Shown here: positions 1 to 64,000 of the stretch, one piece after another
Numbering within the stretch: the first letter of the stretch is position 1
How the letters are laid out: each line of letters opens with the position of its first letter
Source: Argopecten irradians
Taxonomy: Eukaryota > Mollusca > Bivalvia > Pectinida > Pectinidae
DNA: 64,000 bases
Reading direction: 5' to 3'
NCBI RefSeq assembly: GCF_041381155.1
Contig: NC_091147.1
Span: forward strand, 32,878,909 to 32,942,908
Made by a program: the position numbers and the translations under genes
Notes under the pieces: generated by a model
The model's input: only the letters and a program-made list of their open reading frames with translations
What the model was told of the DNA's origin: nothing
Database searches by the model: none

Positions 1-2737
1 GTATAGTTCTCAATAGTTACTGAGATTTACTGAACCTGAATCAGCTTATAATTCTCATATAGTTATTGAGATTTACTGAACTTAAACTAAGATATTCAGT
101 ATAGTTCTCATTAGTTATTGAGATTTGAGACTGAACCCACGATCAGTATAGATTCTCAATTAGTTATTGAAGATTTAATGAACACCTGATCAGTATAGTT
201 CTCATTAGTTATTGAGATTTACTGAACATGATCAGTATAGTTCTCATTACTTATTGAGATTTACTGATCAGAAAAAACATGATTCAGTATAGTTCTCATT
301 AGTTATTGAGATTAACTGAACCTGATCAGTATAGTTCTCATTAGTTTACTGAAGATTTCTGAGAACATATAGTTCTCATTTTACTGAGATTTACTGAACA
401 TGATCAGTATAGTTCTCATTAGTTACTGAGATTTACTGAACATGATCAGTATAGTTCTCATTAGTTATTGAGATTTACTGAACACGATCAGTATAGTTCT
501 CATTAGTTATTGAGATTTACTGAACATGATCAGTATAGTTCTCATTAGTTATTGAGATTTACTGAACACGATCAGTATAGTTCTCATTAGTTATTGAGAT
601 TTACTGAACACGATCAGTATAGTTCTCATTAGTTATTGAGATTTACTGAACACGATCAGTATAGTTCTCATTAGTTATTGAGATTTACTGAACCTGATCA
701 GTATAGTTCTCATTAGTAACTGAGATTTACTGAACATGATCAGTATAGTTCCCATTAGTAATTGAGATTTACTGAACCTGATCAGTATAGTTCTCATTAG
801 TTATTGAGATTTACTGAACCTGATCAGTATAGTTCTCATTAGTTATTGAGATTTACTGAACATGATCAGTATAGTTCTCATTAGTTATTGAGATTTACTG
901 AACACGATCAGTATAGTTCTCATTAGTTATTGAGATTTACTGAACACGATCAGTATAGTTCTCATTAGTTACTGAGATTTACTGAACATGTTCAGTATAG
1001 TTCTCATTAGTTATTGAGATTTTGAACACGATGAATACGTTCTCATTAGTTATTGAGATTTACTGAACATAATCAGTATAGTTCTCATTAGTTACTGAGA
1101 TTTACTGAACATGATCAGTATAGTTCTCATTAGTTATTGAGATTTACTGAACCTGATCAGTATAGTTCTCATTAGTTATTGAGATTTACTGAACACGATC
1201 AGTATAGTTCTCATTAGTTATTGAGATTTACTGAACACGATCAGTATAGTTCTCATTAGTTATTGAGATTTACTGAACATGATCAGTATAGTTCTCATTA
1301 GTAATTGAGATTTACTGAACATGATCAGTATAGTTCTCATTAGTTATTGAGATTTACTGAACCTGATCAGTATAGTTCTCATTAGTTATTGAGATTTACT
1401 GAACATGATCAGTATAGTTCTCATTAGTTATTGAGATTTACTGAACACGATCAGTATAGTTCTCATTAGTTACTGAGATTTACTGAACATGATCAGTATA
1501 GTTCTCATTAGTTATTGAGATTTACTGAACACGATCAGTATAGTTCTCATTAGTTATTGAGATTTACTGAACCTGATCAGTATAGTTCTCATTAGTTATT
1601 GAGATTTACTGAACATGATCAGTATAGTTCTCATTAGTTACTGAGATTAACCGTTCCTGATCAGTATATTTCTCATTATAGTTATTGAGATTTACTGAAC
1701 ATGATCAGTATAGTTCTCATTAGTTATTGAGATTTACTGAACCACTGATCAGTATAGTTTCTCATTAGTTATTGAGATTTACTGAACATGATCAGTATAG
1801 TTTCCTCATTAGTTATTGAGATTTTACTGAACACGATCACTTATAGTTCTCATTAGTTACTGAGATTTACTGAATCCTGATCAGTATAGTTCTCAATATA
1901 GTTATTGAGATTTACTGAACATAATCAGTATAGTTTCTCATTAGTTATTGAGATTTACTGAACATAGATCTGTATAGTTTCTCATTAGTAGTTATTGAGA
2001 TTTACTGAACATGATCAGTATAGTTTCTCATTAGTTATTGAGATTTACTGAACATGATCAGTATAGTTCTCATTAGTAATTGAGATTTACTGAACCTGAT
2101 CAGTATAGTTCTCATTAGTTATTGAGATTTACTGAACATGATCAGTATAGTTCTCATTAGTTATTGAGATTTACTGAACATGATCAGTATAGTTTCTCAT
2201 TAGTTATTGAGATTTACTGAACCTTGACGATCAGTATAGTATACTCATTCTCATTAGTTATTGTCAGAGATTTTACTGAACACGTTCTGATCAGTATAGT
2301 TTTCTCATTAGTTATTGAGATTTACTGAACACGATCAGTATAGTTCTCATTGAGATTTATTGAACAGATCCAGTATAGTTCTCGATTAGTTACTGAGATG
2401 ATCAGTATAGTTCTCATTATAGTTACTGAGATTTACTGAACACGATCAGTATAGTTCTCATTAGTTATTGAGATTTACTGAACACGATCAGTATAGTTCT
2501 CATTAGTTATTGAGATTTACTGAACACGATCAGTATAGTTCTCATTAGTAATTGAGATTTTACTGAACATGATCAGTATAGTTCTCAATAGTTACTGAGA
2601 TTTACTGAACACGATCAGTATAGTTTCTCATTAGTTACTGAGATTTACTGAACATGATCAGTATAGTTCTCATTAGTTATTGAGATTTACTGAACCTGAT
2701 CAGTATAGTTCTCATTAGTTACTGAGATTTACTGTAC
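1..2737. repeat. 42-bp minisatellite array, about 65 copies, truncated by window start
   Basis: Tandem copies of a 42-bp unit whose core reads GATCAGTATAGTTCTCATTA and then an AGTTATTGAGATTTACTGAAC block. Copies differ mainly at the two bases before GATCAG (CT, AT or AC) and by small indels at about 1640-2420. The array abuts the kinesin exon at 2738. Read on the minus strand, the last unit runs directly into the exon's 5' splice site, and every unit carries a related sequence (CTGATCAG then GTTCAGTAAAT), so the array is probably derived from that junction. It continues beyond the left edge. Confidence 0.97.
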
Positions 2738-2932
2738 CTGGTCAGCGTATTTGGTCCCCGTTGGTTCCGAGTAGCCATCCGGACGGTTTCTGAATTCGTC
2801 GTGAGACCAGTAGGAGTAGTCGAAGTTAAACTTCTTTGGTTCCGCATTCATGTCCTCTGGGTTGAGAATTTCTGTAGTTTTCCCCGACATTCTGATGACA
2901 GGGATCGCATTCCGGTCCTTCTCTCGGTCATT
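2738..2932 (-). CDS. Internal exon of a kinesin-3-type motor domain (KIF28/KLP-6-like)
   Basis: This exon encodes exactly 65 codons in phase 0 at both ends. It begins NDREKDRNA, the segment that follows the VRVRPF strand at the start of kinesin motors. It contains IRMSGKTTEILNP and KFNFDYSYWSHDEF, the kinesin-3 FDYSYWSH block, and ends TKYADQ just before where the next exon should continue toward the P-loop. The 5' splice site is CAG|GTACAGT. No AG acceptor precedes the exon; the intron ends CCCAC after a TCCTTAAA motif, as in a U12-type AC acceptor. The long insert between FDYSYWSH and YADQ resembles KIF28/KLP-6 more than KIF1 or KIF13, from memory of the family. The P-loop, switch regions and all other exons lie outside the recognised sequence. 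Microtubule motor function is inferred from the family. Confidence 0.85.
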
Positions 2933-2950
2933 GTGGGACGTGTTTAAGGA
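2933..2950 (-). promoter_or_regulatory. Putative U12-type (AC) 3' splice site of the kinesin intron
   Basis: On the minus strand the bases before the first kinesin codon read TTGTCCTTAAACACGTCCCA then C. TCCTTAAA differs by one base from the U12 branch-site core TCCTTAAC and lies about 10 bases from a terminal AC. There is no AG in a usable position, and the protein similarity starts exactly at the following AAT (Asn) codon in phase 0. A sequencing error that destroyed a normal AG is the alternative. Confidence 0.4.
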
Positions 2951-5900
2951 CAAAATGTCCAAAAATAACAAGGAACTATATAGACATACCAAGGGACAAA
3001 TTCACCCTAACAAACTATATAGACATACAAGGACAAATCATCCTAAACTAACTATTTTAGACATACCAAGGACAAATCACCAAAAACAACTATATATGAC
3101 ATACCAAGGACAAATCACCTAACAACTTATATCAGACATACCAAGGGACAAAATCACAAAAAACTATATAGACATACCTAGGACCAAAGTCACCCTAACA
3201 ACTATATAGACCATTACAAGGACAAATCACCTAACAACTTTATTGACAGACAAGGACAATCACCTAACATACTGATATAGTACACATACCAAGGACCAAA
3301 TCAGCCTAACAACTATATAGACATACCAAGGATAAAATCACCAAAAACACTATATAGACATAAAGGGAAAATAACCTAACAACTCATATAGGACCATACC
3401 AAGGACAAATCACAAACAACTATTTAGACATAACATAGGACAAATTCACCTAACAACTATATAGACATACCAAGGACAAACCAACCTACAAACTTTAATT
3501 ATGACATACAAGGACAAATCACACCAAAGAACTATATAGGACATACCAGGTCAAATCACCTAACCAACTTATATACGTACATACCAAGGAACAAATCAAC
3601 TTATCAACTATATAGGTACATTACCAAGGCCAAATCACCACTAACAGATATATAGGAATTACCAGGACAAATCACCTAACAAATTTTTAGACTATACCAT
3701 AAGCGACAAATCACCCTTCACAAAATATTAGGGAAGTACAAGGACAAATCACCAAACATCTATTCATAGACAACCAAGGACAAATCACCAAACATCTTTA
3801 TAGATATTCCACAGGACAAATCACCAAAGCAATCTTATATATGACATACCAAGGACCAACATAACCTAAACAAATATATATAGGACATACCAAGGACAAA
3901 ATCACCTAACAACTATATAGACATACCAAGGACAAAAATCACCAAAAACAATATATAGACATAAAAGGACAATTCAACTAAAACAACTATATAGACAATA
4001 CCAAGGCAAAATCACCTTAACAAATATTTAGACATACAAGGATCAAACTCACCTAACAACTATATAGGGACTTACCAAGGACAAATCACCTAACAAACCA
4101 TATATTGACATACCAAGGACTAATTCACCTACAAAAATATATTAGTACATGACAAGGAACAAAGATCACCTACTACAACTATATAGACATTACCAAGGTA
4201 CCAAATCACCAAACCACTATACTAGACATTCCAAGACAAACTCACCAAACTACTATATAGACATACCAAGGACAAACATCACTAAAAACTACTATATAGA
4301 CATACCAACGACAAATCACCTAAACAACTATATATGACCATTACCAAGGACAAATCTACAAAGGAACTATATTGACTCATTCCAAGGACAAATACCAAAC
4401 AAACTATATAGTCATTCCAAGGGACAAATCACCTACACAACTATATAGACATCTACCAAGGACACATCCTACTAACAACTATATATACATACCAAGGACC
4501 AAATCACCGACAACTATCTAGACATCAAGGACAAATACCAAACAACTATATAGACATACCTGGACCAAATCATCCTATAACAAACTATATCGACCATACC
4601 AAGGGACAAATCACATATCAATATTATATTAGCACATACGAGGACCAAATCATCCTAAACAACTTATATGGACATTACAAAGGGGACTATTCAACCAAAC
4701 AAATATATAGGACATACCAGACAATCACCCTACTGTATATGACATTGTATAGTTTCATAACAAGTATATTATAACGAAACACTGGACACAATCACCTAAC
4801 ACACTATATAGACTATACCAAGGACCAAATCACCAACAACTATATAGACATACCAAGGACAAATCACCTAAAAACTATATAGACATACCAAGGACAAATC
4901 ACCTAACAACTATATACGACATACAAGGACAAATCACCAAAACTATATCATAGACATACCAAGGACAAATCACCTAACAACTATATAGGACATACCAAGG
5001 ACAAATCACCATAATCTACTTATATAGGACATACCAAGGGACTAAATCACCATAACAAACAATATATAGACATTACCAAGGACAGAATCATCTAACAACT
5101 ATATAGACATACAAGGACAAATCACCTAACAACTATATAGACTTACCGAAGGACAAAATACACTATACAACTATATAGACATACAAGGGACAAGATCATC
5201 TAACAACTAATAGGCATACCAAGACAAATCACCAAACAACTAATTTAGACATACCAAGGACAAATCACCAAACAAACTATATAGACATACCAAGGACAAA
5301 TCACCTAACAAACTATATAGACTATACCAAGGAACAAATCACCTCTAGTATAGGACATACCAAGGACAAATCACTAACAAAACTATATAGGACATACCAA
5401 GGACAAATCACAACAACAACTATATGACATACAAAGGACAAATCACCTAACAACTATATAGACATACCAAGGACAATTCACCTGTACAACTATATAGAAT
5501 ACCACAGGACAAATCACAAAAACAACTACTATAGGACATACCAAGGACAAATCTCCTAACAAACTATATAGACATACCAAGGACAATCACTAACAAACTA
5601 TATAGACATACCAAAGGACAAATCACCTACAACAGATATTAGAAATACCAAGGACAAATCTCATCCAAAAACAACTATTAGACATACCAAGGACAAATCA
5701 CCAAACAACTATATAGACATACCAAGGACAAATCACCTAACAACTATATAGACATACCAAGGACAAATCACCTAACAACTCTATCTAGACATACCAAGGA
5801 CAAAATCACCAATACAACTATTATAGACATAACCAAGACAAATCACTAAAACTTTATAGTAATACCAGGACCAAATCACTAAAAAACTATATAGACCATA

Positions 5901-7635
5901 CCAAGGAGCAAAATCACCAAACAACTATTATTGAACCTAACAAAATTTTTTAGACCAGACGGACACAATCACCTTACAACTATATAGACAAGTTACAAGA
6001 GGACAATCACCTAAACAAAACTATATAGACATACCAAGGACAAATCACTAACAGACCTATATAGGACTTACCAAGGACAAAAATATACACCTAACAATTT
6101 ATAGACATAACCAAGGACAAGTCACCTAACAACTTATAGGCCTTACCAAGGGACAAATCATATGCTAACAAACCCACTAAGGACATAGACACTTTATAGA
6201 CATACCAAGGAAAATCACCTAACAACTATATAGAACATATCAAGAGACAAATCACCTAACAACTATTATGACTGTACCAAGGACTATATCACCTAACAAA
6301 TATATAGACATACCAAAGGACTCCAAATCACCAAACAACTATATAAGACATACCAAGACAAAAACACTAAACACAAACAACTATATTGACATACCAAGGA
6401 CAATAATAAACTAACAAACTATATAGACATACCAAACGGACTAATCACCTCTAAACAACTATATAGACATACCACAGGACAAAATCACCTAAACAACTAT
6501 ATAGACATTACCAAGGACAAATCACCAAACAAACTATATAGAACATACCAAGGACATAATCACCTAACAAAACTATTCAGACATACCAGAGGACAAAGTC
6601 AACTAACAACTATATAGAAATACCAAGGGAACCCAATATCACCAAAACAAATTTTATAGGACATACCAAGGACAAATACCTAAAACTATATAGAATACCA
6701 AGGACAAATCACCTACACAACTATATAGACATACCAAGGACACAAATAATCCTAACACAACTCATATAGACATACCAAGGAACAAATCACCAAACAACTA
6801 TAGACATACCAAGGACAAATCACCAAACAAACTATATAGAACATACCAAAGGACAAAATCACCAATACAATCTCTATAGATCATACAAGGACAAATCACC
6901 TAAAAACGAAATTATAGACATACCAAGCGGACAAAATTCACCTAACACACCTATATAGACATTCCAAGGACAAATCACACCTAACAACATTATAGACATA
7001 CCAAGGACATGTCACCTAACAACTATATTAGACATATCCAAGGACAAATCACCTAACCGACTATATAGACCATACCAAGGGACAAATCCACCTAACGGAC
7101 TTTTATATAGAACATACCAAGGACATAGTCACCTAACAACTATATAGACATACCAAGGACAAATCAACCCATAAAACCTATTATAGACATATACCAAGAC
7201 AAATCACCTAACAACCTATATAGACCTACCACAGGACAAATCACCTAACAACTTATAGTAGGACTACCAAGGACAAGTCACCTAAACAACTATATTGACA
7301 TACCAAGGACAAAATCACCAAAGAACTATATAGACCATACCAAGGACAAATCAACCTAACAACTATATAGAGACATACCAAGGACAAATCACCTTTCAAC
7401 TATAATAGACATACCAAGGACAAATCACCATAATCAACTATATAGACTTTACCAAGGACAAATCACTAACAAACTATATAGACATTCCATGGGACAAAAT
7501 CCACTAACAACTATTATAGTCATACCAAGGACATATAACCTAATCAACTATATAGACATACCAAGGACAAATCACCTAACAACTATATAGACATACCTAA
7601 CGACAAATCTCCTAAACAACTATATTAGACATAAC
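2950..7635. repeat. 35-bp minisatellite array, about 120 ragged copies
   Basis: Tandem copies of ACATACCAAGGACAAATCAC followed by CTAACAACTATATAG. Unlike the other arrays in the window, nearly every copy differs from the next by one or several single-base insertions or deletions, so period and phase wander. On the minus strand the unit (TTTGTCCTT-GGTATGTC) resembles the last 20 bases of the intron before the kinesin exon (TTTGTCCTT-AAACACGTC). No coding sequence is credible in it. Confidence 0.96.
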
Positions 7636-9769
7636 ACATAAAGGTTAAAAACTGTTCATAACTTTGATTTCGGAAATATAGTTTTGAATACCGTACGACA
7701 GGTTATTTTCACGAGTAAAAATTCGATTTTGATTTTAGTAATTTGATTTTGAAGTGATTTTAATATATATATCGCGATTTGACTATAGGATTATATATAA
7801 TTCATTAATTTTTTCATATTCAGTGGACTAAATCCGTAACAATAGAATACACCCCTCCAAAATACCGACGGTACACTCATATACTGTTAATAATTCAACA
7901 CAAAGATTGATCACAAACTATGTTTTTTTTTTTTTTTTTGTGACAGGAATGTTACATTTTAAAGCGTTGGGGATACTTTAGTATTTTACCGTACTACGGT
8001 ACGTGTGTGGAAATTTAAACTTTAAGGGAGTACGGTCATTGGGATAAAGCCTCAGTCATGGATGCTCTATTATAGGGAACAACCAACTAAATTAAAAAGA
8101 CCTGATTGAGCCCAGGATAGAATGTTAACCCGGCCGCTATCTGGCTGACTAATCATGAATTTCAATAGCAAAAATATTTTCTGGCAGGTATTTATTCCTA
8201 GATTACTACGATATGAATTTGGAAATTCAAATTGAGATTTAGGCTCAGAATATCAATTTTGATAATGAATAGGTAAAAACATTAGAGTTTCAGGATTTTT
8301 TAGAGCAAAATGCGCCTGATTTCAACATAGCTACCCTGGTTAGAGTTTGAGCAGAAGGACCTTAACTTTCTTTTCGTTCTAGTGTTATATGAGAGCCTAG
8401 ACTTTAATTATAGAACACAATAGCTAACTAGTATTCCTTTGTTTTAATAAAACATTACAAAACTTTAACAAACTTTAACACTGTGGTCTATGTAAAATGA
8501 TTTGGACACTGCTACAAGAGAAATATAATTTTCTTTCATTTCTGTCAGTGCTCTGTGACCGTGAATTACATTTCATGTTTTAATTATTTATCCGTTTTGA
8601 TAGGTAATTGGAGAACAAGAAAATACATTTTTATTCAAACAAAACAATTTAACGTCAATTAGCTAACTTTGATTCATGATAGATCAAAGTCAATCACACC
8701 ACCATATATTTATATTACATTTTTAACTTTGGTATGAATTTTTATTTCCAAAAATATATTTTAGAAAAATATAGTTCGTCATCAGAAAATTTTGACTTTT
8801 TCACCAGAGCAGATCCTTACTGTAAAAATGGTCGTTAATCGTGTGATAAGTGTACATAACGCATACTGACATTGAGCTTTGTCTGCCCTCGATTACACAG
8901 GAAATGTCAAAGTTAAATCGGACCTTTGCATTTGTGACAGCGTGAATTTCAATACCAATATTAACTTAAATAACTTGTAGTTATTAGTAAAAGTTTTACG
9001 ATGTTCGCTGTACGGCGTTTGTATGTGTATTCCATTACGTCGTGTTTACGTTAATTAACAACGACACTCTAGATCTAATTCCCCGTAGGATATGTTTGTT
9101 TCTGACATTCATGAATTGTAAAAAAATTCTGATCTCATATATTGTCTTATAAATTGTTCTTTACACAACATGGCGTTTACTTAAACCAATTTATATCCGG
9201 GTACGATTAGATTTTACATAAACAAAAACAACTTATGCATTCAGCAAGCCCGCTTTCTTCAGTTCAAACGACTTTTTAATTAAGAGGCCCAAATCCTAAC
9301 AAATCCTCAACATTCAGAGAGTTATTTTTACCGATTTTGATCTAGGCCCATAAAACGTCTTAAAATGGTCTACGGACACTCTTGCTAGTAGATCCAAATA
9401 TATGGGAACTTTAACAAGTTCTCAGTCCCCGGTATAGAAGTCGGATTTAAAACGCGAACTTAGATCTTCACAAAACGTAGGGCGACATTTAAATCGTAGT
9501 CGTAGGGATTTTTCTTTTTACAAGAAGCGAGTGTTGTTTAGAGTTTAGTGTCTTTATACGGAAGCTATTGTTAAAAAGTATGATAGCATACAGAGTTTTT
9601 ATTTTTACAGAGATGGCCTTTTATATATATATATATATATAAGTTAACGGTGTTTATAGAAAAGATTGAAATAACATAAAAGCGATGTTTATTGTGGTGT
9701 GTACGCTTTTTACGTGTGCTAGTTTAACAACTTACACTTGTCAGACATGTAGGCAATGTTTTGTAAAAT
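7636..9769. other. Non-coding stretch between arrays
   Basis: No credible exon seen. It holds an 18-base poly-T run near 7922-7939, a (TA)n tract at about 9623-9640, and a segment at about 9345-9440 (AAAACGTCTTAAAATGGTCT and onward) that matches the right end of the palindromic element ending near 24993 and its flank. This is a second, solitary copy of that dispersed repeat end. Confidence 0.6.
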
Positions 9770-10632
9770 GTGGTATTATATGTGGTATTATTTGTGGTAT
9801 TATATGTGGTATTACATGTGGTACTATTTGTGTTATTATTTGAGGTATTATATGTGGTATTATATGTGGTATTATTTGTGGTATTATATGTGGTATTATA
9901 TGTGGTATTATTTGTGGTATTATATGTGGTATTATATGTGGTATTATTTGTGGTATTATATGTGGTATTATATGTGGTATTATTTGTGGTATTATATGTG
10001 GTATTATTTGTGGTATTATATGTGGTATTATATGTGGTATTATTTGTGGTATTATACGTGGTATTACATGTGGTATTATATGTGGTATTATATGTGGTAT
10101 TATATGTGGTATTATTTGTGGTATTATTTGTGGTATTATATGTGGTATTATATGTGGTATTATATGTGGTATTATCTGTGGTATTATCTGAGGTATTATA
10201 TGTGGTATTATTTGTGGTATTATATGTGGTATTATTTGTGGTATTATATGTGGTATTATTTGTGGTATTATATGTGGTATTATATGTGGTATTATATGTA
10301 GTATTATTTGTGGTATTATTTGTGGTATTATATGTGGTAATATATGTGGTATTATTTGTGGTATTATATGTGGTATCATTTGTGGTATTATATGTGGTAT
10401 TATTTGTGGTATTATATGTGGTATCATTTGTGGTATTATTTGTGGTATTATTTGTGGTATTATATGTGGTATTATTTGTGGTATTATATGTGGTATTATA
10501 TGTGGTATAATTTGTGGTATTATATTTGGTATTATATGTGGTATATGTGGTATTATATGTGGTATTATTTGTGGTATTATATGTGGTATATGTGGTATTA
10601 TATGTGGTATTATTTGTGGTATTATTTGTGGT
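9770..10632. repeat. 12-bp array TGTGGTATTAT(A/T), about 72 copies
   Basis: The array alternates TGTGGTATTATA and TGTGGTATTATT. From about 9846 to 10030 the last base mostly follows an A,A,T order, giving a 36-bp higher-order period; beyond that the order is irregular. The plus strand is almost free of C. Because 12 is a multiple of three, several frames stay open for hundreds of codons on both strands (for example endless Asn-Thr-Thr on minus, Trp-Tyr-Tyr on plus). These are by-products of the period, not genes. Confidence 0.97.
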
Positions 10633-12331
10633 TAAGGTTGTCAGGTTCATTACATACAGATGGGCTATGCAGCTTGACCTTTTATATACTGTAATTTTTT
10701 TTATTTAGACAATACGCAAAGTTTTCAATCTGTTTATATAACGTAACACAATCTACAGGTACATTATCCTTGGCTTGGGAGACGTTTTAAATTGCTGCAT
10801 TATATTTTGAAGACACAAGATGTCAGCGTAGAATAAAAATGTAATTTTGTTCGTCCATGTGACACAGAGAATATTTTTTTTACAAATATAGACGATATCA
10901 GCGGTCTTTATTATCTGCATTGTTTGATACGACCCGACCTACATATCGTGACAACATCTAACCACCATGAAATCGAAGCGTTCTATTGACTTACGATAAA
11001 GTCAATATTTACGTGTGGTTTGTAGTTACGCCAGTCGACAGTGACAAAGAGATATTTCGCGGAATTGAAACCAGCACGCGTGTTATATAGTATAATGTAG
11101 GTAGATCAATACACTAGCGAGTTTTACATGTAGTTCTCTTTTACCAAATAGTTCTATTACCAAGGCAAGTACATTTAAAGTATTTATCAAGTCAAATCAC
11201 CATTAAATTCACAAACCCCACAGCCTTGTAAGGTGCTCAATATTCAGTGTGTATATAGATAACTATAATACAGGTTTTTTTACTGATGTAATCTTGTGTG
11301 TTTTTGGATAATTTTGATAATTACACTCTAATTAAAACAGATAATTGGTATGTACTCTTTGTTTACAATGTACAAAACGTGTTTAAGCCTGTGTACCGTC
11401 GTGTTCTGATGGGTCACAGCCATCCGATGTATGAATACATCCATAACATTTAGTTATTTCAAATAGCTAGCTTAAATAAATCTGTGCTTACTCGACCGAG
11501 TGTACTACAATCACATGAATTAGTACTGACTTGTATCAATTATTGATTATCGATTATTTTAACCGGAAGTGAAGATGTACCTGTACTTATCTCATCTGTC
11601 TTACGATCACGGATAGCGCGTGCTTGGCAACGCTCGATCGATTGGTACAGCTGCTGATCTGTATACCCATGTACCCACACTGACGTGTGTAAATAAAAAG
11701 GATATGAATGGTCTCACCCGGACCGCTACTTTGACATTCTCCGCCATTATTGGTTCCCTTGCTTATTCCTGCAACAAAACTCTATTATCGCTGATACGCA
11801 CTGTCTGACATTTCATATAAATCCAGTTCTGGTTAAACCTTTTTCCTTTGTAACATCAAAATCAAATGATGTTTCAATTTTGTCTCGTCATACACAATCT
11901 AGCTGCCTGTAGACATCATAGCCCTGTCGTTAGGTTGTGGTGTGTTTGAATTTTCCGAGAAATCGTCTTTACGTGTTATAACAAAAATCACACACTGAGT
12001 TATCTTGACAACACATGGAAATATTTTGACAGGCCGATAACAACAAATCCACTTGGCAATACACACGTGTGTTAGCGTAACTAAATATACCGGTACACAA
12101 AAGACCGACACACGTACATATACCCTTTTGGTAAATGGTTTGTGGAACTATATACATATATTGATCAGCGTTTCCTTTGAGGCGTAAACTCGCTGTGTAT
12201 ATTCTCATGTCGCCACACAATAGTCGGGGAGATCTACCCGTCTGAAAGGTTTCAAGGCGATTGTTAAAATGCCAGGCTGTGACACGAAACTGTCCTCCAC
12301 TGTTACATTTGGTTTTACTGCTAAACGACAT
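10633..12331. other. Non-coding stretch
   Basis: Short open frames at 11620-11808 and 11899-12331 show no domain, splice pattern or composition supporting a gene. No repeat structure stands out until the 46-bp array begins. Confidence 0.5.
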
Positions 12332-15300
12332 TACAAGTCTGGTCAGCTTTATTTACATTGGATTTTACTGGTATACGAAATTACATGGTTAGCTTTATTT
12401 ACATTAGGTTTTACTGGTATACGACATTACATGGGTAGCTTTATTTACATTAGGTTTTACTGCTATACGACATTACATGGTTAGCTTTATTTACATTAGG
12501 TTTTACTGGTATACGACATTACATGGTTAGCTTTATTTACATTAGGTTTTACTGGTATACGACATTACATGGTTAGCTTTATTTACATTAGGTTTTACTG
12601 CTATACGACATTACATGGTTAGCTTTATTTACATTAGGTTTTACTGGTATACGACATTACATGGTTAGCTTTATTTACATTAGGTTTTACTGGTATACGA
12701 CATTACATGGTTAGCTTTATTTACATTAGGTTTTACTGGTATACGACATTACATGGTTAGCTTTATTTACATTAGGTTTTACTGGTATACGACATTACAT
12801 GGTTAGCTTTATTTACATTAGGTTTTACTGCTATACAACATTACATGGTTAGCTTTATTTACATTAGGTTTTACTGCTATACGACATTACATGGTTAGCT
12901 TTATTTACATTAGGTTTTACTGCTATACGACATTACATGGTTAGCTTTATTTACATTAGGTTTTACTGCTATACGACATTACATGGTTAGCTTTATTTAC
13001 ATTAGGTTTTACTGGTATACGACATTACATGGTTAGCTTTATTTACATTAGGTTTTACTGGTATACGACATTACATGCTATACGACATTACATGGTTAGC
13101 TTTATTTACATTAGGTTTTACTGCTATACAACATTACATGGTTAGCTTTATTTACATTAGGTTTTACTGGTATACGACATTACATGGTTAGCTTTATTTA
13201 CATTAGGTTTTACTGCTATACGACATTACATGGTTAGCTTTATTTACATTAGGTTTTACTGGTATACGACATTACATGGTTAGCTTTATTTACATTAGGT
13301 TTTACTGGTATACGACATTACATGGTTAGCTTTATTTACATTAGGTTTTACTGGTATACGACATTACATGGTTAGCTTTATTTACATTAGGTTTTACTGG
13401 TATACGACATTACATGGTTAGCTTTATTTACATTAGGTTTTACTGGTATACGACATTACATGGTTAGCTTTATTTACATTAGGTTTTACTGGTATACGAC
13501 ATTACATGGTTAGCTTTATTTACATTAGGTTTTACTGGTATACGACATTACATGGTTAGCTTTATTTACATTAGGTTTTACTGGTATACGACATTACATG
13601 GTTAGCTTTATTTACATTAGGTTTTACTGGTATACGACATTACATGGTTAGCTTTATTTACATTAGGTTTTACTGGTATACGACATTACATGGTTAGCTT
13701 TATTTACATTAGGTTTTACTGGTATACGACATTACATGGTTAGCTTTATTTACATTAGGTTTTACTGCTATACGACATTACATGGTTAGCTTTATTTACA
13801 TTAGGTTTTACTGCTATACGACATTACATGGTTAGCTTTATTTACAATAGGTTTTACTGGTATATTACGCTATATGACATTACATGGTTAGCTTTATTTA
13901 CATAAGGTTTTACTGGTATATACGACATTACATTACATGTATGGTTAGCTTTATTTACATTAGGTTTTACTGGTATACGACATTACATGGTTAGCTTTAT
14001 TTACATTAGGTTTTACTGGTATACGACATTACATGGTTAGCTTTATTTACATTAGGTTTTACTGGTATACGACATTACATGGTTAGCTTTATTTACATTA
14101 GGTTTTACTGGTATACGACATTACATGGTTAGCTTTATTTACATTAGGCTTACTGGTATACGACATTACATGGTTAGCTTTATTTACATAAGGTTTTACT
14201 GGTATACGACATTACATGGTTAGCTTTATTTACATTAGGTCTTACTGGTATACGACATTACATGGTTAGCTTTATTTACATTAGGTTTTACTGGTATACG
14301 ACATTACATGGTTAGCTTTATTTACATTAGGTTTTACTGGTATACGACATTACATGGTTAGCTTTATTTACATTAGGTTTTACTGTATACGACATTACAT
14401 GGTTAGCTTTATTTACATTAGGTTTTACTGGTATACGACATTACATGGTTAGCTTTATTTACATTAGGTTTTACTGGTATACGACATTACATGGTTAGCT
14501 TTATTTACATTAGGTTTTACTGGTATACGACATTACATGGTTAGCTTTATTTACATTAGGTTTTACTGGTATACGACATTACATGGTTAGCTTTATTTAC
14601 ATTAGGTTTTACTGGTATACGACATTACATGGTTAGCTTTATTTACATTAGGTTTTACTGGTATACGACATTACATGGTTAGCTTTATTTACATTAGGTT
14701 TTACTGGTATACGACATTACATGGTTAGCTTTATTTACATTAGGTTTTACTGGTATACGACATTACATGGTTAGCTTTATTTACATTAGGTTTTACTGGT
14801 ATACGACATTACATGGTTAGCTTTATTTACATTAGGTTTTACTGGTATACGACATTACATGCTATACGACATTACATGGTTAGCTTTATTTACATTAGGT
14901 TTTACTGGTATACGACATTACATGGTTAGCTTTATTTACATTAGGTTTTACTGGTATACGACATTACATGGTTAGCTTTATTTACATTAGGTTTTACTGG
15001 TATACGACATTACATGGTTAGCTTTATTTACATTAGGTTTTACTGGTATACGACATTACATGGTTAGCTTTATTTACATTAGGTTTTACTGGTATACGAC
15101 ATTACATGGTTAGCTTTATTTACATTAGGTTTTACTGGTATACGACATTACATGGTTAGCTTTATTTACATTAGGTTTTACTGGTATACGACATTACATG
15201 GTTAGCTTTATTTACATTAGGTTTTACTGGTATACGACATTACATGGTTAGCTTTATTTACATTAGGTTTTACTGGTATACGACATTACATGGTTAGCTT

Positions 15301-16048
15301 TATTTACATTAGGTTTTACTGCTATACGACATTACATGGTTAGCTTTATTTACATTAGGTTTTACTGGTATACGACATTACATGGTTAGCTTTATTTACA
15401 TTAGGTTTTACTGGTATACGACATTACATGCTATACGACATTACATGGTTAGCTTTATTTACATTAGGTTTTACTGCTATACGACATTACATGGTTAGCT
15501 TTATTTACATTAGGTTTTACTGGTATACGACATTACATGGTTAGCTTTATTTACATTAGGTTTTACTGGTATACGACATTACATGGTTAGCTTTATTTAC
15601 ATTAGGTTTTACTGGTATACGACATTACATGGTTAGCTTTATTTACATTAGGTTTTACTGGTATACGACATTACATGGTTAGCTTTATTTACATTAGGTT
15701 TTACTGGTATACGACATTACATGGTTAGCTTTATTTACATTAGGTTTTACTGCTATACGACATTACATGGTTAGCTTTATTTACATTAGGTTTTACTGGT
15801 ATACGACATTACATGGTTAGCTTTATTTACATTAGGTTTTACTGCTATACGACATTACATGGTTAGCTTTATTTACATTAGGTTTTACTGGTATACGACA
15901 TTACATGGTTAGCTTTATTTACATTAGGTTTTACTGCTATACAACATTACATGGTTAGCTTTATTTACATTAGGTTTTACTGGTATACGACATCTCAAAT
16001 GGGGGTTTTGGGAAAAGGACAGACTTAGCTTTATTTACATTAGGTTTA
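12332..16048. repeat. 46-bp minisatellite array, about 80 copies, highly uniform
   Basis: Unit begins TTTTACTGGTATACGACATT and continues ACATGGTTAGCTTTATTTACATTAGG. Copies are nearly identical; the main variant is TACTGG versus TACTGC. A compound variant in which a short GCTATACGACATTACAT piece is inserted occurs at about 13075, 14860 and 15430, and a disturbed patch lies at about 13850-13945. First and last units (12332-12420 and 15990-16048) are diverged, as expected at array edges. Confidence 0.97.
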
Positions 16049-16134
16049 AATGTTTCACAAAATAAAATTCATCGATCTACATTTGTAACTTGGAATTACC
16101 TCAGACAAGATATCTTTCTTGCCTACATATTGGT

Positions 16135-17305
16135 TGTGCTTTACGTGTACCAGCCGAACGAGCGTCTTGACAGGTTCGTGTGCAGGGCTGTATCTCCATT
16201 TGCACATTTTGTAATCTGATAATTACATGTAGCAGAATGCTGTGACAAGGATTATAGTCTATTTCAGGGAAGTAAACCTAGAATTACCTGTGAATTTATC
16301 TGTGCTACTAATTCCATAAGGGTTTCATTTATATATAACATGTACATGTGCATATGTACAAGTATTAGCTTCAAAAAATAGGGGGAAAAAAACCTTTTAA
16401 GTCGGGAACCACATTAATTTTGATAAATATATATTTGCACCTATTTTTTATGGTAAAAACGTTGTAAAACAAGTCACGTGCTTATACCTCATTGATGCCA
16501 TTGGTCGAAATATAAAAATGCATTTATGAGTAACTAGTGATCACGTGATTGTGTGTTTACTTCCAAATATAGTGATAGTGATAGTTTACCTGCCAATTTT
16601 CGGAAAAATGGATTTATTTAAAGATATTCTCCCAAATGTCATTAATTTTGCATGCATATCATTTTGACTTGCACATATGCACTGTTTTACTATAGAAATG
16701 GACTGACATGGGTTATAAAACCACCATTTCTACGTTTTATCTATAAATTATATAATGCGAATTGACAAATTCCATCTGTCTAACTGTCTAATCTAGGATC
16801 AGCGAAGATCGGCTACTCCCGGCTAAATCCGTAGAATTCTTAATTCATATTTCCTAGCTTTAGGTTTCAGAACAGCTAAATGCAACACAAATAAATATGA
16901 CCTCCGTCAAAAGGCCAAATTATATATACTAAATACCAGGTAAGAAAGTAAACACACAATCATGTGATCACTATAGAGCTAGTTACCCATAGAACAATTC
17001 CATATTTCGGCCAATGGCATGAATGAAGTACAAGCACGTGACTTGTTTTACTACGTTTTACTACAAAGAACGCGTGTTTTGTAGTTTCATTGTACATAAA
17101 TGATAACTTTAGGGAATTAGGACACTGTAGCACAAGTGAAATTCACAGGTAATTCCAGGTTTACTTCTCTGAAATAGACTATAATCCTTGTCAGAGCATT
17201 CTGCTAATTATCAGTTTATAAACAGTTGGCAAATGGAGATACTGTGCGGTAGAGGGCCCGCTAAAACGGTAAACAAACATGTACGGCAGCGCACGAAAAG
17301 CACAA
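16135..17305. mobile_element. Palindromic (foldback/MITE-like) element, about 1.17 kb
   Basis: The left arm (about 16135-16560) returns as its reverse complement in the right arm (about 16940-17305). Examples are AAGGATTATAGTCTATTTCA at about 16247 against GAAATAGACTATAATCCTTG at about 17171, and AACAAGTCACGTGCTTATAC at about 16468 against its complement near 17030. Arms are diverged (roughly 80-85% by eye) with a spacer around 16600-16900. No transposase frame is present, so it is non-autonomous. No target-site duplication was identified. Confidence 0.8.
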
Positions 17306-19833
17306 TGCATCTTCTTTATGCACAACAACATCCTGGTTATTGACGACCACGTATTATATACATGTAGCCGTATGATCTTCCAGTCCGCATGTCAATAGGT
17401 TTTTGGACACCAACTCGCAGCAGTTTGTTAAATCGACTGAATTTGACGATTTTTTCTCGGATTTCTCCATGTGGAAGAAAGTGTTAGCAATCACTGATAC
17501 AGATATTGAAAGATAAATATTTCTTTAATACAATCGTGTATATTTTGTAAAATGTTATTTGGAATAAATGTGGATTTAAAGCGATTGAAGTAAGGTGGGT
17601 GTGTATTTCTATGATGCCCTCGTCTATATATATATAACCAGTAGCCATTTTCCGTTATACTTCTTACAACAACTTTATATCATAATCAGCAAGCGCTTGT
17701 GTTAGAAACACTAGGCAAACATACACTTTATAACAAAATCGGTAAAAAGTTAATACAAATGTACTAGAGTTATTTCCCTTTGACCGACTGTGAATGTTGA
17801 AGTCGCTCTTGTAGTTCAACGTCATGTTAACCGAATCGGATGCCCTTATATTTTTACATCTGACGCAGGGTTTGTATTTATTACCTCAATAACGACGCCC
17901 TTAGGACATCACCCTGAAAAACTCAGTGTAGGTAGGCAAGTTGGGGGTTAAATCAATTACCTCGAAGACACGTGTACCCATGCGTTTCATTTGCAGATTC
18001 GTACCAGTTGTATCGATACGAATCTGTTGCATCTCAAATGGGACGCGTCGTACCAGCAGAACTGTACCTGTACAAGTGGTCGTACTACTTGGATCCAAGA
18101 TGGCGGACCCGAGATTTTTCATTTGTGATCGGAGTGTTTTCTTTGTTGAAAACAAGACAGAGATTATTTATATCCGATAAAACAACATGGATTATTTATT
18201 TCAATGTATTCTGAAACTATTGATGTTTTACTTTTATATCCATTTTATTGTTAACACCGAAAATACTTGGCTTTTATATTCGAAGCGTATCTTCTATATG
18301 TGTGCAGCCATCATGGAAAAATCCAAACGCGTTCCATTTGGCGACTGGTACGAATCCGCAAATGGAACGCACGGATGACTCTTCTTAATCAAAAGTTCAG
18401 ACCATTCCATAATAAAAGTTTAGGCAAGTTAACCTCTAATCAACAGCTACCGTCGATGGTTTGTTTCGAAAAGATGAAAGAAAGGCCAAATGTGAGACGG
18501 CATAAAAAGTGGCGTTAGGAGGATATATCAGTTAAGAAATAGAGATAAGATAATATCCCAAATTTAGTCGCGTTTTGCTACCATACAATTGTGGCATGCA
18601 GAAAAGCGTTATGAACAATGATTTGACAAACCTACCAGGATATCAGTTTTTATGTAAATAAAGGACCTGTGGTATTTCCATTCGTGATGATTTCAGATTC
18701 GAATCTAATCAGTCGTGATTAAACACATGTAACAAAGCCATCGCAGCTTTCCGCTTGCTTTGTTACTCGAACTGCGCATGCTCAGGGAGCATAACATATA
18801 ACAAGTATACCGAGGGAGCATTTATGAATTATTATCAAATGATACAAACACTACACCTATGATAGAGGGAACCATTGTCCTCCCATGATGTGCTACCAAA
18901 AAAATATTTTCCGGAAACATATAATTTCCTCAAAAAGGTTTTATAAATTCATGTACCAGTAAAGATGTAAATTTTGCAATCAAAATATTATTTTTTTTAC
19001 ATATATACGTACGGCAAAACATAGAAACATAATTTTGCATTTTTAATGCGCTTTAATTGTGATTATTTTCAAAAATGATATTTAAGCTCTGCTTACATGC
19101 TTAGAAAGATCAGTGCCTAGTTTTCCTTCAGTTCAATACGTATCTATACATGTATAATAATTTACAACTGTTCAGCTAACAGTGGAAAATAATCCCTCCG
19201 TGTTGGTACCGACCATGTAAACTGTTTCTCCCGGCCGCATGAGACAGCTGTTATCTAATCATAATGTTCATTGCTGTTGAAATAAACAAAACATAAAATA
19301 ATACAAACTTCCTTCGTTAATCAAAAGTGTCATTATCTCTCATGTCATAATTCGCTATCCGTTGTTTTCGTTTCCTGGTTAATAAGGAGACAAATACATA
19401 CAATTGACATTAGTTAAGTACTCTTCATCGCTTATTTCCTCACAGCCAGGGAACCAGTCGGAATCATGAAGTCGTCGTTTCCTGAACGAACAATTAATAG
19501 TCTTGCTAAATCACGTGACCATGTAAAGAGTCTGACAGTAGTTCGAAGGAAAAAAGAGCGAATATTAGTAATTATGTGTTCCTATAGAGAGTCAGATAAC
19601 ATCTTTACTTCAACATACAATTGATATGATGACGAGACTCCTCACCTAGGAACAATGGTCCAAGTCTGGAAGGCAGAAAAGGAAAGTTAGCAAAGATACA
19701 ATGTATTTCATTCTGATAGTGTTGGGCCTATATTCTACCACTTTTGTTTTACAATGTTAATATAATTCAACTGTGTGAACACTTTTATAATGTAATTTGA
19801 TGGCTTACAAACAATAAGTGACACCGTTACAAG
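17306..19833. other. Non-coding stretch with two small palindromes
   Basis: Two related hairpins occur at about 17978-18048 and 18328-18375. Each pairs a GCGTTCCATTTG-like arm with its complement around a CGAATC/GATTCG core, and the second is an inverted version of the first. The open frames here (17901-18155 minus, 17941-18518 plus) run through these hairpins and show no recognisable domain. The rest is AT-rich unique sequence. Confidence 0.5.
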
Positions 19834-19987
19834 ATGACAGGCCCATCCTCCTCAGTTGACTATGCAATAGATTACTTTGAGGGTAGGACAGGGAGATGTC
19901 TACCCGATGAGGAGATCCATGACCGTCTAGTCCGAGGCTTACCGAGTGTTAGACTGTCGTGAATATCCTATCTGTGTTACCCTCAAG
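19834..19987 (+). pseudogene. Candidate first coding exon with a one-base frameshift
   Basis: From an ATG at 19834 the frame reads MTGPSSSVDYAIDYFEGRTG and continues through LPDEEIHDRLVR before hitting TGA at 19960. Shifting by one base at about 19931-19940 continues as EAYRVLDCREYPICVTLK up to a good 5' splice site, CTCAAG|GTAAGC, at 19987. The composition on both sides of the shift looks like protein, and the shifted frame leads exactly to the donor. It may be a real exon with a base error or a decayed one. I do not recognise the protein. Confidence 0.35.
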
Positions 19988-20574
19988 GTAAGCAATTATC
20001 CCTTTCTTGCCCATGTGATTTTTCCAAAAAAAAAAAAAAAAAAAAAAAAAAAACACACACAAAAACACACACACAAAAACTGCACATACCGTGAGTTACA
20101 AAAAGACAAATATTTATTTATTAACTGTATCACTTGATTAAATTTGTTGCATTGTAACATTCGAAGTCAAAGAAATATTACAGATGTAACACATATTGTA
20201 TCATAACCATTTTACCGGATAAACATCAACGAACTATGTAAAGGCACGTGAACTTCCGATTGCTATGATCATAAGGTCAAAGTTCAGCATGCGCGTAAAG
20301 CACGAGCTCGGGATCAAAGGTGAACTGTGCGCACAAGTTAATGTTTATTTACAACTTTTGATTTATCACGCGAATATGTTCCACGCGCACATGCTATCTT
20401 GCCTTGGATAAGACAGAGAAATCTTTCCGAAAGTCCGACGGAGGTAGAAAAAACAGGTCTGAAGAATGATTTTGTTGTCAAAAGATGCCATGTTGAAATT
20501 AATATGATCACTTAAAAGTAATGCCTATATGTAGATAGAACTTTATTAATTGGACAATGAACGAAGTGTACTTA
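19988..20574. other. Non-coding, with A28 and CA-rich tract
   Basis: A 28-base poly-A (20026-20053) followed by CACACAC/AAAAACACAC repeats to about 20080. The remainder to 20574 shows nothing recognisable. Confidence 0.6.
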
Positions 20575-20780
20575 ATCGTTAAGAGTGACATGGAACGACC
20601 GAGAACCTTCCTCACATAGGCGAACGTTTAACTCATCGGCCAAAAATGGGGCGGTGTCATGGGAGACGTTAGGAAGAAGAAAGGTAGTTAGGAAGAAAAG
20701 GCAAGATATAGTCAACTTTATCGATCATGCAATGGGAAGCACGGTTAGGGCGTTTGAATTGCACCCGGTGTTCGCATAGC
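20575..20780 (+). mobile_element. Dispersed SINE-like repeat, copy 1
   Basis: Similar over its length to 61930-62110: CTTCCTCACA, then GCGAACG-TCAACTC, a GGGGCGGTG-CA-GGGA block, GGAAGAAGAAA and ATCATGCAATGGG, and finally a T-CAATTC/TTGAATTGCACCC-like end. Related copies lie at about 31440-31620 and 49688-49760 on the other strand. No coding frame. The family's RNA promoter head was not identified here. Confidence 0.6.
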
Positions 20781-20921
20781 GAAAGGCGATACTTGTGACC
20801 TATCTTTTCTTTTTTACATTTTTGTCTTCAAATTATCAGACTTCCTTTACTGAGGTAATGCAATTTCAAATTAAGTTATTTCACTGTTACAGTATAAAAA
20901 AAACCATTGATATCTACATAC

Positions 20922-21258
20922 CGCGTTTGCCGCCAATTTGTATCCTGTTGTAGAAGAAAATGAATCTTGAGTTATTTTTGTCGTTAACAGCACATAACTG
21001 GTCACTGTATGTGGTACAGATTCCTGTTTGTTTGTCAAAGGAGAACGAGGAACATCCTCGACAAACTTTTGCACATTGGAGGGGTGTCTTCATCCCAGAA
21101 ACGCTTGATAAGATTCCATCACTGTAAAGACTCTCGATGACCCTGTCCTGGGACGAAAAGACGGATGTTATGATACCAGGTGGGTCGAAACAAAGCGATG
21201 GATATAAGTACACGAACGCTATTATCACAAAAACTACAGTTATTCCACTTCGTCCCAT
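20922..21258 (-). CDS. First coding exon of a secreted/membrane PAN (apple)-domain protein
   Basis: The start chosen at 21258 gives MGRSGITVVF followed by a hydrophobic stretch to about residue 22, a signal peptide or anchor; an in-frame ATG eight codons upstream adds only a short hydrophobic extension. Residues about 55-110 contain TPLQCAKVCRGCSSFSFDKQ and TGICTTYSDQLC, matching the core of PAN/apple domains (Cys62, 66, 69, 81 and 89). The exon ends in phase 1 at GGCAAACGCG|GTATGT. PAN domains bind proteins or glycans and are abundant in mollusc secreted proteins. Downstream exons on the minus strand were not found. Function beyond an extracellular binding role cannot be stated. Confidence 0.6.
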
Positions 21259-22111
21259 TTTAATGATGAAGACGAAACACAAATCAACCGCGAAGAATTG
21301 TAAATTTGGATGCGGCTAACAAAGTCTTAGAGAGAACGTGATGAAGGGACAGGTGCTGAAATGAGACTTTGTAAACAAGAAAAAGTGTGACAATGTTCCA
21401 TTTCAACTGTCTTAGTTCTATATCGAACTCCAAGAGATTGCAGTAACAGCCTCCTGTCTTTCAATTCATACACAATGGACTTTACATGCAATGTACAAGG
21501 ATGGTAATGAGGCAAATAAAAACGACACGAATTACCTCACCCAAGCATGCGCAGATTGGAATTCTTGTTGGTTGATATATTGTTGCATCTAGTTCGCCAC
21601 TAATGTCTAAGTAACCCTTTAATTGATTTCTCATTACATGTAGAATTACAACAGGCTTCATTTAATCGCAAAGCTTCAAAGCGGATGAACAGTTGTTGTT
21701 GCTACTAAAACGAGTTATATAGCTGATTAAATAATCATAAAATTGTTTTATGACACTCACAAGACACAACACATTGCCCTTATTAGCCCCTGTTTAATGG
21801 CTGTTTGATAGCTTTGATTTATACGTGTACATAATCAAAAACCGTTCTTCACTTCGGTTCGACCACATTGCTGGCAAAGCAAAAAGTAATTAACTGCTCA
21901 ATAATCGTTCTGTTGACATTTGCATTACCGCTAAGCTGTTTCCATGAAGGAATTTCTGCGATTGGACGCAACATTTGACTAACCCAAATATCTGCATTGC
22001 CATATCACAAACATGTAATAAAGTATGGAGTAATACTAAGCCTCGTGGTACATGTAAAATATAGTATATAGTGATAGTAAGCCTCGTGGTACATATACAA
22101 TATAGTATTAT
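21259..22111. other. Non-coding; upstream region of the PAN-domain exon
   Basis: Would contain the 5' UTR or promoter of the minus-strand gene. No TATA box was convincingly identified. At 22037-22095 a block AGTAATACTAAGCCTCGTGG is imperfectly duplicated in tandem; a related AGTGATAGTAAGCCTC recurs at about 24091, on the far side of the inverted-repeat cluster. Confidence 0.45.
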
Positions 22112-22240
22112 TCTATTATGGCCTTTTCCAGAGGGAACGGTTCTGCTAAAGTGTTGTCTGCCGAGTCGAAGACGAGGGGACTATACCTCGCCAGACAACA
22201 CTATAGGAGAACTGTTCCCGAGGGAAAGGGCCATAATAGA
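22112..22240. mobile_element. 129-bp hairpin (MITE-like)
   Basis: Begins TCTATTATGGCCTTTTCC and ends with the complement (GGAAAGGGCCATAATAGA). Inside, GTTGTCTG pairs with CAGACAAC around a CGAGTCGAAGACGAGG loop. TATTATGGCC ends recur at about 22317, 23158 and 24070, so this belongs with the larger palindrome at 23045-24085. Confidence 0.75.
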
Positions 22241-22916
22241 TTTAGTTCGTCACATGATATTCATTATGACGTCATATATTTGGTCGCATATTCATTCCCG
22301 GGGGACTATACTTATCTATTATGGCCTAGTTGACAGGGCACTATTGCCTTTTATTCTGCAACTGTCCCACATACTGACCGATAACTACTGCCGGATAAAC
22401 TTGTGCTTTATCCGTCAATACGAAATGCTTTATCCGTCAATACGATCACGTGAATTTGTTCCATATCTGACGGAACTTTTTCTAACTTGACCCAGAACTT
22501 GAACCTTCCGGTGAATGAAACGTCATTCAGTCCCGCTAAAACGTGACGTCACATTCATCGGAATGACGTCATTTTTACGGTATCCAAAATCTCGTATGGC
22601 GGTGTCGTTTTTTTCTTGGCTCATGGCAAAGGTATGTATTGCAAAGTAATTTTTAAACGGGTATATATTGTTTTTTGAGTATTTTCATATTGTTTCAGTG
22701 ATATATTACACTGAATGGATTTACGGATGGTGTTTGTGAATGCGCTTATTTATTTCCCACGGCAGTAAAAAGGAGTACACTCTCATTCGGTTTAGTGAAT
22801 GAATATTTACCTCCGCATCAAAGAAGCGTCACGCTTCGAGCGAAACCAAGTAAATAACTGTCAATTTGCTTTCGTTTTGAATGCCATAATAGTTGCAGGA
22901 TAAACAGAATACACGA

Positions 22917-23044
22917 TTAGTATCTTACAATACAAGTTTTATTTTGGTGCTCGACACGGAAAGCCGAGATGACTCGGCAAAGCCTCGTCATCTCGGCTTT
23001 CCTAAGTCTCGCACCAAAATAAACCTTGTATTGTAAGATACTAA
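22917..23044. mobile_element. 128-bp near-perfect hairpin
   Basis: Starts TTAGTATCTTACAATACAAG and ends with its complement. GGAAAGCCGAGATGA pairs with TCATCTCGGCTTTCC near the centre around a short CTCGGCAAAGCCTCG loop. Non-coding inverted repeat, probably a short MITE. Confidence 0.85.
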
Positions 23045-24085
23045 CCATGTATTCTCTATATTGTATTGTCGAGGGATGGAATATTGCCCGAGCCGAAGGC
23101 GAGGGCAATATCCCATCACGAGACTACACTATGAGGCAATAGTGCCCTCTCAACCAGGCCATAATGGGTTTAGTACATCACCCTGACATGAGACCGTTTT
23201 CCATGTCATCGCAATAGAAGCACGTCAAGCGATAGGCCTACCTCGCAACGCTATCTTCATGTCCACACCACGTTGTTACATTAAAAGTACAACATATAAA
23301 TTGTGGCAGAAATATGGGATTCTATAAAAACGGGATTCAGCTTCATGGAAATTAAAAGTAGATCAATATAGAACATTGGTGAACTGTCTTCTGTAGAAAA
23401 GCAACATTTGCTTCCATCCCCGCACAAAACAGTCTGTCCGCCATCTTGACGTCTTGGTCGAAGCGCAACGTTGTAATTACGTCATGTAAAGTGACGTCAC
23501 AATACATTCACGTTCAATTTCGCGCATCTTCAATAGTGTCCGCTTGCCCGGGCACTATTGTAAATAGTATCCATGTGTGTAGCCAATCAGAAGTGATACT
23601 GAACGTCAATGTAATGTGACGTCATCATTAATTGACGTCATTATAACGTTGCGCTTCGATGAAAAAGTCAAGATGGCGTACAGGCTGTTGTGTGCGGTGA
23701 TGGAAGCAGTGTTGCTTTTATACAGAGCACTGATGTTCTACTGATCCAATTTTAATCTTCATGGAGATGAATCCCGTTTTAAAGACATACAGATTTCTAC
23801 GACAATTTATATCTTGCACTTTTAATGTAACAACGGTGTGTGGAAATGAAGATAGCGTTGCAAGGTGTCGCTTCATGTCTGGCTTGACGTGATTCTGTTA
23901 CGATGACATGAAAACGGGTTTCATGTGAGGGTGATGTACTAAACTCATTAATACCTGTTTGAGAGTTGTTTGTCTCATGATGGGATAGTGCCCTCGCCTT
24001 CGGCTCGGGCACTATTCCGTCCCTCGACAATACTATGAGGCAATAATGCCCTCTCAACTACAGGCAACTGTAGGCCATAATAGAT
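23045..24085. mobile_element. About 1.04-kb palindromic element
   Basis: The ends carry matching inverted blocks: GCCCGAGCCGAAGGCGAGGG at about 23088 against CCCTCGCCTTCGGCTCGGGC at about 23990. Further in, AGCGCAACGTTGTAATTACG at about 23463 lies opposite ATTATAACGTTGCGCTTCGA at about 23640. The two arms are about 80-90% alike and meet near 23560. No transposase. Short frames inside (for example 23797-24199 minus) are shadows of the palindrome. Confidence 0.8.
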
Positions 24086-24235
24086 AAGTAGTGATAGTAA
24101 GCCTCCTACAGACCTAGAATTATTCTCGATACTCCAGGGGTTCCGATCACTTACGATCTCTACACCCGTGAAACCGGCAAGTATACCACTATCTAACACT
24201 AGAGAATTGATTACAGATTATATAATCATATAATA

Positions 24236-24993
24236 TAAGACCATTTTAGACGTTTTAGATGTCTAGATCAAAAGACGATAAAAATCAGCGGCTATAAAAA
24301 CACATTTCTAGCAAATCCTCCTAAAAACGGTTACTACCGTTAGAAAGAGCGATAATTTTCCTTTCAAAATTATCCTACATATCTATATAAAGTGCCGTCA
24401 TTAAGACGATTTAAGCCCCATTATGACAAACACTACACTAGCCTCTTGAAAATCATCGTATTAAAATTCATACTGTTTGTATGGCCGATATAATATGCAT
24501 GAGAGAGGCTTCCTCTGCAATCTCATTAGCCGGCTGCAGATGTATATGCTTGAATGGTAACGGCGAAATCCATATATAGATGTACAACGTCCAGAGAAGA
24601 AAGACTTTTCATAGTCGGCAAATGAGATTGCAGCGGAAGCCTCGCTCATGCATATTATATCGGCCATACATGCACAGACAGTATGAATTTTAATTAGATG
24701 ATTTTTCAAGAGGCTAGAGTAATGTTTGTCATAATGGGGCTTAAATTGTCTTAATGACGACACTTTGTATAGATGTGTAGGATGATTTTGAAAAGAAAAT
24801 TATCGCCCTTTTTAACGGTAGTAACCGTTTTTATGACGATGTACTAGAAATGTGTTTTTATAGCCGCCAAAGGTAGGCGGGTTAGAAACTTCAAGTCTAT
24901 GGGCTTGCCACCCTACTCGTATATAGTATCATGCAGAGTATATTTTTATCGTTTTTTTTATCTAGACCTCTAAAACGTCTAAAAATGGTCTTA
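24236..24993. mobile_element. 758-bp palindromic foldback element
   Basis: Starts TAAGACCATTTTAGACGTTT and ends AAACGTCTAAAAATGGTCTT then A. Inner pairs include ATATAATATGCATGAGAGAG against CTCATGCATATTATATCGGC around a centre at about 24600. A solitary copy of the right end occurs at about 9345-9440. Flanking GTGAAACCGGCAAGTATACC blocks recur at about 24168 and 25110. Non-autonomous. Confidence 0.85.
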
Positions 24994-25160
24994 GGACACT
25001 CTGGTGGGTCTATAATCATAACCAATTCTCAAATCTCTGTGCTATCTAAACTTCGGAATTGAAAACCGACAAGTATATATACCATATATACCACTATCTA
25101 ATATGTATTCGGAAGTGAAACCGGCAAGCATACCAGTACATTTGTATCCAATATGTATTT

Positions 25161-25220
25161 GGGGGGGGGGGGGGGGGGGGGGGTCCACGTGCAGGGTCCC
25201 CCCCCCCCCCCCCCCCCCCC
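25161..25220. repeat. G23 - 14 nt - C23 perfect homopolymer hairpin
   Basis: Twenty-three G (25161-25183), a 14-base loop TCCACGTGCAGGGT, then twenty-three C (25198-25220). The two runs are fully complementary and each could also form a G-quadruplex on one strand. A related G24 - TGTGCACGTTGA - C6 block lies at 25682-25723. Confidence 0.9.
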
Positions 25221-25723
25221 ACACACAAGTTAAGTTAACGAACCAATGTTTTTCTGAAGCCTTATGTCCCACTGATAACGAAATCGAGAGGTAACATTGT
25301 ATAAACTGGGATGAACTTCCGGTTATGACGTCATCAAGATGGCCGCCATCTCGAATTTCACTAAAGATTGAAAAATAGTCATAACATTGACTTTTTTCAA
25401 CCGAAGAAGACAAATGAGGCATCAAAATGACCACAATAGAACATCAAATACATATCAGGACTATATAATCCAACACATGTAGTTATTTCTACGCAGGAAA
25501 TGAAAAAATCGGATTTCGTGCTAAAAAATGGTAATTTTTAAGCAAATTTTTCATATTTGGCTTGACGCAGCAAAAATGTTTGACGTCATAACCGGAAGTT
25601 CATCACAGTGTATACAATTTTACCTCTCAATTCGTAAACATTGGTTCGTTAAGTTGTAGAAAAACATTGGTTCGTTAAGTTGGGGGGGGGGGGGGGGGGG
25701 GGGGGTGTGCACGTTGACCCCCC
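25161..25723. mobile_element. Inverted-repeat element bounded by G/C homopolymer blocks
   Basis: Inside the homopolymer blocks the arms are inverted copies: AAGTTAACGAACCAATGTTT (about 25229) against AACATTGGTTCGTTAAGTTG (about 25662), and AACTTCCGGTTATGACGTCA (about 25313) against TGACGTCATAACCGGAAGTT (about 25580). The centre is near 25450. In the right arm the ATTGGTTCGTTAAGTTG block is duplicated. Non-coding. Confidence 0.75.
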
Positions 25724-26343
25724 TTAGATCCCGGCCTAAAGGATAGTAAATGTAGTAAAACCCAAGGCTTGCCAAGGGTTTTGCAACATTTTGTGATCCC
25801 GAGGGTAGAATATCCCTATCCTTCATATCCACTTATGAAAGAGTTTATTGCAATTTTACAACAATTATATCCCACCATTTTGAAATAAATTCGAAGAAAT
25901 CCACGGCTGAAGGTCAATTTTTCATACGTGATATTTTCAACATAAATTCTGTTGTTTGCATCTTTTATAGTAAAACCAGTCAAGTTTGTAAAAAAATGTT
26001 AAAATTTTACCGAAGAAATAGAAATTTTGCTGACGCTGTGACGTCATGAGGCTTTATTGCATGGGTAGCCATGTAAATACAGTCTCATGCGGCATGAGTG
26101 TATTGCCCTAGACCAGCCAGTATTACACCCGTAGGTATGAAAGAAACCACTATCTGATATGTATTCTGAATTGAAACTGGCTAGTTAAAACCTAAAGTTT
26201 GATATATTACACAATCAGCTTCCGATTAGTGTGTCAGTGTTTACTCTGACACATCCGTCCTATGTTGTGACCCTATGTGTTATCAGAAGTAACAGAGAGG
26301 TCTACGTTCACACACTCATATTGTCTATAGCCACTGACGCCAG
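25724..26343. other. Upstream region of the AADAC-like gene; possible non-coding first exon
   Basis: No coding sequence. A good 5' splice site, GACGCCAG|GTAGGT, at 26343/26344 lies upstream of the acceptor at 26778/26779 that precedes the AADAC start codon, so 5' UTR sequence could end at 26343. This is an inference; no TATA box or transcript evidence is available. Confidence 0.3.
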
Positions 26344-26778
26344 GTAGGTTTTCATCGTTTGTCAGTAATACATCCTTATTGTCAGTATTTTTTTAATGTT
26401 ATTTAGTATCTTTACTCCCAATGTAAATCGGATATGACTCCGAGTTTGCCTTGTCATAAACTTACTTTGCCGGAAGTATTCGGATACCTTAACTAGATTT
26501 CCTGAAAACAATCAGCAAACGGTCAGTAGTGAGGATATTATTGACCCATACAATGCGTAGTTTGTGCCACATTTTGTACTGTTGAAATTGGAAATCAAAT
26601 GTTAATTTCCACTGAATGGGTATTATCATTGATTCATTCAGATATTATCATTGATTCATTCAGATATTATCATGATATTCTTTATGACGATATATTATCA
26701 TTGATTTCAAGTGGGATCATTTCTGATGTTACTAAAGATTTCAGGTAAGATTATCTATGATATTGTTATTGATTACAG
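26344..26778. other. Presumed 5' UTR intron
   Basis: Contains a short tandem repeat at about 26625-26690 (ATTATCATTGATTCATTCAG, 2-3 copies). It ends with TTGATTACAG, a plausible acceptor 20 bases upstream of the ATG. Confidence 0.4.
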
Positions 26779-26798
26779 GTGACATCCTCTATATCATC

Positions 26799-26930
26799 AT
26801 GAATACCCGTTTGATGGTTGTCCTACTGGTAGGCGTGGCCTATTATGTATATTATCCCTTCCCGCCTGACGCCGATGCACCATGGAAACAGATGTTTTCT
26901 ATGGTCCTAATAAGGACGATAAATCACGTG
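26799..26930 (+). CDS. AADAC-like exon 1 (residues 1-44)
   Basis: ATG at 26799 follows an acceptor (TTGATTACAG) by 20 bases. An in-frame ATG at 26757 lies upstream of that acceptor and is ignored. The exon encodes the membrane anchor MNTRLMVVLLVGVAYYVYYP and ends in phase 0 at CACGTG|GTAAGA. Confidence 0.9.
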
Positions 26931-29900
26931 GTAAGATTCATAAATATTCATTGGAAGAGGGAGCTCAAAGATATGTTTTTAAAGACGTTATCTTTTTATC
27001 TGAAATATTGTATTTAATGTTTCATTATTTTTGTAAGATAACAATAATGATGGAAAATCCCTCCATATGAAATACAATGTACCTTTTGGTTTCATATTAA
27101 TATTGATCGTGTCAAAATCAAACCAAACATGTTAAAAGTATTGTTTCTTAGGAATTTTACTCATCTGGAGATTCGTTACATAATTTTACAGTGATTCAGA
27201 TTAGGGCTAAATTTAGGCCATTTTGTCCTAATATTTTTTAAAATCCTTAATTATTCTAATAGAGATTGTCCTAACAAAGTGCTCTCAGTATTTGTATATC
27301 AATCTGAAAAATTGAATTATATTATAAACATCAAATTGTTATTATATCATACAGTGTGTTTTTGAAGAAACCATCGGCTATTCGTCCACAATACAATGCA
27401 GACAATGGTTTTCTCGTGCTCTCGACACAAACCGTGGGGACCTGAGTGATACGGACCTTGAGGTAAGATTTAGTTATGAAATAAAGTACTTATCCTTAGA
27501 CGACATTGTTTACGTTTGATAAAGTCCAATTTTTAAGTGAATTTCCATAAGTGGTAATATTGAGAAAAGTGCATCGTCGGAGACCCACGGGTGATCGCAC
27601 TACACTAGGCTACACTTAGTAACGTTAGTGAATATATGGGTTACCGAGGATGAGAAAAGTGATAAGTTATATTTTAGCTGTAAACAAATTCTGAGAATAA
27701 GTATGTATCCATCCTCGATATTTCAGGGGTTACTATCACTGTTGTTATATCCACCCGCACAACTAAAGGTTCGGTGTGCTACAACAAATGACAAAGGTCA
27801 GGCGGCTAGCTACCAGATTAAGATACTCCCATGCATCCACATCATTCTCACGCTCATTTAAAATAAATACTGATAACGTTTATACGCAAAATTTACAAGA
27901 AGCAAAATGCCTCGTACTTGTATTAGTTATATTATATATTATAGCTATATTATAGCTAAAATAACTTCCTGAACCAAGAGTGTCTAAACTCCCTACCAGA
28001 TTAATTAATGTACCAACAATTTTATTCAACGTTAGCGTTACTATGGCGACATTCAATTGTCGGAAATCCAAATGTATTGTTAGTAATCATCTATATTAGA
28101 TAACATTTTCCACTAATCTTATGGTCGCGTGGAGGTCGATACAAATAGCATATGGACTTGGGCTTTACTCTTTTTAGAAATTACAACTAATATTAGTTTT
28201 GTAACGTCATACTGGCATTGATATTGTTGCACCATTGAACTCCTCCGTGCAAACGTTGAGTTCACCAGGGTAGTGTTCTATGGCCATCCTTTTTCTTGTT
28301 AGTAGCATGCGTTTCAAATGATCCTATTGACATTTGTTCAAAGAAACTATTTATTCAATATAAAGATTATGAATCTTTGATTCGATCAATATGGTGTTAA
28401 ACTACCATGGTGAATAAAAATGTACGACCTCAGTCATAATTTAAATTAATCAGAGTGGTATAACACGATAAAACAAATATTGGCTTCGACAAAGGCACAC
28501 ATTTTTGTACATTGATGATATAATATTTACATTTATGCTTTCTTTTTACTATGTAACCATACCAGGCAACTGGGCAATCGTTTACACTTGCGTAAACGCA
28601 GAGGTTGCCGCGCAAGAATACACACACCGAAACGCTGATTTCCGCAAGTACTTTGAATGCGCATTCGGTGAGGCCTATTGTATTTGTATTGAAAATATAC
28701 AATGCAGTGAATGTATGAATGTAATGGAAATTTTTAATTAAATATCAGGAAATAAAATATTGTATAAATGGAATGAAAAAAGATGAAGTTGAAGTCAGCT
28801 GTTCCGGGATTCCATCAATTGATCGGCTGTTACATCAATCGTATGGCGTTGAAAAATACGAAGTTTTATTTACCGGAACACTTAATTTAAAATGGTCAGT
28901 CGAGATGTAAATATAAGGAATGATGTTTATTTTTTGTTGTTTACTGGTGTGTAAACTACATAGGCAGGGGAAATCCTATGCCATTGCATCCACATAGGGA
29001 GTGAATGCAGTAACGCGCTCCACGGGATATGTAGATAGCTTCTGCTATTCATAGCCGCTATGAAAATTAGAAAAATACGTTCAATTCATATATTTACATT
29101 AGAATAATTTATGCTAATAAAAATATTGAAAGGTTATTATATTATATTTAAAATTATGACACCCATATACGACGAGAAACGAGATTAATGGAACAGCTGG
29201 ATGACAAAGTCGTTCCACAACGTCGCGTTTTCAAGCTTCCGCCTTCCGGTCGACCTTTTTAGCTCGCCTATTCGAAGAATAGGGGGAGCTAATGTTGTCA
29301 CCCCGGCGTCGGGGTCGGCGTCTGCGTCAGCGTTGGCGTCCCATTTCACGTTAAAGTTTTTGAGCAAGTTTCTGTTTCGTCAATTGTTTAAGCTTAAGTC
29401 ATCATAAATGTTTATGATTTTATTTTCCTAATGTGTATGGATGCTGAACGTGATAATACAACCATTTTGGGGGCCTTTAGGGGTTTTTGAGTCTGTTAAT
29501 TTGTCATATTTCCATGTTAAAGTTTTTGAGCAAGTTTCTATTTTGTCTATTGTTTAAGATTAAGTCATCATAAATGTTTATGATTTTATTTTCCTAATGT
29601 GTATGGATGCTGAACGTGATAATACAACCAATTTGGGGCCCTTTAGGGAGTTTTTGAGTCTGTTAATTTGTCATATTTCCATGTTTAAATAGTAAATACT
29701 TGTACATCAACTTCTTCTGAATAGGAGAGCTTTGCTGTTCTCCAACAGCTCTTGGTTTTTTTTTGCAAATTACAAACGATGAACAGAAAATATAGTTAAA
29801 ATAAGATTTGATTGAATTATTACAGTAAACCTAAGTTGATTCGATATCAAGAAACAACACATTAAAGATTATACATTAAAACATTATGGGAGACTATTTT

Positions 29901-32900
29901 TTATTGATATGAAACTGGCGTGATTTTTGAAATCAGCTGATCGATGCACGAGAATCGTTGTATTCATAGTGTTTTCATAGTGTTTTCATAGTGTTTTCAT
30001 AGTGTTTTCATAGGCAAATGTTGGTTTTTTTCATAGGCAAATGTTGGTTTTTTGTCAGTTGGTTGATTCATGTAGTTACGAAACACTCAGAATGTAGATA
30101 TATTGTATTAACCCTGGCTACGCTGCTGTAGGTAATTTGGTCTTTTGGTGCACATCAATAGAAGTTATTAGTCAGTTTTTATTCTCTCCTGAAATACCAC
30201 TACTACGACACAGGTGTGGATATCACAACATCCGGAACTCCTCCGGGAATAGATATTAGATAGATTCTCGCGATTATACCCGAAGAGTTCAGGATGGATA
30301 TCACAACAGTGTTGGTAACTCGTGGAATATCGCGGAAGTACTGTCCCTGAACACAGGGGGCCAACTCAATGAAAATGGATATTGTCATACATTGTTTTGT
30401 ATTTGGTGGATGGGCTGATGAGTATATATGACAGTCATGTGATTTTTTTTCCAAAAATACCAGATTTGAAAAATTATTAAAAAATCGGGATATTTACTAT
30501 AAAACAGAGAAAGGGACGACAGTCGCCATATTGGATTTTTTACCCCCACCTCGATTAAAGTTAATTTTTTCACAATAGTATACCTTTTTTCCTAGAGTCA
30601 TAGTCACGCATCAGTCCTCCGATAATCCATAATTACACACATACCATGCAAAAGCATATAAACGATGTCTATATAGTCAAACGCAATATTTTAATCCAAA
30701 ATTACCGGCGCTTTCTGACTTGTGACATCGAAAGCAACGTTCTAGTGAAGAGCGATTAGAGTGACTTCCCCTGCAATGTCATTCAATGGGTTTAGTCAGA
30801 GGTATTCCGATACGTTTTAATATTCAAATTTTCCGCGAAAACAAACGTATCGGAATATCTCTGATTAAACCCATTGAATTACACTGCAGGGGAAGTCACT
30901 CTAGTCGCTCTTTACTAGGACGTTGCTTTCGATGTCACAAGTCAGAAAGCGCCGGTAATTTTGGATTAAAATATTGCGTTTGACTATATAGACATCGTTT
31001 ATATGCTTTTGCATGGTATGTGTGTGATTATGGATTATCGGAGGACTGATGCGTGACTATGACTCTAGGAAAAAAGGTATACTATTATGAAAAAATTCAC
31101 TTTAATCGAGGTGGGGGTAAAAAATCCAATATGGCGACTGTCGTCCCTTTCTCTGTTTTATAGTAAATATCCCGATTTTTTAATAGTTTTTCAAATCTTG
31201 TATTTTTGGGAAAAAAATCACATGACTGTCATATATACTCATCAGTCCATCCATCAAATACAAAAATGAATGACAACATTCATTTTCATTGAGTTGGCCC
31301 CCTGTGTCCCTGAAGCCTAAGCACACTCCTCTGGACTAGCCACTGTTGTTTTGATAATGCATAGCTCATGTACAACTAGCTTATTAAGTCCATTTCTTTT
31401 CGTTGAGTTTTTTTTCTATGTGACTAGTAGTTTTCAACTTGATGCGCTTGGAAGCAGGTAGGGCGCTAGAATTGTACCTGCTGCATCTATTACATAATTG
31501 TAAAAGGATGTTTTATTTTCTCTTCTTCCAAACTTCTCCGTTGACACCGTCTCAATCTTGGCCTTTTGTTGAGCGCTCGCCCTTATGAGACAGACTCTCA
31601 ACCCCACTGTGTGTAGTATGTGGTGACAATAGTACAGCTCGCTAAAAAGAGCAAAATAATACTAATCATTCACAATCGATACTTTGTACCCCCCAAATTT
31701 TTTAAATGAAGCACACATACATCGATGTTTATACGCTGTTGTTACGTCACCACAGCGGAAACAGAGAGTGTTCGTTTCGAATGAAGTTTCGCGGCGGGAG
31801 ATTGTTACATCATTCATAAAGTTCAATTGATGTAGTCACAGGTAACCTTCATCAACAACATTCTCTCGAGTGCTGAAAGTCACTCCCAATAACAAGTGCA
31901 AATCCATGGCGCCTTTTGATTGGTCGGTCATGTTTAAACTTATGCTGCTGAAACTGTGATTGACATCAAATTTCATCAGACGCGTGTACCTATTTGAAAA
32001 CATTTTAAAAACCAAAATCGCTTCCACGAACAAAATGTATGTACATGATACACACGTCAGATTACATACGTTAGATAGCTCTCTGAGCGTAAGAAGGCAT
32101 AGGTGTGCACGTGTCCGAGGGCGGAAATGGGTCTATTTATTTTGATAAAATCTCTCGCCGTGAAACTTCATTCGAAACGAACCCTCTCTGTTTCCGCCGG
32201 GTTGAATTCATTGTATCATTTCGACACATTATACAAGATAAGTTTTTAGCAGACAACGTGTGTTTGTTTTTTTACTTAGTGACCTCTTTCCGACAGCGCA
32301 CATATGCTTCTCCTGTCCACTTGTGTTCTCGCCGTTCCGATGATAACAAACATTTTACCGACTTAACACATTAAACATATTGCTTGTCGGTATTTTTAAA
32401 TTTTCTTATTGCGGGTAAGTTTAAGTTTAGGATATCTAAGAAGTTACATAGCACTTGGCTTCTGTTTTCAACGGTGAAATCTAGAGTTATAGTCCCTTTA
32501 AAAGCAAGAAGATACTGACCATCTCCACGAATAATTCATGTTGTAGAGTACGAAACTTGTTTGTATCCGAAAAGATAACAGTATACATGTTTACAGGTGA
32601 CGGAACCTTTATTTGGTGGCGTAAAAGTTCGACTTTATACTCCGAAGGATTCCAACACAGGACGTAGAGGATTCGTGTATGTACATGGGGGTGGATGGTA
32701 TCTAGGAAGCGTCAGTAAGTATTTTTATTGATTTTTTTTATTTATATGCATTTATTTTTGCTTTACAAATCAAAAGAATCAGCTTTTGTGAAACATCGAG
32801 CGTCCTAACTACCGATCACTTGTTTATAGTCTAAAGTTCAAACGAGAACAAGCAAAAGAGAAGCTTTTAAATTCTCAGAAATTATATTGAATTTCACCCA

Positions 32901-35900
32901 CATGGTCTCATCAAGTATGGTCATCAAAGGAAAGTTAATTTAGGGAAGAATAAAGCTCCAATGTTCTTTTTAAAAACGCTTTCGTTTGTATCGATTTTGA
33001 TTTCGCCAAATCTAAAGACAAGACATTAATGCGAACACTATTTATCACATATCTAGCCTTTCCAGCCATGTTAGATCCGCTTAGTCCGCTAAACCTGCCT
33101 ATATTATTAGGTTTTTTTTTTTTTTCCCCCTAATATATAGTCAGCTCGCGGTACCTCTTAAAAATGTGAAATCGTAGGCCAGATTTGGCCTACGCTACGT
33201 CAGCGGCATATTTCTAATATATCGTCCATGCAATGCCGGGAAAACGTACACATACCTTTATATTGGGATCTTATGTACTCCTTTGCCCCCATGTTACATC
33301 CCATTTATGAAATTAAACAACTGTGTACAATGAAATACTTCCGAGACCCTTCTATTTCACACATTTGTAATGGCCGCCGTATACACATTTAGTAGAGCAA
33401 ACGGCAGCCAATCAACTTCGCTTCCGGTTTTATTTTTAAATATCCACGTGTAGTTGAAAGATAAACAAAATTCTACCGTGTATATGCTACATGTATATGC
33501 AACGTGAATATCGCGAAAGTTATGCGGTACCAGCAATAGTCGTGTTCAATTTGAATATTTGACAACATGTCGTGTATGTCGACCATGATTTTACTTTAAA
33601 AAACTCTAACTGGCTAGCATTTTGTTTATCTTTCAACTACACGTGGTTTTTTAAAAATAAAACCGGAAGCGAAGTTGATTGGCTGCCGTTTGCTCTACTA
33701 AATGTGTATACGGCGGCCATTACAAATGTGTGAAATAGAAGGGTCTCGGAAGTATTTCATTGTACACAGTTGTTTAATTTCATAAATGGGATGTAACATG
33801 GGGGCAAAGGAGTACATAAGATCCCAATATAAAGGTATGTGTACGTTTTTCCGGCATTGCATGGACGATATATTAGAAATATGCCGCTGACGTAGCGTAG
33901 GCCAAATCTGGCCTACGATTTCACATTTTTAAGAGGTACCGCGAGCTGACTATATATTAGGCAAAAAAAAAAAAAATAAAAAAAGCCTAATAATATAGCC
34001 TTTCCAGTTGATTAAGATCCGCTATGTATGATAACACTATTCATCACGTGTCTAGCCTGTTACATAGTCTGAAGGCCCGTTAGTCCGAAGGCCCAATAGT
34101 CTGAAGGCCTGTTAGTCCGAAGGCCCAATAGCCTGAAGGCCTGTTAGTCCGAAAGCCCAATAGTCTGAAGGCCTGTTAGTCCGAAGGCCCAATAGCCTGA
34201 AGGCCTGTTAGTCCGAAAGCCCAATAGTCTGAAGGCCCGTAAGTCCGAAGGCCAAATAGTCTGGAGGCCCAATACATGTAGTCCGAAGGCCCAATAGTCT
34301 GAAGGCCCTTTAGTCCGAAGGCCCAATAGTCTGAAAGCCCGTTAGTCCGAAGGCCCAATAGCCTGAAGGCCTGTTAGTCCAAAGGCCCGTTAGTCTGAAG
34401 GCCTATCAGGCCGTAGGGATAAAAGGGTTTTAGCTGACTATACATGTTACGTGATATTACTTGCGACCGAATTTATTTTGCACAAAAATGTTGATACCAC
34501 GTTTGTATTATATATGGGGCTATTTTGAATCAAAATGTTTCTTACATATCTGAGAAATGGTATCAATATGTCCATTTCTGCTGTTGTGATACATACTTAT
34601 CATTACTCCGTGTTTAGGTACGTTTGACGCCAAGACACGAGAGATTGCTAGAGCTCTGAAGGCTGTTGTTGTATCGATTGAGTAAGTACTGTAACGTAAA
34701 CAACTATTCACGTCAATTAAAAAAACACCATATTTTCAATTTGTTATTTTGAATGCTATATTATATCAATTTTAAAAACCTTGAACTTCGTTGATCATAC
34801 GAAAACACAAAAAAAAAACAAAAACAAGCAAGAAAAGCTAATGTTAAATTGAGAATAATTACCTGTATTTTTCAAAGTTACAGACTATTCCCGAAATAAT
34901 TGCCTGTATTTTTAACAGAAACAGACTAGCCCCGGAATAATTACCTGTATTTTCATCGTTACAAACTAGCCCCGGAATAATTACCTGTATTTCCCACAGA
35001 TACACATGAACCCCGGAACAATTACCTGTATTTTCCACAGTTACAGACTGGCCCCGGAATAATTACCTGCATTTTCCCCGATACAGACTAGCCCCAGAAT
35101 AATTACCTGTATTTCCCACAGATACACATATTAGCCCCGGAATTATTACCTGTGTTTTCCACAGATACAAACTAGCCCCGGAATAATTACCTGTATTTTC
35201 ACAGATACAGACTGGCCACGGAATAATTGCCTGTTTTTTCCACAGTTTCAAACTAGCCCCGGAATACTTACATTGTACCTGTATTTTCCCAGATACAGAC
35301 TAGCCCCGGGATAATTACCTGTATTTTCCACAAATACAGACTAGCCCCGTAATAATTACCTGGTTTTTTTCGTCAATACAGACTAGTCCCGGAGTAATTA
35401 CTTGTATTTTCCACAGTAATAGACTAGCCCCGGAATAATTACCTGTATTTTCGCAAAAATAGACTGGCCCCGGAATAATAACCTGTATTTCCCACAGATA
35501 CAGACTAGCCCCAGAATAAATACCTGTATTTTCAATAGATACAGACTTTTCCCGGAATTATTGCCTGTATTTTCCACAGCTTTAGACTGGCCCCGGAATT
35601 ATTATCTGTATTTTCCACAGATACAGACTAGCCCCGGAATAACTGCCTATATTTTCCACAGTTACAGACTGGCCCCGGAATATTTACCAGAATTTCCTAC
35701 AGATGCACATTGGTCCCAAAATAATCACCTGTATTTTCTACAAATACAGACTTACACCGGAATAATTACCCGTATTTTCACAGAAACAGACTGGCCCCGG
35801 AATAATTACCTGTATTTTCACATATACAGAATAGCCCCGGAATAATTACCTGTATTTTCTACAAATACAGACTAGCCCCGAAATAATTACCTGTATTTTC

Positions 35901-38610
35901 ACAGAAACAGACTGGCCCCGGAATAATTGCCTGTATTTTCTACAAATACAGACTAGCCCCGGAATAATTACCTGTATTTTCCACAAATACAGACTTGTCC
36001 CGTAATAATAACCTGTATTTTCTACAAATACAGACTAGCCCCGGAATAATTACCTGTATTTTGCACAAATACAGACTAGGTCCGGAATAATTACCTGTAT
36101 TTTCCACAACTCGTCCTCATTTCACATTATTTAACAAAGAGATTGAAATTGTAGATTCGTTTTCTTATCTAGGAATATTGATGAATTACAATGGGAGTTT
36201 TCATAAAACGAAATTGAAACTGTTGGAACAGTCAAGAAAAGCTATGTTTGCTGTTTACAAGAAAATAAGAAACATCCCTCTTCCTATTGATCTCCAGTTA
36301 AAAGTATATGATTCCCTTGTTTTACCAATATTCATTTACAGTTTTGTAAACGTATACTCGGCGTTAGGAAAAGTACGTGTAATTACATGGTATATGGTGA
36401 ATTAGGGAGATTCCCTCACTATATAGAGGTTAAAAACAGAATTATTATGTTCTGGCACAAATTGATTACTACCGATAATCTTTCAAGTAATATATATAAG
36501 TTGATGTTATACTTGCAAACAAATAATATCATGGAATTCAAATGGATGCATAATGTTAAAAATATTTTTGAAGAAACTGGTTTGAATTATATATGGGACT
36601 TCCAGAATGTATGTACATATAATAGAGAATATTTAAAATCTATCGTAAAACAAAGATTACAAGATCAATTTGAACAAAAATGGTTTAATGATATAGAGAA
36701 TTCATCAAGAGGTCGTACTTATTCTATTTTTAAAAGTAATTTTGAATTTGAAAAGTATCTTGTGAAACTAAAGCCAATAGATAGACAAATCATCATAAAA
36801 TTCAGAACCTCGAACATGCACTTACCTATAGAAACTGGAAGATGGACCGGGACCCCTGAAGTAAATAGAACTTGTAATCTATGTTTTACTGATATTGGAA
36901 ACGAATATCATGATTTGTTTCAATGCAGTAATGAAATGGTGAAACGTTTATGAGTAATGTATATACCAAGTTACTATTATAGAAACCGTAGTGTTATCAA
37001 AATGAAAGGCCTGTTTACTATATGTAACATTACTGTTCTGACAAATATATGTAAGTTTTTGAAAAAAAATGAAAAACTATTGATTGAGCATGCACATCAC
37101 TAATACATATTGTAATGCACTGTTGCGCTATGGGCCCAATATACTTGTATGTTTATATTATGTATAGTGACCTCCTGTTACATACTTGTCTGAGAGTGAA
37201 ATAAAATCTGAAATCTGAAATCAGAATAGCCCCGGAATAATTACCTGTATTTTCTACAAATACAGACTAGCCCCAGGTTGATTACATGTGTTTTCCACAA
37301 ATACAGACTTGCCCCGGAATAATTACCTGTATTTTCCACAAATACAGACTAACTCCGGATAAATTACCTGTATTTTTCACAATTACGGACTTACCTCGGA
37401 ATAATTACTAGTATTTTCCGCCCGAGATAATTACCTGTATTACCTGTATTTTCCATTGTCCATAGTTACAGACTGGCCCCGGAATATTTACCTGTATTTT
37501 GCACAGTTACAGACTAGCCCCGGAACACCCGTTCCCTGTACCACTACAGGACTGTGTTGATGCTACCACCCATTTCCTGAAACATGCCGAGGATTACGGA
37601 GCTGATCCCAGAAGAATAGGAATAGGAGGTATAGCTATGGGGAGGGAGGGCCATGATGAAATTTAATATGATTCACAACAATAAATAAGCAAAACCAATA
37701 GATAAAAATAAAAATCTGATGGACGAGAAAAATACTTCGATACAAAAATAATATATAAGTATGAAACAGATGAAAACAAAAACAACACAAAATTCTGCAT
37801 TTGCATTTGTGACGTCATGTGTTTACAATATCTCACTATTGATAACTTTCCACAACCGAGACAACTCTGTAATATGCAAAGACGGACTACATATGTAAAG
37901 TATAGCCAGGGTCATCTGTGTATGTAACGATACCAAATAAATCACAATGTTCACCTTTGTTTACAGGTGATAGTGCGGGAGGAAACCTCGCTATGGCTGT
38001 AACACTAAAACTAGCTCAATCAAGGGACACAACTCTGCCGGAACTACGTACATTATCCATGGTGTACCCTGCACTGCAAATGGTTAATTTTAACTTGCCA
38101 TCTTATTTGAAATTTACCGATGGACCATTCTTGCTTAATAAACGTTTAATGGTTTCAGCCTGGTTAAATTACGTCTTCGGCCATGAGAATGATTTCCACG
38201 AGTTCTTCGACAATAAACACATATCACCAGTATTAAGAAACAAAGTGCAACGAATAACCAATAGGGCATTGTTGCCGGAAAGCGTTCAGCTTGAAGACAG
38301 TGATAATTACAACGAGAGTTTAGCTAGAGATGTCGAAAGTATAATATCTAACTCATTGATTTCACCATTGTTATGTACTGACGACGATTTACAGAAACTC
38401 CCGAAGATACTGTTATTTACAAGTCAGTATGACCCACTCACTGACGAAAGTCTTATTCTTGTCAAACGTGTAAAGAACCTGGGAATTCCAATTCTACATA
38501 AGCATTTCACAGGTGTTCAACATGGGTTCTTCGCCTCAAGGTTCGCAACTATGATGAAATCAAAACAGGCTTTAACAGACTATATAGAATTTTTAAAGAA
38601 GGAGCTTTAA
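26799..38610 (+). CDS. Arylacetamide deacetylase-like serine hydrolase (AADAC/NCEH1 family), six coding exons
   Basis: Coding exons: 26799-26930, 27355-27462, 32597-32714, 34618-34681, 37507-37628 and 37967-38610. All are joined by GT-AG introns with consistent phases (0, 0, 1, 2, 1), giving 395 residues; human AADAC is about 400. Residues 5-21 form an N-terminal hydrophobic anchor followed by FPPDADAPWK, as in the family's type II ER-membrane proteins with a luminal catalytic domain. The oxyanion-hole motif HGGGW is at 110-114, DYRLAPE at 141-147, the nucleophile elbow GDSAGG at 182-187 (Ser184), Asp337 in QYDPLTDE and His367 in GVQHGF. The alpha/beta-hydrolase triad is complete and its spacing matches AADAC. 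Such enzymes hydrolyse acyl esters or amides of lipids and xenobiotics. The exact substrate is not deducible. Introns are loaded with foldback elements and minisatellites, and intron 4 carries about 37 copies of its own acceptor. Confidence 0.95.
27355..27462 (+). CDS. AADAC-like exon 2 (residues 45-80)
   Basis: Acceptor ATCATACAG, donor GAG|GTAAGA, 36 codons, phase 0 at both ends. It begins CVFEETIGYSS and ends DLSDTDLE. This matches the helical cap region that precedes the beta-sheet core in the family. Confidence 0.85.
28527..28960 (+). mobile_element. Dispersed repeat, copy A (partner at 45836-46445)
   Basis: Shares long blocks with the reverse complement of 45836-46445: GGCAATCGTTTACACTTGCG, a GCGCAAGAATACA-like block, ATGAATGTAATGG, a GTTCC-GG-TTCCATCAA-TGA block, GTATGGCGTTGAAAAATACG and finally GGAATGATGTTTATTTTTTG. 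The two copies lie in opposite orientation about 17 kb apart. No transposase frame, so it is an unclassified non-autonomous element. Confidence 0.75.
29257..29755 (+). mobile_element. Interspersed element with internal 166-bp tandem duplication
   Basis: Begins TTTTTAGCTCGCCTATTCGA with a GGCGTCGGGGTCGGCG-like GC-rich head and ends GAATAGGAGAGCTTTGCTGT then CTCCAACAGCTCTTG. The middle (29350-29515) is repeated almost exactly at 29516-29682 (AGTTTTTGAGCAAGTTTCT and onward). The AGCTC-CCTATTCGAAGAATAGG head resembles a repeat common in invertebrate genomes. Family assignment is from memory and uncertain. Confidence 0.65.
30351..31307. mobile_element. 957-bp near-perfect palindromic foldback element with 6-bp target duplication
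   Basis: Starts ACACAGGGGGCCAACTCAAT and ends ATTGAGTTGGCCCCCTGTGT. The two arms of about 475 bp match almost base for base around a centre near 30828. It is flanked by CCCTGA at 30345-30350 and again at 31308-31313, a clean target-site duplication. No transposase is encoded; frames such as 31087-31269 and 30385-30573 are the same sequence read on the two arms. The high arm identity points to a recent insertion or ongoing arm homogenisation. Confidence 0.95.
31440..31620 (-). mobile_element. Dispersed SINE-like repeat, copy 2 (reverse)
   Basis: The reverse complement carries GAGCGCTCAAC, TTTGGAAGAAGAGAAAATAA, a CCTTTTACAATTATGTAATAG block and GCAGGTACAATTCTAGCGCC, matching 61950-62115 in order. 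Diverged and non-coding. Confidence 0.65.
31753..32198. mobile_element. Small inverted-repeat element (about 446 bp)
   Basis: Left end CAGCGGAAACAGAGAGTGTT followed by CGTTTCGAATGAAGTTTCGC; right end GAAACTTCATTCGAAACGAA followed by CCTCTCTGTTTCCGCCGGG, its complement. Only the outer 50 bp or so are clearly inverted. Non-coding, MITE-like. Confidence 0.75.
32597..32714 (+). CDS. AADAC-like exon 3 (residues 81-119 plus one base), oxyanion hole
   Basis: Acceptor TGTTTACAG, donor CGTCA|GTAAGT. The exon encodes the first beta strands and ends FVYVHGGGWYLGSV. HGGGW supplies the oxyanion hole of the hormone-sensitive-lipase-type hydrolases. Confidence 0.93.
33099..33998. mobile_element. 900-bp near-perfect palindrome
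   Basis: Starts CTATATTATTAGG followed by a poly-T run and ends with a poly-A run and CCTAATAATATAG. TATATAGTCAGCTCGCGGTA pairs with TACCGCGAGCTGACTATATA, and GGCCGCCGTATACACATTTA with TAAATGTGTATACGGCGGCC. The centre is near 33549, with a short unpaired core. Non-coding. No simple target duplication was found at the ends. Confidence 0.92.
34066..34412. repeat. 16-bp/32-bp minisatellite, about 21 half-units
   Basis: Alternating half-units AGTCCGAAGGCCCAAT and AGTCTGAAGGCCTGTT, so the basic period is 16 and the higher-order period 32. A variant with TACATG inserted occurs at about 34270. Open frames read from it are period artefacts. Confidence 0.95.
34618..34681 (+). CDS. AADAC-like exon 4 (residues 120-141, split codons at both ends)
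   Basis: Acceptor CCGTGTTTAG, donor GATTGA|GTAAGT. It encodes TFDAKTREIARALKAVVVSI and ends two bases into the Asp codon completed by exon 5 (DYRLAPE). Confidence 0.9.
34852..37506 (+). repeat. 41-bp minisatellite made of AADAC exon-5 acceptor copies, about 37 units, interrupted by a LINE
   Basis: Each unit contains TGTATTTTCCACAG followed by TACAGACTAGCCCCGGAA and TAATTACC. The true exon-5 boundary at 37506/37507 reads TGTATTTTGCACAG|TTACAGACTAGCCCCGGAAC, so the units copy the polypyrimidine tract, the AG and about 19 exonic bases. In the frame set by exon 4 a typical unit would encode D-YRLAPE followed at once by TAA. Some units keep CAG; others have CAA, which removes the acceptor. The array spans 34852-36109 and 37223-37506, with the LINE fragment between. 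Confidence 0.95.
36110..37222 (+). pseudogene. 5'-truncated LINE (non-LTR retrotransposon) fragment inserted in the array
   Basis: The reading frame starting near 36119 (KEIEIVDSFSYLGI) and running through LLEQSRKAMFAVYKKIRNIP and LKVYDSLVLPIFIYS is the carboxy-terminal part of a LINE reverse-transcriptase protein. At about 36339-36345 a deletion joins IYS directly to a segment beginning FCKRILGVRKSTCNY in a shifted frame, and the protein continues at 36387-36953 to RTCNLCFTDIGNEYHDLFQC, the terminal Cys-Cys-His-Cys motif. A 3' UTR follows, ending in a repeated ATCTGAA tail. The endonuclease and the catalytic reverse-transcriptase motifs are missing, so it is dead. No clear target duplication; two or so bases of the array may be lost. 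Confidence 0.85.
37507..37628 (+). CDS. AADAC-like exon 5 (residues 141-182)
   Basis: Acceptor TTTTGCACAG, donor ATAGGAG|GTATAG. It begins YRLAPEHPFPVPLQDCVDAT and ends RRIGIG with the first base of the Gly before the catalytic Asp-Ser-Ala. This is the only copy in the 41-bp array that continues as coding sequence after YRLAPE, which makes it the functional junction. Confidence 0.93.
37629..37966. other. AADAC-like intron 5
   Basis: 338 bp, AT-rich, bounded by GTATAG and TTTGTTTACAG. No repeats or other features seen. Confidence 0.8.
37967..38610 (+). CDS. AADAC-like exon 6 (residues 182-395), catalytic Ser, Asp and His
   Basis: The exon opens with the completed GDSAGGNLAMA elbow (Ser184) and runs to TAA at 38608-38610. 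It holds ISPLL, the QYDPLTDE acid (Asp337) and GVQHGFF (His367), and ends YIEFLKKEL. A reading frame that starts at 37918 is only intron read-through. Confidence 0.95.
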
Positions 38611-38848
38611 CATTGAATATACTCTGTAGATGTTTTAAATGGCGATAGTGTCCTTGGAACCAAAACCGGTAAATTACAGTTTGTGCTATTTTAAATTCAT
38701 AAACATCATGAAAATGTACTTATATAATTATGTTCTTTAAACCGTTGTCAATTAACATGCTGACATCACATTATCCTACAACTATTCCAGTGCGAGATAA
38801 ATATTTGTGTTTTCCTAAATGATGCAAAAACGAGGTAATATTATTTCA

Positions 38849-38854
38849 AATAAA
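38849..38854 (+). terminator. Candidate poly(A) signal AATAAA for the AADAC-like gene
   Basis: AATAAA about 240 bases after the stop codon, the first such motif downstream in a plain AT-rich 3' region. The actual cleavage site is unknown. Confidence 0.5.
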
Positions 38855-40604
38855 ATCAAACAATTTTGAACTTTGAGTAATAGAGACCTATAATGATTTT
38901 ATCATTACAGCAAACCCGGACATTGTCGATCCTTTAAATCGATAACAACTGATTTACTGACGACTTCTGTTCTTCTTATATTTGTATCTTGTCGTGTCAG
39001 ATCTCCAGTCCAACATAAACACTTTCAAATGTTACAACGGTTGGCATGATGAATTATTTCTGTGTATGGTATCATTTCAAGGCTCCGGCAACGTGAGACA
39101 GAGAAAACTATTGTTTTCTAGGAATCAATTTTCCCTTTCTTAGTAGCTATATCCCACAATCGTCTTTGGACAATATATGACGGTGAATAAGTATAACAAC
39201 TATATATTTAATACATATCTTTAGACCATCTTACGCTTGAACATTTCTTATTGTCGTCCGAAAAAGCAAGTTGAGATAAAATTGATAAATTCTATTGTTT
39301 TCAACAATATTTTTAAGAGGAAGAGCAAGTATTAAAGTATAAAACATTGATAAAATTACTAAATGAAAGCAGTTGACGTCAATTTATATGTTTTAGTGTG
39401 AAAATACAAAAAACCCAAAAGGATTTTAAAATACAACTGGCGTTTATAATCTAGCCTCTGACAAATATTTCGGATTGATTGATAAATATGTTCTGTGTTA
39501 AGTAACTGCCCACCTTATATTAGTTTTTATATTAGGTTTTCCACGCGAAACATGATAAAGTCACGGGTGATGGTGACGTCAATTAAAGCAGAAATGATAC
39601 TATAGGCAGATATAGTGGACAGGTGGTTGTTCGTGAATCGTAAGGAATGCATATAAGCAATGCATGAAATAAGTATCTTTTGGTATCGTAATGAAATATT
39701 TGAATGTTGATGCTCGATAGTAAATAACGGTACAGTTGTACAGCTAAACAGCTTTATTTTCAAAAAGACACCAAACGATAACAGATAAATGTTAAAAATT
39801 TAAAATCTAAAGAAAAATATCTTTGTTATACATATCTTTGTGTAAGAAATCATAAAGAATTTTCAACTTTTCTATTGAAAATCTCTTCCAGAAAATACTG
39901 TACAATGCTATATAAACCTTAAAAATATCATCATACCATTGGCCAATAAAATACAGTTATTTTAAAGTAATTTAATCAATATCAAACGAAAATTATGGTT
40001 TATTTCTCTGAAGGTTCATGCAATACGGTTCATGATAATGTCTTTAAGATAGATATATACATTCAGTAGATAATAAAAAACTACATACAAAGTTGGTAGT
40101 CATAAGTATGAAAATTATTGACACAAGTCGCAATATCAGAGAATAACATTGCAGAAATCGTTTCATAAACAAAGTTTTTTTTATGTTCTTGTCACTAAAC
40201 AGAATAACTTACAAAAAGTCCACCTCACCTTCTACATTTGAGCTCCTTAACTTGGACGGATATATTTATGTGTATCAATCTGGTATTTACAAAGATGAAT
40301 ATATTACTACACTAAGCATCAAAATGGACGGATTGAGAAAAACTATCTGCCTACAAAGACAATATACCGTAAGGTATAGTGAGAAATAGATAAAATACAT
40401 TGTTATTTACACAGATCAACATCTGATCATAAGCAGGTTCTTCCTTGGTATCACAATGCGCTTTTTATAGTGACAAAACCTATTCTTTAAAACGAATATG
40501 GGAAACTTGCACATCAAAATACTACTTTCAATAAACATTAAATTAAAGTTAATTGAGCAAAGCGAAATTGACAATACGAAAAAATTGAGCGAATTTACAA
40601 TCTT
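38855..40604. other. Non-coding stretch
   Basis: AT-rich, no recognisable exon, repeat or hairpin. Short frames at 39527-39763 and 40183-40389 have no supporting features. Confidence 0.6.
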
Positions 40605-41400
40605 AGTCTGGAATTCGCTATGCAATACTACCCAATCTATGAGTGGAATTCCTTATCCGATACTACTCAATCTCAGTAATGAATTCCCTATCCGGTACTA
40701 CCCAATCTTAGTGTGGAATTCCCTATCCGATACTACCCAATCTCAGTGATGAATTCCCTATCCGATACTACCCAATCTCAGTGATGAATTCCCTATCCGG
40801 TACTACCCAATCTCAGTGTGGAATTCCCTATCCGATACTACCCAATCTCAGTGATGAATTCCCTATCCGATACTACCCAATCTTAGTGTGGAATTCCCTA
40901 TCCGATACTATCCAATCTCAGTGATGAATTCCCTATCCGATACTACCCAATCTCAGTGTGGAATTCCCTATCCGATTCTATCCAATCTCAGTGATGAATT
41001 CCCTATACGATACTACCAAATCTCAGTGATGAACTCCCTATCCGATACTACCAAATCTCAGTGATGAACTCCCTATCCGATACTACCCAATCTTAGTGAG
41101 TGGAATTCCCTCCCTGATACTACCCAATCTTAGTGTGGAATATTCTCCCCTATACTAGCCAATCTTAGTGTGGAATTCCCTTTCCGATACTACCCAATCT
41201 TAGTGTGGAATATTCTCCCCTATACTAGCCAATCTTAGTGTGGAATTCCTTTTCCGATACTACCGAATCTTAGTGTGGAATTCGCTATCCGATACCACCT
41301 AATCTTATTGTGGATTCCTATCCGATGCTGCCAAAACTTTGTGTTAAATTCCCACCCCGATACTATCCAATCTTAGTGTTGAATTCCCTCTCCGATACTG
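40605..41400. repeat. About 35-bp minisatellite, about 22 copies
   Basis: Unit TCCGATACTACCCAATCTCA followed by GTGATGAATTCCCTA, with an alternative half GTGTGGAATTCCC. The two variants alternate over much of 40690-40980. Copies from about 41090 onward are more diverged, with a TATTCTCCCCTATACTAGCC variant repeated twice. Confidence 0.95.
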
Positions 41401-42189
41401 ATCGATTAATATGAAGTTCCTTACTACATGTATACAGCACTGCGGGTTCAGGTTCGGCGTACAAGACGTAACTACCACCAATTATAATTGGGCGAATAAG
41501 CTTTTCTTCGCTTTGCACACACTGACTACAATAGACACATTGAATCGAACTACTCCAATTTTTTTTTTGAACTCAGACCAAATTTTCCTTCACTAAAAAA
41601 AATCATTTTTCAGCAAATGATCTTCGGGATTATGTCCATTTAGTAATAATATTTATGAAAATTAAGGTCAGGTATAATTTTAAATGATTTCTTTGATATA
41701 AAATATAAATAATGCCGACAAATCACATTTTTTTCTAATTTTAAAAACAACACAATTACATGTATAATTTTACTTACACTGCTTTATAAACAGAGATGAT
41801 CAAAATTTGGAGGTCACTGATATTTAGCTTTAAACTTACCGTGATTCCCTAAATAGAGCCCACGAGCTATACGATTTTTTTACATCAGAAGATGCCTAAT
41901 GCGGGCTATCAGTGGAAACTATTACCAAATCGAAAAAAATATGCGAGTTATATGTTGTAAGATATTTCACATATACAGAAAATAACTCAAGTAACCTCCT
42001 AGAAAGCATGTTCATATGAACTATATATAGAGTAACTTATTAATCTTTATGAACTTGTTTTGTTAAATATTTTTTTGTAAAATAGTTAACACTTATATCA
42101 GAAGGCATGTCAAAATTTTAAGAAATCATTAAAGCGTATATTGTTATAAGACCTATAATTCAAATAGACAATAAGACGATAACTGTGTA
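41401..42189. other. Non-coding stretch
   Basis: AT-rich, nothing recognisable. The short frame at 41411-41596 has no support. Confidence 0.55.
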
Positions 42190-42194
42190 CAGAG

Positions 42195-42415
42195 CAATAA
42201 ACACGGTATTACTGTATTCGACCCAACAAGCGCCCAGGCCGCTTAAAAATTGATAAAAATGAAAAGGTGCTAATAAGTCAAAATTATTGCATATTTATAC
42301 CGTTTTATGTAGTTTTGGTCCTTATTTATGCCTGGGCAATTCAAAGTGAGGCCTCAAAAAGGGGGAGGGGCGCTTATAGGGACATGGGCGCTTATTGGGT
42401 CGAATACGGTATCCA
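42195..42415. mobile_element. MITE-like inverted repeat with GACCCAA-AAGCGCCC ends
   Basis: CGGTATTACTGTATTCGACC then CAACAAGCGCCC at about 42203-42236 is inverted at about 42386-42414 (GGGCGCTTATTGGGTCGAAT, then ACGGTAT). About 150 bp lie between, including a second GGGGCGCTTATAGGGAC. A TATTCGACCCAATAAGCGCC end is familiar to me as a widespread invertebrate MITE; that recognition is from memory. Confidence 0.7.
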
Positions 42416-42788
42416 CATACAAAAATATACGAACATATTAAGTTTTCCTATGGCAGAAGGAAGTGTACAAAACTAGACTATAACTTAACTTTGGTAGAAA
42501 TAAGGAATTCTCTACGAGTGCTTTCTACTGGTTAGCAAAGGTATTTGTATTCGTATATTTGGAAACGGTGATGCGAAATTAAAATATAGTTTTCGGGTTT
42601 GCAACTGTTAGGCCATAACCTATGTTTTAACATATCTGTCAAGAGCATAATTTCATTCCAGCTCTATATTCTCAAAGTCACATCAAAGAAACATCTCATG
42701 TCCAAAAGGGATATTTTTCAAATTAAAATAAACTTTGACTTTAGTTTAATCTTTAGTGTCAAAGGACAAGCACAGACATGCAGCATCT

Positions 42789-45339
42789 TTAATCTGCCAC
42801 AAACACGAGCCTCTTGGCCTTCTTATAGCCTCCACCCCCCGGGCGGTAGTGGTCTTCCTGTCTCAGTAACTCAGCCGCCTGCTTAGCCATGGCATACGAC
42901 TCCATGGCGTTCCGGTTCCGGTGGTCATTTCCGGGGTTAGAGATCGTGTTCACCATTGGTCTGTTCATGGCAGGCTTACCTCCAAAGTCATCGTATGGAG
43001 GAGGTGGGCTTGGGTGGTTGTTCGGGTGGTTGTTGTGGTGGTTGTTCATAGCATTTCTCGGCTCAGATTTTCTGGGAGGTGGGGCTGTCTTTTGCGGGTA
43101 CAAACTTTCCTTGTCATCCGGGACTTGCCAGGGCAGAGGCGTGGTGTCTCTGTCTACTGCCACTCTGACGTCAGATGCTGACGTCTGTTTCCCACCCCTT
43201 CTTTCTTGTCTTGGCTCCTGGACATCAGTCCTCTCGGTGATAGGGATGTCGTCATCGTCAACGTCCTGGCGGTCAAACTTTTGTTTGTGTTTTTTCTTCT
43301 TGAGGTGTCGTCGACATTTCGCAATGCAGTAGATGAGACTGCATCCACCATATACAAATACCAGCAGAGGCAGTACCAGGTACATGGCGAAGTTGTTCTT
43401 GTCTTCGTAGAACACTTCAATCTTTCGCCAGAAACTTTGTTCCTCTTCTGCCACAGTTGCATTTGAATTCAGAAGTTTCCGTGCCATGAAGCCGCTTTCA
43501 GAAACATCCGCTGTGAATGATAAAATATACATTTTATCTTGTGGACATATGGCTATAAGATACACGAGCTATTTTTATATTCAAATATACCATTGAAACA
43601 CAATATACTTATAAACCAACCAGTTAAAGAGTACACTGCATATAGTAAAATTTCAAGATAATCTTTATGTTTGAAAATAAATGACTTGAAACACTTTCGC
43701 ACAGATTTATATATTGAATAAATGGATTAACAATACGCGTTACAGTTACGCCGCATGAATTATGATGTAAAGTAATTGTTTTCCCGGAACATCCTGCCTA
43801 AAAGGTTAGGTTGTACAATCTATCATTGCCTAGAGGTTGTTATCTCTCATGGCTACAACTGGTGACAAATCAGTGCATGGTTGTAAAAAGAGTTATATGT
43901 TCCCTAGTAACCGCGGGATACTTCTGTCACGTATCGGTTAACTTTTATCGCACACTCACATTAGTGTTCCATGATATCACAAAATTAAGGCAGTAGGATA
44001 TGTTGGACACACGAACGATAGTTTACTTGCCATAATACAGAGATGTTTGATTGATAGGAAAGCGTTTCATGGGTTTTGATTATTGCAGAATAAAATACAA
44101 TCATTAGATTACCATTCTGTATACTTTAGTTTTGATGTAAAAATATAATAAGATTGTTAGAGCATCGATTATTTGTTTTAAATATATATAACGTGAAAGG
44201 AGTAGATATGATAGGACCGAAAAATATTAACTCTGATCCACATCAATTTCACATCAATAAATACTCTCATACTTGCCATTCATCAAAACATAACTTTTTA
44301 TAACCATGTACACGATGTGCTCCACCTATGAAATCATCAAATTGATGATTTTCCTTTTGCTAGAAATTAATCATCTTTAGGTTAGAAAAGGCTTGAAATG
44401 GATTTGGCCGCCACCTTGGAGCAACTTTATATTTCGCATGGATATGCGTAAATACACGATACACAACGTGTGAAAATCTCTTTCTGCTCCACGAAGGCGG
44501 CCACATTCATTTTTTTACAGAAAACCACTCAAAAAGTATGATTTTTCATGGATTTTTGTGAAAAATGGCGGGAAACTGCATGTTGATGACGTTATCGTGA
44601 ACATAATTGGCACATGCGGGATATTTTCGGGATGTAATGTGTTAGCAAATGTATTCAACTGTTATATGGCAAAATATGCTGTTCTTTACAGGAGAATTAA
44701 TTTTGGGGCCATATTCGAGTCTTAACGTACCTTCTCATTTATATAGGAAGGCCACACATATGAACATTTTAGTGCTGTGTAGAGTGCTTTCATAGAAAAG
44801 TGAAAGATATGACGCACACTTGGAAAAGTAGATAAACACATCGGCAATAGTTATCTAACAAATACGAATGATAAAGCAGTAACGAGTACATAATACTTCA
44901 AATACATACGAATGTTAGACAGACGACGTAACATACGAATAAATGATTCATGCAACTGACCTGTCATGATTATTTGAGGATCAAAAGCTTTTCATAAAAG
45001 TATTATACACGAATACAGAAGATATTTTACATACATGCATCAAATGACACACTTATGTATATCATTAGCGAATTCAATTTGTTAAACATGGATAGCATGA
45101 AGCAATATATACATATATAGTGTTACTTAGATCATTTGACATATTGACCAATGGAAACACTGAGTTGACATGCTATAAATCGAACAACATGTGACCATTT
45201 TTAGCGAATAGGAATAGAGGAGAATCGGATCACATCTATAAACTTTTATCGTATTGATGTACGACCTACCAGCGCTTGCAGCGAAGACCAATCCCAGGCA
45301 GATAGTGCCCATGATGACACACGTGACTTGTCTGTTCAT
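42789..45339 (-). CDS. Single-pass type I membrane protein with proline-rich PPPPY tail, two coding exons, 263 aa
   Basis: Coding exons are 45339-45270 (23 codons plus one base) and 43510-42789, joined by a GT-AG intron with matching phase 1. Residues 1-23 (MNRQVTCVIMGTICLGLVFA then ASA) are a signal peptide with a typical small-residue cleavage site. The ectodomain is only about 40 residues, has no Cys and has one N-glycosylation sequon (Asn40). A membrane span at about 64-87 is followed by a basic stop-transfer stretch (KCRRHLKKKKHK). The tail of about 175 residues is polar, with an Asp run, APPPRK, an Asn/His-rich repeat and SPPPPYDD at 191-198, a PPxY ligand for WW domains such as NEDD4-type ligases. 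I do not recognise the family; SHISA/CYYR1-like adaptors share this layout but have Cys-rich ectodomains. An adaptor or trafficking role is an inference. Confidence 0.75.
43511..45269. other. Intron of the PPPPY-tail membrane protein gene
   Basis: Minus-strand donor GCGCTG|GTAGGT at 45269 and acceptor TCATTCACAG at 43511. AT-rich; no repeats or further exon recognised. A small extra in-frame exon cannot be excluded. Confidence 0.6.
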
Positions 45340-45353
45340 CCTCACTGAATCCT
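45340..45353 (-). other. 5' UTR end of the PPPPY gene, preceded by an acceptor
   Basis: On the minus strand TTATTTCATTGTAG precedes AGGATTCAGTGAGG and then the ATG, so the start codon is probably in the second exon, after a non-coding first exon located further upstream (higher coordinate). Confidence 0.5.
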
Positions 45354-45579
45354 CTACAATGAAATAAGAAAACAATATACATATGATATCCCTTTACTAC
45401 AACACAATTACTGACAACTTATTTTTGTGTGCGTATACATTTCGCCTAATTAGCGGGCAATCTGCGAAAATTCGAGAAAATCGATGATGAAAGAATATTC
45501 AGGTACAATTGGAATAATCGTCGAGAAAATGACATTAGGCGCAAAAACACGAAACTGCAGCAAAAATAAATTGGTGAAG

Positions 45580-45835
45580 TAATGTTAAAGTTCTACAACC
45601 AAATAAATATACTCAGAATGCTAGTAATGTTACAGTTCTACAACCAAATAAATATACTCATAGTATTAGCAATGCTAAACTTCTACAACGAAAATAAATA
45701 TCGTACTCAGAGTGCTGGTCATTTTAAACTTCTACAACCAAATAAATACACTCAGAGTGCTAGTAATGTTAAACTTCTACAACGAAAATAAATATCATAC
45801 TCAGAATGCCATAATGTTAAACTTCTTCTTCAGGA
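45580..45835. repeat. About 46-51-bp minisatellite, part 1
   Basis: Unit ACTCAGAATGCTAGTAATGT then TAAACTTCTACAACGAAAATAAATAT, in about 5 copies with either CAACCAAATAAATA or CAACGAAAATAAATATC spacing. It is cut at about 45836 by the dispersed repeat copy B and resumes at about 46445. Confidence 0.9.
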
Positions 45836-46445
45836 ATGATTTTTATTTTTTGTTGTTTACTGGTATGTAAACTGCATTTGTTGGACAGATATTTTATATG
45901 ACGCGCGGTATTTACTGGTATGTAAACTGCATTTGTTGGACAGATATTTTATATGACGCGCGGTATCTGTCAAACAAATGCAGTTTACATACCAGTAAAC
46001 AACAATATATATTTTTTTTTACATTTCAACCGACTATATCTTTTAAATTTAAAGTTGTGATAAGATATAACTTCGTTTTTTCAACGTTATACGATGTAAC
46101 AGCCTGTCAGTTGATGGAACCCCGGAATTTGGCTCCAATTTGGCGGAATATGTTGTCAAGTTCTGGAAGTACACAAACTATATTTCCACAATAACACTAT
46201 CTTTTTCATTGCATTGGTGCAATATTTCTCAAATATTTTATTTTCTGAAATGTAATCTAAGATATTCATTACATTCAAAGTGTTTAATTGAAGAATTAAA
46301 AATACAGAAACAATGTAGGCCAAATCGTATGCGCATTAACACTTCTTGTATGTATTCTTGCGCGACAACCGACTGCGTTTACTTAAGTGTAAACGATTTC
46401 CCAGTTTGTAAGGTTATATAGCAAAAACAAACGAAAATGTAAATA
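45836..46445 (-). mobile_element. Dispersed repeat, copy B, inserted in the 46-51-bp array
   Basis: Reverse-complement partner of 28527-28960. Near its left end (45905-45985) a 61-bp block starting GGTATTTACTGGTATGTAAA is duplicated in tandem and followed by its inverted copy (GTTTACATACCAGTAAACAA), so it can fold into a hairpin. No coding capacity. Confidence 0.75.
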
Positions 46446-46815
46446 TAACCAGATAAATATCATACTCAGAATGCTAGTAATGTTAAACTTCTACAACGAA
46501 AATAAAAATATCGTACTCAGAATGCTAGTAATGTTAAACTTCTACAACGAAAATAAAAATATCGTACTCAGAGTGCTAGTAATGTTAAGCTTCTACAACG
46601 AAAATAAAAATATCGTACTCAGAATGCTAGTAATGTTAAGCTTCTACAACGAAAATAAAAATATCATACTCAGAATGCTAGTAATGTTAAACTTCTACAA
46701 CGAAAATAAAAATATCGTACTCAGAGTGCTAGTAATGTTAAACTTCTACAACGAAAATAAAAATATCGTACTCAGAGTGCTATACTGTTAAACTTCTACA
46801 ACGAAAATAAATATG
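46445..46815. repeat. 51-bp minisatellite, part 2, about 7 copies
   Basis: Unit CGTACTCAGAATGCTAGTAA then TGTTAAACTTCTACAACGAAAATAAAAATAT. More uniform than part 1. On the minus strand each unit contains TTTTTATTTTCGTTGTAG, a pyrimidine-rich tract ending in AG. A 106-residue frame through it is a period artefact (51 is a multiple of three). Confidence 0.92.
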
Positions 46816-47256
46816 ATATTTATATATTTCACTCTTACCAAAGGACACTTATCTACTTCAGCCCTCATCCACAAAACAACAGAAAAACTCATGGCTTACA
46901 TCTTCAACAAATCAATCATGTTATCAAGGGATATCCTACCACGGTCAGTAAAATATTCCTTCCTTCTCAAAGACAAATATAATCCATTCATTATTTTTCT
47001 TAACGAACTAAACAATAAAATCAGGATTCCCGTGGAATGCCGTTGATGTATATTGATTTCCGTCTTGGCCACTCTTGTTTGATATTGTTATGGCAAATTT
47101 TCTTACTTGAACTACTTTAACTAGAAACATATTCAATTGCAACTGAACCTTTTGATCATTGTTCTTATAATATCTGCTGCAATTTACCAAAATAACAACA
47201 CAATCAGTGAACTGAATTCAAAAAGACGAACAGTATTGGTATTTCTACAGCAATGC

Positions 47257-47301
<45 letters not shown>

Positions 47302-48175
47302 TCATTTTTCATCACATCCCATTTTGCAGCGGTTTCATCGTTGCAATCTCAAAAGATAAGCGGCCAAGACTTCTTACGCAATAAAAAAACCCAATTTGTT
47401 GCTGAATTTTAGAAATATTTCTATTCAATTGATGTTTTCTAGATGTTGAAATATGATCACGCAAAGAAGAATACTTTTCGACTTAAAATAAATGTGTTCT
47501 TTGGTTAAGGTAGACTGTAAATATTTGTCGTAGAGAACAAATAAAAGTATATATCGTGATCGATATTTGTTAGCGGTGGCTTGATAGAAACCCTAGCTAA
47601 GCTATACCGAGTTAAGATATGTAAAGTTCTATATGAACTACTCCTGATATAGATGTCATTTGAAAATCGTTAAAACGTACAGGCGTTTAACGACATTGAT
47701 TGGTACTTTGGTCCTGAACGCCATTTCATGGAGTGAAATATAGTATATAAACACACTTTTCATGAAAGCCCGAAATTCAATATATTAGCTGAATACCAAA
47801 TGAACAAAGTCGTTGCATTTATACATGAGAAAGTGTCGGGTGTGATGTGTTTTAAAAGCTTACGTTTTTTGAAAACTCTTACGATGAGAGTTAAGCTGTA
47901 AATAAATTAATAGGTTACCGGAGAAACCCTAAAAATGAAAATCGATTTATGACTATGTTGGAAACCGGTTTTTTAATGCTAAATCATAATGATATGCGGA
48001 AAAGTATACTAAAACTCTAAAATAAATTAAAAAATATGAAACAAAAGCAAACAAAGTAGTTAATCATGTATGTTGCCTGTTTCATCTGAATCTATCTTCA
48101 ATCAATATATATACATATTTATTGGTTCTATTTAAGCAAACTCATTGCGACTTAATGGGATATAATGTCATTTAA
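46816..48175. other. Non-coding stretch with poly-T
   Basis: A 29-base poly-T run lies at 47267-47295. The frames at 46813-47046 and 47137-47412 carry no recognisable domain. Otherwise AT-rich unique sequence. Confidence 0.55.
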
Positions 48176-48330
48176 GGATTAACTTGAATAGATTTTTTAT
48201 GTTATGGAGATATAACACAAAAATCTGAGTGTACTCTTTAAGAAACCCCGAAGCGGTTTATGATGAGAGTACACTCAGATTTTTGTGTTATATCTTCATA
48301 ACATAAAAAAATCTATTCAAATTAATCCTT
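48176..48330. mobile_element. 155-bp hairpin
   Basis: AGGATTAACTTGAATAGATT pairs with AATCTATTCAAATTAATCCT; inside, AACACAAAAATCTGAGTGTA pairs with TACACTCAGATTTTTGTGTT. The loop is about 35 bases (CTCTTTAAGAAACCCCGAAG and onward). Arms about 60 bp, nearly exact. Non-coding. Confidence 0.9.
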
Positions 48331-49687
48331 ATAATTATATTTACTAAAGATAATCTCGTCCATACTCAAAATTCATTTTGGGACTCTTTTGTCTATGAAA
48401 TCATTACGCCGTCATCTCAGCCAATCAGAAGCAACGTCACAAATGGCGACGCCATTTTTTCCTTTATGGGCTGATAAAGTAATTTTTAAGCCAATGAAAA
48501 TGCTCGTAACAAGCAAAATTGAATTATTATGTCATAATGTCATTAATAGCTTTTGAATATTATTCAATTTGTATGACAGTGTTTATATAGATTATTGTAT
48601 CAATATCCTTAAAACACTCTGCAAATCACTGATTATTGTTGTATATGTATGTACATGTATATTGGCACTTAATCATGCCGCGATGTTTTATTATTTTCCA
48701 TGCAGTTTGTTCTAATAGTGTTTGCTGTTGACAGGAAGTCCGATACGACAATATTTACATGAATCAATATCACATTTCAAATTAAATTACGTACATGGTT
48801 TTTATTACAGCAATCATACGTTACCACCATGAATTCATTGCAACTCTACAAACACATTCATCGATTGTTGCCTTATTTTGTTTTTAAATCATATGTCGCT
48901 ATTTACCTTTTTGGGGGAAAATATGGATTCATGATAACATGCATCTAGCAATAAATCAATAACCGATCCCAATAATAACTAATTAAAATCATCAAGATTG
49001 AAAATAAAATAAAAGCCCCATTTTCGTTTTGTTTTGTCAATATATTTATGATTCACTTGTATACTGTGCAGGCAGCAAATATTGAAAACATAACAAATGG
49101 ATATTCTTGTTAGTTGTTATCAAAATATTTTGGTTCTACAGAAGTCTTTCTCTTTTAAAATTGATACCACAACTAAACTTTTAGGATAAAGTTCAACAGC
49201 ATAAAGAACGAGATCGAATATTGATTATCTTTTAGAGTTACCATATCTCAATATTCATTTGAACCGGCGTTTTAATGACTTGATATGCACCGCTAAGCTG
49301 GATAGAGTAGATATGAAATCGATTCCTCTGAATTAATTATGGTGTGGTGAAATGTTCCTGTTGTTTTCTGTTACTACCAGCTGCCTTTGTGACAGACATA
49401 TACGTTGGGATATATCTAACCACACTTTATCAATAGCACATGACATGTTTGTATCGTGTCTTTGTTCTAACACAATATCATAGCTATTTTAGATAATATA
49501 ATTGCTTTGTGACGTGGTAAGTTTCCATCATATATTAATTATTTTGGAATTGACATATACATTGAAATATATCAAACATAAGTAAGCCAGGTTATGAGTA
49601 CTGAAGAATACACGACAGAAATGCTATATATTATTTGAACGATGTTAATAATAGAGGAATCGTTTTTAGAAAATTATTATGGACAAA
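48331..49687. other. Non-coding stretch
   Basis: AT-rich, no exon, repeat or hairpin recognised. Confidence 0.5.
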
Positions 49688-49760
49688 AAGTGGTAGTTTC
49701 TGCCCCAGCTTAGCGCGCAGCATAAAGGGAGTTGGACGACTGGTTTTCCCTATGGTAATA
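49688..49760 (-). mobile_element. Dispersed SINE-like repeat, copy 3 (5' part, reverse)
   Basis: AAAAAGTGGTAGTTTCTGCC, then CCAGCTTAGCGCGCAGCATA and GGACGACTGGTTTTCCC, is the reverse complement of 61837-61900 with few differences. Only this part is present. Confidence 0.7.
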
Positions 49761-49852
49761 TAAAATAGTGGATGGGATATGTTTGTTCGGTGTCTTCGGT
49801 GCCATGCTACATTGAGATAGCACTATGAACGGTTAGGGTGCCATTTACCTCT

Positions 49853-50268
49853 CACGATCTACGGCACCAAATCGCCTAGCCAAACATATCTGCACCCTTT
49901 ACCACCAGGCCGCATCCACGTCCCCAAAAAAGTACGTTTCAATGACGAAGTGATAGTCGGTTCGACATCCTTACAAGATCACTGTGCTAAAGAGATTATT
50001 TGAATTCCTGGATCGCATTGTATATACGTGCATGGATACGAATTGTACACATATTTTATGAAATCATCAACGAATAGATTTGAACAGGAATTTCAAATTA
50101 AACCTTTGGATCAACAAAAATACATTGTGTTTAAGTAATTAGACATATCAAAGAAACACCATTTAATTAAGGATGACAATTTATTAATTATGAATCGGGC
50201 CCTATGCGGGGCTCGAACTCACGATCTACAGCACCCAATCGCCTAGCCAAACATACCACATATATCAC
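49853..50268 (-). mobile_element. tRNA-like SINE heads (two related segments)
   Basis: At about 50198-50265 the minus strand reads TTTGGCTAGGCGATTGGGTG, then CTGTAGATCGTGAGTTCGAG and CCCCGC: an A-box-like TGGCTAGGCG and a B box (GAGTTCGAGCCCC), typical of a tRNA-derived SINE. A second copy of the middle part lies at about 49853-49893. Neither folds as a full tRNA. Confidence 0.55.
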
Positions 50269-51745
50269 ATTCTATGATATATTCATACTACATATACTAC
50301 ATAATGTATGCTTTCAAATCGTTTACTTGCTATTCAAACCGATTTGAAGTAACTTTTTTTTACATAAAATGAACCTACGATTTTATACACTAATTCATTG
50401 CACATCTAAATTCAAGTGTAGGTCTAAATCTTAACAAAATTCTTTCAAAATGAAAATGTGTTTGACGATGTAGCTACATGTTTCTCTGCATATTTCAATT
50501 CGTTACTCCCACTAATATCCGCGTTATGAATATGGATATCCAAGCCCAACTTCATCTCTTTGTTGTTTTCTATTGAGATTGTGTTTCTGTTAATATGAAA
50601 CGTAAGCATAACATTTATATAGTAATTCATTTCTTCTGTGTACAATCCTAAACGTTCATTACAATGAGAAATCATTGTGAGAAACAACAACATCAGGAAT
50701 TACAAATGTTTTGTCATTGATTTGAAACCATTCACGGGGTGTACTGGCCAGTGTCCCTTTCGGTATGATTCAGTGAGATGGCACTTTAAAATGGACAAGA
50801 GTTTACAAAGAAACACGAATTTATTACAATATCCCAAAGCATGCAGATTTTCTCATATGCAACAAGTTGCTTAGGGGAGAATATGTTCTAAAGTTATTCT
50901 GGTTGTTGATAGGATGTATGGCCCAACCAATCATTCATTATTACTACAACATATTTCATAATCACTTCAAAATCTTTACTACACGATGTGAGAAGTGGGA
51001 AGCCAGTCGGGATAGATCCCAGTTGTTGCACTCCCTTTTAGGTAAAACTCTAATGACCTACATGTTGGAAGGATGTAATAGAAGGAAATTATTAGGCGCG
51101 AAGATATAAAGTCTGATACAGTTCAAAATGTCATTGTCATTCAAGGACCAGGCATGTTTCGCTGCTTGAGTTAAAGTAAATTCAACGATATATAACCACT
51201 CATTATGTTGACCTGACGGCCTAGAGGCTAGTGATAGAATGTCCTTTTAATCACTTAGTACAGTATCCCAGAATTACAAGCCGCACTCTGAATGATATTT
51301 GACTCAGAGACCCACCAATACGATGAAGTTACGTCATTAGGACTGCTGTACCGTGTTCATTGTGATGGTGGTGGTCCAATGTAGTACCAGGTATATGTGG
51401 GATAAGTATGATTGTTTTCCGCTGGCACAGAAAAGCACGGCAGGAAATCGACACTTTATCATGACCTAGGATACGTAACCGAATTTAATGTTTAATATAG
51501 AAGGAAGTAATGATACAAACATAACAATAAAATAGGAATTATATTTATACTTAAGTTAGTTACTCTACAAATAGATATTCAAAAATTCAAAATAGTCTCA
51601 TTAAAAAATAAATAAATAAAATAGTGGACGTCCGGATCTCCTATACGTTTGTCTTTATTTGAGTTTAGTTTTACTTGTTTAAGATGCTGGTTAAGTAAAT
51701 GTAAATAACAGTCTTTTAGTCCATTCCATTACTTAAGAGTCTTTA
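50269..51745. other. Non-coding stretch
   Basis: No repeat, hairpin or credible exon. Frames at 50445-50693, 50677-50874 and 50867-51109 lack splice sites and domains. Confidence 0.5.
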
Positions 51746-52020
51746 TGAGACATATTCTATCGGAGTTGGGTATCCATCGCCCATATTCTCTGCCAATCTG
51801 TCCCTGATTTGTCCTACTTGAGTCTGTCCCATTACTACGTATATAGTTAGATACTTATAGCTGGGATCGCAGTCAACCATCGTAATACGTGTTCCGCAAG
51901 TCGGCTTTCTCTCATTTAATAAATATATATTCAAATCATAAAGTAATTAAATGTTATCTATGTTACACGAATAAATATGCTCACCTGAATATCAGCAGCG
52001 TAAAACACTCTTGTCTAAAG
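51746..52020 (-). CDS. Candidate terminal exons of an unrecognised minus-strand gene
   Basis: A minus-strand frame from about 51915 reads RKPTCGTRITMVDCDPSYKY, continues YVVMGQTQVGQIRDRLAENM and ends PIEYVS and TAA at 51743. Upstream, a 30-base segment (about 51984-52013) is bounded by CATCTTTAG and GATATTCAG|GTGAGC and is in frame (TRVFYAADIQ). A further donor, GTTGTCAG|GTAAGT, lies at about 52197. The composition is protein-like but no ATG is in frame upstream of the last exon, and I do not recognise the protein. It could be coding exons or untranslated exons of another gene. Confidence 0.3.
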
Positions 52021-52199
52021 ATGATAATGTTTATGTAAATCACACAACTGTAACATTCGAAGACCTATTGAGTATTATTAATTATACCAAAACATACGCC
52101 ATTTTGAATAGATACTGAAATATGTTTTTCTTCGTAACGATTGACATTTTCACATAATTTGATCAAACTGTATAAATACGTAAATGAACAACTTACCTG

Positions 52200-52979
52200 A
52201 CAACTTGATGTAAATTTTCAATTTGTTTTCTGTTCACCGTTTACAATATATTTCTCTGGTTTTCTGTTTTAACCGAGCTCCGACATTTTCTGTCTCACCC
52301 TCATTAAAATTGGATATCTTCGAGCAGGGTCTACAATATTTTGGATCGATAATTCAAGCCAATGTTCCATGAAACTAGAGCCAAGCTTATGATGACAGGG
52401 GCCAAATGTGGGATATTGTATTAAAACAGATCAATATTCAGGAAACGTTATAGACAGTTCACAGCAATGTAGAAAGCTCCGTCAAATGTAAGGATCAATC
52501 AATCAGACAATTTAATGGATAAATGATGTGATATATTGGGCTCTAAATATCAACTATGTTTTAGATAAAATTAGAACACATTGTAGAGCATGTTAAGTTA
52601 CAATGTTTATGCTATGGTCACAAAGATCGGTCGGTATCCGGGGATAATCGGAAGTACACCGCTGGTTTTGACAATTTTTCGGACATCGGACAACACTGGA
52701 CAAAATATGTCACACATTATTTACATACGCTTCTGTTTCCAAAGAGATTTTTTTTGAGGGGGGGGGGGGGGGCTTTAAGTTATCATATGATGTCCGGGCG
52801 ATAACCGGTCTGATCATCGGACATCGTACGGATATCGCTAGATTATCTTACCGGCAACGAACGATAGTTGTACCAGGCCCAGTCAAATGTCGTGCGGTGT
52901 GATTACCGCTCGATTCCCGACCGGATATCGGGCAAAACTTAAAAGAATGTGTAAAGGGTATATGGCTGGTTATGAAAAT
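52200..52979. other. Non-coding stretch with G-run
   Basis: Contains GGGGGGGGGGGGGG at about 52759-52772. Several CCGG-containing motifs (ATCCGGGGATAATCGG, GATAACCGGTCTGATC, GGATATCGGGCAAAA) recur loosely but do not form a clear repeat. Confidence 0.4.
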
Positions 52980-53145
52980 CTACGGGACACCGGAGAAATA
53001 ATCCTTTTCGGGTACTCCCCAACGCTGACTGAGAGCCCCGGCCACGGGTCGGTACTGCTCAGGGACCATGTTGGTTTCTACTGTCAAAACAGCTTTGACA
53101 TCGTCCTCAGAATCCTTAGCATCCAAAATTATATTACTAACGGTT
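52980..53145 (-). CDS. Candidate coding exon, unrecognised
   Basis: The minus-strand frame reads NIILDAKDSEDDVKAVLTVE, then TNMVPEQYRPVAGALSQRWG and VPEKDYFSGVP before TAG at 52980. A possible acceptor (AACCGTTAG) precedes it at about 53144. The local GC content is higher than the surroundings and the residue mix looks like a real acidic protein segment, unlike the plus-strand frame over the same bases. No partner exon was found and no family is recognised, so it may be a terminal exon or a fragment. Confidence 0.35.
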
Positions 53146-53189
53146 ATGAATATTTTATCATTAAATAGAAATTCGATAAAAAAGATCAT

Positions 53190-55326
53190 TAAAATAGTGT
53201 AAAATGTTCTATATCTCCGTTTCGTTTAATACGTGAATAAGTTTGCTTTAAAAGATTACTGAGAAAATTCAGTGTATTTGTGTTACATATAAACAATTTT
53301 GTTACCGATTATTTCCGGTTGCTGATGACCTGCCGCACCATGGCACTTTCAGAAGGGTTGCAAGAAAGCGATGAGCCGAAAGTTTTCGGGCGTGTTTAAC
53401 TATGGAAGATCTATAGGAAGAGTTATCTCCTCGTGTCGAGTTTATTTCCCACAACCACGGACATTACTGGGTGTTATTCATCGGCAAAGACAGTTGTCAT
53501 TGTGTCAGATGGCCAGTATTGGCTGTGAGACATAATGTATCAAATACAAAATAAGCAGCTGCCTAAATATGTTCGGCAGCTATCACTCTTGTACTGACAG
53601 TGATATGTAGCTACATATCAGTTTTTTGTGGGGATCCCTGTCGGGGCCCCCTGTCAGGCACAGGTAAGCTAGTGTTACGCAGCGACAACGGCGTGACAAT
53701 ACCAGTCCATCGACTTTATGGAAAACGACAAAATCAATGACGTGATGGTGGTGTTTGTGCGGTCTTTTATTCTCCAGGCAGGCGGGTATTGATTGGTATT
53801 GCAATTAAACACTTATTCCAATGTCAGCTCTTCTTCTTGGTATATTGTGTTGTGCACTTTTCTGAACCATAGCTCTATGTATAATGTTTGTTTTTTACCT
53901 ACATGTATTAACAACCAAGTTCACTTAAGGACCCGATTTTTTAGGAGGTGAAAGAAAGCTGGAGAACCTGGAGGGAACCAGTGGGCTATGGTCAGTACGT
54001 AGGTCGTGGGGTCCGCACTCGACACCCAGAGATACTGGTCTAATCCAATCGCTACCCTTTTTGACGGCCATACAATCCACTCCTGTTATCTATAAAATTT
54101 TGATTAAAACAGTAAAATATGCATCCGCTACACGTATCTCGACGTAATTTTACATTACAATTAGCTGGCATAACATTTCCTAATGTGTTGAATAGGTGAT
54201 ACCAATAAATAAATATTGCATAGTTGTTGGTTGTGAAAGTCATTTATGATAATATCTACAATATTACAATAACCCAACCTCATTGAATTTTGTGTTATAT
54301 CTGTCCTATCGACCAATCAAATACGACGTTATAAACGGTGACGTCATTGTTTACGTTATGTAGATCTGTATGCAGTTTTAAACCCAGTGGTGAAAGTCTG
54401 ATATAAAGCGTTTAAAGCGATTTGGGCCAACGAAACCTTTTCCCAAGTAGTACAGGCATAGTAGCTAATCAAAATTTGGAAAAACAAAATATTCACCAAG
54501 ATTTTAAATCATAATACTATATGTACACAAAAAAAGTGAAATGAATATGTGTTTTATGAAAGCATTCCTGGAGAATTATCATCTTCATGAAAAGTGTTTG
54601 GATGTAAATTTGTTTGAAAGTTGTCATTTAAAGAAATATGGAAAAATAACGTCAAGCATATGTAATTTCTTTTGGCAGATACATGTAATTCAAATTTTGT
54701 CTCATGGAATTTCGTCTGAATCTTCTCTCTTCTGGATTTATTTTTATCTTTGTTTATCTTTATAAAAATGATTGTTGTAGTTCGATGTTCTGGATTTGTT
54801 TGTCGCTTTCATATATTGCTCTATCTCTCTATGAATTTGAATGTGGATTGTCTAAAGGAATATGGATGTAATTCTGACTACGTGATAAGTTATGCTCACC
54901 GGTCTTTACATTTACCTTCAACGGTGGAATAGTTCACAAACTATTCCACAGGAAAAGGTAACTATTCCACAGTAGTACGTGATAATAGTAGACTTTGTTT
55001 CGACTACACCTCAAGCTTTAACAATAAATGACATCACAGCCATGTTTTGATTGTGGATATTATATCTGAATCAACTCCTAATAATTAAAGTCATATCGTT
55101 GACTTCTAATACAGATATACTAGTACATTAGTGTAGGGATGATGAGGGCCGTGAAGATGATTCCTATTCTGCTATATAGCAGCACATTGATATAGAATAT
55201 TTGTGAATTACCACTTCAGTTACATAGATAATAACTTCCTTGGTTGTATTGTTTATATCACCCAATAGACAGTAATTTCATTTAATTGACCTGCCATCAC
55301 CGACAACGCTTTTATCAATCCCACAA
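53190..55326. other. Non-coding stretch
   Basis: No credible exon. ACTATTCCACAG occurs twice at about 54938-54970 beside GTGGAATAGTTCACA, forming a small local inverted/direct repeat. A 19-codon ATG frame with a good start context (GCACCATGG) lies at 53337-53400 but has no further support. Confidence 0.45.
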
Positions 55327-55425
55327 ATGGCTGATTTGGAAATAGATGGTGTAGACGCGTGCAATGTTGTATTGTCAGAGACACCTATTGTTCGAGACAT
55401 GCCTCGTTTTGGAAGCGATACTTTG
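55327..55425 (+). CDS. Candidate first coding exon, unrecognised (33 codons)
   Basis: ATG at 55327 opens MADLEIDGVDACNVVLSETP, then IVRDMPRFGSDTL, ending exactly at a strong 5' splice site TTTG|GTAAGT in phase 0. Composition is protein-like. The Merlin-like element at 55886-57464 would lie in its first intron. Next exon unknown; 57669-57785 has an acceptor in compatible phase but this is speculative. Confidence 0.4.
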
Positions 55426-56079
55426 GTAAGTAAAACTAGCCTTACTGATTGTTATGTGTAACGATATTTAACGAATTTACTTACATTTCTTTGCTCCATT
55501 GGCAGTAATAATGCATCAAGTGTAGTTCGAAAGACATCTTTTTTTCTGTCTAAAAGTCTTTTGAGCTACAATATTGCAGCTAGAAAACAGCTCAGATAGG
55601 ATAACCATTAAAATGAGGTACACTAACAGTAAATGACGTCAGTCTATCATGTTTTTGGAATAAAGAATATAGGCAACACTACCATTCTAAGGAGTTGTCT
55701 ATTATGATTTGATTACAATTTGAACTCTTTACTTCAGCACATTGTAACGTAAGCACTGCTTTGATGATTAATTTTTTGTTTGTGTCACCGACGTATTTAA
55801 ATATAGGAAGGTAGGAAGCTTATCTTTAATTTCAAGAAACAAATAGACTTGTTTGGCACATATCCCAAAAAGACAAACATCATTAGGTAAGAGTTCCTTT
55901 TGAACCCCCCTCCTGTTCTCCTGTTCTTCCTAAAAATTCGTGGATAATGTCGTCTTACCATGTTCAGTTGATATACAAAGACATATTTCGGGAAAATATT
56001 GTAAATTGTTTTTTTTAACTCTTTGGCTGGCTATCCCCCCCTTGATTTTCACATTTTGAAAATATACAGTTTATCTTAC

Positions 56080-56775
56080 CTAATGCAGTCCGCCTGTTTG
56101 CTGAAACTTGGTATTTTCAACAACCCATGAACAAATTTCTCGGCAATAATTATAGTAGTCCGACACTGTTTCTTTCGACGTCTCTAGTTTTCGTTTTTTG
56201 CCTTGTACACTTTCGATTTCACTTTCCGATGCCGAACTTACCGATGTTTCCTCTATTGCTAAGTCGTACGGAAATTTGTTCAAGAAACAGTAAATAAGTA
56301 ACAGACTTTTCCGCAAAGACAAATGGTACCCAGAAAACCATGTATTTTTATAAAGAGGCACTTGGTTTTTGTGAATGGCTTTGCATTTTTTACGGTTACA
56401 CTGGAACCTGTACGTCGCTCGGCGATGTCCAACACGTTCGATGGTATACAGTTTTGTCAAACCTGCTCGACAATTTGGACAATTCACTGACGTAGGCAGT
56501 AGCTTGAAATCCTGACAAAACTTTATACAGTTATCATCAACACCGTTGTCCGGGGGGTTATTGTCATTGACATCAGAAAACAGATCCACACTTACATCAT
56601 GATTTGACTCCACCACACTTTCTCTATTGTCTGGAGTTCTCTGGCCACAGGGTATTGAACTATCCGAATCAGATGAAATACCATAAAACTGAAAGCTGTC
56701 GTCTTTCGAGCCGTGTTCGTTGTCCACAATTGGTAAGTTTGGTGGGAAAACATATGAATCATCTTCTTCACTCAT
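56080..56775 (-). pseudogene. Truncated Merlin/IS1016-type (ISXO2-like) transposase, N-terminal part, 231 aa
   Basis: The frame starts MSEEDDSYVFPPNLPIVD with an acidic, low-complexity leader. A zinc ribbon lies at residues 99-131 (CPNC ... CNRKKC), followed by WFSGYHLSLRKSLLLIYCFL and, at 204-215, VSDYYNYCREIC, the conserved Y-CREVC block of Merlin transposases. The family continues with GG-PG-VEIDES and the DDE domain, but here the frame goes TGGLH and stops. TAG is followed at once by GTAAGAT, which looks like a splice donor, yet no DDE sequence is present between here and the element's end. DNA-binding may be intact; catalysis is not possible. Confidence 0.8.
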
Positions 56776-56935
56776 AACAAATTCTACTCAATAAACAAAG
56801 TAGGTATCTATTTAAAAGAATCCACAAAACTAGCATTGTATTCTAATATGTTTCAATCATTTAAGTGATTCGGATTAATTTTAAAGCCATAGTAAATTTG
56901 TATAGCTTTTATTGACATGGAATCGCCAACTGATC

Positions 56936-57140
56936 CAGTGGATCAATGGTTAAGGCGTTGGACTTTTTAATTTTATGTTGAATAGATTGTAGTGCTTGCA
57001 ATGTGAGGAACCCCAGGGGCCCCAACCCCTGCGGCCCTATGTCTGGGAAATTAAAATAAAATAATATTTTTAAGATAAAAAAAGGCGTTGGACTTTGGAG
57101 GCAAAGGTAAGCTATGTGGGTTCAAGTCCCGCCAGGAGAA
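56936..57140 (+). pseudogene. tRNA-like (Ser/Leu type) sequence split by a short retroposed insert
   Basis: CAATGGTTAAGGCGTTGGAC (A box and D arm of a type II tRNA) and, after the interruption, TGTGGGTTCAAGTCCCGCCA (B box and T arm). AAGGCGTTGGACTTT occurs at 56952-56966 and again at 57082-57096, a 15-bp target duplication flanking about 115 bp with an A-rich 3' end. Joined, the two halves resemble a tRNA-derived SINE head rather than a functional tRNA, because the acceptor stem does not pair. Confidence 0.65.
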
Positions 57141-57677
57141 AGGTAAGTAATATTAAAAATGTGTTTGTTATCAATGTACTTTGTATATCTAACCACATTA
57201 CCGAATATGGTACCTTGTATATATGACCACATTTCAGAATATATAAAATATCACATGAATGCGATTAAAATAGATACAAATGTATAGAGAGAACTATATA
57301 TTTTGATTTATTTTTTATTATTTATTTTTTTTTTTTAATTTTTAACCCCAAAAAGACCAAGCCCCAATTTTTCTTGGTTCCCCTTAAAAAGAACCCATTT
57401 CAGACACTTCACTAAAGCGATAAAAAAACTTTTTGGAGGGGGGGTGTCAAAAGGAACTCTTTCCCATCATTACTCATTTGAAACGCAAGGTCTTTAATCT
57501 GTGCATTGGTTTCTCATTTGTGTTTTTGTCTTTGGTCTTTGTTTAGTGATCATGTCTGGTATGAGTAAATGTTATGATTGGAAAGCTTTAAAACATTTCC
57601 TGACTCAGATACATTCGTCAAGGATATTACATTCTTCACGTGACTTGTTTATTTAGAAGGATAACAGTTGTCTGTTT

Positions 57678-57785
57678 ATGACGTCGACAACATCCCCTAT
57701 ATCAAACATGGATGTAACGGACGGAGTGACTTGTGTCGCACATGCTTTCGACTCGATAGATTATGGACTGATAGAACCTTGTCGG
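57678..57785 (+). CDS. Candidate coding exon, unrecognised (36 codons)
   Basis: From ATG at 57678 the frame reads MTSTTSPISNMDVTDGVTCV, then AHAFDSIDYGLIEPCR, and ends in phase 0 at TGTCGG|GTAAGT. A possible acceptor (AGGATAACAG) at 57668 leaves another frame open across the same bases (YDVDNIPYIKHGCNG and onward), so the true frame is not certain. No domain recognised. Confidence 0.4.
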
Positions 57786-60207
57786 GTAAGTTATATACTA
57801 CTGATTGCACTAGGTCCTTTGTTACTATACCAACTCTCATTTGGTGTAGTACAGGTTTTACGTAAAGCTATTTGTGCTTGTTTCTTATGTGATGTCCTGA
57901 TACATGATAAGGTACACACGTACCAGGCAGCACGTGTACACACAGCTGTAAAAAGTGTCATTTTGAAATGAATGTTGTTGATTGATAATCTCCTTTTACG
58001 CTTTTTACACATATTTGTTCTGATGTTGCCCGGTAATTTGTATAATGAATGTGAGAGTATGCACACCATCGAAATGTTACATAAAAATATTTATTGGTTT
58101 TGTAACAACTGTCATTAAATTCATCCTACTTTCCAATCTTTGGACATATTTAGAAATAGGTGTGTCGTATTTGTACAGCACCCTCATTTAAAATTTGTAC
58201 CTGTTTGTCCTTACTACTTAAAAATGAGTAATGAACTAAAAGTGTGTTTAATGAAATTATCAAAGGCAATTTTGTAAGCATGGTAGTATGATTATTTGTA
58301 GGTGTATTTGCGTAAAAGCTATTACAGGGCCGGACTCCCTTGAACATTCAACAATCTATTTATCTACAAGTTATGATTACTTCCCTGCCCTATCTCCCAG
58401 ACATACATTTGAAAGTATCGTGTGTTGCGCAGAACACACCATTAGTAAAACTTTTTAGACCTACCCGTTAAACGATGTGTAATACTCCAATACCTATCAG
58501 TTTGGAATGTTCAGATTCAGAGCATACCCTATATATTTTAATATTAAACTACTACCAAGCATAGTGATACGATACGGGTCATGCTAGGCTCGACTGTATA
58601 CACACTGAAGAGACTAGACCGACAAGGATATCAGTAAGTCTTACTTCCGTAAACAATTTCACGGATTTACATTATTGTAAGTGTTTGATCATCCACTAAA
58701 CGTGTAATTTTGCGTTAAGATATTTTCACTAAGTCTGCTTTCAAACTGTCCATGGTGTAATAATTTTTAACGCGATGTATCTTTATAGTTGCCAAGCATT
58801 GTACTGAATATGTTTTTTTCGCAACTTTGCACCATTCTAGTGATATATTAATATTTTAATATTACAATAAATCTTACTGTAGATTTAAACTGTCGTATAT
58901 CTCTATGTAAGTGTACTTAGCCAGGAAATAGGGTTGATAATACTTATGATAGTTCCCGTTAGGTTACGTTTACTTCCGCATGGCGATCTGATAACACAGC
59001 AGACTCTTGGATATTCATGTTATAATAGACAATGACAAAATATATGTTTTTTATGAAGGGTACAATCAGTATGAATGCTAATCTCTGATATTGTTTCCTT
59101 TTAACGATAACTCGGACAGTAAATGAGTTGACTGGTACTGCCCGTCATATGTAATGTCGTACTAAATACAGCTTTATCAACACAGAGTGGACATTGTACG
59201 AAATACAGCCTGATTGTGTCAACGCCAGGCACTCCATGGCGTCGAACTAATTATAACCTTATCGTGAATCGCCAGTGCACTTGGGATGGCATTTATATTC
59301 AAGTTTCTTCATCAATAATCTCCACACATATTTATCGTTTATTTAACAATTAAAGGGTTGTAAGATTGCATTTATTGGAGATATAAATGCAATCTGGGTG
59401 GCAGATGTCCGTGACATTTAAAAGTTTTTTTTTATAGTTTCATAACCAAACTGGTTCATTCAACTACAATGTCAATTTTCCCGCGCGGACTAACATGGTG
59501 TCAGTAACCAAGACTCACATCCATTTATGTAGATATCACTACACTAAGTCCAGGCTGCATTTATTGGCTCATAATGCAGATCACGATTATCATAAGAGTA
59601 ATGGGAATCGCCGTGGCAAAATGTAAATATATAAATATAGTATTCGCACATGATATCTGTAAAAGTGAAAGTAGTGAATTCATTTTTGCTATTTTTTGGG
59701 AAGTTAAGAAAGATCCGCTTGAGCCATTCTGACATAGAACCACAACTCAAAAAGCCCATGAAGAAAATCGAAGACACAGTTTTTAATGCTAAACCACTTC
59801 TCAAATATTTCTTCTCATCAAATGTTCTTATAATTCTTTCCTTCGCTTGGATTTCTCTTGGTCACTTGACTTGTCCTGTGAGTTTTCGTCAGCATCGGAG
59901 GGTCAGATATATAATTAAACAAATTAATCCCCAATTGATCAGGTGTCGGGAGCAAAACATAAATAAGAATATAAGATAGCAGGGGCTTTACTAGATTCTA
60001 GGAGTATTTTTGATATTTTTCTGAGTGTGCATGCAGATTGATTCATTTTCGTAAATAATTAGAATTACAATTAAAAACGAAATGTGGTAGATCTTCAACT
60101 TGGAATCCATAATGGCATTTTTATCTGTTATCAAGATTCTAAATAAATAACTACGTAATGCAGTTGGACGATTTGGTTTGTTCTCCTTTCTCACACTTTT
60201 TCGGGAT
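57786..60207. other. Non-coding stretch
   Basis: A small hairpin at about 59361-59395 (GATTGCATTTAT...ATAAATGCAATC). Frames at 59544-59804 and 59650-59979 overlap on opposite strands with no domain. No repeats of note. Confidence 0.5.
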
Positions 60208-61205
60208 CAAAGAAATTATATAAACACTGGAGAACAATAGCACACCGATTATAGTCTGTTCTGATAAAGTACAGAAATTATACAAACACTGGAGAACAAT
60301 GGCACACCAATTTTAGTCTGTTCTGATTATATTCAGAAATTATACAAACACTGGAGAACAATGGCACACCAATTATAGTCTGTTCTGATTATATACAGAA
60401 ATTATACAAACACTGGATAATTATGTCACACCAATCATAGTCTGTTCTGATAAAGTACAGAAATTATACAAACACTGGAGAACAATGGCACACCAATTAT
60501 AGCCTGTTTTGATTAATTACAGAAATTATAGAAATACTGCAGAATAATGGCACACCAATAATAGTCTGTTCTGATAAAGTACAGAAATTATACAAACAAT
60601 AGAGAACAATGGCACACCTATTATAGTCTGTTCTGATAAAGTACAGAAATAATACAAACACTTGAGAACAATGGCACACCAATTATAGTCTGTTATGATT
60701 AAATACAGAAATTATACAAACACTGGATAATTACGTCACACCAATTATAGTCTGTTCTGATAAAGTACAGAAATTATACAAACACTGGAGAACAATGACA
60801 CACCAATTATGGTCTGTTCTGATTAATTACATAAATTATACAAACACTGGAGAATAATGGCACACCAATTATAGTCTGTTCTGATAAAGTACAGAAATTA
60901 TACAAACAACAGAGAACAATGGCACACCATTTATAGTCTGTTCTGATAAAGAACAGAAATAAAACAAGCACTGGAGAACAATGGCACACCAATTATAGTC
61001 TGTTCTGATTAAATACAGAAATTATACAAACACTGGAGAATAATGGCACACCAATTATAGTCTGTTCTGATTAAATACAGAAATTATACGAACACTGGAG
61101 AACAATGGCACACCAATTATAGTCTGTTCTGATAAAGTACAGAAATTATATAAACACTTGAGAACAATGGCACATCAATTATAGCTTGTTCAGATAAAGT
61201 ACTTA
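60208..61205. repeat. 62-bp minisatellite, about 16 copies
   Basis: Unit ACAGAAATTATACAAACACT, then GGAGAACAATGGCACACCAA and TTATAGTCTGTTCTGATAAAGT. Two end variants alternate: GATAAAGTAC and GATTAAATAC/GATTATATAC. A variant GGATAATTATGTCACACC occurs at about 60415 and 60725, and ACAATAGAGAACAATGG-like copies at about 60596 and 60905, about 310 bp apart in both cases, suggesting a 5-unit higher-order repeat. Confidence 0.96.
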
Positions 61206-61779
61206 TTTACAGGTAGACTCTTACCTGTACGTATATACTTTTACATTATGTCAAAGAAGTAATATCAACATATTCCATATAACATCATTTTTGTTATACA
61301 TCTGATTTTCATAATCCAAATTTTGTTTGATTATCTCATTCAATACATATATGTTAAATGAATATCTAAGAATGTGTTTTAAAGTAAAAACACATTGACA
61401 TGAAAATATTGTTTACATTCATGAATATTCATACAACGTATAGAAAGTAGCCCACTGGACATTGATGGGAAAATGTTTATTAAAATTAAAAACTAATCAA
61501 TTTGATTATAAATAATATTTGATATACATGTACTTAATTTTGATACATATTCAATTACGTATGTAACCCTTTTTATTGAAATTTGCAAATATCGGGTTTG
61601 ATCTGCCTGATTATTTTAACGTCATATTAACAGCCATTTAAGGACGGCCTCCCATGCATGCAGTGTGTAGCATGTGCGAAGTGCGAGGTGCGTGTTTTGG
61701 GAGACTGCGGTATGTTCTTGTTGTGTCTTCTTGTATAGTAGAACTGTTGCCCTTTTTATAGTGCTATTTCACTGAAGCA
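61206..61779. other. Non-coding stretch
   Basis: AT-rich, no feature recognised apart from a GCATGTGCGAAGTGCGAGGT patch near 61671. Confidence 0.5.
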
Positions 61780-62125
61780 TGCCACCGAAAACACCAAGCA
61801 ACACACCCCATCCGGTCATATTATACTGACAACGGGCAAACCAGTCGTCCCACTCCTTTTATGCTGAGCGCCAAGCAGGAGCAGAAACTACCACTTTTAT
61901 TAACTTTGGTGTGTCTCAGCCAGGGGACAGAACCCCCAGAGCCTTCCTCACAGGAGCGAACGCTCAACTCGAGACAAAAAGTGGGGTGGTGCCAAGGGAG
62001 GCATTAGGAAAGATAAAGTCTGTTTGGAAGAAGAAAAAAGATAAGATTCTAAATTTAGTCGCCTTTTAAGATCATGCAATAGGGGCAGTAGGTACAATTC
62101 TAATGCCCTACCTGCAAATATAGGG
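61780..62125 (+). mobile_element. Dispersed SINE-like repeat, longest copy
   Basis: Contains GGGCAAACCAGTCGTCCCAC (matching copy 3), GGGGACAGAACCCCCAGAGC, CTTCCTCACAGGAGCGAACG, TTTAGTCGCCTTTTAAGATC and GTAGGTACAATTCTAATGCC. Three partial copies occur elsewhere in the window. The block order and the AGAACCCCCAGAGCCTTCC/GGTACAATTCTA motifs fit a short interspersed repeat I associate with molluscs, from memory. Confidence 0.65.
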
Positions 62126-62399
62126 CCATTCATATTCATCAAAATCAGCATGGAAAAAGTAGGAAAAACACACTAAATTTAACTCAAATTACATCATTTA
62201 TTTTACATGAAATAAGCTACATGTTACTTTTTTAACATGTATAATATGTCATACTATTATCACCTTACTAATAACCGCCTTCATGAATGAAAGATAGTAT
62301 GAGAGAAGAGAATATATGATTATGTATGCTTCTTTTTATGTGTGGACGGAATAGTGTGATTGTTTCTTGAATGGTTAATATAAGATTAAAGTATGATAA

Positions 62400-62670
62400 C
62401 TGACAGTATGATGAGATAATAAAGACGATGTGATGATGAATGTTGATGATGAAGATGAAGATGTTGATGATTATAATTATGTTGATGATGATAAAGATGA
62501 TGGTGGTGATGATGATACTGATGATGAAGATGATGTTATGATGATGATGATGAGATAGATTATGGTTGTGATGATGATGATGATGAAAATAATGGAACGA
62601 TGTTGGTTGTGATGATGGTGACGATTGATGATGTAATGATGATGATGATGATATGAGTAAGATGTTTTGA
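62400..62670. repeat. GAT-rich trinucleotide tract
   Basis: Interrupted (GAT)n/(GAA) repeats, for example GATGATGATGATGAAAATAA, extending from about 62400 to 62665. Imperfect, so probably old. A reading frame of Asp/Glu-type codons is repeatedly broken by TGA. Confidence 0.9.
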
Positions 62671-63089
62671 GAATGAGCGTGATAGGGATATTGAATGTGA
62701 ATAAGAATGCGAGAATCTATTTATTATGTGGTATATTGCACATGAAAATGAAATAAAAAATAAATTATAAAAAAATATGTCAATTTGAAGCTGGTAAAAA
62801 TTAATTATGTGAGAAGACAGATCTCAGTACCTACAACAAATGGTAAAATAACTCTATGCGCCTAAATAATTGTTTATATTTATTTATATTAGAAATAATG
62901 GCGTTTATACATCGATATTGTTTACTTCATATTGTACGTATATAACAATATAACAAGTGTTGTACAATGTTAACTTAATTAAGGTTGTCAAATTTTGATA
63001 AATGATTCTGTGATTTGAAAATTTCAAACAATATGGTATTACATTATAAAGGAATAAAGTATATACTAAATAATTATTTACTACAAATT
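62671..63089. other. AT-rich stretch leading into the 50-bp array
   Basis: Frame 63015-63209 begins MKISNNMVLHYKGIKYILNN and continues into the first array unit with CPFGVPQGD, which loosely resembles a LINE reverse-transcriptase segment ending in the GVPQG motif. Otherwise nothing recognised. Confidence 0.4.
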
Positions 63090-64000
63090 AAAAGATGTGT
63101 ATATAGTGACAACAACTTGTGTCCATTCGGGGTGCCTCAAGGTGATGTGTATACAGTGACAACAACTTGTGTCCATTCGGGATGCCTCAAGGTGATGTGT
63201 ATACAGTGACAACAACTTGTGTCCATTCGGGATGCCTCAAGGTGATGTGTATACAGTGACAACAACTTGTGTCCATTCGGGGTGCCTAAAGGTGATGTGT
63301 ATACAGTGACAACAACTTATGTCCATTCGGGATGCCTCAAGGTGATGTGTATACAGTGACAACAACTTGTGTCCATTCGGGGTGCCTAAAGGTGATGTGT
63401 ATACAGTGACAACAACTTATGTCCATTCGGGATGCCTCAAGGTGATGTGTATACAGTGACAACAACTTATGTCCATTCGGGATGCCTCAAGGTGATGTGT
63501 ATAGTACAGTGACAACAACTTATGTCCATTCGGGATGCCTCAAGGTGATGTGTATACAGTGACAACAACTTGTGTCCATTCGGGTCGGGTGCCTCAAGGT
63601 GATGTGTATACAGTGACAACAACTTATGTCCATTCGGGGTGCCTCAAGGTGATGTGTATACAGTGACAACAACTTATGTCCATTCGGGATGCCTCAAGGT
63701 GATGTGTATACAGTGACAACAACTTGTGTCCATTCGGGGTGCCTCAAGGTGATGTGTATACAGTGACAACAACTTGTGTCCATTCGGGGTGCCTCAAGGT
63801 GATGTGTATACAGTGACAACAACTTATGTCCATTCGGGATGCCTCAAGGTGATGTGTATACAGTGACAACAACTTATGTCCATTCGGGATGCCTCAAGGT
63901 GATGTGTATACAGTGACAACAACTTGTGTCCATTCGGGATGCCTCAAGGTGATGTGTATACAGTGACAACAACTTGTGTCCATTCGGGGTGCCTCAAGGT
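63090..64000. repeat. 50-bp minisatellite, about 18 copies, truncated by window end
   Basis: Unit TGATGTGTATACAGTGACAA, then CAACTTGTGTCCATTCGGGA and TGCCTCAAGG. Variants: CTTGTG/CTTATG and CGGGGTGCC/CGGGATGCC. One copy has GTATAGTACAG (about 63503) and one has CGGGTCGGGTGCC (about 63580). The array continues past the window. Confidence 0.97.

Follow-up and report, generated by a model that had tools for sequence, protein, structure and literature searches.

The AADAC-like gene in the window (the whole 64,000-nt stretch of Argopecten irradians DNA that was analysed) carries at the end of its intron 4 an array of 37 tandem 41-bp copies of its own intron 4/exon 5 junction (window 34853-37506), and the nearest database protein fits splicing at the last copy. 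The array is a minisatellite of a known class, the 'mirages'. Comparable arrays are present in paralogues and in unrelated genes of the same genome. An earlier, sequence-only reading of this DNA had correctly recognized a splice-site minisatellite, but missed both its membership of a known class and its recurrence in other genes of the genome. We regard it as probable that the array is a near-neutral junction minisatellite, harmless because the copy beside the body of the exon is used, by exon definition.

The host gene and its acceptor array

The host is an AADAC-like gene, whose six coding exons join into an intact Abhydrolase_3 protein (Pfam; Table 1). The nearest database protein, P0001, is 'arylacetamide deacetylase-like isoform X2 [Argopecten irradians]', and is the one member compared here of a cluster with six others. 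P0001 is identical to the product of the window gene if exon 5 begins at 37513, and not if it begins at 37507. At the protein level, P0001 therefore equals the gene spliced at the last copy. This copy contains two AGs 6 nt apart in the same frame, of which isoform X2 uses the second, giving SIELAPE instead of SIDYRLAPE, without the conserved Tyr-Arg. The Pfam score was 156.7 bits for P0001 and 176.3 bits for a first-AG version without exon 2, two queries that differ. Because DYRLAPE or DYRLTPE is kept in the related scallop proteins P0002-P0005, and because the database protein is labelled 'X2', we infer that the first AG, 37507, is probably used as well as 37513. The sequence-only reading had placed the real junction in the last unit, at 37507; P0001 indirectly supports the use of the last copy, but isoform X2 starts at the second AG.

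Table 1. Features of the window gene, its paralogue and the surveyed exon ends. Window coordinates unless another sequence is named.
Feature	Coordinates	Strand	Description
Coding exon 1	26799..26930	+	spliced translation = P0001
Exon 2	27355..27462	+	open AG..GT candidate; confirmed by P0001 identity
Exon 3 (HGGG motif)	32597..32714	+	P0001 identity
Exon 4	34618..34681	+	ends ..VVVSI + GA, donor GTAAGT; P0001 identity
Left part of acceptor array	34853..36109	+	31 decoy acceptors, 41-bp unit; TRF, copy-by-copy parse
Insert splitting the array, ~1.1 kb	36110..37217	+	long open frames, TCTGAAA-type tail
Right part of array	37218..37506	+	6 decoys (4 CAA, 1 disrupted, 1 TAG), then the real-acceptor unit
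Exon 5, first AG of last copy	37507..37628	+	SIDYRLAPEHPF..
Exon segment common to repeat unit	37507..37525	+	TTACAGACTAGCCCCGGAA; encodes YRLAPE
Exon 5, second AG, 6 nt downstream	37513..37628	+	SIELAPEHPF..; database isoform X2
Exon 6 (GDSAGG, YDPL, QHGFF)	37967..38610	+	P0001 identity
Paralogue intron 4 double array	L043 3430-9316 = C2:28498430-28504316		donor array, then acceptor array
Donor mirage	L060		51 bp x 13
Donor mirage	L071		39 bp, at least 6.9 copies
Donor mirage	L082		95 bp x 2.3
Acceptor mirage	L073		46 bp, at least 5.9 copies; over ICDFG motif
Acceptor mirage	L093		50 bp x 2.1
Acceptor mirage	L102		85 bp x 2.5

The 41-bp unit consists of ~22 nt of the intron end, which include a candidate branch point resembling UAAUUAC, a pyrimidine stretch and CAG, followed by the first 19 nt of exon 5. 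TRF reported period-41 arrays at 34853-36108 (30.6 copies) and 37218-37525 (7.5 copies). A wrap-around parse counted 37 acceptor-equivalents 5' of the 37506/37507 boundary, 31 to the left of the insert and 6 to its right, matching the earlier count of about 37 decoys ahead of exon 5. The array is present within the span 34852-37506 given by the sequence-only reading, which left the ~1.1-kb insert at ~36110-37217 unmentioned. We take the insert to resemble a 5'-truncated LINE; a comparison of it with Pfam gave no match. No donor array was found by TRF at exon 4 of this gene.

The copies are arranged in tandem, head-to-tail, and the array adjoins the authentic boundary. The 41-nt junction matched the left array with a best identity of 37/41, whereas 1000 shuffled versions of the junction reached at most 26/41 in the array, and the best match to the junction in the rest of the 64,000-nt window was 23/41. 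A search for the unit in the 845.8-Mb genome, in which very common words were skipped and the best candidates alone were scored, revealed no second locus, all 20 matches lying at this array. No phage match for the array was found. The proposal that the array derives from the acceptor junction of its host gene is supported. Accidental similarity to the junction, or a dispersed satellite located by coincidence ahead of exon 5, would draw some plausibility from the abundance of tandem repeats in scallop DNA (~27% of the window, 17333/64000; 21.7% of another scallop genome, in the accessible text of PMC10225492), but it is contradicted by the shuffles and the genome search, as well as by the preserved frame and junction register, and we give it next to no credence.

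The junction AG is kept in 19 of the 37 copies (16 CAG, 2 TAG, 1 AAG) and lost in 18, 14 of which read CAA. The earlier suggestion that CAA removes the acceptor has to be softened to a weakening, since 12 of the 14 CAA copies retain another in-frame AG 6 nt further on (28/36 among all copies). When the decoy AGs at both offsets were joined to exon 4, 41 of 47 led to a stop within ~20 codons, typically as YRLAPE-stop or LAPE-stop, in agreement with the prediction that most upstream acceptors would truncate the protein after YRLAPE.

Scoring of every unit with a 3' splice-site model had also been proposed, and was carried out with an approximate matrix. The best AG scored at or above the real 37507 site in 20 of the 37 decoys, and by that score the site itself therefore does not select the last copy. 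Within 24 nt, 3/37 decoys have a strict match to the branch-point motif yUnAy, while the real site has such a match (TTTAC) 17 nt upstream, so sequence may also discriminate in the window array. In the paralogue with a double array, at C2:28494368-28505246, such discrimination would hardly be possible.

The window contains several further repeats. In intron 3, an inverted repeat (33114-33976; 362-nt arms, 98% complementary, 139 nt apart) has the look of a foldback or MITE-like element, and a 16/32-bp minisatellite (34064-34404) lies ~200 bp 5' of exon 4. A candidate partial duplicate of AADAC exon 6 within intron 3 was dropped (BLASTP E 0.55). A 46-bp array at 12303-15993 enters with its minus-strand end a Cys-rich open frame (11969-12352), and its border, where TTTAGCAG is followed by TAAAACC, resembles another acceptor mirage. 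It was rejected as a second mirage of the window, since no homologue was found and an exon is hence unconfirmed.

Junction arrays in paralogues and unrelated genes

Related genes of the AADAC-like family are present in the same genome. The paralogue with the double array gave six matches to P0007 with 87-100% identity, those below 100% running, by our reading, beyond the exon borders. At the start of its intron 4 lies a donor array (40-bp unit, 38.2 copies by TRF), and at the end an acceptor array (49-bp unit, ~4 kb). By pattern counts, 36 of 38 donor-like copies carry GT, and 81 of 83 acceptor-like copies end in AG. In a column parse, the acceptor array showed no AG loss (A in 83/83 and G in 82/82 readable cells); of the 38 copies in the donor array, 2 lacked the G and 1 the T. 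P0007 reads ..AVVVSVGYRLAPEF.., as does the gene when the first donor is spliced to the last acceptor, the outermost pair; with an inner site, each copy would be expected to contribute a further 40 or 49 nt. P0001 and P0007 both fit the earlier supposition that the last of dozens of near-identical sites is picked, although database proteins used as splice evidence may partly rest on prediction. The reading frame from exon 4 of this paralogue stays open for 281 codons into the donor array.

In contig C207 (68 kb; L042, L045), the region C2:28.488-28.505 Mb recurs as a noisy copy in reverse orientation, in which intron 4 is shorter. This copy has 22 donor-like units, 12 of them with GT, compared with 38, and 5 acceptor-like units, of which 4 end in AG, compared with 83. 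This contig is perhaps the other haplotype, and may point to length polymorphism or to assembly trouble.

A third gene, at C2:28135 kb, has a donor array (61 bp x 4.6). Mirages are thus present at 4 of the 12 ends of intron 4 in six AADAC-family genes, which are the family of the finding and not a random sample. No mirage was found at intron 4 of the genes at C2:28117 kb and C14:36111 kb, and intron 4 of the gene at C2:28488 kb shows no more than a single partial, exon-like copy, which was not counted. Also uncounted was a 19 bp x 2.1 AT-rich repeat just past the exon 3 donor (L024); L042 is the C207 copy. Across the family, the intron 4 arrays have unit lengths of 41, 49, 40 and 61 bp in differing registers, and were therefore taken as separate events.

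Exon ends of kinase, sugar-transporter and P450 genes were also surveyed. In this small sample 6 of 110 ends carry mirages, five at kinase exons and one at a sugar-transporter exon (Table 1), with none among the 14 P450 ends. The rate expected from array density is ~0.9% per exon end, based on ~21 distinct arrays with ~45-bp units in 104 kb; the ~21 are our own count, obtained from 25 listed arrays by merging pieces that had been cut at fetch borders. Against this expectation, the 6/110 gave p 0.00054, and the 4/110 that passed a strict cut (at least 2.5 copies and at least 80 bp) gave p 0.018, both values being rough in view of the sequential sampling and our choice of exons.

The 80 kinase ends belong to 40 exons that we picked from 142 matches, mostly short open frames with a stop-free match. 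The 16 sugar-transporter ends come from 8 of 9 loci, the near-full-length locus being left out, and the 14 P450 ends from 7 of 12 loci among 100 matches, with five near-full-length loci left out. The TRF score cut was 40 for kinases and 50 for sugar transporters and P450s. All survey ends are ends of homology matches, and are thus putative splice sites. Arrays near a junction but not over it (L070, L083, L096) were not counted, nor was one overlapping a stop-containing match (L063), whose two ends stay in the denominator. Arrays reaching the pyrimidine tract without exon sequence were likewise uncounted: those at L062 1266-1496 and L103 13-254 (gene strand) touch the tract without AG or exon, and are junction-adjacent rather than mirages. 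Because the exons were chosen and the sampling was sequential, the survey is suggestive of junctions being favoured over the array-density expectation, and is not proof of such a bias.

Origin and tolerance of the arrays

Slippage or unequal exchange would have duplicated a short segment across the 3' splice junction of exon 5, and the array would then have expanded through ordinary minisatellite turnover, the ~1.1-kb insert, probably a truncated LINE, arriving later inside it. Splicing would use the copy attached to the body of exon 5, as the last copy alone precedes a full-length exon of normal size with a donor close by. The inner copies would be mostly ignored, or their products lost, and low-level splicing to decoys may occur. 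Use of this copy would be what allows the array to persist. Under exon definition the outermost copy would be chosen, whereas an inner copy would be expected from a rule that simply takes the 'first AG after the branch point'. The arrays at donors and at acceptors in paralogues and in unrelated genes, including the one double array, would have arisen by the same process.

The sequence-only reading had suggested that the array lowers or tunes splicing. In such a regulatory role, the decoys would titrate the splicing machinery or yield decay-prone truncated transcripts, with the repeat number setting the level of the AADAC-like product. The early stops reached from most decoy AGs, the strength of many decoys by the approximate matrix, and the frequent retention of the second AG would all suit this role. 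However, like arrays are present in unrelated genes, the decoys show no sign of maintenance, the junction AG being gone in about half of the copies (18/37), and the available text on amphioxus counterparts reports regular splicing without interference (PMC3087553, PMC3902484). The claim of lowered or tuned splicing is therefore unsupported, and we consider a regulatory array improbable.

The loss of AG is uneven along the array. AG is kept in 16 of 21 distal copies and in 3 of the 16 proximal copies, nearest the exon. Among the 41 columns, variability is highest at the -1 G (15/37 not G, compared with a column mean of 10.2%), and this column splits along the array more strongly than any other. 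A permutation of the split (300 shuffles) gave p 0.02 for the column and 0.033 family-wise, a weak test, as the split was seen first and the copies are related by local duplication. Clustering along the array at p ≤0.05 was observed for 5 of the 41 columns, -1 and four others. Together, the -1 variability and the proximal AG loss hint at selection against decoys near the exon, in which case the array would not be strictly neutral.

Decoys near the exon might accordingly have been silenced by change, either through selection or through an inverted repeat perfected by CAG to CAA, so that it is a degraded array that is tolerated; we judge this rather unlikely. Besides the proximal loss and the split at -1, it can point to the CTGTATTT..AAATACAG hairpin, which pairs in 257/294 cells compared with 81-160 of 287-295 when slid, and to the CAA unit, which as DNA folds better than 99/100 shuffles. 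The paralogue acceptor array, on the other hand, keeps its AG throughout all readable cells, and tolerance therefore needs no degradation. Local higher-order duplication could also have spread CAA from few events, and four columns other than -1 cluster in the same way. A unit tree, tried for counting AG losses, gave 10 changes and no firm reading, leaving 28 of 33 inner branches open. In addition, the wide-context predicted fold pairs the real AG (0.97) above the decoy mean (0.75).

Two roles for hairpins were considered and rejected. Local folds were stronger for many decoys (-6.5) than for the real site (-3.8), but with 150 nt of context the real AG is paired above the decoy mean, and masking therefore fails to distinguish the last copy. 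DNA hairpins were not borne out as the usual origin of these minisatellites by the consensus units of nine arrays, which ranked from 5 (the 96-2745 unit) to 100 of 100 shuffles; just the CAA variant of the 41-bp unit ranked 1.

The near-neutral junction minisatellite can be extended to a wider and more tentative proposal, which we hold to be possible but short of an even chance: that scallop splice junctions are birthplaces of minisatellites, with arrays at several percent of exon ends, above repeat density, and with the spliceosome taking the outermost site among dozens of near-identical ones at either end of an intron. If true, it would amount to a natural genome-wide exon-definition experiment, in which sequence is constant and position varies. 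The choice of a true site among identical neighbours is usually studied via engineered duplications. Live genes that offer dozens of near-identical sites make exon definition and first-AG scanning directly testable against each other. The extension of mirages to a mollusc and to unrelated families bears on intron lengthening, splice-site drift and gene function in repeat-rich genomes. The possible AG-loss gradient towards the exon, if general among arrays, would measure the cost of a decoy. The double array and the recurrence across genes are the parts that deserve follow-up.

Comparison with known systems

Tandem alternative acceptors of the NAGNnAG type have two AGs a few nt apart, both of which are used. 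The last scallop copy is alike in that its AGs lie 6 nt apart in frame and the second is used by isoform X2, but differs in that the AG pair repeats along the array.

Among molluscs, the abalone TSSK1-like gene has in intron 3 a length-variable tandem repeat with a 27-bp unit (PMC6905558). Like the scallop arrays, it is a tandem repeat within an intron; its unit, in the accessible text of that paper, is not described as derived from a splice junction. No reports of mirages from molluscs were found among the matches listed, which comprised titles and the starts of abstracts and covered few subscription papers.

Mirages are described in amphioxus, in the available text of PMC3087553 and PMC3902484, as duplicated exon-intron boundaries in Adh3, the globins BflGb6 and BflGb9, troponin C and PGBD5, with undisturbed splicing, regular mRNA and instability of copy number; a 2002 Adh paper is known to us as cited there. 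These texts report mirages from amphioxus alone. As far as these texts go, the scallop and amphioxus arrays are alike in that the repeats span a real boundary at 5' or 3' ends, and in that AG or GT is kept in many but not all copies (19/37 AG in the scallop array). The hosts differ, a mollusc compared with a cephalochordate, and so does the scale: BflGb6 has 3-6 copies, whereas the scallop gene has 37 and its paralogue 38 donor-like and 83 acceptor-like copies, with Adh3 standing outside this comparison. In further contrast to the amphioxus cases as described, the scallop paralogue is affected at both ends of one intron, and the window array holds an insert and has its AG loss concentrated near the exon. 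What is new relative to amphioxus is the mollusc setting, the scale and the recurrence in several unrelated families, to which mirages are hereby extended.
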